A stretch of DNA of 46,033 bases, taken from Marinifilum sp. D737 (lineage in GTDB: Bacteria; Bacteroidota; Bacteroidia; Bacteroidales; Marinifilaceae). Location: the NCBI RefSeq assembly GCF_026672275.1, contig NZ_JANQCD010000033.1, forward strand, positions 1 to 46,033, written 5' to 3'. Shown one piece after another: positions 1 to 46,033 of this stretch; positions within the stretch are counted from its first letter, which is position 1, and each line of letters begins with the position of its first letter. Under the pieces are notes generated by a model. The model was not told the DNA's origin, ran no database searches, and was given only the letters and a program-made list of their open reading frames with translations. Made by a program: the position numbers and the translations under genes.

Positions 1-3
1 ATC

Positions 4-142
4 ACTGTGTTTTTAGCCAACAGCTAATTATTCATTGTTCATTATTAATTACTCATTATTAATTATTCATTGTATTTGCTATTGAGAATCCGAACTCTAG
101 TCGGAGTCTCAAAATTACTGTGTTTTTAGCGGTCAGCTAATT
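4..142. repeat. Imperfect direct repeat pair flanking an AT-rich run
   Basis: The 26-base sequence starting ACTGTGTTTTTAGC occurs at 4-29 and again at 117-142. The copies differ only in a three-base block in the middle. Between them lies an ATTATTCATT/ATTAATTA-type degenerate repeat and a hairpin with CCGA (90-93) and TCGG (101-104) arms. The function is unknown; it may be a remnant of a small non-autonomous repeat. Confidence 0.6.
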
Positions 143-324
143 GATTTTTACAAATGCTTCTTCGCGCACCGGCAATATGATTCATAAGTATGTATTTTGT
201 TATGTAATAAGATCTTGTTAAATTTGAAAGTGTAGTTTTATTATGAGAGATTGATACACAGCTAGGCAAAATATCTCTTGCAAAAATAAAAAGTCCGTTA
301 GACAGGATTTTAGAAGATAACGCC

Positions 325-397
325 CGCTACCTTACGATTCCCTTCGTGTGGCTCAATTTCTAAAATAAAACCACACGAGAGGACTCGTGCGGTAGCG
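325..397. repeat. Nested inverted repeat (outer and inner stems)
   Basis: Outer arms CGCTACC (325-331) and GGTAGCG (391-397) enclose inner arms CGTGTGG (345-351) and CCACACG (371-377). An extra hairpin CACGAG/CTCGTG (374-379 and 384-389) competes with the inner one. It is more GC-rich than its surroundings. It may be a REP-like or MITE-like remnant, or a 3'-end structure of the leftward operon. Confidence 0.6.
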
Positions 398-430
398 AGG
401 GGAAAAACACGGAATAAGGATTCTTTGAAA

Positions 431-1057
431 TCAATCTTCATTTGCACCCAATAATTTAAGACCTTCCAAAGCAGATGGATCTTGGGGGTAATACAACAGA
501 CTTTTCTCAAAAAGAATTATGGCCTCCCTCCTTTTTCCCATATGATAATTGGTCCATGCCAGCATAATAAGAGCATCATATTTGAAAGGGTATAAATCCA
601 CCACTTTCTTGAAGTAAAAATGTGCTTTTTCATAAGCCTCTTGCCCATAATAAATAAGTCCCAATCGATAATTGGCTACAGTTTGGTTTGGCGAGATCTT
701 CAATATCTCTTTGTAGATGTTTACCACCTCAGACCATTTCCCCATAGCCGCTTTAGGCAAAATCAGGCCAAATTTTGCCTCTTCTGCATAGGGCTTTAAA
801 TTTACTGCTCTCTGATAGTGAGCAATTGACTCTGTAAATACCCCTGCCTGATAATTGAGCCAACCCAAACGCAAATTAATTTCATACGAATTTTCGTCAT
901 AAACCTGTTTTAAGTTCTCCACGGCATGAGAAAAATCGCCTTCTTTCTCATATTTGTAACTCTCGTTAAAAGCCATTCTAACAGCCTCGAAATTCTGCCC
1001 CGACAGCTTATTACACACACTGAATATGATGAGAATATTCAATGATAAATATTTCAT
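431..1057 (-). CDS. Secreted TPR-repeat protein
   Basis: A protein of 208 residues built of tetratricopeptide repeats, probably a periplasmic or surface scaffold. The internal ATG at 1057 is preferred over the first one at 1075. It gives a clean signal peptide (MKYLSLNILIIFSVCNKLSG, then Gln) and avoids overlap with the upstream gene, which stops at 1063. After the signal come about five TPR-like helix pairs with the usual pattern, for example AVNLKPYAEEAKFGL and ILKISPNQTVANYRLGLIYY. It is the last gene of the minus-strand operon that begins with a PqqD-like gene at 7315. The preceding beta-barrel protein also has TPR-like helices, so the two may work together in the envelope. Its exact function is unknown. 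Confidence 0.85.
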   Translation of the reverse strand: MKYLSLNILIIFSVCNKLSGQNFEAVRMAFNESYKYEKEGDFSHAVENLKQVYDENSYEINLRLGWLNYQAGVFTESIAHYQRAVNLKPYAEEAKFGLILPKAAMGKWSEVVNIYKEILKISPNQTVANYRLGLIYYGQEAYEKAHFYFKKVVDLYPFKYDALIMLAWTNYHMGKRREAIILFEKSLLYYPQDPSALEGLKLLGANED

Positions 1058-1062
1058 TATCC

Positions 1063-2418
1063 TTAGAAGTTCCATTTTATGCCTCCAGTTATCGATTGAA
1101 CATTGATGTATTGACTATTTGTATTATTATTTTCTATATAGATGTTTTTTTCCTCCTGATTTTGATATAGAAGAAACAGGCTTACTTTCCCTTTAAACAG
1201 ATATTGACAGCAGCTTACTTTTATCCTGTTTTTCACAGGATTTACTCCATTGAATACTGAATACCCTTCATTCTCTACCTGTTTATACATATCACCGACA
1301 TTATATCCTACCTGAACCCAGCTATTTTTTGCAAACTGAAAACCCGCGCCACAATCCCAATAGTTGCGATTCAACCAATCTCCCTTCCCTTTTTCCTCCA
1401 TTTGATTGCAAATGCCAGCCCATAGGTAGAGTTTTACATTTCCTTTGGGATAGTAGTAAATTGTCAATTCCTGCTGCCAGCGATGCAAATTGTCGATATC
1501 AGAATACAATAGTCCTGCATGCATCTTCCATTTGGATAAATCCTGATCTATTCCGAGGTATCCAATGAAACCATTTTGAGTGACACCATAAGTATAGGTT
1601 TTAATATCCTGTACTGAATTATTAAACTCTCCTGGACCATTGCCTTTTACCCATGGTCCCTGCACCACTGCATTGGGGAGCTGCTCTGTGTGAGAATAGC
1701 CAGACACCTCTGTTTGTACCCAGTGTGCAGCCAGAGCCAGCCTTGTGCCATAAGCCAGTTGAAAATGACTTTTTAGATAATATTGATTTTGAATGACCTC
1801 TTCGTCAAAGGAAATTCCTTCCGACACTACCGTATTTTTTACATCCACCCAGCTGTACGCATGATATAAGGCAAGCCTGTTACCCAATTTATGATTTACT
1901 CCAAAACTGTAGTGATATAATTCATTTCGAACCGTTTGTTGTTGTACCAAATCTGAATCAATGGCATAATCATCAAGAAACTCATATTTGGTTTCTGCAT
2001 ATACTCCTGAAATGAATTTTAATTTACGAATTCTATATTTTTCAATGATTGACCCAGGCAGTTTTTTTTGTATGCGCACGGCATCCATATTTCTGCCTCC
2101 TAGCAGGTAGGAAAAGTACAAATATTCTTTCAAGCTATTATCATCGGGGTTTTGTTCATGCAGTTTTTTAAACAAAACAGCTGACTTCCTATAATTCTTC
2201 AGCTCATAATAGGCAATGCCCATTCTCAAGCGCAAATAGTAAAAGTCAATGTCATGAGCAATAGCCTTTTTAGCTAACAAAACCAGTTGTTTCCACTGTT
2301 GTTTTTGATAAAGTGCATAAGTTTCCCGGTTTACCTGGCCTACACTCAATGAATTCTGAGCCTGCACATGCGAACTTAAGAGAATGATCCCAATTAATAT
2401 GCTTGCATATTTCCACAT
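1063..2418 (-). CDS. TPR plus outer-membrane beta-barrel protein (YaiO-like)
   Basis: A protein of 451 residues with a signal peptide ending at VQAQ (about residue 21). Residues about 30-125 form TPR-like helical repeats (YLRLRMGIAYYELKNYRKSA). The rest is rich in alternating aromatic/polar strands and ends in GGIKWNF, a typical C-terminal outer-membrane beta strand with terminal Phe. This layout resembles YaiO-family outer-membrane proteins, which have TPRs followed by a beta-barrel of uncertain function. The start lies 25 bases inside the 3' end of the upstream transporter/peptidase gene, indicating translational coupling. As part of the operon it may be the outer-membrane exit or anchor for whatever the upstream enzymes make. 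That role is inferred. Confidence 0.75.
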   Translation of the reverse strand: MWKYASILIGIILLSSHVQAQNSLSVGQVNRETYALYQKQQWKQLVLLAKKAIAHDIDFYYLRLRMGIAYYELKNYRKSAVLFKKLHEQNPDDNSLKEYLYFSYLLGGRNMDAVRIQKKLPGSIIEKYRIRKLKFISGVYAETKYEFLDDYAIDSDLVQQQTVRNELYHYSFGVNHKLGNRLALYHAYSWVDVKNTVVSEGISFDEEVIQNQYYLKSHFQLAYGTRLALAAHWVQTEVSGYSHTEQLPNAVVQGPWVKGNGPGEFNNSVQDIKTYTYGVTQNGFIGYLGIDQDLSKWKMHAGLLYSDIDNLHRWQQELTIYYYPKGNVKLYLWAGICNQMEEKGKGDWLNRNYWDCGAGFQFAKNSWVQVGYNVGDMYKQVENEGYSVFNGVNPVKNRIKVSCCQYLFKGKVSLFLLYQNQEEKNIYIENNNTNSQYINVQSITGGIKWNF

Positions 2419-4616
2419 TTTATCTCTAATGTTTTATCTTTTTTATAAATTTTCATTCGAAGTGAAGCCCCACTTTCCACTGTAATTTCACTTTTTATAG
2501 AATGATTCCTGTTCGAATAGGCAGAAATTACTTTAGAGGCAAGCTCTATTTTTTCCGATATAATTCCCTCATTTTTATTTAAATATTTCAATTGATACTC
2601 TGCCTTAAGGTAAATGTAAAAAGGTGCAATAAAATCCTGGACAAAAAGATTTCCAGAACCATAAACAAGATTAGGAGGGACTTCTGTTCTAACACTTAAA
2701 TTTGTATAGTAACCCAGATAAACTTTATGGCAGCAGAGGTACAGATAATACAATAAGGAACGTCTATTCCCCAAATAATTGTGAAATTCCAAAACATTGG
2801 CATTAACACTAAAATAGGCACGCGAATTGGTCAATCCACAGTACAGGTACGAATGTTTCAGAGCATCTGATTTCACCTCGAAATGCCAATTCTTTTTGGG
2901 TAATATCATGTTTTTATATGGTTTTGATACCACCTCAAGAACAAACTTCTGCCCAGGTTGAAAATTAAACACCTGCAGTAAAAGAGGATGAGCTTCTCCC
3001 CTTATCAATTTGGCAGACTTTAATGGTTTAGAATACGATTTAAGAACCACCTGCTTTGCAATCCGTTCCAAGTAATGAGGCAGGGAGACCTGAAAAGTAG
3101 CTGAACCAATGTAAGGGGTAGTTTGAAATTGAAAATGGATGTGTGGAAAGGGTGATCTTCCAGAGTTTCCACATTTCCCCAAGACATCACCTTTTTTCAC
3201 AAAATCGCCTTTTTTCACCTTAAAACTGGCTTCCCTGAAATGACTCAATTGAAAATAGAGTCCGTTTTGATGATGAATTACCAGACTATTTCCCCAATTC
3301 TGATCTAAATTCATTTCACCAATTTCATTATCTGGAACACCATCCAGAATGTTTACTACCTCACCATCTGCCGGACACAAAATCGTTTTATTGTAACAAT
3401 AGTAATCTCCTACATGATTGCCCTTTTGCTTAAACTGCTTATTGAAATTGTCAGTAATGGAAAAATCCCAGGCGTGTCGCCATTCATCCTTATGCGTATA
3501 TTCACCATCATGAGCTTGGGTAACTGTCCACTCTCCAATAAAAGGCAATTGAAAATCGGTTAATCCTTTGGAAGATATTCTAAGGGCATTATTTTTCAGG
3601 AAATACAGGTTCCTTTCCGGTGAATTATGCTGCACAAGTACTTCCAGCAACTTCGCATTTGGCTTATATCTCAATTTTAAAATATACAAGAAAAGTAGTG
3701 TTACCACATTAAATGGAAGAGCATAAATAGACAGTCGATAAGGTGCAAACCAATGTATACTGCTTAGGGTAATCAACACCACAATAGGCAAAATCAGTAC
3801 AATCCATAAATAGGAATACAAAGAGGGGATAATGTAAAAACCTCCCAGAGCAATCGACGTAAGAATAAAATTAAATCCAATATAGGTATAGCTTAACTCA
3901 TTGATGTTTGCACCAACAAATCCATAAAAGAAGTAAGCAAGGTAGAAACCAAATATCGCTAAAGTAAAGGCTATTCTCGAATAAAAAAGTAAACCCAGAA
4001 GAATGAACAGACCTGCCAGCCAGTTGCTTTGAAAAAAAATAGCCCCAAGTGATTTAAGAAAAATAGATATGGAGTCAAAAAGAGCATAGCTTTGAATACT
4101 ATGATATAAATTTACCAGGGACTGACCTCCTATTTCATAAAATTCATTGGCCTCATAAATACCTCTTTCACTAATTCCAAGACTTGCAAAATCACTACTA
4201 GCCATCATAATCATCCACAATCCTAAAAGAAAAGGAATGCTTAAAAATGGCAAGGCATACTTTGCAAATACACCTTGAAGAAACAAGCTGATAAATAGGG
4301 TTAAAACAGAGGACAAAACAACCAGCAAAGTAATTTCAATCCCTGGCTGAAAATATAATCCTATTCCTAAACCAACCAGAAGACTATTAAAACCATAGGT
4401 ACCATCTTTAATATAAACAGAGGGAAAGCCCATTATAAAGGCAATTACATTTGCTGTTACTATTGATATAAGACCAAATATCCCAGCCCAAAGATCAAAA
4501 AAACTAACCAAAAGGAGCAATAAAGCAAAAGCTTTGTTTCGTGAAAAAAACACCTGAGCATAACTATTTAAGATGGCCTCACCAAAAAATAATATATTCT
4601 TTCTGTAAAATTTCAT
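2394..4616 (-). CDS. Urea transporter-like membrane domain fused to M23 peptidase-like domain
   Basis: A protein of 740 residues. Residues about 25-317 are a urea-transporter family membrane domain. It has the two pseudo-repeat signatures (GTYGFNSLLVGLGIGL near 73-87 and YIGFNFILTSIALGG near 245-259) and the two LPFLSIPF / YALPF pore motifs (about 121-128 and 298-302). Residues about 360-500 are an M23/LytM-like peptidase domain. Visible are YTHKDEWRHAWDF (His375/His381/Asp384), LSHF (His459) and the closing GNSGRSPFPHIHFQF with HxH at 492-494. Typical M23 zinc ligands therefore appear present, though the first ligand spacing is unusual. About 240 further residues have no recognised domain. 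The start ATG overlaps the decarboxylase stop codon (TAATG). Urea or a small amide/guanidine is only a guess for the substrate. Confidence 0.8.
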   Translation of the reverse strand: MKFYRKNILFFGEAILNSYAQVFFSRNKAFALLLLLVSFFDLWAGIFGLISIVTANVIAFIMGFPSVYIKDGTYGFNSLLVGLGIGLYFQPGIEITLLVVLSSVLTLFISLFLQGVFAKYALPFLSIPFLLGLWMIMMASSDFASLGISERGIYEANEFYEIGGQSLVNLYHSIQSYALFDSISIFLKSLGAIFFQSNWLAGLFILLGLLFYSRIAFTLAIFGFYLAYFFYGFVGANINELSYTYIGFNFILTSIALGGFYIIPSLYSYLWIVLILPIVVLITLSSIHWFAPYRLSIYALPFNVVTLLFLYILKLRYKPNAKLLEVLVQHNSPERNLYFLKNNALRISSKGLTDFQLPFIGEWTVTQAHDGEYTHKDEWRHAWDFSITDNFNKQFKQKGNHVGDYYCYNKTILCPADGEVVNILDGVPDNEIGEMNLDQNWGNSLVIHHQNGLYFQLSHFREASFKVKKGDFVKKGDVLGKCGNSGRSPFPHIHFQFQTTPYIGSATFQVSLPHYLERIAKQVVLKSYSKPLKSAKLIRGEAHPLLLQVFNFQPGQKFVLEVVSKPYKNMILPKKNWHFEVKSDALKHSYLYCGLTNSRAYFSVNANVLEFHNYLGNRRSLLYYLYLCCHKVYLGYYTNLSVRTEVPPNLVYGSGNLFVQDFIAPFYIYLKAEYQLKYLNKNEGIISEKIELASKVISAYSNRNHSIKSEITVESGASLRMKIYKKDKTLEIKCGNMQAY

Positions 4617-5965
4617 TACCCTTTAAGATGCTCAGGAACATTTTCCATCGCATTAAATTGTTCATTGGTTTCTTTTTTTCGGATAAGGTGTATCTGTTTA
4701 TCCGTATCAATTAGCAAAACAGGGGGTCTTAACTTAATAAACTGCATCCATTGTGTCATATTATAAGCTCCAATACGTGGGATTACAACTGCATCACCTC
4801 TTTGAAGAAGAGGAAACTGAACGGCTTCCCGAATCACATCTATATTCATACAAAGGGGACCATAGATGGTTGTATTTTCTGTTTGTTCTGATTTCAATTG
4901 GGTTGGTAACACCTCATGATCATACCAGAAAGAGGTAAACAGCATATTCACGCCTATATCTATTACGGTTGCTCTTCGGCCATCTGCCAGTCGTTTATTG
5001 GCCAGGACACTTCCCAACATAAAACCTGAATCGTCCACCAAAGCTCTGCCCGATTCTAAAATCAAAAGCGGTAGTCTTTCCGGCGGCAATTCACTGTCGA
5101 GCAAAACGGAAGTAATTGCTTCTGCATAATCATCGAAAGAGGGACAGGTATCAGAACCAGGAAGGTAAGCACCTTTAAGGGTATTCTTTGAAGCAAATCC
5201 TCCTCCCAGGTCAAGGTATTTCAATTCATACTTATATTTTCGGAACAAACGGTTGGTCAAATCGGCCATTTTTCGGGTTGCAACTGCATATGCATTTACC
5301 GAAGTTATATAGGTTCCCATATGAGTATGCAGTCCCAGCAACACCATATATTCATGCAACATAACACGATTCAGAACATTCCAGGCTTCCCCATTTTCGA
5401 GGTTAAATCCAAAACGATCCCACTTTGGATAAATACCAGCATCTAAATTGATCCGGAGGCCTACATTTGCTTTTTTATCCAGCTTATGAGCCAATTCTCC
5501 AAGATAATAGAATTCATCCAAACTGTCGAGATGGATCATAGCGCCGTCCTTTATGGCCCTCTCTAAATCTTCCCTGGATTTATCAGGACCATTAAATATG
5601 ATCTGATTTCCTGGAATTCCATTTTCAATAGCCTTAGTATATTCAAAACCTGAAACTACTTCAGCCCAGGCCCCTTCGGAATGAAAAATTTTACAAACAG
5701 CATTTAAATAATTGGTTTTATATGACCATGCAAATTGCACACGCGGATAACGAGATAAAAAAGCCTTTTGAGCTTGTTGGAAAGTTTCTCGGATACAAGG
5801 CTCTGATATCACATAGATTGGTGAGCCAAACTGCTTCATAATATCGGTAATGGCAACTCCTTCAATATGGCTGATTACAGGCACTCGTGTACTCATCCCA
5901 AACTTATCGGGCATGCCAGCATTTACTTTATTAATAATGGGCCGTTCGTAATCTAATTTTTTCAT
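4616..5965 (-). CDS. Fold-III PLP-dependent decarboxylase (diaminopimelate/ornithine decarboxylase-like)
   Basis: A protein of 449 residues of the alanine-racemase-like barrel plus beta-domain class. The PLP lysine is in FAWSYKTNY (Lys83). Other family motifs are GLHTHMGT (His213/His215), LDLGGGF (about 252-257, phosphate-binding glycines), ILESGRALV (Glu304-Arg307), GPLCMNIDV (Cys372 and Asp376, the catalytic CxxxD element) and GAYNMTQW (Tyr401). Family members remove a carboxylate from basic amino acids or from amino-acid conjugates such as carboxyspermidine or siderophore precursors. It is not an obvious housekeeping LysA: the active-site motifs are divergent and it sits between an ATP-grasp ligase and a transporter fusion. 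It probably supplies or tailors an amine for that pathway. The substrate is unknown. Confidence 0.85.
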   Translation of the reverse strand: MKKLDYERPIINKVNAGMPDKFGMSTRVPVISHIEGVAITDIMKQFGSPIYVISEPCIRETFQQAQKAFLSRYPRVQFAWSYKTNYLNAVCKIFHSEGAWAEVVSGFEYTKAIENGIPGNQIIFNGPDKSREDLERAIKDGAMIHLDSLDEFYYLGELAHKLDKKANVGLRINLDAGIYPKWDRFGFNLENGEAWNVLNRVMLHEYMVLLGLHTHMGTYITSVNAYAVATRKMADLTNRLFRKYKYELKYLDLGGGFASKNTLKGAYLPGSDTCPSFDDYAEAITSVLLDSELPPERLPLLILESGRALVDDSGFMLGSVLANKRLADGRRATVIDIGVNMLFTSFWYDHEVLPTQLKSEQTENTTIYGPLCMNIDVIREAVQFPLLQRGDAVVIPRIGAYNMTQWMQFIKLRPPVLLIDTDKQIHLIRKKETNEQFNAMENVPEHLKG

Positions 5966-6014
5966 TTTATTATCGTTTCATGTTCTAGTTATCCTTTTGC
6001 TGTACCATTTCCTC

Positions 6015-7061
6015 TTACATCTCACCACTCACCGATAAAGCACCAAATTGAGAAATATCTCCTATTAAATCGTATGAATACCTGATAAACATTTTCCCAA
6101 CTTTATAATTCAAGAAAGGTGGAGGATTCAGACCTAAAGCAAGTTTAACCAGGGCTTCCGGCAAATTTTGTCCGGCCGCAACAGCTAAATAGACCCAGGC
6201 AGGAATTCTAGGATTAATTTCAATAAGAAAATACTCATTATTCATGGTTTTGATCAATTCTAATTCCATACCTCCCTGCCATTGGGTCTTTTTAATTAGA
6301 TCTCTTGTCAGTTCCAACATGCTATCATTTGCAATGGTAACTCCTCCCCATGCTTTTCCCTTATCAGTAATATACTGTTTGCGCATTGGGACAGCACCAA
6401 CAGTATTTCCCAAACCATCGCCTAAGGCAATCACATTTACCTCTGTACCCCTGATAAACTCCTGAATAATCACCGGCATTCCCCATTTGGCTGAAATTCT
6501 GTCGAAATGACTTTTTACCTGTTCCTCCGAATAAGCCAGATACGCATCATAAAATTTACCTTTTACAAGCAAAGGGTATTCAAATGATTCTTTGAGCTGC
6601 TCTATATCATGCCTGTGCACAATAACTTTACTCATTGGAACCTTAATTCCATACTTCTGTCCATATTTGCCAAGATTTGTTTTTTGTCGTTCCTCAAACT
6701 GATCGATTGTAGGTAAGAAAGTTTTAATTCCAATTGCCTTCAGTCTTTCTTTAGATTGAATGAAGGAGTAGAGCTCTGCATCAAAATTGGGAATAATAAC
6801 ATCAAGTCTTTCTCTTGAATGAATGTACTCAATTCGCTTTAGCAATGAATCCATTCCTGATGATGGATAAGGAATTTGATATGTTTTATCTACCATATCC
6901 GGCATGTAAATACCAGGCTCAAGGTTTTCATAGGCTAGGCCAATAATTCTCACATCAAAATCCTTACTTTCTCTGAGTGAACGAATTACCGGAATTCCCG
7001 GTCCCGGATTATCGGTATTATTTAATCCCGTTACAGCAATATGATATTTTGTTTTTTTCAT
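6015..7061 (-). CDS. ATP-grasp ligase (CarB-like fold)
   Basis: An ATP-dependent carboxylate-amine or amide ligase. The reading frame opens with GTG at 7067, but the ATG two codons later (7061) is a better start, giving 348 residues. An N-terminal Rossmann-like pre-ATP-grasp domain (AVTGLNNTDNPGPGIPVIRS) is followed by the ATP-grasp core. There is YPLLVKGKF with candidate ATP-binding lysines (about 169-171), IIQEFIRGTEVNV (about 200-212), and the metal-binding end EINPRIPAWVYLAVAAGQ (about 283-300). The motif set is like carbamoyl-phosphate synthase and other CarB-type ligases of natural-product pathways. It starts 11 bases after the PqqD-like gene. The pair suggests a carrier- or peptide-linked ligation, but no precursor peptide is visible. 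Confidence 0.85.
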   Translation of the reverse strand: MKKTKYHIAVTGLNNTDNPGPGIPVIRSLRESKDFDVRIIGLAYENLEPGIYMPDMVDKTYQIPYPSSGMDSLLKRIEYIHSRERLDVIIPNFDAELYSFIQSKERLKAIGIKTFLPTIDQFEERQKTNLGKYGQKYGIKVPMSKVIVHRHDIEQLKESFEYPLLVKGKFYDAYLAYSEEQVKSHFDRISAKWGMPVIIQEFIRGTEVNVIALGDGLGNTVGAVPMRKQYITDKGKAWGGVTIANDSMLELTRDLIKKTQWQGGMELELIKTMNNEYFLIEINPRIPAWVYLAVAAGQNLPEALVKLALGLNPPPFLNYKVGKMFIRYSYDLIGDISQFGALSVSGEM

Positions 7062-7072
7062 ATCCACTCTGG

Positions 7073-7315
7073 TTACCGGTCAAGCAATCCATGATGTTGC
7101 AATATTACCAGGAAATCTTCCATATTTTTCTCAAGACTTACCAAATCCACATCATATCGCTCTAATAGTAATTGTTTGATATCTGTCACACTTTGCCCCT
7201 CCTTTAATTGATTCAATATTTCTTTTCCAATAGGGTTAAGAATAAAGGAATCTCCTGTTTCCGGATTGAACAAAAATCCATTTTCACTAATCGCTATGTT
7301 TTTTTTTAACTTCAT
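7073..7315 (-). CDS. PqqD-like peptide/carrier-recognition protein
   Basis: A protein of 80 residues that matches the PqqD/RiPP-recognition-element type. It has the N-terminal strand pair ending in LFNPETGDSFILNPIGKEI, then a winged-helix part LLLERYDVDLVSLEKNMEDF and a final LQHHGLLD helix. In PqqD, LasB1-type and related systems this domain binds a peptide substrate and presents it to a modifying enzyme. Here the next gene is an ATP-grasp ligase and there is no radical-SAM enzyme in the operon. It is the first gene of the operon, and a perfect palindrome lies 34-61 bases upstream (7349-7376). Peptide binding in this locus is an inference. Confidence 0.8.
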   Translation of the reverse strand: MKLKKNIAISENGFLFNPETGDSFILNPIGKEILNQLKEGQSVTDIKQLLLERYDVDLVSLEKNMEDFLVILQHHGLLDR

Positions 7316-7348
7316 GATTTCAAGATTAACAAATGATCTGACCCGATT

Positions 7349-7376
7349 CTTTTTATGATTTTGAAACCATAAAAAG
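7349..7376 (-). promoter_or_regulatory. Palindrome upstream of the PqqD-led operon
   Basis: CTTTTTATG (7349-7357) and CATAAAAAG (7368-7376) form a perfect 9-base inverted repeat separated by ten bases. It lies 34-61 bases upstream of the pqqD-like start and downstream of the AraC-type gene. It could be an operator for a dimeric regulator or a leader hairpin. Confidence 0.45.
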
Positions 7377-7497
7377 GTACATTAGTTTCAATAATTCCTA
7401 AAAAAAAGTTAAAACAAAAGCTCTTAAAGTCTGTTACAAAATTTTGTGAAAAAGTTATGAAATTCCATTTGGCAATAGGATGAAAATAAGGTGCTAA

Positions 7498-8103
7498 TTA
7501 ATACAAAGCATTTAGAGATTTTTTATTTTTCATCCTACTCTTTTTATATTCAGATACTGAAACTCCAGTTATCTTATGAAACTGGTTTGAAAGGTACTGC
7601 ACGCTACTATAATCCATCAGATAAGCAATTTCACTAAGAGTAAACTCATCCTGATCAACCAATTCCTTTATACGTTCAATCTTATTTAGAATAATAAACC
7701 TCTCAAGCGTAATGACCTCATATTTGGAAAATAGTTTGGATAATTGTTGATAGCTCAGCCCCAGCTTGCCCACCAGGTATTCCGACTTTTGCGCAATGGA
7801 ATCAGCGTTATTCATCTGATGAATCAACTCGATTACAGTACTTTTTATTTTCTCAACTAGTTGCTGTTCGTATCCAACAATAATCTCCATCCCATTTTTC
7901 CGAAGAATGCTATTAACTTTATCCAGATCCATTTTTTCTGGCTGGTAACTAATGATGGCCATTCCAAGTCTGACTTCTTCGACACGAATACCATTTTCCT
8001 CAAAATCCCTTCTTAAAACACGAACACAACAAGCACAGACCATGTTTTTTATATAGATGGTCTCTGTATGTAATTGATCATTACCAGGAAGCGATTTGTA
8101 CAT
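7498..8103 (-). CDS. AraC-type regulator with HMA-like CxxC N-terminus
   Basis: A regulator of 201 residues. The N-terminal about 75 residues resemble a heavy-metal-associated fold. They contain the strand-loop motif IYIKNMVCACCVRVL (Cys23, Cys25, Cys26) and a second half, EEVRLGMAIISYQPEK, typical of ferredoxin-like folds. The C-terminal about 100 residues carry two helix-turn-helix motifs of the AraC family, including LSEIAYLMDYSSVQYLSNQF and the usual TGVSVSEYKKSR end. Bacteroidota contain a family of such HMA/AraC fusions, usually next to metal or uncharacterised genes. The gene lies 182 bases upstream of the PqqD-like gene on the same strand and could control that operon. Metal or thiol sensing is inferred from the cysteines only. 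Confidence 0.85.
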   Translation of the reverse strand: MYKSLPGNDQLHTETIYIKNMVCACCVRVLRRDFEENGIRVEEVRLGMAIISYQPEKMDLDKVNSILRKNGMEIIVGYEQQLVEKIKSTVIELIHQMNNADSIAQKSEYLVGKLGLSYQQLSKLFSKYEVITLERFIILNKIERIKELVDQDEFTLSEIAYLMDYSSVQYLSNQFHKITGVSVSEYKKSRMKNKKSLNALY

Positions 8104-8144
8104 GATATAATGAGATGTGCTTACAATATGAATTATTTAAAGTA

Positions 8145-8215
8145 CAGAGTGGGTAAAAGCATGAAAAACACTTATGTCCTTACAAAAGATCTTAATCTGC
8201 ATATTATCCACTCTG
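8145..8215. repeat. Inverted repeat between AraC and lipoprotein genes
   Basis: CAGAGTGG (8145-8152) and CCACTCTG (8208-8215) form an 8-base inverted repeat with a 55-base spacer. It lies in the gap between two minus-strand genes. It may be a 3'-end structure of the lipoprotein transcript or a regulator site. There is no T-run. Confidence 0.3.
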
Positions 8216-8334
8216 TGCAACAATTAAAACAATGAGAGCACCCAATGTTAAGCATCCTTATTGTTTTACCAGTGAAGTTTTTTCATAAATTCGAACATTT
8301 GTTATTCGCTAACAAAATGTAGGTCAAGAACATA

Positions 8335-9942
8335 CTATCTTCTGCCGCGTCTTCCACGACCTCCTCCTTCAGATGAATTCTCATCGTCACCTTCCGAAAC
8401 TGTGTCATCACCATGTCCTTCTGGTCTATTTCCATGCGAATCTTCTTCCGGCACATAATTAAATGGTGAAAATTCGCCCCTAACAATAGGAACATCCCAA
8501 GTCCAGGTAGGTGTAGAAATTTCCCAAACCAAAAACTCTTCATTATTGTGCACTACCTCAAGCGCCTGAACATAATCATCTGCTTGACAAGCAAATCCAA
8601 GTGCACCGGTAGTAGGATTACCTTCCTTTTGTGTATACCTGTAAATTGCATTTGCATCAACAGTTAATGGTGCCTCTCCCATTAAGATATCATGCAAAAC
8701 TAAATTATCTGCAAGAACCTCTGTATGTGAGCCTATTAATTCTCCGCTTACAGGATCATAATCACCTACAATTGTTACATAATCCAAAAGAGTTCTTTTA
8801 AACTTTTCCCTGTCATAACTAAAACTTGAATAATCCACATAGTAACGATAGCGTGAATATTGTTCCTTATTTGTTTTATCCATCATTCGAATTTCCTGTT
8901 CGATTGTTGGTAAATAGCAATTTACAATATTAGCAGTTTGATTAATATCATTTCCACTCACTTCCGGCACTCCCATAAACAGATTAACAAATACGATCTC
9001 GTCGATATTCAGGGTATTCGACTTGTCTGATCCTGCTGCCATACAGGATGCAGCCAAATTCATGATCAATTGATTTTGCTGGTCTACAGAAAAATCAAGG
9101 AACGATTTTGGAAGAGGAGCCCATTCTCCATCTACCCTAAGTTGTAGATCAAAGCCACCAAAAGAAGATTCCTCTTCAATTAGAAATTTCAAGCCATTAT
9201 TTTCAGCCGATTGAGTAAATCCATGTAGCATGAGTTCCTTGTAAATGGCCAAATTCTCAAGGGGTGAATCGATTGGCTTATCTGCTTCTCCAAGTGCTAT
9301 GGCTGCATCAGTTCTAAACATCATCACACGGCCACAAAAATCACGAGATACATTAGCAACAGAACCATCGCCAAAATTCTTAATAACCTCTGCTAATCTT
9401 CTTTCAATAACAGTAGAAGGTGATCGAATAATATCTAAACGTCCAAACTCAATAGGTACTACATGAAGTGCCACTTCAGGTAAAATTTCCCCTTCAGCAT
9501 CATAGAGCGAAATTACATTTTCAGCACCTTCAACAAAGCCATTTTCATTAGGTATTATTGTAACGATCTCTGTAAGCGGATTGTCTTCTGACTCATAAAT
9601 TACGTATCCATCAGCGTCACGTACCAATACTTCTAAGTCAAATTCTCCGTTAAGCCGTGGGTTTACAACATCAATGACTCCAACAACAGGCAGATCTTTA
9701 TATTCTACATGATAATTTAATTCATAAAGGATTGGAACACCAGAATTGTAACGTTCCATTTCCCACAAATCGCCATACAAATCGGCTTGATCGACATCTG
9801 TTTGCTTTCCACCTCTTTTCAAGACATGGCTTTTTTGTTCCTGATTTCTATCAGGCTCTAAAAGCTCATTGTCACAAGCAGAGAAAAAAGCAAAACCAAT
9901 AATTAGCAAGCACACACATGGTGCAAATAAATTGTTTTTCAT
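8335..9942 (-). CDS. Large lipoprotein of unknown function with Gly/Arg tail
   Basis: A protein of 535 residues with a lipoprotein signal peptide (FFSACDN, Cys23), so it should be anchored in the outer or inner membrane. I do not recognise a domain. The body is acidic and mixed alpha/beta. The C-terminus from about residue 500 is low-complexity: an acidic Ser/Glu/Asp/Gly stretch followed by GGGRGRRGRR. The sudden basic end after an acidic linker is unusual for a lipoprotein. It is transcribed divergently from an atypical NarL-type regulator (10200-10886) with 257 bases between them, so that regulator may control it. Confidence 0.75.
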   Translation of the reverse strand: MKNNLFAPCVCLLIIGFAFFSACDNELLEPDRNQEQKSHVLKRGGKQTDVDQADLYGDLWEMERYNSGVPILYELNYHVEYKDLPVVGVIDVVNPRLNGEFDLEVLVRDADGYVIYESEDNPLTEIVTIIPNENGFVEGAENVISLYDAEGEILPEVALHVVPIEFGRLDIIRSPSTVIERRLAEVIKNFGDGSVANVSRDFCGRVMMFRTDAAIALGEADKPIDSPLENLAIYKELMLHGFTQSAENNGLKFLIEEESSFGGFDLQLRVDGEWAPLPKSFLDFSVDQQNQLIMNLAASCMAAGSDKSNTLNIDEIVFVNLFMGVPEVSGNDINQTANIVNCYLPTIEQEIRMMDKTNKEQYSRYRYYVDYSSFSYDREKFKRTLLDYVTIVGDYDPVSGELIGSHTEVLADNLVLHDILMGEAPLTVDANAIYRYTQKEGNPTTGALGFACQADDYVQALEVVHNNEEFLVWEISTPTWTWDVPIVRGEFSPFNYVPEEDSHGNRPEGHGDDTVSEGDDENSSEGGGRGRRGRR

Positions 9943-10199
9943 AACATTTGGTTTTAAAGTGAACTAAAATAGATTGATAAGTAAAATACTTTTTGAATAG
10001 AAAACTTGAAGTAAAAAGTTAAGCAAAGCTAAAAAAATGATCAATCCTCATTTCGTGTATTTTAAGTAACCATTTTACTCACTCACTATCAACGTAATGA
10101 TTAATCAATTAAGCAAAAAGAGCATTTTTTTTAAATTATCAGTAAAAAATTCTTAAAGTTTAATTTAAACATCGTAACTTTAATAAACAATATAAAATA

Positions 10200-10886
10200 A
10201 TGCAGCAAGTTAAGACCATAAAAATATTGATATCCTATGACCAATGTATGGTAGCGGAAGGTTTTGAGTCAGTATTATCAAGCCATAAACGATTCCAGGT
10301 TTCGTTGATAAGAAAAAATAAGGATATGTATTACGATACCATAAGATCTGGTGAAGTAGATTTGCTAATTGTGGAAATTGAAGACGTATCGAGAGATAGT
10401 CTTAATTTCATAACTAAACTGCATCATGACTACCCTATGTTAAAAATATTAGTAATTTCAGGGATTCCTCCTCTTGAATTACTTAAGCCCCTTGTCAATG
10501 TTATTAATGGATATTTACTTAGATCTTGCTCGTCGGAAAAATTATTTTTAGCAATTCAGGAAATTTTTGAATCGGGGAAATATATCTGCTCAAAATTAAT
10601 TCCCATACTTTTCAATGACAATAAAAAAGATAATTTCAACATCCATTTAACATCTAGAGAAAAGGAAATTTTATTCTTGCAGTTCACATTAAAAGACAAT
10701 AATGAAATTGCCAAAAGACTTCATATTAGTCAAAATACAGTAAGAACACACATAAAAAATATAAGGCATAAATTTGGTGATTTTAACCAAATTCAAATGA
10801 TGAGATACACTTGCAATAAAACTTTGCACAAAGATCACTGTCTTCCTCTTTGCCCAAACTGCAAATTTTTTGCTAATGGAAGCTAA
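10200..10886 (+). CDS. Atypical NarL/LuxR-type response regulator
   Basis: A protein of 228 residues with an N-terminal receiver-like domain (1-125) and a LuxR helix-turn-helix (about 149-193, LTSREKEILFLQ and EIAKRLHISQNTVRTHIKNI). The usual phospho-acceptor aspartate is replaced: DLLIVEIEDV has Glu59 where NarL-type proteins have Asp. The acidic pair is reduced to YDQ, and the conserved Lys position reads LLRSC. It may therefore work without phosphorylation, or Glu may mimic the phosphorylated state. The tail after the HTH has four cysteines (205, 214, 218, 221; HCLPLCPNC), which could bind a metal. No histidine kinase is adjacent. It is divergent from the large lipoprotein gene. Confidence 0.85.
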   Translation: MQQVKTIKILISYDQCMVAEGFESVLSSHKRFQVSLIRKNKDMYYDTIRSGEVDLLIVEIEDVSRDSLNFITKLHHDYPMLKILVISGIPPLELLKPLVNVINGYLLRSCSSEKLFLAIQEIFESGKYICSKLIPILFNDNKKDNFNIHLTSREKEILFLQFTLKDNNEIAKRLHISQNTVRTHIKNIRHKFGDFNQIQMMRYTCNKTLHKDHCLPLCPNCKFFANGS

Positions 10887-11021
10887 TACAAGTAATTCCA
10901 AATAGTAAAATAAAAGAATAAAACTCAATTAACTACTTCACAAACCGGAACTAGATTACTTTTGCTACAGTATCATTAATTGCAAGTATATTCAAATGAG
11001 ATAAAACATTAGATACTACAA

Positions 11022-11774
11022 TTAGTTTTCCACCTTAAAATACACCTGACCAGTAAAAAGATCTTTGAATTTTGATTTGTGCTTTTCAATCACCTCCTTG
11101 TACTTTTCATGTTCGTGAATTAAATCATAGTTGGCTTTACTCAACCATTTTCCTTCAAAAATATGGGTATAATCTATTTCATGTTCATTTGTTGTACTAT
11201 AAATCACATATCCACATTCAGGAAATCCAATTTTTGCAATGGTCTCATTTATTTGTTTTAAGGGCTCATCAAGAACTGAAACCGAAAGTTTATCGGAAAC
11301 CTTTAACAGGTGCATGCTTTTGTAATGTACAGGATCTTCTTTCTTTACATAGGTAGAATGAAATGAACCAATCAGCCATTTCTGCTTTTGCTTTTCCATA
11401 TGATAGGTCTCAATGGCCTGCATGTTCATTTCCTCCTCGTTCATTGCTATAATTACATCAAACTTAACTACCAGCACTGCTGTTTTTTGCTTCACATCTG
11501 CTTTTTCAACTTGTATATCGATATCGATTTTTGCTCCTTCGAATGTTTTGACCAATTCGATAAATTCATCCAGATTGTTGAAGGTTTTGGCATTTTCTAT
11601 CGCAAAGAAATCTTCAGTACAAAAAGTTCGTGCTGATTCATAATTAAAGACTTTCATTGCATCATAAAATCCTATGATGGCTTTTTCAGGCTCCTGATTA
11701 CTTACGTCCTTATCTACCGAAACACAGGCTGATAACAAAAGTAAAACCGAAATAATATAGAAGTAATTTTTCAT
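11022..11774 (-). CDS. NTF2/SnoaL-like lipoprotein
   Basis: A protein of 250 residues with a lipoprotein signal (LLLLSACVS, Cys17). Residues about 28-130 look like an NTF2/SnoaL-type cone fold (AIIGFYDAMKVFNYESARTF and VEKADVKQKTAVLVVKF). The C-terminal half (about 140-250) may be a second alpha/beta domain. It includes LIHEHEKYKEVIEKHKSKF and YFKVEN, resembling a small dimeric alpha/beta barrel. No catalytic residues can be named. It lies downstream of another secreted NTF2-like protein, with a hairpin (11812-11843) between them, so the two may be partly co-transcribed. Confidence 0.7.
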   Translation of the reverse strand: MKNYFYIISVLLLLSACVSVDKDVSNQEPEKAIIGFYDAMKVFNYESARTFCTEDFFAIENAKTFNNLDEFIELVKTFEGAKIDIDIQVEKADVKQKTAVLVVKFDVIIAMNEEEMNMQAIETYHMEKQKQKWLIGSFHSTYVKKEDPVHYKSMHLLKVSDKLSVSVLDEPLKQINETIAKIGFPECGYVIYSTTNEHEIDYTHIFEGKWLSKANYDLIHEHEKYKEVIEKHKSKFKDLFTGQVYFKVEN

Positions 11775-11811
11775 ATTGTTTTTGCTTATTGAAGTGTATA
11801 AGATATTGTGT

Positions 11812-11843
11812 ATAGCCTGCGTTCATAAATTAATGCAGGCTAT
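11812..11843 (-). terminator. Hairpin between the two NTF2-like genes
   Basis: ATAGCCTGC (11812-11820) and GCAGGCTAT (11835-11843) form a perfect 9-base stem with a 14-base loop. It lies just downstream of the 11882-12808 gene on the minus strand and upstream of the next lipoprotein. The T-run after it is weak (TATACAC on the minus strand), so it is more likely a partial terminator or a processing/stability element. Confidence 0.45.
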
Positions 11844-11881
11844 TGTATTCTACTTTATGAGGCATTGTTTGGATCGTATCC

Positions 11882-12808
11882 TTACTTCTTTTTCTCGAAA
11901 TGATTGCTGCTATACCACACAAATTCACGTATGATCTTCCCTTCTTTGTTAAATGTACAACTAAGCAAGTAAGGTACTTCAAAGATGCCATCTTTGCTCT
12001 TTTCTTTGTACAACCACCAAGAGTAAACCACATAGCCATCATCTTTTGCGTAGTACATACAATCCGGATAACCAACCTGTTCGATTGTAAATTTATTATC
12101 TGGTTTCATGAATCGACTCTCTTTCCAAATATCTATTTGTGTTTCCAAATCCCTCATTTTGCCCCATTTCATTGCCGAATTGCCAAACTTCACTTTCTCA
12201 TCGTAAAAGCTTTTCCAGGTTTCCAAATCCTTCTTCTCAAAGGCATTAACCAATTTTCTAACTTTTACGATATAAGGATGATTGATAAATATCGTTCCAT
12301 TTTCAATGGTTCTTTTGCTGTTACGAATTTCATCAAAAACATCTGTATCCATATAATATAACATTGTTGCAATCTTTCCATCCTTATTAAACTGGTAGAG
12401 ATGATGAATGTGAAGACTCAATTTAATGCCAGTTTCCTTATGCTCACCTGTCACTAATAACCAATCTTGTACCCAAGTACCTGACTTTTTGTATTCAATG
12501 GCATCAGGATATGCAGGAGAATGATCTCTAATCTCAAGATCTACAAAATTCTTTTTATAAAAATTCACATAATTTATGGTCCCCTCCCTGGTCGCCTTTA
12601 TATCTTTTCCATTAACAAATACTTTGGCCGTATCTGCCATTAAGCTTAGAAATCCTTCAGCATCACCAGCTTTAAACTTCTCCCATAAGTCTCTTGTTAC
12701 CTCAATACTTTCATGCTCAGAATACACAACTCCATTCTTTTTTTGAGCATACAAGCTCGTACTGATCATGCCTATGCACAATAGTACAATCATCCAAAAT
12801 TTTTTCAT
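11882..12808 (-). CDS. Secreted protein with two SnoaL/NTF2-like domains
   Basis: The preferred start is the ATG at 12808, giving MKKFWMIVLLCIGMISTSLYAQ as signal peptide. The frame extends to 12835, but those nine codons precede the signal and fall next to a palindrome. The mature protein of about 287 residues has two SnoaL/NTF2-like domains. One spans about residues 30-150 (VTRDLWEKFKAGDAEGFLSLM). The other spans about 165-308 (VRKLVNAFEKKDLETWKSFYDE). Such domains often form steroid-isomerase-like cavities, but many secreted Bacteroidota copies have no known activity. It is probably periplasmic. Confidence 0.75.
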   Translation of the reverse strand: MKKFWMIVLLCIGMISTSLYAQKKNGVVYSEHESIEVTRDLWEKFKAGDAEGFLSLMADTAKVFVNGKDIKATREGTINYVNFYKKNFVDLEIRDHSPAYPDAIEYKKSGTWVQDWLLVTGEHKETGIKLSLHIHHLYQFNKDGKIATMLYYMDTDVFDEIRNSKRTIENGTIFINHPYIVKVRKLVNAFEKKDLETWKSFYDEKVKFGNSAMKWGKMRDLETQIDIWKESRFMKPDNKFTIEQVGYPDCMYYAKDDGYVVYSWWLYKEKSKDGIFEVPYLLSCTFNKEGKIIREFVWYSSNHFEKKK

Positions 12809-13146
12809 AGTTCTCCAATTAATATTAACATTCATAAGAAATAAATCTGTTAAAAACAGATTCAGTTAAGAATAATGTATCCTATTAGTCCATGAATGTC
12901 AATTAATTATGACTATCATTGTAAAATTACAGATCAAGAGATTTCTAGTGTAGATATTGATTTAAGACGGTTTAAAAAGAATTAAAAATTAAACAATTTC
13001 ATTCTCTTGTGTATTTAATAATTCCTAAGCTATTTTTGTAAATTATTCGCAATTATCACTAATACCTGAATGTTAAAGACAAAAAAATCCCCCTTAAATT
13101 AAGGAGGATTTACCTGTATATTAATACGGATTGCAGAAATAATATC
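12809..13146. other. Gene-free gap with palindrome and terminator
   Basis: No gene is seen. A palindrome AATCTGTT-AAA-AACAGATT (12844-12862) lies just upstream of the NTF2-like gene and may be an operator or leader hairpin. An intrinsic terminator for the TonB receptor is at 13081-13111. The rest is AT-rich and probably holds the promoter of the leftward NTF2-like gene. Confidence 0.55.
13081..13111 (-). terminator. Intrinsic terminator of the TonB receptor gene
   Basis: On the minus strand AAATCCTCCTT pairs with AAGGGGGATTT (one wobble) and is followed directly by a T-run (complement of AAAAAAA at 13081-13087). It lies 36 bases beyond the stop of the TonB receptor at 13147. Confidence 0.8.
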
Positions 13147-15198
13147 TTACTTAAACTTCAACTTGTAATTTAGTCCAAAGGTAAACCATCTGCCTGGTTG
13201 ATTTAGGTTACCAATGTCGTTGTATTTTTCATCCAACAGATTGGTAATACTTGAATACAATAACAAATTCTTGTGCTGCCATTGCAATTTTAAATTCAAC
13301 AAGTAGAAAGGATCGTAAGCTACTTCTCCGGTGTATTCACCATTCTCGAAATTCATATAGCTACCATTTCGGTCCTGATAACTCAATTGCCAATTGGCCG
13401 ACAAGTTATTCCATATGCCATGATTCACCGTTAAATCGAATTTATGCTTCAGGTTATCCAATACATAGTTGGAAAAATACTCATCACTTCCCTTATCCAG
13501 TTTAATGTATGAGTAATTCAGCTTTACTTTTTTAACAAAGATCGACTTTCCAAATAATCTCTCGGGTGAAATATCAAGTCCGGTCTCAATTCCAAATGAG
13601 TTTACCTCTGTTAGATTTTGTGTTTTCCACTTCTCTTCCTCATTTTCTCTTACCCAATCGATTAAATCCTTACCATTTCGGTAAAAAGTATTGATATGTG
13701 CTTTTAAGGCTTTGTTATTGAATTTAAAACCTCCTTCGAAAGTCAGCGATTTTTCAGGCTTTAAATCAGGATTACCGATATTGGTAGGTCCATTGTAGTA
13801 CAAATCGGTAAATGTAGGCATGCGCATAGAAGAGTTTACCGACGAGTAGACTTTTAAATCATCGCTAATCTGATAGGCTACATCAATACCCGGATAAATC
13901 TTCCAGTCAAAATCCAGATCGGATATCCAGTTGAACATGGCTCCTACCGAGATACTCCACCTATTTAGGTATAAGGAATGCTCGGCAAAATAGGAAACAT
14001 GTGACCTGGAGTGAGATCGGGTAAAATACTGACCACTTTCTCCTGGAACTTTAATGGGCTCATCCATTTCTTCTCCCAACACATTGCTCCAAATGTTTTC
14101 TGATCGAAATTCAGCTCCAAAGGAAGTTTTTCCCAAACTGGAACTGAACCATGTATTTAAACCTGCCCCTAATACATCGGTTAAGTGATAGTTGTGTGTG
14201 GTATACCAACTTGCCGGATTATCGCGAAACAATTCGAAACGATCCTGATGACGGCGCCAGTATAATGAAGGTTTAAAGTGTAGTTTCTTTCCTGTTTCGT
14301 ATTGCAGGGATGCAAATGTTGTTTTGGTTTTTTCGTACTGATTTGGAAATTTGGGCGTATAGAAACTATTGGCTCCAAATCCTTTTTGTGTGTAGCCCAA
14401 TTGCACATCTAATTTTCCTGGTTCACTTTCCAGCTGTGCATGGTAAAAAATATTATGGGTTTCGAAATCGGTATTGTCGATGTATCCATCGGAAGATTTT
14501 CGATTTGCTGCTACAAAATGTTGAAGTTTTCCGGTACTAAACGCATAGTTTGCATTCAAATCCGACAAATTGTGCTCTCCATAAACAAGATCAACATTCA
14601 ATTCATGATTCTTATTTTCTCCGGTAATGATATTAATGGCTCCCGAAAATGCATTTGGGCCATATACACGTGCTGCAGGTCCTTGCAGGATTTCCACTCT
14701 TGAAATGTTTTTTAAACTTACCGGAAGATTGAAGTTGTGATGTCCGGTTTGTGGATCGGAGATATTGATGCCATTTAAAAGAATTAAGGTTTGATCGAAG
14801 GAACCTCCACGAACCGAAATATCGGCCTGAACACCATGAACACCTCTTTGTCTGACATCAACACTAAGAGCGTATTCTAATAGTTCCTGAATACTCTGCA
14901 CAGGAGCAGCCTCAATTTCCTCTCTCTCGATTACGGATACAATCCGCGCCACCTGCGAGTAGGTAACAGGCGATCTTTGGGCACTGACTTTGATCTCATC
15001 AAGGTCGTATTGCATGCTTACCTCCGATGACTGGTTTTGAGCAAAAACAATTTCAGGACTGATAACAATTAGGTAAACCACTAGTAAAACTGTAATTTTT
15101 ACCTGCTTGCTAATTGCCTGAAATAATGAATAGTTTTTACCACCCCAGCGTCGGAATGTTAACATGCTAGCCCATTGGCTTTGTTTTAATACTTTCAT
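13147..15198 (-). CDS. TonB-dependent outer-membrane receptor (BtuB/CirA-like)
   Basis: A protein of 683 residues. The N-terminus is unusual: about 30 polar residues (with RRWGGKNYSLFQ) come before a hydrophobic signal core ending at VFAQ (about residue 54). After a TonB-box-like LDEIKVSAQRS (about 66-76) comes a plug domain (SIQELLEYALSVDVRQRG, DISVRGGSFDQTLILLNGI, VEILQGPAARVYGPNAFSGA). A 22-strand-type barrel follows, ending GLNYKLKFK. It lacks the CarboxypepD_reg domain of SusC proteins and is closer to cobalamin/siderophore receptors. A similar long N-terminal extension occurs in some Bacteroidota receptors that I associate, without certainty, with cobalamin loci. The gene stands alone with its own terminator. 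No cobalamin riboswitch was seen upstream. Confidence 0.85.
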   Translation of the reverse strand: MKVLKQSQWASMLTFRRWGGKNYSLFQAISKQVKITVLLVVYLIVISPEIVFAQNQSSEVSMQYDLDEIKVSAQRSPVTYSQVARIVSVIEREEIEAAPVQSIQELLEYALSVDVRQRGVHGVQADISVRGGSFDQTLILLNGINISDPQTGHHNFNLPVSLKNISRVEILQGPAARVYGPNAFSGAINIITGENKNHELNVDLVYGEHNLSDLNANYAFSTGKLQHFVAANRKSSDGYIDNTDFETHNIFYHAQLESEPGKLDVQLGYTQKGFGANSFYTPKFPNQYEKTKTTFASLQYETGKKLHFKPSLYWRRHQDRFELFRDNPASWYTTHNYHLTDVLGAGLNTWFSSSLGKTSFGAEFRSENIWSNVLGEEMDEPIKVPGESGQYFTRSHSRSHVSYFAEHSLYLNRWSISVGAMFNWISDLDFDWKIYPGIDVAYQISDDLKVYSSVNSSMRMPTFTDLYYNGPTNIGNPDLKPEKSLTFEGGFKFNNKALKAHINTFYRNGKDLIDWVRENEEEKWKTQNLTEVNSFGIETGLDISPERLFGKSIFVKKVKLNYSYIKLDKGSDEYFSNYVLDNLKHKFDLTVNHGIWNNLSANWQLSYQDRNGSYMNFENGEYTGEVAYDPFYLLNLKLQWQHKNLLLYSSITNLLDEKYNDIGNLNQPGRWFTFGLNYKLKFK

Positions 15199-15594
15199 TT
15201 ACTTTTTATAATAAGGATGGCAAAAGTAAAAATAAAATTGATCTTTACAGTTTAAAGTTACTTTTATTTAGTCTACATTAAACCAATCCTTTGACTTTAT
15301 TGCATTCTTATTATTAACAAACTCATTCAGTAAATGTGTACAGGGTCTACTTCATTTAATTGTAATTTTGCGTAAGTCTACACTCCTTTCGAACTGGTTA
15401 TCAAGCTTGTTTTAATGATCACTCATCTAAAAGTTTAAATTAAGTTAAAATTATTTTTGCCTTTCGTATTTTTAGTTGTAACTTTTTATGAAAATTAATT
15501 GACTACTCTTAAGTTTTATCGAATTGAACAAGAGAGTAATTAAAACTATTACAATAATCGACTTATTAAATTTACTTAAGCGTTATATCTTAGT
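15199..15594. promoter_or_regulatory. Divergent intergenic region with candidate promoters
   Basis: No gene is seen in these 396 bases. TTTG (15456-15459), 19 bases, then TAACTTTT (15479-15486) fits the Bacteroidota promoter pattern (TTTG-N19-TAnnTTTG, one mismatch) and points at the plus-strand operon starting at 15595. This gives a leader of about 100 bases. On the minus strand TACTTTTG (15228-15221) is a full match to the -7 element just upstream of the TonB receptor, though no good -33 element is seen. GTCTAC occurs three times (near 15272, 15346 and 15375). Confidence 0.5.
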
Positions 15595-15852
15595 ATGTCA
15601 GAATTAAAAAAGGCTGTTAAGGAACTGATGCAAGACCTCAACAGTAACGAAGTAGCTATCATTGAAAAAAGTGATTTTGATAGTTCATCCGCGAAGCTTC
15701 TATCCTATGGGAAGGTTGAATTAGGTGGTGATGCCGTACAGGTATTATCGAAAGAAAATCAACAATTCACACAATTACACAACGAATTATTGATCTGTTC
15801 AAGTAAAAACCGCAAAGCAGTTTGGGATTTTATTAGCAGATCGCTCCTGTAA
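15595..15852 (+). CDS. Small protein, paralogue of the next gene
   Basis: A protein of 85 residues that I do not recognise. It has a helical N-terminus (MSELKKAVKELMQDLNS), a strand-rich centre with LLSYGKVELGGDAVQVL (about 35-51), and a helical C-terminus (NRKAVWDFISRSLL). There is no signal peptide or membrane segment. The central ELxGDAV element and the spacing to the C-terminal helix recur in the next protein (AYTRFELDGDAVNFV), so the two are paralogues. It is the first gene of a four-gene operon (spacings 25, 21 and 3 bases), with a candidate promoter at 15456-15486. It may be a partner or immunity-like subunit of the 551-residue protein at the end of the operon. That is inference. Confidence 0.75.
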   Translation: MSELKKAVKELMQDLNSNEVAIIEKSDFDSSSAKLLSYGKVELGGDAVQVLSKENQQFTQLHNELLICSSKNRKAVWDFISRSLL

Positions 15853-15877
15853 TATTACTAATTAAACACAAACTATT

Positions 15878-16210
15878 ATGAGTATTAATGTAGAGCCTAT
15901 TAAAAAGGCAATTAATGATGTCGCAACTCTTGAAGTAGCAACTTTAACCAATGCGAATGACAATAAATTTGATCTTACCAATGGATCAAATGAAAGTGTA
16001 TTTGAAGCCATTCGAAGCAATCTTTCTCAATCGGATCTGGTAGCCTACACGCGCTTTGAACTGGATGGAGATGCAGTAAACTTTGTAAATAACAAGGAGG
16101 AACTTACCGCTTTGGTAGAGGATCATAGTATCCTGGTTGAATCTGCCCTGGAAACTCGCAAAACTCTTTTCAATACCATTTACAAAACGCTGAAAGATGT
16201 GATTAAATAA
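15878..16210 (+). CDS. Small protein, paralogue of the preceding gene
   Basis: A protein of 110 residues, unrecognised. It shares with the preceding 85-residue protein the helical start (EPIKKAINDVATLEVATL), the core YTRFELDGDAVNFV (about 57-70) and an amphipathic C-terminal helix (TRKTLFNTIYKTLKDVIK). An insertion of about 20 residues (DLTNGSNESVFEAIRSNLSQ) lies before the core. It is acidic overall, has no signal peptide, and is probably cytoplasmic or exported by a specialised route. Position between two other small genes suggests a multi-subunit assembly. No known family can be named from the sequence alone. Confidence 0.75.
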   Translation: MSINVEPIKKAINDVATLEVATLTNANDNKFDLTNGSNESVFEAIRSNLSQSDLVAYTRFELDGDAVNFVNNKEELTALVEDHSILVESALETRKTLFNTIYKTLKDVIK

Positions 16211-16231
16211 CAAGCTTTATCACCTGAAACT

Positions 16232-16474
16232 GTGAAACAAAAAATCAAGTATATTTTCTGTACCCTTAAGATTAACCTTAAGGAGAATTCCTTTCAAGCT
16301 TCAAGCATTTGGAATGAACTAAAGGCACAAAATGCACAGGAAATTAATCCTTACCTAGAAGCTAATGAAGATCAAGCTCCTGTAGTGTCAGAGTATGGAA
16401 AATATACTATTGGTATTCAAAAACAATTTGTGAATTTTCTACAATTCATGAGAAAGAAGCTGAATAAATCCTAG
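16232..16474 (+). CDS. Small protein with GTG start
   Basis: An unrecognised protein of 80 residues. The only sensible start is GTG at 16232: the frame is closed by a stop at 16208 upstream, and no in-frame ATG occurs until near the C-terminus. It has a basic N-terminus (MKQKIKYIFCTLKINLKEN), an acidic middle and a basic end (FLQFMRKKLNKS). The segment VVSEYGKYTIG (about 50-60) faintly resembles LSYGKVELGG of the first small protein, so it may be a distant third paralogue. It ends three bases before the 551-residue gene, strongly suggesting translational coupling. Confidence 0.65.
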   Translation: MKQKIKYIFCTLKINLKENSFQASSIWNELKAQNAQEINPYLEANEDQAPVVSEYGKYTIGIQKQFVNFLQFMRKKLNKS

Positions 16475-16477
16475 ATC

Positions 16478-18133
16478 ATGTCGATACAAGAAATTTTTAA
16501 GAGTGAGTTTTTGAAACCCGAAACAGAGGTAAACTTTACTGCCATTCATAAACTGGAGTGTGAGGAAGTTCTGGATAATTTGGGTTATATTGAACTTGAT
16601 CGCAACAGTGGTAAACAAACTGCCAGCTTTGAGCAATTAGAGGAAGGCATTTCTTTATTCAGGCAAGAATATGAAATGTACAAGCAGGATTTTCATAAAG
16701 ATATTGATCGCTTTGGCACATTTAAAGGCCAATTACTTTCTGAAGAGGAACTTGACTTTCTGCATGAATTATCCTCTTTAGAGGGCGAATTTGAACTTCA
16801 TCATTACCCTCTTAAAAAAATTGGACAAAATCCTATCCTATCCAGAGTTCTTAACTGGCGATTAGGTATTCTTTCCATATTCAATAATAGTATTACCAAT
16901 CAATTATCAGATGATCTCACAAATCATCTTAACCTGTTAGGATCATGGTGTAAAATTTCTGATCATGAGCAAATTATTGAGTTATTGGGTAATATGGAAA
17001 ATCTTTCCATGGCAATTGCAAAACAAGATTTCTACCCTGGTTCTGACTATCGACACCTTATCTATTTTAAAAACTCTTACAGAAAGTTAAAAGATAAAGG
17101 TGTTAAGTTTACAAGCAATAAAAAAAGATTCGAATCCAGATTACCATTTATTCCCAAGAAAAGCCAAAATACTTTAAAGCTGGTTCAAAAAAAGAAAGTT
17201 GCATTTGATAGCTTTCAAAAGGATCAATTGCATCAGCTTATGATTCGTTTGGTACAAATTAGACTGTGGCTATTGGGCAATTATCAAGGCAAGTTGGATA
17301 ATGATCTTGGTCCTTTAAGCATTACCGGCATTCATTCTCTTATTTCCTATATACATGAAAGCTATGGAGGAAAGCAAGGGTATAAAATGAGTGATTTGCT
17401 AATGCGTTTAGGAAACGACAGATGGGTTTTAAATGTTAGCTACCTCTTTAAGGCATTGCTTCCTGTACTTGTTAGGATGGAAAGTGATAAGAAAATGGAA
17501 ACCATATCCGAAGAATTTAGCACCATTATTAACAAGCTGGAAAAAGAAGAAGATAAAAAAGAGGTATTAAAAGTGATTGATCAGCAAATAAAGACTGAAT
17601 TTGATTCTCCTTCGAATCGAAAATCCAAAACAAGAGGGGGCAAAAGATTACTTCGCTCGATTGGTCGATTTTTCAAACGCATTGGTGACTTTATAAAAGA
17701 TGGCATTAAATGGGTTATCGAATCGATAAAAAACCTGTTTAAATGGTTTAAAAATGGAATTAAGATCTTAGTTCGTGAGTTAAAAAAGGCATTTCATATG
17801 GCCAAAACAGCCTTGTCATTTTTCTTTTCAAAAAGGATTGTAAAAACCCAAAACACCAACAGTCAACTAATCACCGATTACGATTTTAATTTCGACAGTT
17901 TAACTACAGTTATTGGAACAGACAAGGAATTAATTGAGGAACACATCCGCAAAAACAGGTGGATGAGCAATGCACTTGAAGAAGTATCTGAATTTTTAGG
18001 TACGCTTATTTCCATTGCCATTAAAATTGCCAAAGGACCTATGGGTTGGATTCAGCTTGGTATAGAAGTCATAAAATATCTGGTTGACAACAAATTTAAA
18101 TACAATAGGTTATCACTTGATTTGGATCATTAG
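16478..18133 (+). CDS. Protein with two PG-binding-like segments and cationic amphipathic helices
   Basis: A protein of 551 residues with no signal peptide and no clean family match. Residues about 23-66 (LECEEVLDNLGYIEL, then EEGISLFRQEY) and about 251-291 (LMIRLVQIRLWLLGNYQGKL, DNDLGPLSITGIHSLISYI) each follow the pattern of PG_binding_1 modules. That pattern is a helix, LGYYxGxxD, GPxT, then a helix. Residues about 385-450 form a long Lys/Arg-rich amphipathic stretch (KRLLRSIGRFFKRIGDFIKD, then WVIESIKNLFKWFKNGIKIL). A hydrophobic segment follows near 505-535 (LGTLISIAIKIAKGPMGWIQ). Such a layout could let it bind cell wall and insert into membrane, like an effector or pore former. It could equally be a structural membrane-associated protein. 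The three small upstream genes are likely partners. Confidence 0.7.
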   Translation: MSIQEIFKSEFLKPETEVNFTAIHKLECEEVLDNLGYIELDRNSGKQTASFEQLEEGISLFRQEYEMYKQDFHKDIDRFGTFKGQLLSEEELDFLHELSSLEGEFELHHYPLKKIGQNPILSRVLNWRLGILSIFNNSITNQLSDDLTNHLNLLGSWCKISDHEQIIELLGNMENLSMAIAKQDFYPGSDYRHLIYFKNSYRKLKDKGVKFTSNKKRFESRLPFIPKKSQNTLKLVQKKKVAFDSFQKDQLHQLMIRLVQIRLWLLGNYQGKLDNDLGPLSITGIHSLISYIHESYGGKQGYKMSDLLMRLGNDRWVLNVSYLFKALLPVLVRMESDKKMETISEEFSTIINKLEKEEDKKEVLKVIDQQIKTEFDSPSNRKSKTRGGKRLLRSIGRFFKRIGDFIKDGIKWVIESIKNLFKWFKNGIKILVRELKKAFHMAKTALSFFFSKRIVKTQNTNSQLITDYDFNFDSLTTVIGTDKELIEEHIRKNRWMSNALEEVSEFLGTLISIAIKIAKGPMGWIQLGIEVIKYLVDNKFKYNRLSLDLDH

Positions 18134-18595
18134 TAATATTCAACGGAAAATTTAAATAAAAAGGAAAGAGCGATTTCATCAAACACATCGAATCTCTTAC
18201 ACACTCATTCTATACACCTATTAATGAAATCGCTCAAATGAAGACTAACCCTAATTTTACACACATATAAATAGTCTTCGTTGCAAAGAATTAATAAGTT
18301 ACAAATTTTAGGGCTAAAATGCTAATGCAAACTTGATGTCTGAATACATCAAGGAAATTTAGCTCTTGCTAGAATAATGTGTGCTTTTTACCCATGCAAA
18401 GGGATAATGTAGCATATCCTGTCAGCATTTATTCAAATGAATTTAATATGATTTAAGTGCTTATGAAGGGCATTTTATTGGGATATGCCATGTGCAGCTG
18501 GTAAGTTTTGAAATGAGAACCAGTTAAATTATTGAATACAAAGATAATTCTTTGTATTACGACGAATTACATTCTTGATGGCATTTTTGAACAAA

Positions 18596-18622
18596 CTCAA
18601 GGAGCATTTTGTACTCCTTGAG
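18596..18622. terminator. Perfect hairpin, possible terminator element
   Basis: CTCAAGGAG (18596-18604) and CTCCTTGAG (18614-18622) form a 9-base perfect stem with a 9-base loop. It lies between the converging 551-residue gene (plus strand) and the small membrane protein (minus strand). There is no T-run, so simple intrinsic termination is uncertain. Confidence 0.4.
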
Positions 18623-18661
18623 GTGATATTATAAAGTAATAGTTAGCTTTGCGAGAATGTG

Positions 18662-18720
18662 AGAGGGCTTTCCCATTGATTTTTTTAAAGGATGTGTATG
18701 AATATCGGAGAAAGCCCTCT
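18662..18720. repeat. 11-base inverted repeat downstream of the small membrane protein
   Basis: AGAGGGCTTTC (18662-18672) and GAAAGCCCTCT (18710-18720) pair perfectly across 37 bases. The core AGAGGGCT recurs as another inverted pair on the other side of the neighbouring gene (19079-19127), so the gene is bracketed by four copies. Confidence 0.6.
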
Positions 18721-18775
18721 AACCACCAACTAAATCAATCTTTTGTGATCATTTAAAGATTGTCAAATCTTTTGT

Positions 18776-19039
18776 TTACTCGTTTCGTTTATTGATATAT
18801 TCACGGGCATCGGTTTTTTGCCCAATTTCTCGTCTTCCCTTTTTGTTTAAGCGTTTAAAATTTAGATATTGAAACAGCAAACCGCCTAGTAAATAAATGG
18901 GAAGGGTATACAATTGTTTCCAGGTAATTAGTTCTTCGCTGGTTTCAACAGTAACCATGGTAATCCCAATAAACATGATAACTCCCCATATTAATCCAGG
19001 ATAAATCCATGTTTTTAACCCAAAACTTGTATCGAACAT
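18776..19039 (-). CDS. Small membrane protein, two predicted TM segments
   Basis: A protein of 87 residues with two membrane helices (about 12-30, YPGLIWGVIMFIGITMV, and about 44-60, LYTLPIYLLGGLLFQYL) and a basic C-terminal tail (RLNKKGRREIGQKTDAREY). It is probably in the inner membrane with the tail in the cytoplasm. It lies downstream of the DUF4302-like lipoprotein gene on the same strand, after a gap containing a hairpin, and may be the last gene of the SusCD operon. Function unknown. Confidence 0.7.
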   Translation of the reverse strand: MFDTSFGLKTWIYPGLIWGVIMFIGITMVTVETSEELITWKQLYTLPIYLLGGLLFQYLNFKRLNKKGRREIGQKTDAREYINKRNE

Positions 19040-19079
19040 TATTGCAATTTTAAATAAGAATATTTCTATTTAATGAGGA

Positions 19080-19127
19080 GAGCCCTCATAACCAATTGTA
19101 TTTTGAAGTACAAAGGCCAGAGGGCTC
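19080..19127 (-). repeat. Hairpin between DUF4302-like gene and small membrane protein
   Basis: GAGCCCTC (19080-19087) and GAGGGCTC (19120-19127) pair across 32 bases, 29 bases beyond the DUF4302-like stop. It may be a processing, stability or termination element separating expression of the last gene. Confidence 0.5.
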
Positions 19128-19155
19128 ACACCCTAATAATATTATTTTAGAATAA

Positions 19156-20433
19156 CTAATTCTGCATACTGAAGAAGATCTCAGGATCGGAATTGCTAAC
19201 AATGGCACAAGTACCACCATACTCTTTCACAACAAGTGGTACAACAGTCCAACCATTAGCATCGAAAAGTATGTCATACAAAGCTTTCCCCCCTTCATTG
19301 GCCATAAAGTCAGCTTCTTCATAGTCCCAACTATCAAAGCCACCATCGTGCATAATCAACTGGTCCTCATCGAATTTTTCGAATTTGGCAATATCAAAAC
19401 CTACCGAAGTCCAATCATCAAAATATAGTGTAACATCATTCCAAAAATCATAGTATGCAGAAACATAGAAGTAGTTAATCTCTCCTTCTCCCAAGTCATT
19501 TAATGCAGAAATTTTTTCCAGAAGCTTCGGACTCAAGTATTCATAAGAATCCCATCCCATATCATAGTACATCTTGGCTGCACCTTTAAACTTACATGGA
19601 GCCTCTGCTTCAAAAACAACCTCACCATCAATTCCTTCATTGCTTACAAGAAACTTCTTGTTTTCTGCATCGTAAGCAAAACTTGTTACTTTTTTACCAT
19701 CAATTACCAAAGGTTCATGTAAATCAAACCCTACAGGTGTAAAGTGAACGCCCATATTTATTACTTCATACTTTCCTTGATCATTAGTAAAAGAAAAATT
19801 CAGACGACGCATATCTTCAAAATAGGAAAGCATAAACTTTTGATCACTTCCTTCAACTACCAGATTTCTATAAAAAGGATGAATTCCCTCCTCTTTTATT
19901 AACTTGGCCTCCATATCTTTCAATTTGTTGATATTAGTCCAATCTGCCTGCGTTGCCCTAACAAGTACCATCGTGCTCTCATTGGTTTTTCCCTCAAGGT
20001 AAATGGTATCTTGGTTTTCGGAAACTCTTTCAAAATAGAGTTCATAGTCTCCTCCCATTCCAACACCTTGTTCTCCAATTTCCGGGTCGGTCATTTTGGA
20101 AAAATTGCTATACGTATCAAAAGCCAGTTGTGGTCTCTCAATTGAACTCAATTTGTAAAGCGAAGTTTCTACAGTTTCATTAATATCCCAAGCCACTTTA
20201 ACCGTTCCATCCTCATTAAAATCAAACAGAAAAGTGAATCCGCCCAATATTTCGGCATTGGGGTAGTAATTGGTTATCCATCCGTTTTCGGCCGAAAGCA
20301 ACAAGTCTTGATATCCATTTACAGCTTCACCTATTCTAGTATCTGCATCCAGATCAAAAATTCGATCTTCCTCGTTATCACAGGAACTGAACAGTAGTGC
20401 AAATCCTGTAAGTATATATAATAATTTCTTCAT
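19156..20433 (-). CDS. DUF4302-like lipoprotein of SusCD locus
   Basis: The ATG at 20433 gives a proper lipoprotein signal, MKKLLYILTGFALLFSSCDN (Cys18), and a protein of 425 residues. The frame continues upstream to 20490, but that part overlaps a leader hairpin and precedes the signal. The region DADTRIGEAVNGYQDLLLSA then NGWITNYYP and GGFTFLFDFNEDGTVKVAWD is characteristic of DUF4302 lipoproteins. These usually sit next to a SusC/SusD pair and an HExxH lipoprotein, as here. Members are thought to be surface-exposed accessory proteins of import systems; the ligand is not known. Confidence 0.8.
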   Translation of the reverse strand: MKKLLYILTGFALLFSSCDNEEDRIFDLDADTRIGEAVNGYQDLLLSAENGWITNYYPNAEILGGFTFLFDFNEDGTVKVAWDINETVETSLYKLSSIERPQLAFDTYSNFSKMTDPEIGEQGVGMGGDYELYFERVSENQDTIYLEGKTNESTMVLVRATQADWTNINKLKDMEAKLIKEEGIHPFYRNLVVEGSDQKFMLSYFEDMRRLNFSFTNDQGKYEVINMGVHFTPVGFDLHEPLVIDGKKVTSFAYDAENKKFLVSNEGIDGEVVFEAEAPCKFKGAAKMYYDMGWDSYEYLSPKLLEKISALNDLGEGEINYFYVSAYYDFWNDVTLYFDDWTSVGFDIAKFEKFDEDQLIMHDGGFDSWDYEEADFMANEGGKALYDILFDANGWTVVPLVVKEYGGTCAIVSNSDPEIFFSMQN

Positions 20434-20450
20434 AATTTTATTTTTTCTAT

Positions 20451-20480
20451 CTGCAATCCCAATGGGTATCAGGATTGCAG
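20451..20480 (-). promoter_or_regulatory. Leader hairpin before the DUF4302-like gene
   Basis: CTGCAATCC (20451-20459) and GGATTGCAG (20472-20480) form a perfect 9-base stem with a 12-base loop. It lies 18 bases upstream of the preferred start at 20433 and downstream of the metallopeptidase gene. No T-run follows on the minus strand, so it is more likely an mRNA processing or stability element than a terminator. Confidence 0.5.
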
Positions 20481-20511
20481 AAGATTTCAATTCATACCGT
20501 TTTTCTAAGGC

Positions 20512-21396
20512 TTATTTATTGGCCAGGTTCACTGTAACTTCATGAATATGGGCCTGCAATTCATAAAGATCAATATTCCAAACCTGAAGAAAGTAATTCA
20601 CTACCATTTCCTCTTTCTGTCTGATTTTAGCTATTCCTTCCTCTTTTTGTTTTAATAGTAGTTCATAATCAGGATCCCAGCTTGATACATATGCACTCTC
20701 CACATACTTATTCCACTCTTCACGACTCTTGGTCAACATTTTGGCAATCATTTCTACAAAATCATCATTTGGATTGTTCATGGAATAGGCCGTAATAAAT
20801 CCCATTACAAGAGCATCTGATTTGCCATAGTTCATCCATGCTGTGGTATATCCCGGAGTGATCTTTTCATACTCTAATGGATACATCACATTCTGATGTA
20901 AAATGTGTCCAAACTCATGTTGCATGGTAGAAAAGATTCGGTCCATAATTGTTTTATTGGCTGGGTCAAAATAGTTGATGTCAAATATGGTCACCTTTCT
21001 GCCATTTTCGGCTTGTCCCAAAATAATGGAACCGTTTTTATTATAATTATGACTTCCCACAAGTACAAGTAGCTTAGGAACCATCATCTTCACAAAATCT
21101 TCCCCACCATACTCAGCGTAAGGATCAATCCAAACGGTCTTCATGGCTTCCAAAAATGGACGAACCTTTTCCAGTTTTGCAGGAGTCAACACTTTACCGT
21201 TATCTACTTCGGCATCATCAAAACGGTATTTTACCTCAATATTATAAGGGATAGTAAAATTCTCACGAATCCACTGATCGGTTTCATTTAGTTCAGGGGT
21301 GGAAGTGTCAATTAACGACTCTCCCAAATCTTCATCATTACTACAAGAGCCAAATAAAAAGACTCCCAACATTAAAAAGCATATATATTTTTTCAT
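20512..21396 (-). CDS. Zinc metallohydrolase lipoprotein (SusCD-associated, HExxH)
   Basis: The second ATG (21396) gives the lipoprotein signal MKKYICFLMLGVFLFGSCSN (Cys18) and 294 residues. The motif STMQHEFGHILHQ supplies HExxH (about 160-164) with a further conserved His, typical of zinc metallopeptidases. Length, lipobox and place directly after SusD fit the substrate import-associated zinc metallohydrolase lipoprotein group (putative zinc-binding peptidase family Mx1). It probably sits on the cell surface and trims a peptide-containing ligand for the SusC/D pair. The DUF4302-like gene follows after 78 bases. Confidence 0.88.
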   Translation of the reverse strand: MKKYICFLMLGVFLFGSCSNDEDLGESLIDTSTPELNETDQWIRENFTIPYNIEVKYRFDDAEVDNGKVLTPAKLEKVRPFLEAMKTVWIDPYAEYGGEDFVKMMVPKLLVLVGSHNYNKNGSIILGQAENGRKVTIFDINYFDPANKTIMDRIFSTMQHEFGHILHQNVMYPLEYEKITPGYTTAWMNYGKSDALVMGFITAYSMNNPNDDFVEMIAKMLTKSREEWNKYVESAYVSSWDPDYELLLKQKEEGIAKIRQKEEMVVNYFLQVWNIDLYELQAHIHEVTVNLANK

Positions 21397-21414
21397 AACA
21401 ATCATTTTACAAGA

Positions 21415-22926
21415 TTAACGTGGATTAGCGGGTAAACCATTGGCAATAGCTTGTCGTGGCAGCTGAATTACTCTTCTAAGGTCATTTTTAGTTAAAACCA
21501 TTTCAGATCCTTCGTACATGTGAACCACTTCCATATTAAATCGGCGGATATCGAACCATCTAAGTCCTTCGTGAATAAATTCACGTTTACGTAAATCCAA
21601 AATAAAACGGATTACATTAACCTTATCACCTTCAATCGGATAGAATGCTTCAGCATTGTAGGTCTCTTCATAATAAGGAAGATCAGTGTCTGTATAAATG
21701 TTATTAATATAATCTACAGTAATATCAGGCGCTGCTCCATTTCCTGTTCTTTTGGTATGAAACGATTTCAAATCTTCAAACGCCTTCCCAAAATCATTAT
21801 TCATTGCATAAGCTTCAGCACGATTCAACAGCACCTCTTCTGCCACAAACAAAGGACACATCATCATTGGGTAACCGATATTGGCATTTACACCTCCTGC
21901 TTTTTTGAAATACTCATCAAATTTTGGAATGTGATGGTTGGAATCATAACCTGCATCAGATGGTCTGTAGGCAAATCCAAATGGGTCGGTACCCCAAGTC
22001 CCTGGAAACAATTTATCCTTTATCTCTGAAACAAGGCTGAAACGCCAGATATAATATCCACGAGCCCACACGGTATTTGAACTACATAACAACAAATTGG
22101 CTTTTTCGGTAGAACTCACCATTTTGGCCATAATTTCCCCACGTGACATAGTCTGGTACGTACCATTCCAATCTCTTAGCATAAGAGCCGGATCTCCAGT
22201 CAACACCTTATCGGCATGCTCAATTACTTTTTCCCACTCACCCTTATATAGATAAAATCGGGACGCAAATGCATTGGCTGCATCCTTTGTAAAATGGTAG
22301 GCTGCAACAGAGTAGGCATCATCTCTAATCAGAGTTAAGCCTTCCACCAAGTCTCTTTCTATTTTTTCATATACTTGTTGAACCGTACCTCTTTCATAGT
22401 CAGCAAAAACAACCGTTTCCGGCTCCTCAATATAAGGTATTCCCATATCGGAAGATGCTGTAGTAGGATTGTAATGCTTAGAAAATAAATTTACCAGCAT
22501 AAAATGTGAATAGGCTCTACAAATTAGAGCTTCTCCTTTTTGAGCTGTGTAATCCTCGGGATTTCCTACTTTGGAAATAGCATCCAAGGCTTGGTTAGCA
22601 TGCGCAATTGCCTCATAACAATTGGCCCAATAGTAGGTTGGTGTATCCTGATCTTCGGTGGTGTGGTCATTCCAAAGATAAGCGTCTCGGTTTTCAGGAA
22701 CATCATAAACGTAGGGACCTTCAACTTTATCTCCTACCAAATCAGACATTGTTTCTGTAAACTGATGATAGATTGCATTGGGATAAGCCGAAACCAGCAA
22801 TTCTGTAACCGCTTCTGGAGAATCCAGAGTTGTACGGTTATCTGGCAACTTATCCAGATAGTCGTTACAACCAGACAAGGAAAACAAAAGTCCGGCTGCT
22901 AATAAATATATTTTATTTTTTTTCAT
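21415..22926 (-). CDS. SusD/RagB-family surface lipoprotein
   Basis: A protein of 503 residues with a lipoprotein signal (LLFSLSGCNDYLDKLPDNR, Cys20). It shows the family's N-terminal helical signature (DSPEAVTELLVSAYP), the TPR-type centre (AEALICRAYSHFMLVNLF) and the conserved C-terminal DLRKREFIHEGLRWFDIRRF. SusD proteins form a lid on their SusC partner and bind the ligand at the surface. It starts 13 bases after SusC and is followed closely by an HExxH lipoprotein, so the imported ligand is more likely peptide-like or metal-bound than a polysaccharide. That reading comes from context. Confidence 0.95.
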   Translation of the reverse strand: MKKNKIYLLAAGLLFSLSGCNDYLDKLPDNRTTLDSPEAVTELLVSAYPNAIYHQFTETMSDLVGDKVEGPYVYDVPENRDAYLWNDHTTEDQDTPTYYWANCYEAIAHANQALDAISKVGNPEDYTAQKGEALICRAYSHFMLVNLFSKHYNPTTASSDMGIPYIEEPETVVFADYERGTVQQVYEKIERDLVEGLTLIRDDAYSVAAYHFTKDAANAFASRFYLYKGEWEKVIEHADKVLTGDPALMLRDWNGTYQTMSRGEIMAKMVSSTEKANLLLCSSNTVWARGYYIWRFSLVSEIKDKLFPGTWGTDPFGFAYRPSDAGYDSNHHIPKFDEYFKKAGGVNANIGYPMMMCPLFVAEEVLLNRAEAYAMNNDFGKAFEDLKSFHTKRTGNGAAPDITVDYINNIYTDTDLPYYEETYNAEAFYPIEGDKVNVIRFILDLRKREFIHEGLRWFDIRRFNMEVVHMYEGSEMVLTKNDLRRVIQLPRQAIANGLPANPR

Positions 22927-22939
22927 GATTGATCGATTT

Positions 22940-25900
22940 TTAGATTCCTAACTTCAATGTAAATGTGTACTGCTTTGGTACAGGCATAGCAACACCCCCT
23001 GCCCCAAAGAACTCAGGATCCTGACCATTCAATTTTTTATCCGAATAGATCAAAAACAGATTTGTAGCCTGCAACTTTAACTGCATGGAATTCAAATTCA
23101 TACTACTCAAAATGCTTTTAGGCAGATTATAGGCTAAAGACACTTCTTTCATTCTAACAAAAGAGCCGTCTGCAACACGGAAAGTTGAGTGATTGTACGC
23201 ATTGTAAGTACTAATATACTTTCCATCGTAATCTCTTTGAGAAAGAATTACAGGGATATTTGTTTTATCCTCATCTCCTGGTAAAGCCCAGCGGTCGAAG
23301 AATTCCTTAGGCATGGCATCCAAATCAGAATAACGTGCTTTGAAAGAAGGATTCAAACGAATCTTGTTTCCAAACTGATAACTCATGTGCACATTTAATC
23401 TCCAATTCTTGTATTTAAACAAGTTGGTAAAACCACCGGCTACCTTTGGATCAATAGGGCCTTCATATTTTAGGTAATCAATATTTTCTGACTGGAAATT
23501 AATATCTGAAGCAGTTATCTCTCCATCTTCATTATAAAATGTAGGAATACCCTCCTGATTCAAACTAGCAAACGGAATAGAAAATAATCCTCTAACCGGA
23601 TAACCTTCCAATGCTCCTCCAATACCTCTTACAAGGTCGTAAACAGTTGGTGAAGATTTTAAATTGGTAATCTCATTCTTCATGATAGAGAAATTCAGGT
23701 TTGTATCCCAATTGAAATCCTTGGATTTGATATTCTTAGTAGACAACATGAATTCAAAACCTTTTGATTCCATGTCAGCATAATTGGCATATTTCCAATA
23801 CTGGCCACCAATACCTGAAGTACGAACAGCACTAATCAAATCAAAACCTTTTCTTTGATAGGCATCAAATTCCATATTGATACGATTCCCAAATAATCCT
23901 AAATCCAAACCAATGTTGGTTTCATATTGCTTTTCCCAGGTCAATTCAGCATTTTCCAACTCATCAATATACATTTGAGCTTCCTTTTCGGTAGTTAATG
24001 GACGATCAGCAATCTTACTCATTAAAATAAGAGATGAATTTCTGGCTGGTCCCATACTGGCAGTCAAACCATAAGTTCCACGAAGTGTCAAGTGTGAAAT
24101 CACTTTTGAATCTGCCAGAAAATCCTCTGCATGTGCATTCCACGAACCACTCACATTCCAGGTTGGTAACCATCGTGATTTACGCGATTTACCTAGCTGA
24201 TTAGATCCTTCGTAACGATAGGTCCCATTAACTGTATATTTTCCTTTATATGAATAACTCACTCTTGAGTAAAATGCCATCATTCTGTCAAAAAAGTCGC
24301 CCATTTCATAATAGGTAAATCCTCCCTGCAATTGTTGCTTAATGAAACGATAATCTACGAATGGAACTCCTCCTCTATCCCACTGGTAACCAATACCATT
24401 AAAATAACTATCGTTACGATCTGCATAACTCAATTCCTGCCCTATAAATACATCTACAATATGAGTTTCGTTATAAGTCTTGTTAAAAGAAATATTGTTA
24501 CGTAACGAGTAACTCAACATTGTATTATCTACTCTGTTGTAGAAACCACCACGTGGTAGTACTACTACAGGAAGAGCATCAGGATTGTCTAAATCAGTAT
24601 AAAGGAATTTATTGTATTTTGCCATCTCAGGATCATCGTCTGCACGATAAGCTCTGGCCATATTTGAATTCTCGGTAATTTTGTGCTCCTGTGTAGATTT
24701 TACATATCTAAGTGAACCTAGAAAGCTGTATTCAAAATTCTTATTGAATTTATATCCCAAATCTGCTTGTAGTTTCAAATCCAAGACATCAAACTCCAGG
24801 TAGTTATTTTTAACCTCTTCGATAATATTAAATGGTGCGTAGTTCATACGGAAATATTCCAATCCACCATTATCATTGTAAGGTCGCAATGCACGAGAAG
24901 TATTCAATGCATAAGAGAATGGGTTGATATCAAAATCTCTATCGTAAGATCCATCAATTGGATTCTCTACTCGTTTAAAAGTACCTGGGGCATTCTGCTG
25001 ACGAAAAGATGCTGTTGTACTTAAACCAATATTCAATTTATCTGTCAACTTTACATTAGCCTTGGCATTGGTCGTGTATCTTCTTACTTTATCGGCTATA
25101 GACCAACCATCATCATTATACAAACTGGTTGAGAAGTAGAAGTTCCCCTTATCGGTTCCTCCTGATAAACTTACCGAATGGTTTTGAATGATTGAGTTCT
25201 TGAATAATATATCGAACCAATCGGTATTTGCCATTTCATACTTTTGTAAGAATTTAGCACGTGCTTCAGGCGTATTTTGCAAGCCAAATCCTGTTTCCGG
25301 ATCATAAGAGTTGATTAAGTCATACATTTTTTTGTAAACTCCACCATTCTGTTGACGAGAAATATCGGCATGGTTCAACCATCCTTTTCTTTCTAATTCA
25401 CGATATGCAGACATTTGCTCTTTAGAGTTCATGATGTTGTAGTCTGAATAGGAAGGCTTCAATCTCATTGTAAATTCACCGGTATATGAAACACTTGTTT
25501 TACCAGCGGTTCCTTTTTTGGTAGTAATTACAATTACACCATTCATTGCTCTGGCACCATATAATGCAGTTGCCGAAGCATCTTTCAACACCTCAAAACT
25601 TTCAATATCATCAGCATTTAAGCCAGCAACAGCGGAACTTATCAAAGTAGAAGGATCACCGGAAGACAGCTCGTCCGCTGAAACATCCACAACATCTTCC
25701 AATACCATACCGTCAACCACCCAAAGCGGTTTTGAATTACCATAGATAGAAGAAGCACCACGAACACGGATTTTTGGGGCTGCACCAAATGAACCAGAAA
25801 CATTCTGAACAGTTACACCAGCAGCTTTACCTTCCAACATACGCCCTACGTCAACCATACCATTAACTTTAGCCTCTTCAGCTTTAACGGTAGTGGCCGA

Positions 25901-26602
25901 ACCTGTAAATAAACGTCGATCCGTTTTTCTAAAACCATCAGAAACCACCACAACTTCGCTTAATTGCTCAGAGTCCGTTTTCATGGTAATTTTCAAATTT
26001 GTTTGATTGCTTACCACTACCTCCTGAGATTGCATTCCAATAAAAGAAATTACCAATACTGGTTTTCCTGAAGTTGGAATTTCCAATGTAAATTCACCAT
26101 CGAAATTGGTAGATACACCTGTTGTTGTACCTTTTATTAAAACTGATACACCAGGTAGAGAAAGCCCCTGATCATCTACAACCACTCCAGAAATCTTTCT
26201 TGTCTTCTCTTGTTGAGCCTCGCCTGATGGCTGACTTTGTTGTACACTCTTGCGAAGTGTAATCGCTTCTTTCTTGAATTCATATTCAAGTTCACTGTCT
26301 TGTAAGCAATGTTTCAGTACAGATTTAACTGTTTCATCCTTTGCTTCAACGGATACATCTTTCACTCCCTCAACATCTTCCGAACTGTAAAGGAAGATCA
26401 GGCCTGTTTGTTCATGAATCTCCCACAATACCTGCTCCAGGTCTGCCCCATTCAAGTTAAGGGTAACTCTGGCATCTTGCGCTAAGGTATTTGCCGATAC
26501 GCTCATCACACTGGCCAATAAAAACAAGGCTAGCATCTTCATAAATAACAACATTTTAAACAACTTTCGGGGTCGAAAGCCGTCGTTCCAACATTTTTTC
26601 AT
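22940..26602 (-). CDS. SusC/RagA-type TonB-dependent transporter with STN domain
   Basis: A protein of 1220 residues. The signal peptide ends about VSANTLAQ (residue 42). It is followed by an STN domain (about 45-112, VTLNLNGADLEQVLWEIHEQ) used to contact the FecR anti-sigma factor. Next comes a CarboxypepD_reg domain (about 136-215, ISGVVVDDQGLSLPGVSVLI). Then the plug (RKTDRRLFTGSATTVK, VRGASSIYGNSKPLWVVDGM, ATALYGARAMNGVIVITTKK) and a large barrel ending TFTLKLGI. It forms the outer-membrane import complex with the following SusD gene. The STN domain plus adjacent sigma/FecR genes shows that import is self-regulated by ligand. The leader contains two hairpins with identical loops (26638-26689). 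Confidence 0.95.
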   Translation of the reverse strand: MKKCWNDGFRPRKLFKMLLFMKMLALFLLASVMSVSANTLAQDARVTLNLNGADLEQVLWEIHEQTGLIFLYSSEDVEGVKDVSVEAKDETVKSVLKHCLQDSELEYEFKKEAITLRKSVQQSQPSGEAQQEKTRKISGVVVDDQGLSLPGVSVLIKGTTTGVSTNFDGEFTLEIPTSGKPVLVISFIGMQSQEVVVSNQTNLKITMKTDSEQLSEVVVVSDGFRKTDRRLFTGSATTVKAEEAKVNGMVDVGRMLEGKAAGVTVQNVSGSFGAAPKIRVRGASSIYGNSKPLWVVDGMVLEDVVDVSADELSSGDPSTLISSAVAGLNADDIESFEVLKDASATALYGARAMNGVIVITTKKGTAGKTSVSYTGEFTMRLKPSYSDYNIMNSKEQMSAYRELERKGWLNHADISRQQNGGVYKKMYDLINSYDPETGFGLQNTPEARAKFLQKYEMANTDWFDILFKNSIIQNHSVSLSGGTDKGNFYFSTSLYNDDGWSIADKVRRYTTNAKANVKLTDKLNIGLSTTASFRQQNAPGTFKRVENPIDGSYDRDFDINPFSYALNTSRALRPYNDNGGLEYFRMNYAPFNIIEEVKNNYLEFDVLDLKLQADLGYKFNKNFEYSFLGSLRYVKSTQEHKITENSNMARAYRADDDPEMAKYNKFLYTDLDNPDALPVVVLPRGGFYNRVDNTMLSYSLRNNISFNKTYNETHIVDVFIGQELSYADRNDSYFNGIGYQWDRGGVPFVDYRFIKQQLQGGFTYYEMGDFFDRMMAFYSRVSYSYKGKYTVNGTYRYEGSNQLGKSRKSRWLPTWNVSGSWNAHAEDFLADSKVISHLTLRGTYGLTASMGPARNSSLILMSKIADRPLTTEKEAQMYIDELENAELTWEKQYETNIGLDLGLFGNRINMEFDAYQRKGFDLISAVRTSGIGGQYWKYANYADMESKGFEFMLSTKNIKSKDFNWDTNLNFSIMKNEITNLKSSPTVYDLVRGIGGALEGYPVRGLFSIPFASLNQEGIPTFYNEDGEITASDINFQSENIDYLKYEGPIDPKVAGGFTNLFKYKNWRLNVHMSYQFGNKIRLNPSFKARYSDLDAMPKEFFDRWALPGDEDKTNIPVILSQRDYDGKYISTYNAYNHSTFRVADGSFVRMKEVSLAYNLPKSILSSMNLNSMQLKLQATNLFLIYSDKKLNGQDPEFFGAGGVAMPVPKQYTFTLKLGI

Positions 26603-26637
26603 AACTTTGTGTTAATTTAGGTTGTACTTAAATTTTT

Positions 26638-26689
26638 ATTTCTGTTACAGCAGAAATATCTGACGCAGGAAATGTTACAGCATTTCCTG
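26638..26689 (-). promoter_or_regulatory. Twin hairpins with identical loops between fecR-like and susC-like genes
   Basis: ATTTCTG-TTACAG-CAGAAAT (26638-26657) and CAGGAAATG-TTACAG-CATTTCCTG (26666-26689) are two perfect hairpins, eight bases apart, with the same six-base loop (CTGTAA on the transcribed minus strand). They begin three bases after the fecR-like stop and lie 36-87 bases before the susC-like start. They could be a terminator/anti-terminator, an RNase-processing site or a protein-binding leader. Confidence 0.6.
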
Positions 26690-26691
26690 TT

Positions 26692-27876
26692 TTATTTTGC
26701 ACTAATTAGAATAGTTTTTCCATTTACTTCTACATTTATTTTTCTGGTTAATTCAAACATTTCCATAATTGATTCAATTTCTTCGTCCTTGTTAAAATGA
26801 CCTCCAAAACGAAGATCTTTTACCACTGGATTCATGTAAAAAACTTTTAAATCATACCAACGAGTTAATTCATTCATGATATCTTCAAGTCTCTTTGCCT
26901 TAAACAAAAAAATACCTTCCTTCCATGATGTAAACAGATCTACATCAACATCCTGAACAAGTATTCCTCCCCTTTTATCATCAACTACAGCCTGTTGTCC
27001 AGGTTTGAGTAAGGTAGATTTCCCAATATCGGAAGCATTTACCTTCACACTCCCCTCAACCAGAGTGGTGACAATTTCATTTTCATCACTGTAAGCTTTT
27101 ACATTAAATGAAGTTCCCAAAACCTCTATTCTGGTTCCTGACACATTCACTAAAAATGGATGTTCCCTATCTTTGGCTACCTCGAAGTAGGCCTCTCCGG
27201 TTAATTCCACTTCCCTTGTTTTACCAGAAAATTTGGTAGGAAATTTCAATGCACTCATCGAATTCAAATAAACTTTGGTTCCATCGGTTAAACAAAGCTG
27301 ATAATTGGCTCCATTGGGAATTTCTACAGTATTATAAAGGACCTTTGATTTCGCATTTGCTTTATTCTGATATTTCAGACTACCTGCATCTCTTTCAATC
27401 AAAGTCCCATCTTTCTCTTTCAAAGCAACATTTTCTTCATTCTCAAGGTTTACTTTGCTGCCATCTGCTAAAATTAATCTTGCCTTTGGTTTCGATTGTT
27501 TTGAACTATTGACTTGTGTATACTGTTGAGGCAAGTTGGAAAGGTCATTGTATATATAGTATCCAATACCAGATAAAAACAGAGAAATCAAAATAACCGC
27601 CGCATATCTTAAAACTGTTTTAAAAACGTCAATGCTTCCATTTGGTTTAATGGTAGATTCGAATCTATTCCAACCTTCAGTAGTATTTATTTGATGCAAG
27701 CGTTGATCCCAATCCAAAAATTTTTCACGATTGCGAATGCGATAATACAAATCAAGATTTTCTTTGCTTTCATTCAACCAATGGTCTAACTCAAGTTTCT
27801 CTTCTCTGGTGAGTTCATAATTCACCTCTCGAGCAATCAATTGAGATATTCTTATGTGGTGGTCAATTTTATCCAT
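26692..27876 (-). CDS. FecR-family anti-sigma factor
   Basis: A protein of 394 residues. The cytoplasmic part (1-85) would hold the sigma factor. A single membrane helix spans about 87-108 (VLRYAAVILISLFLSGIGYY). The periplasmic FecR domain spans about 183-280 (VEIPNGANYQLCLTDGTKVY, FPTKFSGKTREVELTGEAYF, GTSFNVKAYSDE). A DUF4974-type domain (about 322-393, LEDIMNELTRWYDLKVFY) closes the protein and is structurally like the STN domain it contacts. It lies between the sigma gene and its cognate SusC. An intrinsic terminator in the 141-base gap separates it from the sigma gene, so its expression relative to sigma is probably tuned. Confidence 0.95.
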   Translation of the reverse strand: MDKIDHHIRISQLIAREVNYELTREEKLELDHWLNESKENLDLYYRIRNREKFLDWDQRLHQINTTEGWNRFESTIKPNGSIDVFKTVLRYAAVILISLFLSGIGYYIYNDLSNLPQQYTQVNSSKQSKPKARLILADGSKVNLENEENVALKEKDGTLIERDAGSLKYQNKANAKSKVLYNTVEIPNGANYQLCLTDGTKVYLNSMSALKFPTKFSGKTREVELTGEAYFEVAKDREHPFLVNVSGTRIEVLGTSFNVKAYSDENEIVTTLVEGSVKVNASDIGKSTLLKPGQQAVVDDKRGGILVQDVDVDLFTSWKEGIFLFKAKRLEDIMNELTRWYDLKVFYMNPVVKDLRFGGHFNKDEEIESIMEMFELTRKINVEVNGKTILISAK

Positions 27877-27941
27877 TTAAAAATATTTAGTGCTAAAACA
27901 ATTCAGAAATAAAAGTGGGTGGGTATCAACTTATTTTTTTG

Positions 27942-27979
27942 CAAAAAAAAATGCCAGAGCTCATATAAGCCCTAACATT
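27942..27979 (-). terminator. Intrinsic terminator between sigma and anti-sigma genes
   Basis: On the minus strand AATGTTAGGGC pairs with GCTCTGGCATT (three wobble pairs, 8-base loop) and is followed by a run of nine T (complement of 27942-27950). It lies 39 bases beyond the sigma stop and 66 bases before the fecR-like start. Confidence 0.75.
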
Positions 27980-28017
27980 TAATAATTATTCAACCCTTTA
28001 TAAGTATAACAATGTCA

Positions 28018-28536
28018 TCATAAAGACACTAAAATCATCAAGATAACAACAACATCCTGTAATCTTAATCGAAGTAAACGATATGCATTGGCCTTTACAG
28101 ATTTTACCGTGTTTACTGAAATGCTTAATCGTTCAGCAATTTCTGGATTTTTTATCCCTCTCATGCTCATTTCAACTACGCGTTTCCCCTGTGATGGTAA
28201 AACTTCTATGGCATCATGAATCGCCTTGTAAGTTTCCTGTTCTATAATATGATCTCTATAAAATAAGTCTTTCTCCATAGCTTGTAAACTGTAGTCTAAA
28301 ACAATTTTATTGTGTTTTAAATAATTCAGACAATTGTTTCGTGTTACAGTATACAGGAAAGCTTTAACCGCATTTTGATTCTTGAAATCATCCTTTCCTT
28401 TCCAAAGCTTAATGAAAGATTCTTGAACCATATCTGCTGCCACATCTGAATCTTGAACATACTTTTGAGCAAACAAACACAGCATGGGGTAAAAACTTTC
28501 AAAAAACTGTCGGAATTCTTTTGTCTTCCTTTTCAC
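28018..28536 (-). CDS. ECF sigma-70 factor (FecI-like)
   Basis: A protein of 172 residues with region 2 (about 8-75, DMVQESFIKLWKGKDDFKNQ and KAFLYTVTRNNCLNYLK) and region 4 (about 115-165, EVLPSQGKRVVEMSMRGIKN and IAERLSISVNTVKSVKANAY). The start is GTG; a later Met18 would cut into region 2. The C-terminus ends in an unusual hydrophobic tail (LQDVVVILMILVSL). It should direct transcription of the downstream SusCD locus and is held by the FecR-like protein. Two 20-base direct repeats lie upstream (28655-28707). Confidence 0.93.
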   Translation of the reverse strand: MKRKTKEFRQFFESFYPMLCLFAQKYVQDSDVAADMVQESFIKLWKGKDDFKNQNAVKAFLYTVTRNNCLNYLKHNKIVLDYSLQAMEKDLFYRDHIIEQETYKAIHDAIEVLPSQGKRVVEMSMRGIKNPEIAERLSISVNTVKSVKANAYRLLRLRLQDVVVILMILVSL

Positions 28537-28837
28537 TCTGGCTGGTATTTATTGTTGGTTAATAATTTTTCAAAGAATTCAGAAGCTTTGGGAGACTTCT
28601 AATTCTTGCGTTTAAAATTATCTCAACAATTGCGTAAACACCTAACCTACAACACAGACAAAAGGGGTCGCAAGCTTATACCACACCCAGACAAAAGGGG
28701 TCGCAAGTTAAAAAGTAGAATTTTAATGATGATTTTTAACCAAGTTTTCTATAAGGACAGATAAAGTTCCAGCATGTAAATCATCACATCCTTTTTTGCA
28801 ATGTGGTGAACATTTAGAACTTACTTTTAGCATGAAA
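28537..28837. other. Upstream region of the sigma gene with tandem direct repeats
   Basis: No gene is seen in these 301 bases. The stretch holds two identical 20-base copies of a GC-richer element 33 bases apart (28655-28674, 28688-28707), roughly 120-170 bases upstream of the sigma start. It also holds the 3' flank of the TPR/HTH gene, which ends at 28838 on the same strand. Confidence 0.6.
28655..28707 (-). promoter_or_regulatory. Two identical 20-base direct repeats upstream of the ECF sigma gene
   Basis: CAGACAAAAGGGGTCGCAAG occurs at 28655-28674 and 28688-28707. On the transcribed minus strand it reads CTTGCGACCCCTTTTGTCTG twice, three helical turns apart. The position upstream of the sigma gene and the exact repetition suggest an autoregulatory promoter or activator site. 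It is more GC-rich than the surroundings. Confidence 0.55.
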
Positions 28838-30700
28838 TTAGAATCGATTTATGTATTCAAATAAGCTATCAGTTGACTCTAAACTTAGCTTTTTTCTCAG
28901 CCTATATCGACGTTTCTCAATGGCATTAACAGAAATATTTAGGATTCTTGCAATTTCTTTGGCATCCAAATTCAACCTCAGATAGGCGCAAAACCTTAAC
29001 TCATTTGTATTCAGATCGGTATGCCTATCCAACAAACTCTTAAAAAATCCTTGATGCACCTCCTCGAAATGCATTTTAAATTTATCCCAATCCTGGTCTA
29101 GGTGAATGTTACTTTCTATTTCTTGAATCAGCTTTCTTAATGCTATTTTTACCTCTTTACTTTGAGCCAGCAATGCATCTTCTGCGAGTTTTTTAAAACT
29201 ATTCAGTGTTTCGTTTTTACTTACCATATGCAATGCATTGGCTGCCAACTCTCTCTCTTTGTGTTTTAACTCTGTCTTATACTTGAGTTGCTTCAACCTG
29301 TTAATTTCCTCGTTGGCCACCATCTCTTCGTTCAATCTCAAGTTCTCCTGCTCCTTTTCTCTTGTTTCAGCTTCCATTTTTTGCAGGGCCAGCTGATCCA
29401 TCTGTTTTTCTTGTTCTAAAAGGAGGTTTTTACGTTCCAGATTCGACTGCTTCAGCTTTAGCACCCTTAAAATCAAAACACTAATCACAAGCAAGCCACC
29501 CAAAATAATAAGAAGATTTCTCTTTTGTGTTTTTATTCGATCTTGCAAAAACTCTATTTCATTCTCTTTCTTTTCGGTTTCGTATTTTATTTGAATCTCG
29601 CTAATTTGCTTCTGAGTTTGCTCATTATAGATTTCATCCTTGTACGAGAGATAAAGTCTTGTATTGCTCAAAGCCATTTTATAGTTTCCAGATAATTCAT
29701 ATGCATTGGCGAGTCCTTCATAGCATTCCATTACACCCGCTTTATCGTGATTTTCAAGTGATATTTTTAGTGCATTTTCGAAAAAATCGATTGCTTTTTC
29801 ATGTTTCTTATTAAGAATATAATACTGTCCTAAATTTATAGATGAAGATATAATACCACTTTCAAAATTATTCTTTTCCGCAATTTTTAATGCATCCCAA
29901 TAATCAGTCAATGCCTTATCAAGCTGCCCAACTTTTGAATATATATTTCCTCTATTATTCAAAGTAGATGAAAGTTTCAGTTTATTTCCCGAAGAAATAA
30001 AAATAGGAATGGCCTTATTCAAATACTGTAATCCCTCTTCGTATTTTCCAAGTTCGTCGTATATATTCGAAATATTAACTGATGTAAGTGCAATTTGAAT
30101 TGAATCATTCTCAAGTTCGTAGATACTCAACAATTTAGTAAATAATTCAAGAGCTTTATCGTGATCTTTATATATGGAATAGATGATTGCAATATTATTC
30201 TGTAAGCCTATCTCTCTTTCTTTGTATTTTATTAGTTCAGCCTTTTCCAGAGCCTTGAAATAATAGGTTTGAGCTTCTTTGTAGTTCCCTATATGAAAAT
30301 AGGTGATTCCTATTTCGTTCCAGGCATCTACCAAAGAATGATCTAACTTATTTTCAATGGCAATTTTTTGGGCTTTCTTAAATTTCTGTAGACCTTCAAA
30401 ATAGTTTCCCAAATTAGAATGTTCACGTCCTAAATATATTAATGCCTTAATTTCGAGATTTGCTTGTTTCAATTTTCTAGCCAAATCAAGAGCTTGTCGA
30501 CTGTAAAGGATACATTGCTTGGAATCTTTCTCTACAAGACATTCACACAGATTTAATAATATTTCCAGCTTTTCATGTCCTGAAGAACCAATTAATTTTG
30601 TTTCCAAACTGTCAAGCTTATTGATTTTTATAGAATGATCCGCATTGGAGTGTGAAATAAATAATATTAGAAGAAGTATTGTTAGTAGAAAGCTTTTCAT
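28838..30700 (-). CDS. Membrane-bound TPR protein with C-terminal LuxR-like HTH
   Basis: A protein of 620 residues. The signal peptide (1-20) is followed by about eight TPR units (about 40-350, for example AWNEIGITYFHIGNYKEAQT). One TM helix spans about 395-413 (LLIILGGLLVISVLILRVL). A long charged coiled coil (about 415-500) leads to a helix-turn-helix (about 562-610, NELRFCAYLRLNLDAKEIAR and ILNISVNAIEKRRYRLRKKL). This is a common Bacteroidota type of one-piece membrane regulator: TPRs in the periplasm and DNA-binding domain in the cytoplasm. It has no kinase domain. It lies just upstream of the ECF sigma gene on the same strand, so it may affect that locus. Confidence 0.85.
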   Translation of the reverse strand: MKSFLLTILLLILFISHSNADHSIKINKLDSLETKLIGSSGHEKLEILLNLCECLVEKDSKQCILYSRQALDLARKLKQANLEIKALIYLGREHSNLGNYFEGLQKFKKAQKIAIENKLDHSLVDAWNEIGITYFHIGNYKEAQTYYFKALEKAELIKYKEREIGLQNNIAIIYSIYKDHDKALELFTKLLSIYELENDSIQIALTSVNISNIYDELGKYEEGLQYLNKAIPIFISSGNKLKLSSTLNNRGNIYSKVGQLDKALTDYWDALKIAEKNNFESGIISSSINLGQYYILNKKHEKAIDFFENALKISLENHDKAGVMECYEGLANAYELSGNYKMALSNTRLYLSYKDEIYNEQTQKQISEIQIKYETEKKENEIEFLQDRIKTQKRNLLIILGGLLVISVLILRVLKLKQSNLERKNLLLEQEKQMDQLALQKMEAETREKEQENLRLNEEMVANEEINRLKQLKYKTELKHKERELAANALHMVSKNETLNSFKKLAEDALLAQSKEVKIALRKLIQEIESNIHLDQDWDKFKMHFEEVHQGFFKSLLDRHTDLNTNELRFCAYLRLNLDAKEIARILNISVNAIEKRRYRLRKKLSLESTDSLFEYINRF

Positions 30701-30898
30701 AGGGCAAGAATTATACAGGTCAAATATATAGATTTAAACCTAGCTTGAAAATAATTTTATCCTTAGGATAGGTAAAAAAGGTCAGTAAGTAAGAGTTGAG
30801 TAGATTTAATTTGTTCAATTTCGTTCCACAAAATGATTTTTTTAATACGTGTATTGGTATCCTTAGCTGTCATACTAGTAAACCAAAACAATGAAAAT

Positions 30899-31423
30899 AT
30901 GAAAGCGAGAATATATACACTATTTTTTTTCCTGATTATATTGGGTATGCAATCGTGCAGCAAATCTGCCCTAAGCGATATTGAATTGACAGATCCATCA
31001 CTCTTGAAAGTTTCGGTACGAATAGCACAGGATTACAACAACAATAAGGAAGTACAAGTTTTTATCAGGGATAAAAATAGTAGGCCTGTTCAACTGGAAA
31101 ATGGTTGGGTTGAAGTAAATGGAATTGTTGCTCATTGGGATCGAGCTGATATTCATTCTTTAAATGAACGCGGTTATATTTACCGACCTGATAATTATGA
31201 GCATGACTTTCGTATATACATTCATTTGAATCCTCGTGATGTATACTGGTTTGATTTGAATCCATCAACTGGTTTTCCAGGTTTTATTCGCAACTATCCA
31301 TTACATGATGATGAATTCCATCCTGAATATGATCCATACATCAATGATCACTACAAACTGTATGATATGCCTTTCAGAAATGAAGTTGTTAAAGTAGATT
31401 ATAAAATTCTAAAACCCAGATAG
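30899..31423 (+). CDS. Lipoprotein of unknown function
   Basis: The ATG at 30899 is chosen because it gives a lipoprotein signal (MKARIYTLFFFLIILGMQSC, Cys20). The frame is open from 30833 but the extra residues make no sense before the signal. The mature part (about 155 residues) is rich in Asp, Tyr and Pro with beta-strand character (GWVEVNGIVAHWDRADIHSL, YWFDLNPSTGFPGFIRNYPL). No domain is recognised. It ends in a good intrinsic terminator (31429-31469). Confidence 0.7.
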   Translation: MKARIYTLFFFLIILGMQSCSKSALSDIELTDPSLLKVSVRIAQDYNNNKEVQVFIRDKNSRPVQLENGWVEVNGIVAHWDRADIHSLNERGYIYRPDNYEHDFRIYIHLNPRDVYWFDLNPSTGFPGFIRNYPLHDDEFHPEYDPYINDHYKLYDMPFRNEVVKVDYKILKPR

Positions 31424-31428
31424 TAATT

Positions 31429-31469
31429 GAAAGGTGGCTATTTTTACTCTGTAGTCACCTTTCTTTTTT
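31429..31469 (+). terminator. Intrinsic terminator after the lipoprotein gene
   Basis: GAAAGGTG (31429-31436) pairs with CACCTTTC (31456-31463) and is followed by TTTTTT (31464-31469). It lies five bases after the stop codon and separates converging genes. Confidence 0.8.
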
Positions 31470-31471
31470 GA

Positions 31472-32083
31472 TTAAAACAAAAAGTTTTTCACCCTTGACA
31501 AATTTTCCTGTGAGTTTTCAATATGATTTTCCATTACATTTAAATCATTAATTACATTGGGTTTAATTAGATGGAAAGGAAAGTATTTTAAACGGTTATT
31601 TCTTAGATATATATTCCTTATTGATGTGGAATTTAAAATATTCTCAATGCCTTCGGATAACAAATTATCAGTAAAATCGATTAGGTTTAAAGTATCACAA
31701 TCTTGAATTAATTCAGGAACTTTAGTAAATAAATTATTTCCCAGATATAACTTTTGAAGCATTGGTAAAGTGCTTATTGATTGAGGTAATTCTTGAATCT
31801 GATTGTTGCGAATATCAAGGCAAGCCAAACTCTTAAGTTCTTTAATTTCTTCAGGAATTGATTCCAATTGATTTTCCTGAATATCCAAAACCTGTAAATG
31901 TGTTAATTTAAATAGGGCAGCAGGCCAACACCCTTTCAAATTACACTTGGCAATATTTAGGTGGGTAACATGACCATGATCATTTAACTGGTAACCTTTA
32001 ATCAACCAAGTCACTTTTCTTACTTGTTTCAAGTTTCGGTTAATTTGATCACTTAATTCCTCAATAATTTTCACATCCTCCAT
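31472..32083 (-). CDS. Leucine-rich-repeat protein
   Basis: A protein of 203 residues with no signal peptide and about six LRR units (about 35-185), such as LQVLDIQENQLESIPEEIKE, LACLDIRNNQIQELPQSIST and LQKLYLGNNLFTKVPELIQD. The repeat length (about 23) and the LxxLPxxI pattern are of the bacterial/plant-like intracellular type. It probably mediates protein binding. It is a stand-alone gene, divergent from yjjI. Partner unknown. Confidence 0.85.
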   Translation of the reverse strand: MEDVKIIEELSDQINRNLKQVRKVTWLIKGYQLNDHGHVTHLNIAKCNLKGCWPAALFKLTHLQVLDIQENQLESIPEEIKELKSLACLDIRNNQIQELPQSISTLPMLQKLYLGNNLFTKVPELIQDCDTLNLIDFTDNLLSEGIENILNSTSIRNIYLRNNRLKYFPFHLIKPNVINDLNVMENHIENSQENLSRVKNFLF

Positions 32084-32203
32084 TTACGCTATGCAAGTTA
32101 ATTTCTTAGCTGCAAAATAGTAAAAACTTAATAGGTGAACCAAACAAAATATTCATTCTTAATATATTTTCTGATTTCTTATACCGCCCTGCATTCTTTT
32201 GTA

Positions 32204-32211
32204 TATTTTTG
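32204..32211 (+). promoter_or_regulatory. Candidate -7 promoter element of yjjI
   Basis: TATTTTTG matches the Bacteroidota TAnnTTTG element and lies 47 bases upstream of the yjjI start. The -33 element is not clear, so confidence is moderate. Confidence 0.4.
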
Positions 32212-32257
32212 AGGCATTAAAATCCGTTGGATTGAAGAGAATAAAGAAAGTAGAAGA

Positions 32258-33799
32258 ATGGAAGAGATCAAAAATAGAGTATTACAAGTTCTAAGCGATG
32301 GCAATTTAGATTATCGACAAAAAAAGCATCATTTGGCTTATATTGCAGAAAGCACACAGGATTATCCTGATATCTTAAAAGAAGCAACTGAAGCCTTAAA
32401 TGAGAAAATTATTTGCGATTTATTTGAAGGTAATGCTCCTTATCGTCCCAGATATGTTCTTCCTGATTATGCTTATGCCTTAAAAAATGGAGTAAACTAT
32501 CTTGAATTAGAGCCTCCTACAAATTTCGATGAGGCCATTAATTTTCTATCCATACTCTATCTTCAGGTTCCATCCATTACAGGTTATTCTGTCTATCTAG
32601 GAGATATCGACACATTACTGCTTGACTATGTTGGTGATTTGTCAGAAGATAAAATCTACAAAAAGATGAAGCTTTTTTGGCGATTTATTGACCGAACACT
32701 CCCTGATGCTTTTGTTCATATCAACATAGGACCAGAGGACAATGTAATTGCCAGAGTAATTTTAAGAATTGAACGGGAATTAAAACAGGTTGTTCCGAAC
32801 CTTACATTGAAATATGATCCGGAAATTACATCCGATGAACTTTTGCTTGAGGCCAGCAAAACCGTATTTGAAGTAGCAAAACCTCATATTGCCAATCACA
32901 AGATGACTGCTGCTGATTTTAAAGGAGAATATGGTGTAGTGAGTTGCTACAACTCTTTGCCTGTAGGTGGTGGTTCTCATACTCTTATTCGTTTAAATCT
33001 TAAAAAGATAACGGATTTACACAGTGGTAATGCTGAAAGTTTTATATCAGGCACATTGAAAAAATATTGTGAGATGACATTGGATGTTATCGAAGCAAGA
33101 AGCAAATACCTGGTAGAATGTGTTAAGTATTACGACACGGATTTTCTTGCCAAAGAAGGAATTATTTCCCTGGATAATTTCTCAGCTATGTTTGGTTTTT
33201 ATGGACTTGCCGAATGCGTAAACCAATTGATGAAACGCTGTGGTAAAGAACTTTGCTATGGAAAAGATGAAGAAGCCAATCAGCTTGCTCATCTTATTTT
33301 GGAAGAAATGAAGAAAATTGTAGATGCAAGGGAGCTTCCTTACTGCAAAGCAAATAATGGCAAAGCTTTTTTTCATGCTCAATCGGGTATCGATATTGAT
33401 ATAGAGGAAACTGCAGGAGCTCGAATTCCAATTGGAAGTGAGCCTGACATCTATTCACATATCAATACTGTCGCTCCACATCATCACCTGTTTAATGGAG
33501 GAATTAGTGATATTTTCCACTTTGATGAAACCGTAAAAAGAAATCCTGCAGCAATTCTGGATATTATCAAAGGAGCGTTTAGAAAAGGCATGCGAATGTT
33601 TACCTTTAATTTATCGAATGGTGAATTTATCCGTATTACTGGCTATTTGGTTAGAAGAAGCGATTTAAAAGAGTTCCGGGAAGAAGGATCGAGATATGGC
33701 AGTGCTCTGTTTGCGGCCAATTCTATGGACAATGCCAATGTTGACAATCGTGTTTCGAAACGAGTAATTTCCAATGAGCAAGTTGCAGGCAAATATTAG
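32258..33799 (+). CDS. yjjI: YjjI-family glycyl radical enzyme
   Basis: A protein of 513 residues, the usual length of YjjI (DUF3029). The glycyl-radical loop is FNLSNGEFIRITGYLVRRSD with Gly462. A candidate active-site cysteine is in GVVSCYNSLPVGGGSH (Cys230). The segment AGARIPIGSEPDIYSHINTV and HHHLFNGGISDIFHFDE are further family hallmarks. The next gene is its radical-SAM activase, overlapping by 26 bases. The enzyme class works only without oxygen. The reaction of YjjI is, to my knowledge, not firmly established. Confidence 0.88.
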   Translation: MEEIKNRVLQVLSDGNLDYRQKKHHLAYIAESTQDYPDILKEATEALNEKIICDLFEGNAPYRPRYVLPDYAYALKNGVNYLELEPPTNFDEAINFLSILYLQVPSITGYSVYLGDIDTLLLDYVGDLSEDKIYKKMKLFWRFIDRTLPDAFVHINIGPEDNVIARVILRIERELKQVVPNLTLKYDPEITSDELLLEASKTVFEVAKPHIANHKMTAADFKGEYGVVSCYNSLPVGGGSHTLIRLNLKKITDLHSGNAESFISGTLKKYCEMTLDVIEARSKYLVECVKYYDTDFLAKEGIISLDNFSAMFGFYGLAECVNQLMKRCGKELCYGKDEEANQLAHLILEEMKKIVDARELPYCKANNGKAFFHAQSGIDIDIEETAGARIPIGSEPDIYSHINTVAPHHHLFNGGISDIFHFDETVKRNPAAILDIIKGAFRKGMRMFTFNLSNGEFIRITGYLVRRSDLKEFREEGSRYGSALFAANSMDNANVDNRVSKRVISNEQVAGKY

Positions 33800-34631
33800 T
33801 GGAATCATCAAATCGAGTGTGATTGATGGACCAGGCAATCGCATGGTTATTTTCTTTCAGGAATGTAACTTAAACTGTATGTATTGCCACAATTCCCACA
33901 CCATAGGATTGTGCAATTTGTGTGGTACTTGTGTGGATACATGTCCCACCAACAGTTTGAAGATTGATTCCGAAAACAAACGCATCATCCACAATGAAAA
34001 CACCTGTACTCGTTGTGATGAATGCATTAAAGTTTGTCCTGAAAACAGCAGCCCATTTTACAAACAAATGTCGGTTGAAGATGTTATTTGTGAAATTCTT
34101 GAAGTAAAGGATTTTATTTCGGGCATTACCGTATCAGGTGGTGAAGTAATGCTTCATGCTCCATTCTTAAGCTTGTTATTTCAGGAAATCAAATCCCATT
34201 CTGACTTAAAACATTTATCCATTTTAATTGATTCCAACGGGAATATCGAGCAGGAAAAATGGAACTCTCTCCTCCCCTTAATTGATGGCGTGATGCTGGA
34301 TATCAAGGCATATTCTGCTAAAACACACAAGCAAATAACAGGCTATTCTAACGAGAAGATCTTAAAATCAATTGAATATTTAAACGATAAAAACAAGCTA
34401 AAGGAACTTCGTTTTGTTTTGACTCCCGATTACAATAATGACGAAAGTGAATTGCGAGAAATTGCCAAACTAATGAAATCGGTATCTCCTAATGTTGGAA
34501 AAACTTTAATTAAGATGCGAAATTATGGCATCAGAAAAGAGTTTTCTTTTTTAAGAGAAGCAAGCAGTGAAGAAATGAATTTTGCCAAAAATATTTTTGT
34601 GCAAGCTGATATAGATATTCTTGTGATATGA
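33774..34631 (+). CDS. yjjW: YjjW-family glycyl radical enzyme activase
   Basis: A radical-SAM protein of 285 residues. After SSVIDGPGNRMVIFFQECNL comes the CxxxCxxC cluster (CNLNCMYC, about 27-34) that cleaves S-adenosylmethionine. Two inserted ferredoxin-type 4Fe-4S motifs follow (CNLCGTCVDTCP about 47-58, CTRCDECIKVCP about 77-88). Later come ITVSGGEVMLHAPFL (the GGE motif) and VMLDIKAYS. The architecture is that of YjjW and other glycyl radical activases. The start overlaps the yjjI 3' end, so both are translated together; its job is to place the radical on Gly462 of YjjI. Confidence 0.92.
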   Translation: MSKLQANISGIIKSSVIDGPGNRMVIFFQECNLNCMYCHNSHTIGLCNLCGTCVDTCPTNSLKIDSENKRIIHNENTCTRCDECIKVCPENSSPFYKQMSVEDVICEILEVKDFISGITVSGGEVMLHAPFLSLLFQEIKSHSDLKHLSILIDSNGNIEQEKWNSLLPLIDGVMLDIKAYSAKTHKQITGYSNEKILKSIEYLNDKNKLKELRFVLTPDYNNDESELREIAKLMKSVSPNVGKTLIKMRNYGIRKEFSFLREASSEEMNFAKNIFVQADIDILVI

Positions 34632-34640
34632 AATCATATT

Positions 34641-34826
34641 TTACCACCGGTATATCAACAAATACAAAAGCAGCAAAGGAATAATAAGTAGAAAGCCAAA
34701 CCATGCATTTGATTTGTTCTGACAAACCATCATGTACTTGGGTCTCTCCTTTCCTGAAATTAAAGATTGTATATACAGAATTGCAAAGCGAATTGCTCCT
34801 CCAACAAAACAAAAAATAGGATGCAT
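34641..34826 (-). CDS. Small membrane protein
   Basis: A protein of 61 residues with a hydrophobic N-terminus (MHPIFCFVGGAIRFAILYIQ), a short polar centre (SGKERPKYMMVCQNKSNAWF) and a strong TM helix (GFLLIIPLLLLYLLIYRW). It converges on yjjW (10-base gap) and diverges from the FKBP gene. Composition and the well-formed two-helix layout argue that it is real, although it is short. Function unknown. Confidence 0.55.
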   Translation of the reverse strand: MHPIFCFVGGAIRFAILYIQSLISGKERPKYMMVCQNKSNAWFGFLLIIPLLLLYLLIYRW

Positions 34827-34870
34827 GATTTTAATATCTAATTTTGTTGTTGCAAGATAGTACTATTATC

Positions 34871-35260
34871 ATGAAGAGAAACAAATTTAAGCAACTTAAC
34901 GAGAAAGAGATTCTAGCATATATCTCAAAACATCAGCTTGATGCACAAAGAACAGAATCAGGTTTGCACTATGTAATTGTAAGCAAGGGAGAAGGCAAAA
35001 GCCCCACTCCTGAGAGCAATGTCTCAATTGCTTATATTGGTTACTTGACCAATGGCAATATTTTCGATAAAAGTGAAAACCTGGAAATTAACCTATCGGT
35101 AGTCATCGAAGGTTGGAAAGAAGGCTTATCCTATTTTAAAGAAGGTGGAGAAGGAATTTTAATCATCCCATCACATTTGGCCTATGGAAGTACTGATTAT
35201 GGAGCCATTCCTGGAGGTTCCGTACTGATATTTGATATTGTTCTAGGCAAAGTTTTTTAG
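34871..35260 (+). CDS. FKBP-type peptidyl-prolyl isomerase
   Basis: A protein of 129 residues. The ATG at 34871 is preferred to the frame start at 34844, giving a basic N-terminus MKRNKFKQLNEKEI. The FKBP core runs from about residue 40: SNVSIAYIGYLTNGNIFDKS, VIEGWKEGLSYFKEGGEGIL, IIPSHLAYGSTDYGAIPGGS and LIFDIVLGKV. These include most of the usual active-site positions (Tyr, Phe-Asp, Val-Ile, Trp, Tyr). No signal peptide is seen, so it is probably cytoplasmic. It ends in a bidirectional terminator. Confidence 0.9.
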   Translation: MKRNKFKQLNEKEILAYISKHQLDAQRTESGLHYVIVSKGEGKSPTPESNVSIAYIGYLTNGNIFDKSENLEINLSVVIEGWKEGLSYFKEGGEGILIIPSHLAYGSTDYGAIPGGSVLIFDIVLGKVF

Positions 35261-35261
35261 T

Positions 35262-35300
35262 ACAAAAAAACCTGACAAAGAATATGTCAGGTTAAATTTT
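35262..35300. terminator. Bidirectional intrinsic terminator
   Basis: AACCTGACA (35269-35277) pairs with TGTCAGGTT (35285-35293), 7-base loop, flanked by an A-run (35264-35270) and a T-rich tail (35293-35300). It serves the converging FKBP and TPR genes. Confidence 0.85.
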
Positions 35301-35316
35301 ATCAATTAGAACAGCT

Positions 35317-35832
35317 TTAGATTCTTTTCATCATGTGTTCAATTTCTTTAATTTGAGCTGAAAGCATTTTTTGTTTATCTAAGCTCTTGGCTTCCTGCAA
35401 GTAATACTTTGATAGCTTCTTGTTTCTTCTGGATAGATAAATGCCTGACAAATTCAAATTCGCAACCGCTTTATCCGTTTTCATTCTTAGACCGATATTT
35501 AAAGCCTTTTTAAACTGCTTTTCTGCCTGATTGTTTTTATGCTCTTGCGAAAAAATCAATCCAGATAAATAGTAGTAATATGCCTCTTGGCTTTTGATCA
35601 TTCTTTCAGGATGCTTCACTCCACTCAGCACTTTACCTGCAGACTGAAATTTATTTTTTCTAAGAAAATAGAAAGCAATCAAGTTTTTCTCGTTCTTAAA
35701 ATGCAACAATACAAATAATCCCGATAGCAGTACAGCAAGTATACCTAATCCAATGAAACTTTTAATAAACAGGAAGATTGAACCCAACAGTAGAATCCCA
35801 GCAATAATCAATCTTATAATCTTACTCAACAT
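35317..35832 (-). CDS. Membrane-anchored TPR protein
   Basis: A protein of 171 residues with two closely spaced N-terminal membrane helices (about 5-23, IRLIIAGILLLGSIFLFI, and 28-44, GLGILAVLLSGLFVLLH). A basic helical domain with two or three TPR-like units follows (EAYYYYLSGLIFSQEHKNNQ, VANLNLSGIYLSRRNKKLSK). The TPR part is likely cytoplasmic. No function can be assigned. It is followed by the shared terminator. Confidence 0.75.
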   Translation of the reverse strand: MLSKIIRLIIAGILLLGSIFLFIKSFIGLGILAVLLSGLFVLLHFKNEKNLIAFYFLRKNKFQSAGKVLSGVKHPERMIKSQEAYYYYLSGLIFSQEHKNNQAEKQFKKALNIGLRMKTDKAVANLNLSGIYLSRRNKKLSKYYLQEAKSLDKQKMLSAQIKEIEHMMKRI

Positions 35833-36290
35833 GATGTGTAAATTTTAAATTTGCAATACAAAACAAGTCATTTTTTGTTAAAAACCAAGAGTACACAGCC
35901 TGTGTTTTACTATTTAATATTCTTTCTATTTAAACCCAAGCTTTCTATTGATATTACAAGTATTTGAATGCGAGTCATCCACATACACAATATGCTTTTT
36001 CGCATTAGTAGCTCATGTTTTCAACTATGGCTTATAAATGGTATTTATAAGCAGTCAGCATTGTGAATTATTGAATTGCTTCATTACTTTGTTAATATAA
36101 TATCTATGATGCAAATTGAAATGACCCCATCAAACAATCATATTCTTTTGAAATTCCCTATTGTTTTTTCAATTCAAATGCAAGCAGTCAGCTTTAATCA
36201 TATATTGTATGAATCCGACTAATAAGTTTTACTATATTTACCTGAATACTAAAAGTAGGTTTTCTCTACTACTTCCAAATTTTTAATTGC
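35833..36290. other. Gene-free region between TPR and Cache-sensor genes
   Basis: In 458 bases no gene is seen. An 11-base element AAGCAGTCAGC is present near 36181-36191, with a close copy near 36049-36058. The stretch is divergent and should hold promoters for both neighbours, but no strong TTTG/TAnnTTTG pair stands out. Confidence 0.5.
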
Positions 36291-38744
36291 ATGAAAAAAG
36301 CCAATAATAAATTTATTTACAGCATTGTAATTCCTACAATTTTAGCAATCTCAATGTTTGTGATCACCTTCTATATTATCCTTATTCCTTTATTCGAACG
36401 CAGTATGATGGATCGCAAAAAGGAAACAATTTCCGAATTAACCAATGCTGCGTGGAGTGTATTATCGGAATATCAGGAAGCCTACCTCAATGGTGAAATT
36501 AATTTGTTGGAAGCACAGGAAAAAGCATCTGAACACATTGGGAAAATGCGATATGGTAACGAACAGAAAGATTATTTCTGGATTATTACCAGTAGTCCAA
36601 AAATGATCATGCATCCCTATCGTCCAGACCTTAACGGCACCGACCTTTCTAATTTTTCAGACAATCACGAAAATAAACTCTTTGTGGATGCTGCCGAACT
36701 GGTAAAAAATGAAGGAGAAGGTTTTATTCAATATTACTGGCAATGGAAAGATGATGCCTCTAAAATATCTCCTAAACTATCCTATGTAAAGGGATTTTCT
36801 GAATGGAATTGGGTTATTGGTACTGGCATTTACCTGGATGATGTTGAAATGGAAATCAGCCAACTGAAGAAGACATTATTAAAAATATCTTTCACCATTA
36901 TTCTTTTTATTGCAGTCATTTTACTGTATGTGCTTCGCCAAACAAGAATTATTGAGGAAAAAAGATTAAAGGCTGAAAAACAATTGCTTTTATCCATTCA
37001 GAAATACAAAAGCCTTGTAAATGCCTCTACCGAAGGGACATTAATGTTAGTGGATGAGAAAGTAGTTTTTGCCAACAATAAGTTCACAAAGTTATTCGAT
37101 AATGAAAACATAGTAGGATCCAATTTCTCAAACTTGTTTAAGATGAGCTGGACCGATTTGGTAAGCAAAATCGAGAACCCACAGAAAACCTCCACTTTTG
37201 AAACGGAACTGGTAAATGCTCAAGCGGGTCTCGAAACTGTTGTAATTTCCGTTACACAAATCACGCTGTCAGGCGAAGTAGGGTACATTATTGTTGCCAA
37301 AAATGTAACTGAAAAAAAGCGTTTAAGATTAGATGCCAATAAAATGTCGGAAGACATTCAGCTTTCCCTGCAATTGATGAATCAGCCAATTGATAACCTG
37401 ATTCGAAAAAATGTATGCTGCAATATACAAACTCCTATTCATGAAGTTGCCAAATTGATGACTGCGCAGGAATGCAAGCTCGTTTGTGTAAAAGAAAATG
37501 ATGAGGTTATAGGTATTATTACAGATACAGATTTAAGAACCAGAGTATTGGCACAGGAAAAGAGTACCAATAAAATGGTAGCTACCATTATGTCTGCGCC
37601 TATTGTAAGTATCAATCAAGATGCATTATTATACGAAGCAATTTTACGATTTAAGCAAAAAAACATATCGCACCTTTTGATTGAAAACAATTATGGTGAA
37701 ATAGTTGGGAATATAAGTAGCAGACAATGTCATGAAATGCAGCAAAATTCCTTAACTCATTTAATCAATCAGATTAACGAATGCAGCACTGTGGAGAGCA
37801 TCAAGCGCATACACAATAAAGTACCAATATTAATTCAAGCTGTTTTTACCAGCTCTGATAATATTAATAGTGTTTCCCGTATTATTACCTCTATAGCCGA
37901 TACCATTACTTCCCGAATTATAGAATTGGCAATACAAGAGGTTGGGCCTGTTCCATGCAATTTTGCCTTTATTACCATGGGCAGCGAAGGACGTGAAGAA
38001 CAAAGTTTAAAAGCCGATCAAGATAATGCCATAATTTTTGATATGGATAGCGATGAAAACAAATCCTACTTCTTGAGACTATCCGAAATCATTAATGAAA
38101 ACTTACATGCCATTGGATACTCGCGATGCAAGGGTGATTTAATGGCTGGTAATCCTGAATGGTGTAATTCTATCGATGTTTGGAAAAACTATTTCTCGAA
38201 ATGGATTAACAATCCGGATATGCCTAATGTTTTGGATAGTTCAATTTTTCTTGACTTAAGAAACATTTATGGCGACAACAAGTTGGTAGATGATCTTTTT
38301 GAACATGTATATGCAGAACTGGATCATAATCTTGATTTTTATAATCAACTGGCTAAAACTGTAATTGGAGTAAAACCAATCATGGGCAAAAAATCTGTTA
38401 ATATTAAAAAATATCTACAACCCATTATTGGATATCTTAGAATACATGCACTTCACCATTCAATCCGGGAAACAAATAGTTTGCTGCGATTGAATCAATT
38501 GATGGCATTGGGTGTTATCCCCGAAAAAAGTGCTGAAGAAATCGAGGCCATGTATAACTTTCTGATGCATTTAAGAATTAAATGGCAAGTAAACTTAATA
38601 CTAGATAATGATTGGCCTGAAAATGATGTATTGCTTAAAAATCTGACTGAAATAGAAAAAAATTCTTTAAAAAGTATCGAAAAAGAGATTGCATCTCTTC
38701 AGGATGATCTAAAATCTGCATTTAAGATTTCAGAATACCAATAA
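36291..38744 (+). CDS. Cache-PAS-CBS sensor with GlnD-like nucleotidyltransferase domain (DUF294)
   Basis: A protein of 817 residues. TM1 (about 10-33) and TM2 (about 199-216) flank a periplasmic sCache_2 domain (DYFWIITSSPKMIMHPYRPD about 94-113; SEWNWVIGTGIYLDD about 170-184). In the cytoplasm follow a PAS-like domain (about 235-345) and two CBS motifs (about 372-480, VIGIITDTDLRTRVLA and EIVGNISSRQCHEM). A DUF294 nucleotidyltransferase comes next (about 490-640, ITMGSEGREEQSLKADQDNA with GS at 564-565 and Asp576/Asp578). Its helical DUF294_C end follows (about 660-810). DUF294 proteins resemble GlnD uridylyltransferase. A direct fusion to an extracellular small-molecule sensor suggests a signal-controlled protein-nucleotidylating enzyme. 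The target is unknown, and no histidine-kinase domain is present. Confidence 0.9.
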   Translation: MKKANNKFIYSIVIPTILAISMFVITFYIILIPLFERSMMDRKKETISELTNAAWSVLSEYQEAYLNGEINLLEAQEKASEHIGKMRYGNEQKDYFWIITSSPKMIMHPYRPDLNGTDLSNFSDNHENKLFVDAAELVKNEGEGFIQYYWQWKDDASKISPKLSYVKGFSEWNWVIGTGIYLDDVEMEISQLKKTLLKISFTIILFIAVILLYVLRQTRIIEEKRLKAEKQLLLSIQKYKSLVNASTEGTLMLVDEKVVFANNKFTKLFDNENIVGSNFSNLFKMSWTDLVSKIENPQKTSTFETELVNAQAGLETVVISVTQITLSGEVGYIIVAKNVTEKKRLRLDANKMSEDIQLSLQLMNQPIDNLIRKNVCCNIQTPIHEVAKLMTAQECKLVCVKENDEVIGIITDTDLRTRVLAQEKSTNKMVATIMSAPIVSINQDALLYEAILRFKQKNISHLLIENNYGEIVGNISSRQCHEMQQNSLTHLINQINECSTVESIKRIHNKVPILIQAVFTSSDNINSVSRIITSIADTITSRIIELAIQEVGPVPCNFAFITMGSEGREEQSLKADQDNAIIFDMDSDENKSYFLRLSEIINENLHAIGYSRCKGDLMAGNPEWCNSIDVWKNYFSKWINNPDMPNVLDSSIFLDLRNIYGDNKLVDDLFEHVYAELDHNLDFYNQLAKTVIGVKPIMGKKSVNIKKYLQPIIGYLRIHALHHSIRETNSLLRLNQLMALGVIPEKSAEEIEAMYNFLMHLRIKWQVNLILDNDWPENDVLLKNLTEIEKNSLKSIEKEIASLQDDLKSAFKISEYQ

Positions 38745-38757
38745 ACAGTTCTGGCTT

Positions 38758-39426
38758 TTAAAAGTTCCAAATATCATTCTTTCGGATCAGCTTGCAAGGG
38801 TTTCCGAAAGCAATGCTGTTTGCAGGAATATCTTTGGTTACCACACTCCCCATACCAATAAATGTATTATCGCCTATCTCAACATTGTTCTTAACAATTG
38901 CACCGGAACCTATTTCACATGCTTTTCCAATCTTTACATTTCCTGAGGTGATAACTCCCGGATTAATATCAGTAAAATCGCCAATGGAATTGTGATGTCC
39001 TATTTTTGCCCCTCTTTTAATGCTAACGCCAAAACCTATCTTCGTTTGAGCACTAATCACACATTGATGATCTATTAACAGCGCTTTTTCAAGCTTGCTA
39101 CTAACACTAACAATTGACGAATCTGCAATCAAATTATCGTAATCATCTCGTTCCAAAACCTTGGAAAAATCCTTGTAAACCGGGTATTTATTCTTAGGAC
39201 TAGCCAAACCAAATAGAATTGGAAGCTTACGGTTTACCCTCTCAATTGCTTGTACCTGAAAATGAATTTTTTGAAGCCAATCATTAGCTTTGGTCTCCAA
39301 TTCCATATTCAGGAATACATCAAAGGCAATTTCCTTCTCATGATTATGGTAGAGTAAATCGTGAATCACACAAATCCAATTGGGATCAAATCCCATTAAC
39401 TGATACACATCTCTTTTTAACGCCAT
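38758..39426 (-). CDS. NeuD/PglD-like left-handed beta-helix acyltransferase
   Basis: A protein of 222 residues. The N-terminal part (about 1-100) resembles the PglD/NeuD sugar-binding domain but lacks an obvious Rossmann glycine motif. The C-terminal part (about 105-215) is a hexapeptide-repeat beta-helix (TKIGFGVSIKRGAKIGHHNS, IGDFTDINPGVITSGNVKIG, EIGDNTFIGMGSVVTKDIPA) ending in the usual NPCKLIRK. Such enzymes usually transfer acetyl from acetyl-CoA to an amino sugar. The start overlaps the preceding BKACE gene by 41 bases; Met11 (39396) would reduce the overlap to 11 bases. No sugar nucleotide genes are nearby, so another amine substrate is possible. Confidence 0.8.
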   Translation of the reverse strand: MALKRDVYQLMGFDPNWICVIHDLLYHNHEKEIAFDVFLNMELETKANDWLQKIHFQVQAIERVNRKLPILFGLASPKNKYPVYKDFSKVLERDDYDNLIADSSIVSVSSKLEKALLIDHQCVISAQTKIGFGVSIKRGAKIGHHNSIGDFTDINPGVITSGNVKIGKACEIGSGAIVKNNVEIGDNTFIGMGSVVTKDIPANSIAFGNPCKLIRKNDIWNF

Positions 39427-40249
39427 CGTTTCTAAATCCTAGGTTCCCAAATTCTTTAGGTGAAAAATACTGCTTGCCGTGAATTGAAATTAAAGAATGG
39501 ATACGTTGAACCAGTTCTATATTCGTTGCTTTACGAGATCTGCTTTCATCCCACCAAATGTTATCCTCAAGTCCAACTCTTACTCCATATCCCATTGCAA
39601 CTGCCGCTGCGTTTACTCTTAACTGATCAGCGGCTAATCCAGCTAATCCAATAAAATGATTCTCCGGAATATCAGAAACGGCTGTTCCTATTTGCTGAAA
39701 GTTTGCCTGAAATCCGGCAATATTTCCAAAAAGTAAGTTCCAATAAAACGGGCCTTCAATAATTCCTTTTTTAATTAGATATTTTCCGTAATTGATCATC
39801 CCCAAATCAAAGCATTCCATTTCTGTGTTTACGCCATAATCTTTCATTTTTTGAGCCAAGCGCTGAATCATATCAGGAGCATTTACTGATGCTTGTTTCA
39901 CAAAATTCAAGCTACTCAGTGTCAGGGAACACATATCAGGTTTTAGCTCTATTACTTCAGACCTTTTCTCAAATTCAGGAAAATTTCTTCCTGAAGTACT
40001 GCCACAAATTATCAAATCAGGACAATGCTTGCGTACTCCTTCAAATATGTCACGATATACATTTCTAGTATAGGTCGGAATGCCATCATCTTCGCGTGCA
40101 TGCAAATGAACAATGCTTATTCCTATTTCGTAAGCCTCATGGGTTTGTTCTATAATTTCTTGTGGCGAAATCGGCACAAATGGAGTCATGTCCTTGGTAG
40201 GTACCATACCAGTTGGACAAAAATTTATAATAATCTTATTGTTATTCAT
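39386..40249 (-). CDS. Beta-keto acid cleavage enzyme (BKACE/Kce-like, DUF849)
   Basis: A protein of 287 residues of the family that includes 3-keto-5-aminohexanoate cleavage enzyme. The zinc-binding IVHLHARE (His48, His50) follows the CPTGMVPTKD start. Later motifs are ICGSTSGRNFPEFEKRSEVI, DMCSLTLSSLNF, NTEMECFDLGM and VRVGLEDNIWWDESRSRKAT. The family condenses a beta-keto acid with acetyl-CoA to give acetoacetate and a new acyl-CoA. The usual lysine-fermentation neighbours are missing; instead the gene overlaps an acyltransferase gene. The substrate is therefore open. Confidence 0.9.
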   Translation of the reverse strand: MNNNKIIINFCPTGMVPTKDMTPFVPISPQEIIEQTHEAYEIGISIVHLHAREDDGIPTYTRNVYRDIFEGVRKHCPDLIICGSTSGRNFPEFEKRSEVIELKPDMCSLTLSSLNFVKQASVNAPDMIQRLAQKMKDYGVNTEMECFDLGMINYGKYLIKKGIIEGPFYWNLLFGNIAGFQANFQQIGTAVSDIPENHFIGLAGLAADQLRVNAAAVAMGYGVRVGLEDNIWWDESRSRKATNIELVQRIHSLISIHGKQYFSPKEFGNLGFRNDGVKKRCVSVNGI

Positions 40250-40386
40250 CTATTGTATGGTTAATGGTGTACTATTAAATATACAATATTTTTCTTTTTT
40301 TCAGCAATCAAAACAAGCTTAACTACTCGGTCTTTCAATACTTTAACTATTATTAAACAAGATTCATTAGAGAACGTATTATGCAA

Positions 40387-40429
40387 TACTTCGCAAAAAA
40401 ATCCCCTTTTTCTTAGAAAAAGGGGAAAG
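40387..40429 (-). terminator. Intrinsic terminator of the Zn-ribbon gene
   Basis: CCCCTTTTTC (40403-40412) pairs with GAAAAAGGGG (40416-40425) across a three-base loop. On the minus strand it is followed by a T-run (complement of AAAAAAA at 40395-40401). It lies 25 bases after the stop at 40450. Confidence 0.85.
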
Positions 40430-40449
40430 CATATCTTATTCAATTTTCT

Positions 40450-40749
40450 TTATTCAACTCCAATGGATATTCTGAATTGAAGTGCTTTTTCGCGAAAATC
40501 ATCGAACTCTCCATATTCAATAAACCTGCTTACTCTACCATTACAGATCTTGCAAGTACCTTTTATCAGGATATCGTTCATATCATTCAAAAAATTTTCT
40601 TTTACATCTACCCCTTTGGTACACATCTCCTTGCAATGCACACAATATGTTCCTTCCTGGACAATATAGTTGTAAGCTGCTTTTTCCTCTTCATCTAAAA
40701 GAACATTTAGTTGAAATTGATTGAGCTTAATCTCTTTAAATTTACTCAT
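40450..40749 (-). CDS. Small protein with two CxxC pairs (zinc-ribbon-like)
   Basis: A protein of 99 residues with TYCVHCKEMC (Cys36, Cys39, Cys43) and GTCKICNGRVSRFIEYGEF (Cys66, Cys69). The pairs have the spacing of a zinc ribbon. The N-terminal helix DEEEKAAYNYIVQEGTY and a short basic C-terminus are also seen. It has a good terminator and stands alone. It may bind RNA or protein; no specific role can be named. Confidence 0.7.
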   Translation of the reverse strand: MSKFKEIKLNQFQLNVLLDEEEKAAYNYIVQEGTYCVHCKEMCTKGVDVKENFLNDMNDILIKGTCKICNGRVSRFIEYGEFDDFREKALQFRISIGVE

Positions 40750-41059
40750 TATATGATACTTAGCCTATTTAAAGTAGTAATTCCCAAAATTTAAATTGTA
40801 TCACGAATTTAGGAATATTCTGACTTATGACAAATTTTTCCCGATGCTTTTTAAAAGCAATTTGGATATATTATAGGTAAAATAATGAGCTTATCATTAA
40901 TTGCAGCTAAATCATTGGAAAAGCACAACGGTTAAATCAGTTACATTTTTTAAATTTAGGAATATTTACATATCATTTGTATAAGCTTTATTTAAATCGG
41001 ACACAAAACTCTTTTTCTTCAAAATATCCTATTATCTTTGTATAAAATAATATTACAAA
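40750..41059. promoter_or_regulatory. Divergent region with pyrD promoter candidate
   Basis: No gene is seen in these 310 bases. TATCTTTG (41033-41040) is a perfect match to the Bacteroidota -7 element and sits 19 bases before the pyrD start; the -33 region is only a weak T-rich stretch. No hairpin or known riboswitch was noticed. Confidence 0.5.
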
Positions 41060-42112
41060 ATGAGTTTATATCGCCTAATTATACGTCCTCTATTAATTCA
41101 ATTCGATGCTGAAAAAATACACAAGTTTACTTTTTCGTGCTTAACACTTTTTCAAAAGATTGCCTTTATTCGCAAAATTTCTTCACTATTCCTTACCAAA
41201 AATCATCCTGAATTGGAACGTGAGCTATTTGGTTTAAGATTTCCAAACCCCGTTGGTTTGGCAGCCGGATTGGATAAAAATGCTGAAGCTTTCGATATGT
41301 TGGGTAGTATGGGCTTTGGTTTTATCGAGATTGGAACTTTAACCCCAAAGCCTCAAGATGGAAACCCAAAACCTCGCCTGTTCCGATTTGTAAACGACAA
41401 GGCAATTGTGAACAGAATGGGTTTTAACAATGATGGTGTGCTGGAAGCAGTAGAAAGACTAAAAAAGAAAAAAACAAATGTTATTATAGGTGGAAATATT
41501 GGTAAAAATAAAGTTACTCCTAACGAACTTGCCAGCGATGACTACATAAACTGTTTTGAAGCCTTATATCCATATGTTAATTACTTTGTTGTGAATGTAA
41601 GCTCTCCTAACACTCCAAACCTTAGGGCATTGCAAGATAAGGAACCATTAAAAGATCTTTTGAATAAATTAATGGGATTGAATAAAATCAAAAAGAAAAC
41701 GAAACCCATTCTGCTTAAAATTGCTCCCGATATTAATGAAGCCCAACTGGATGATATCATAGAAATCGTTCAGGACACTAAAATTGCAGGTATTGTGGCT
41801 ACAAACACAACTATTTCAAGGGATGGCTTGAGCTATTCCGAAAAAGAAATTGAAGCGGTTGGTGCCGGTGGTTTAAGCGGAAATCCTTTAAAGAAAAAAT
41901 CTACAGAAGTAATACGATACATACATCAAAAATCAAATGGCAGCATTCCAATTATTGGTGTAGGTGGTATAATGACTGTAGAAGATGCTCTGGAAAAGTT
42001 GGATGCCGGAGCCTCATTAATTCAAATTTATACTGGTTTTATCTACAGCGGACCAAGTTTAATTAAAGAAATTAATAAGGCTTTAATCAAAAGAGCTAAA
42101 GTTAAGCTATAA
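41060..42112 (+). CDS. pyrD: Quinone-dependent dihydroorotate dehydrogenase
   Basis: A protein of 350 residues, normal for class 2 PyrD. It oxidises dihydroorotate to orotate in pyrimidine synthesis and passes electrons to the quinone pool at the inner membrane. The N-terminal amphipathic membrane-binding part ([20 protein letters not shown]) precedes the FMN barrel. Seen are [55 protein letters not shown] (with the catalytic Ser/Asn environment), [27 protein letters not shown] and [20 protein letters not shown]. It is monocistronic with its own promoter, and its stop overlaps the converging GreA-like gene. Confidence 0.97.
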
Positions 42113-42568
42113 TATTTCTTCAATTGTATACGATTGATCTTTGAAGATAATCTGGTCTCCTTTTTGTTTTCCCTTAAAAGCTTGTACCAAATCGGATTGA
42201 AATGACACAATAAAATAGTTCTGTCCATGCAATTCCATTTGCCCCAACCCCGCCAAAATATAAAAAGATATTTTGTTGGTGATTACCAATGAGCCCAACT
42301 GCACAGTTTTATTTTTTACTTCAGGATTAATTCTATCGACAATGCTTTTAAGTTTTTGGTTATTTGTCAATTGTCGCATCACCTTTTCTTGCTCCAGGTG
42401 CATCATGGCTCTGCCCGTTTCATGCTTATCTCCAGCTGTACTTTTGCTTTCGCTCGCCACTGATTCTTTTAATGCGGATATCGAATTATGGTTTGCTTTG
42501 ATTTTCGATTGAATTAGTTCCTGCGCCTTATTGTACAAGTCTACTTTTAATGTGTTTGGTGTATTCAT
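42107..42568 (-). CDS. GreA/GreB-like protein
   Basis: A protein of 153 residues. The N-terminal half is a helical coiled coil ([40 protein letters not shown]), and the C-terminal half has the FKBP-like beta pattern of GreA/GreB ([20 protein letters not shown] and [20 protein letters not shown]). Such proteins are frequent in Bacteroidota, often misnamed 3-oxoacyl-ACP synthase. They may act on RNA polymerase, but the acidic tip typical of GreA is replaced by SxxGDKHET, so cleavage activity is uncertain. It overlaps the end of pyrD by six bases on the other strand. Confidence 0.75.
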
Positions 42569-42738
42569 TGTTGTATTCCAATTAAGAAATCAAATGTACT
42601 AATAAGAAATAGCAATCCCGATTAAGATTGAAAACAATCCTCTGTTCCTTCTCAAACTTTAAATCAAGTCAAGCTATTTTGCGATTTTTTAAAAAATACT
42701 TTACTTTTCGAAAAATCTAAACTAGCACTTATTCTCTT

Positions 42739-43827
42739 ATGAATATTCCCTATTTGATCCTTTTTTGCTCAGCCCAAATTATTGGTTTGATCCTGATATT
42801 GCTACGCAAAAAATTCAGAACTCTACCTAACTTTATCTTAAAGCTCATATTTATTAATATTATATTTCACTACGTTTATTACTATTTCTTTTACAAAGGT
42901 TTTATTGCTTTAGATTCAAACTGGCCTTATAGCGTAGTTCCCATTGCCACAATGGCTCCAATGGTGGTATATTACTATGTAATGTCGGTATTGTATGGAA
43001 AACTTAAATTCACCAAAGTTAGTTTATTACACATTCTCCCATTACTAGTAAATGGATTCATATTTATTTTATATCTGAATACCAACTCTTTAAAAAGTAC
43101 ATACTTACTGATTGCCAAAAACATTTTGGTTTCCCTTTACATTATTTACCCTTTCCTGATTTTAAAGATGATTGGGAATTTTTACCAAATCAAAGGCATG
43201 TCGCTGAGTATATTCAATTACAACAAGAAAAGAACAAGCTTGATTAAGCTGCTATGCTTCATGATGAGTGTGCATTTTGTTATTCTGGAAATTAAAACCA
43301 ACCTCCCACTTTTTGTCACAGGTTCTGCACCCACCATGGATATCATTAACCTTAGTTTTTTGATGCTTTTGGGCTATGCAATATCATATGTAATTGTAAG
43401 TGAACCCCGAACTCTGCATTTAAGCACCGAAAAAGTGGGTTTAGGTGGATTTAAAAAATATGACAAATCGAAGCTTACTCGCGAATTGGCTGAAAGGAAT
43501 GTGATCAAAATGAATCAAATTATGGAATCTGAAAAACCATATCTTGATCCGGAGTTGAATTTATCGAGTTTCTCACAACAATGTAACATCTCTTCCCATG
43601 AAATTTCTGAAACCATGAATGGATTAATGAATCAAAGTTTTAATGATTACATTAACAATTACAGGGTGGAAGAATTTAAACGTTTGTCGAAACTGGAGGC
43701 ATACAAGAACTACACCATATTGGCATTGGCATTCGAGGCCGGATTCAAATCGAAAGCTACCTTTAATGCCGCTTTTAAAAAACTCACCAATAAAACACCT
43801 TCTCAATATCTGAAAGAACTCGATTAG
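42739..43827 (+). CDS. Membrane-bound AraC-family regulator
   Basis: A protein of 362 residues. About six or seven TM helices occupy residues 1-225 (IPYLILFCSAQIIGLILILL through INLSFLMLLGYAISYVIV). A C-terminal AraC-type DNA-binding domain follows (about 255-360), with LNLSSFSQQCNISSHEISET and ILALAFEAGFKSKATFNAAF then FKKLTNKTPSQYLKEL. It is the typical Bacteroidota membrane-AraC arrangement. It ends 124 bases upstream of the reductive dehalogenase on the same strand and may control it. Confidence 0.88.
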   Translation: MNIPYLILFCSAQIIGLILILLRKKFRTLPNFILKLIFINIIFHYVYYYFFYKGFIALDSNWPYSVVPIATMAPMVVYYYVMSVLYGKLKFTKVSLLHILPLLVNGFIFILYLNTNSLKSTYLLIAKNILVSLYIIYPFLILKMIGNFYQIKGMSLSIFNYNKKRTSLIKLLCFMMSVHFVILEIKTNLPLFVTGSAPTMDIINLSFLMLLGYAISYVIVSEPRTLHLSTEKVGLGGFKKYDKSKLTRELAERNVIKMNQIMESEKPYLDPELNLSSFSQQCNISSHEISETMNGLMNQSFNDYINNYRVEEFKRLSKLEAYKNYTILALAFEAGFKSKATFNAAFKKLTNKTPSQYLKELD

Positions 43828-43951
43828 TTTTTCGATTTAAAATGAGGAGATTGATGGTACGATAAAATTGGAATACGTCCGAAATTATTGGTTTTGTCGC
43901 TATATCAATGTTTTAGATGCAGCTTTGAACTGTAACAAAAACATTGACGCA

Positions 43952-45445
43952 ATGAGTAAAAACGAAAATTCATCAAAATTAAATCGAAGAGATTTCTTTA
44001 AAATTGGAGGAATAACAGCCGCTGTTGGTGCGGGTGCCTTAACTACTTTACCGCAAAAAACTGCAGCCAAAGAATTGGACAAACGTCTTGTGGATAAAAT
44101 TGTAACCACACATGATGATTTTCCTGCAGAAGTACGATCAGACTATGTTCCACCGCGAAATTGGGATCATGTGCAAGCCCGATCGTTTTTCGTGAACGAA
44201 ATACGAGCCATTGGCGAAACTGTAGAGGATGATATTGTTGCTGACGGACAAGCATTTGTTCAGAAAATGAACTTTGCTTACGATAACGACAAAATCGGTT
44301 ACAACCAAGCTGATAAAGCCTTAATGGCTGGTGCCTGGGCCATGAATAATTATGCTGCAGGTCCAAGTCCGGCTGCAGTGCCAAACTTTGGAGTAAATTC
44401 ATGGGAACAGCGTACTGATAAGGTGCAATTTGCTCTGTTTGATAACGACTATGTTGTAAAAGAGAAATACCAATTCGAAAACAAACAAGAGGCAGCCAAT
44501 CAAATTAAAAGAGCAGCAAAACTTTTTGGTGCTGATTTGGTAGGAATTACTCGAAGAGATAAAAGATGGGATTACAGTAAATTCCTGAATCCAGTTCCTC
44601 CTTTATTTAGAAAACCATTGTTGGCTCCTCCTAGTAAGGAGCAAATGGAAGAACTTCACAATTGGGGTCCTGATAAGTTTGTTACCGATTGGAGTGACTT
44701 TCCTTTTGAACCAAAAACAGTGATTGTATTGGCTTTCAATATGGATTACGAGGGAATTTCCACCTCTCCTTCCTTTGTAGGAAGTGCTGCTGCAGGAGCG
44801 GGCTATTCTGAAATGGCAAAAGTTCCTTATCAGTTGGCTGTATATCTTAAAAACCTGGGATTTAATGCTGTATCTGCCGGTAACGATATGGGATTGAGTG
44901 TGCCGTATGCCATTGCTGCAGGATTGGGAGAAGCTTCAAGACTGGGACAAGCTGTTACTTATAAGTATGGTCCTCGTGTTCGACTGGCAAAGGTATATAC
45001 CGATTTTGACTTTGTAGAATACGACAAACCAAAGTCATTCGGTGTAATGGATTTTTGTAAAAACTGCATGCGCTGTGCCGATGCTTGTCCAACCAAAGCC
45101 ATCTCCTATGACAAAGAACCATCATTTGAACCAACTCACGACAACAAAGACAATGCCTGGTACAATCAAAAAGGAGTTAAAAAATACCATGTTGATGCAA
45201 AGAAGTGTTTCAAACTATGGGGCGAATTAGGTGATGATTGTGGAATGTGCATGGCTTCATGTCCATACAATAAACCAGATTTTTGGCATCACCGATTGGT
45301 AGATAGTATTACAGCAGCAATGCCTGGTCCGGTGCACGACTTAATGCGCGAAATGGATGAGCTCTTTGGCTATGGTAATGTTGAAGACAAGGAATCTATT
45401 AAGAAATTCTACAGTCCTAAAGGCAAAAGCTACGATGGACATTAA
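43952..45445 (+). CDS. rdhA: Reductive dehalogenase catalytic subunit (RdhA-like)
   Basis: The ATG at 43952 is chosen because it places the Tat signal (KLNRRDFFKIGGITAAVGAG, RR at 12-13) at the N-terminus and gives 497 residues; the upstream open frame has no ATG. After the signal the protein shows the corrinoid/RdhA core (RAAKLFGADLVGITRRDKRW, VIVLAFNMDYEGI, GNDMGLSVPYAIAAGLGEAS). Two 4Fe-4S motifs follow: CKNCMRCADACPTKA, and a second set Cys...CGMCMASCPYNKP. RdhA enzymes use a cobalamin-like cofactor to remove halogen from organohalides, often outside the cytoplasmic membrane. A small membrane protein follows. The substrate is unknown; epoxyqueuosine reductase-like proteins are excluded by the Tat signal and length. 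Confidence 0.9.
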   Translation: MSKNENSSKLNRRDFFKIGGITAAVGAGALTTLPQKTAAKELDKRLVDKIVTTHDDFPAEVRSDYVPPRNWDHVQARSFFVNEIRAIGETVEDDIVADGQAFVQKMNFAYDNDKIGYNQADKALMAGAWAMNNYAAGPSPAAVPNFGVNSWEQRTDKVQFALFDNDYVVKEKYQFENKQEAANQIKRAAKLFGADLVGITRRDKRWDYSKFLNPVPPLFRKPLLAPPSKEQMEELHNWGPDKFVTDWSDFPFEPKTVIVLAFNMDYEGISTSPSFVGSAAAGAGYSEMAKVPYQLAVYLKNLGFNAVSAGNDMGLSVPYAIAAGLGEASRLGQAVTYKYGPRVRLAKVYTDFDFVEYDKPKSFGVMDFCKNCMRCADACPTKAISYDKEPSFEPTHDNKDNAWYNQKGVKKYHVDAKKCFKLWGELGDDCGMCMASCPYNKPDFWHHRLVDSITAAMPGPVHDLMREMDELFGYGNVEDKESIKKFYSPKGKSYDGH

Positions 45446-45508
45446 TGCCTTTTTTACGGATTACTTACTACAGCAATTCATATTTATCACATTTTAAAAA
45501 TCAAACAC

Positions 45509-45799
45509 ATGATATTTACAGGTATAGAAATATTGTTTTTTTCCCTGGGCGTAGTCACAACTCTTGCCATGGGACTAATATATTATTACAATCAAAAATT
45601 GAAATTTAATATCTCTACATGGATGAGCAGCTGCATTGGAGTGTTCTTATTCATATTTGGTATCGCCTGGTCCTTTAGCTCAATACTGGAAGGTGAGCCC
45701 AGAGCAGCGAGTATGGGATTAATCGTTTTCGTGATTCCTTCGCTCATACTGCTTCTTTTATCAAGGAAACTGGCATTAAAAAAAGCGGCAAGCAAATAG
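45509..45799 (+). CDS. rdhB: Membrane anchor of reductive dehalogenase (RdhB-like)
   Basis: A protein of 96 residues with three TM helices (about 4-27, 36-60, 67-85). The loop between helices 2 and 3 has ILEGEPRAASMGLIVF, a Glu-x-Glu/Ala-Ala pattern like that of RdhB anchors, which fix RdhA to the outer face of the membrane. It lies 63 bases downstream of rdhA on the same strand, the usual order. The family is poorly conserved, so the call rests on size, topology, the loop motif and position. Confidence 0.7.
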   Translation: MIFTGIEILFFSLGVVTTLAMGLIYYYNQKLKFNISTWMSSCIGVFLFIFGIAWSFSSILEGEPRAASMGLIVFVIPSLILLLLSRKLALKKAASK

Positions 45800-45810
45800 T
45801 TTTTGTTTCA

Positions 45811-45850
45811 GGAGATTCGGAGTCATAGATACGTATGGCTTCGAATCTCC
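45811..45850 (+). terminator. Strong hairpin after rdhB
   Basis: GGAGATTCG (45811-45819) pairs with CGAATCTCC (45842-45850). Pairing continues inwards to a 17-pair stem (two G-T wobbles) with a 6-base loop. It starts 11 bases after the rdhB stop. It lacks a T-run on the plus strand but is a plausible 3' end or stability element. Confidence 0.6.
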
Positions 45851-45889
45851 ATTCATTTGGATTCAATACAGTACATGAACCGAACATGT

Positions 45890-45932
45890 AAATTCAATCA
45901 TATAATTTACACACAGGTAAATGATTGAATTT
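45890..45932. repeat. Perfect 12-base inverted repeat
   Basis: AAATTCAATCAT (45890-45901) and ATGATTGAATTT (45921-45932) pair perfectly across 19 bases; inside, TTAC (45907-45910) can pair with GTAA (45917-45920). It is a second hairpin behind rdhB, of unknown role. Confidence 0.6.
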
Positions 45933-46033
45933 CTTGTGATCCCGAAAGCTTTCCCTTAGGTTTGCATAGTCATGGTTAATACAACTGATTTTGTAGTTTA
46001 GTGGTGATTAACCAGTCAGCAGAAGTAAACTAA

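Follow-up and report, generated by a model that had tools for sequence, protein, structure and literature searches.

A conserved, uncatalogued two-protein core scattered over Bacteroidota lineages, with wall hydrolase genes beside it in part of its range

The window, a stretch of 46,033 nucleotides from Marinifilum sp. D737, contains an operon of four genes. Two of its products, a small protein (A, the second protein of the operon) and a large one (BIG), form a conserved, uncatalogued two-protein core that is scattered over Bacteroidota lineages, and in part of this range there is good evidence for a genomic tie of the pair to wall hydrolysis. As A and BIG are nearly always found together, and wall-cutting enzymes adjoin them in some distant relatives, the pair may be a home-grown envelope-opening device. 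Our tentative reading of the sequences is that the operon could be a chromosomal module working like a holin/peptidoglycan-hydrolase (endolysin) pair, which we consider possible rather than probable.

The operon is composed of four co-directional open reading frames, separated by gaps of 25, 21 and 3 nt (Table 1). This four-gene arrangement had been proposed in the initial annotation, and its coordinates, its strand and the 3-nt gap before the 551-residue protein were all confirmed. All six Marinifilum loci compared (the window and L002-L006) have the genes in one order and start the third with GTG. The gaps are equal in five of them, the exception being L005 (24, 16 and 1 nt), where a longer open frame is also possible for gene 3 and the GTG start was chosen. 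When the window was compared with L002-L006, dN/dS could be computed for 19 of 20 gene comparisons and ranged from 0.017 to 0.25 (0.11-0.25 for sp3), which indicates that all four are real genes; the one comparison without a value, gene 1 of L005, has saturated synonymous sites. The operon is kept under purifying selection in the six Marinifilum genomes. The BIG protein of the window shares 91-94% identity with those of three Marinifilum contigs, and 87% and 71% with those of two others. Among the five genomes of the genus that were searched, BIG is present in four (its own counted); the fifth genome, without BIG, is 80% complete. Downstream of the operon, at positions 19156-26602 of the minus strand, our reading of the sequence found a putative SusC/SusD-type set and a putative metallopeptidase lipoprotein; the SusC/SusD-type set is probably unrelated to the operon.

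Table 1. Genes of the Marinifilum operon and segments of BIG, in window coordinates
Feature	Position	Strand	Description
sp1	15595..15852	+	85 aa; short paralogue of A; core YGKVELGGDAV at 15706-15738
sp2 (A)	15878..16210	+	110 aa; small partner across Bacteroidota; core YTRFELDGDAV at 16046-16078
sp3	16232..16474	+	80 aa; GTG start; seen in Marinifilum only
BIG	16478..18133	+	551 aa; large partner; relatives in distant Bacteroidota
PG_binding_1-like repeat in BIG	17243..17335	+	residues about 256-286; supported at family level, position inferred from the family profile
Basic amphipathic helix of BIG	17630..17830	+	residues 385-451; 17 K+R, 4 D+E
Putative A-like core in the BIG C-terminus	17864..17944	+	residues 463-489, with D473 and H489; modest family-level evidence
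Moderately hydrophobic C-terminal segment of BIG	17990..18085	+	residues 505-536, with GPxGW motif, including W524

The pairing of A and BIG was followed over 20 loci, in which the window-type Marinifilum was counted once (window, L002, L003, L004 and L006) and L005 separately. The other 18 loci are G172, G238, G220, G425, G344, G476, G233, G007, G1235, G1229, G1210, G1196, G1178, G1232, G1176, G1254, G1168 and G982. In 19 of the 20, A is encoded upstream of BIG and on its strand, at a distance of no more than 117 nt in 15 of these 19. The result holds in both directions: 16 of the 17 loci found through BIG have A, and the three first found through A (G233, G007 and G982) all have BIG. The sole locus without A adjoining BIG is that of G1254 (L063:9524-11791). 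Between the two genes, sp3 is found in both Marinifilum types and a different small open reading frame in G1210. As for the possibility, raised by the initial annotation, that the small genes are not conserved with the large one, protein 2 is conserved with BIG in 19 of the 20 loci, whereas proteins 1 and 3 were seen conserved only within Marinifilum.

Carriers are few. The A profile matched 6 of the 295 genomes from the order (own genome counted), 3 of 395 of the class and 1 of 12 of one family, and the BIG profile 4 of 395 in a phylum sample (own counted), 2 of 244 in another class and 10 of 100 in one Saprospiraceae-type family, a label that is our guess from gene content; these samples overlap and include the genomes on which they were centred. 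The two BIG carriers among the 244 genomes of that other class were already known, the one A carrier in the family of 12 was G982 itself, and the BIG relatives among the 295 genomes were the own genome, G172, G238 and G220. One further candidate, G107 (L010, E 2.4e-4), was dropped from the counts, its match being confined to 64 residues inside a 213-residue protein of a different kind.

At curated cut-offs none of the four window proteins matches Pfam or NCBIfam, and PHROGs gave only weak matches. PADLOC gave no match for these four proteins or for six proteins of L014. The absence of a known family, as first proposed, is upheld within Pfam, NCBIfam and PADLOC. Weak matches to DpdI, ParB, SteA, tail tape measure, LPD37 and Gemin7 were rejected; wherever a curated cut-off exists they stay below it, and in the alignment scan LPD37 and Gemin7 each came up in just one of 19 members. 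The literature, covered by titles and the openings of abstracts, gave no mention of the A-BIG pair, which is no proof of absence for a pair that has no searchable name.

Regarding the small proteins, the initial annotation had seen a shared core in the first two, and their homology was borne out by phmmer at E 3e-4. With sp1 left out, a profile of A proteins still recovers it with a full-sequence E of 1.3e-6 (Z=1000), the best domain scoring 20.3 bits against 9.1 for the top of 880 shuffled decoys, and sp1 is homologous also to A proteins from other genomes. Five residues of A (D14, V20, D65, H83 and R94) do not vary among sp1 and 18 A proteins. The suggested distant relationship of the third protein found no support (profile E 13, hhalign E 0.38) and sp3 was rejected as a relative of A, whereas its GTG start stood. 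The AF2 model of A (pLDDT 66) predicts a helix-strand-(helix)-strand-strand-long helix fold, for which Foldseek returned nothing at E <=0.001; a sequence search of the PDB gave chance-level matches only.

The A core extends to larger clusters. The run is longer in G172, G238, G425 and G344, where two more proteins with this core follow, B of 113-142 aa and C of 233-321 aa. Profile searches reach B and C proteins at E values from 8e-6 to 4e-3, with one B at 0.06, and hhalign relates A to B (7e-8, probability 95), A to C (6e-4, probability 29) and B to C (7e-5, probability 63, over 21 columns). By these sequence comparisons A, sp1, B and C are homologous. The same four loci also encode D, a protein of 150-179 aa that was identified by its place in the run and whose hydrophobic stretches reach 1.0-1.7. 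D was also tried as a carrier of the core, and the result was not significant (hhalign C-D 0.005, probability 7; A-D 0.03).

BIG proteins are 504-854 aa long, apart from a 414-aa piece in G220, and R123, R128 and W524 are invariant in all 20. From the N- to the C-terminus they are composed of PG_binding_1-like repeats, a basic amphipathic helix, a possible A-like core and a hydrophobic segment. In G220 (L016:974-2430) the gene is split over two frames, with the N-terminal piece at 2242-2430, by sequencing error or decay; the longer piece alone was used in the counts. The PG_binding-like repeat is supported at family level only. There, the central repeat aligns with PG_binding_1 by hhalign (E 2.7e-4, probability 41), and our own PG_binding HMM matches it at E <=0.001 in 5 of 20 members, the best reversed decoy reaching 0.42. 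PF01471 matches 3 of 20 members at E <=0.01, the window protein not being among them, and among the PF01471 scores of four relatives one (L031, 23.6) exceeds the cut-off of 23 bits. In G233 and G007 a repeat closer to the N-terminus gives a match. The window protein alone does not match PF01471, so that the curated Pfam score is not reached, and gives an E of 0.87 with our HMM. Two PG_binding_1-like segments had been claimed for this protein: the central one stands at family level but is not seen in the window protein by itself, and the second, near residue 123, is weak (E 0.17).

The Lys/Arg-rich amphipathic stretch of the initial annotation proved real, and the largest helical moment of the window protein begins at residue 386. 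A predicted structure of low confidence (pLDDT 36) places a single helix at 387-450. The most basic run of 60 residues starts 135-183 residues from the C-terminus, within the amphipathic stretch, in 15 of the 20 BIG proteins. For an A-like core behind this helix the evidence is modest and holds at family level only, where hhalign of A against BIG C-termini suggests it (E 1.3e-4, probability 54). Searched singly, one of the 20 BIG proteins (G172, E 0.002) rises above the best of 880 decoys, and the window protein (E 44) does not. The proposed C-terminal hydrophobic helix is no more than moderate: the best 19-residue mean hydrophobicity of the tail is 1.21, at residue 500, against a maximum for the window protein of 1.36 at residue 316. 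In 16 of the 20 BIG proteins the peak hydrophobic 19 residues fall within the last 120, the window protein not being one of them. As first noted, no signal peptide is apparent: judged by hydrophobicity alone, the 19-residue maximum in the first 45 residues is at most 0.52 in all four window proteins.

An envelope hydrolase gene is adjacent to the pair in 7 of the 20 loci (L005, G172, G238, G344, G476, G233 and G007), and six of these enzymes are of wall type and one of lipase type. The run of G172 encodes a protein matching the endolysin model phrog_17001 (1.1e-79), with Pfam M15 and PG_binding_1 matches below cut-off. TIGR02594 hydrolases (CHAP-type) were identified in G238 and G344 (1e-32 and 2e-31), CHAP together with PG_binding_1 in G233 (2e-12 for CHAP), and a match to the endolysin model phrog_33083 in G007 (4e-16), the protein of G476 being matched solely through PG_binding_1 (6e-7). 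In L005, one of the six Marinifilum loci, a gene with a Tle1-like lipase domain (9690-10892; PF09994, 2.5e-56) starts 33 nt downstream of BIG and is perhaps a lipid-cutting counterpart to the wall hydrolases. None of the seven has a hydrophobic N-terminus (maximum 0.72). The 19 carrier genomes contain three copies of TIGR02594, two above cut-off and the G233 copy below, and every one is beside A-BIG, which is the strongest single point for the link; a crude distance estimate, made post hoc and assuming random placement, puts the chance of this at about 2e-8.

No adjacent envelope hydrolase was seen in the remaining 13 loci, the window included, in a count for which three contigs (G1210, G1196 and G220) end just behind BIG and leave that side unseen. 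Regarding peptidoglycan hydrolases, none lies beside the operon in the window, nor in L002-L004 and L006, and a TIGR02594 search of the window's genome found none. Two other neighbourhoods were recorded from the sequence. In G1229 (L057:10176-11396) a putative serine-hydrolase/beta-lactamase-like gene follows BIG after 117 nt, and was left out of the hydrolase count. In G007 (L032:6008-7960) a putative metallo-beta-lactamase/ComEC-like protein and a putative LytTR-type regulator adjoin A-BIG.

If the operon does work like a holin/endolysin pair, BIG would be made without a signal peptide and would attach to the inner membrane by two elements, the long basic amphipathic helix and the hydrophobic segment at the C-terminus; after a breach of the membrane, its PG_binding_1-like repeats would dock to the wall. 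The A proteins, which would have their core in common with the C-terminus of BIG, might co-assemble with it, either as subunits or to hold it in check. In those relatives that encode a signal-less hydrolase of endolysin type in the same run, this enzyme could cross the membrane at BIG and cut the wall, ending in lysis or in a local release of cargo; most Marinifilum would have to encode the hydrolase elsewhere. Of the wall- and membrane-active complex with small partners that was first suggested, the large wall- and membrane-like protein with its conserved partner is found, whereas the membrane activity, with membrane insertion, pore formation, co-assembly, hydrolase passage and lysis or release, is what we infer. 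The weakness of the BIG tail as a transmembrane helix in the window protein stands against a holin-like role, and the modest hhalign probabilities for the A-like core (54) and the PG_binding-like repeat (41) also count against the reading. Because the window has no hydrolase and the PHROGs holin models matched neither the window proteins nor those A, B, C, D and BIG proteins of relatives that were scanned, membership in a holin/endolysin family is not claimed.

Conservation of the neighbourhood bears on an alternative that we consider unlikely, namely that BIG and A form a non-lytic scaffold at the cytoplasmic membrane, one that tethers wall-remodelling enzymes as the cell grows, divides or meets envelope stress and in which the PG_binding-like repeats act as protein-protein modules. 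Beside the locus are a gene that we take from its sequence to be of NDH-2 type (L056, L057, L060 and L063) and one presumably of PepT type (L057, L060 and L063), and the related genomes L028 and L029 share their flanking genes. Such keeping of neighbours in several Saprospiraceae-type genomes is unlike the prediction for a suicide module and fits a maintenance role as well. The purifying selection on the operon agrees with the scaffold, as does the lack of a visible adjacent hydrolase in 9 of 10 Saprospiraceae-type loci. However, the rarity of the genes (BIG in 4 of the 395 genomes sampled from the phylum, A in 6 of the 295 from the order) speaks against a core function in growth, and the wall hydrolases beside the pair match models of phage endolysins and have no hydrophobic N-terminus.

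The same conserved chromosomal neighbours count against a two-part toxin with a brake, in which BIG would be membrane-active and A would restrain it like an antiholin or antitoxin, possibly in phage defence. A is small, encoded upstream and net negative in 14 of 19 loci, and the BIG helix is strongly basic and amphipathic, as this idea would have it. We nevertheless hold it to be improbable: PADLOC has no match for the four window proteins and six proteins of L014, neither plasmids (query, BIG of the window) nor phages (query, BIG of L029) gave one, and the paralogues B and C are ill-suited to a simple pair. Scans of viral contigs, which reach close relatives only, likewise found no relative of the window sp2, the window BIG or the A of L056.

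Delivery of BIG and the hydrolases into other bacteria as effectors of a contractile injection system, with A as chaperone or immunity protein, would suit the Tle1-like lipase gene of L005, the additional matches of two TIGR02594 proteins to the tail lysozyme phrog_1259 (1e-32 and 5e-33) and the sheath matches to PF04984 (E <=0.001) in 7 of 19 carrier genomes, but is unlikely, since six of those seven are weak and only one is above cut-off, the T6SS sheath VipB (PF05943) is found in 0 of 19 (the control set was positive in E. coli), with the reservation that divergent Bacteroidota tubes may escape both models, the window's genome has no PF04984 match, and no contractile genes were recognised by eye in the inspected flanks.

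Beyond the holin/endolysin-like reading, we offer as a speculation, doubtful in our own estimate, that the locus is a so far undescribed, non-phage envelope-breaching apparatus of Bacteroidota, in which one reusable module (A, sp1, B, C and the BIG tail) would co-assemble on a PG-binding amphipathic scaffold, with interchangeable wall- or lipid-cutting enzymes attached. What the loci provide is two linked families that could be assigned to none of the named ones in the curated libraries searched and that have a genomic link to enzymes of endolysin type. Should the holin/endolysin-like reading hold, they would represent a new bacterial route for signal-less hydrolases across the cell's own membrane, and a candidate means of programmed lysis or of protein release among Bacteroidota. 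We know of no holin-based system in this phylum.

In a comparison with known systems, the model of A (pLDDT 66) aligns with the YbaB/EbfC fold at low Z with an rmsd of 4.5-5.9, and Pfam YbaB matched none of 19 proteins. BIG resembles PG_binding_1 (PF01471) proteins through the family-level alignment of its central repeat, and differs from them in that the window protein has no match. From T10SS and phage holin-endolysin cassettes the loci differ in the size of BIG and its PG_binding-like repeats, in the absence of a holin model match, in having several paralogous soluble proteins, and in the 13 of 20 loci without a hydrolase. They are alike in that a signal-less endolysin-type protein is encoded in the same run as membrane-like proteins in 6 of 20 loci; the T10SS definition includes a cargo protein close by (PMC10109510). 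A review (PMC9527704) reports a natural holin-endolysin fusion and proposes for the small holin TpeE an action through an amphipathic helix, which the amphipathic helix of BIG would parallel.
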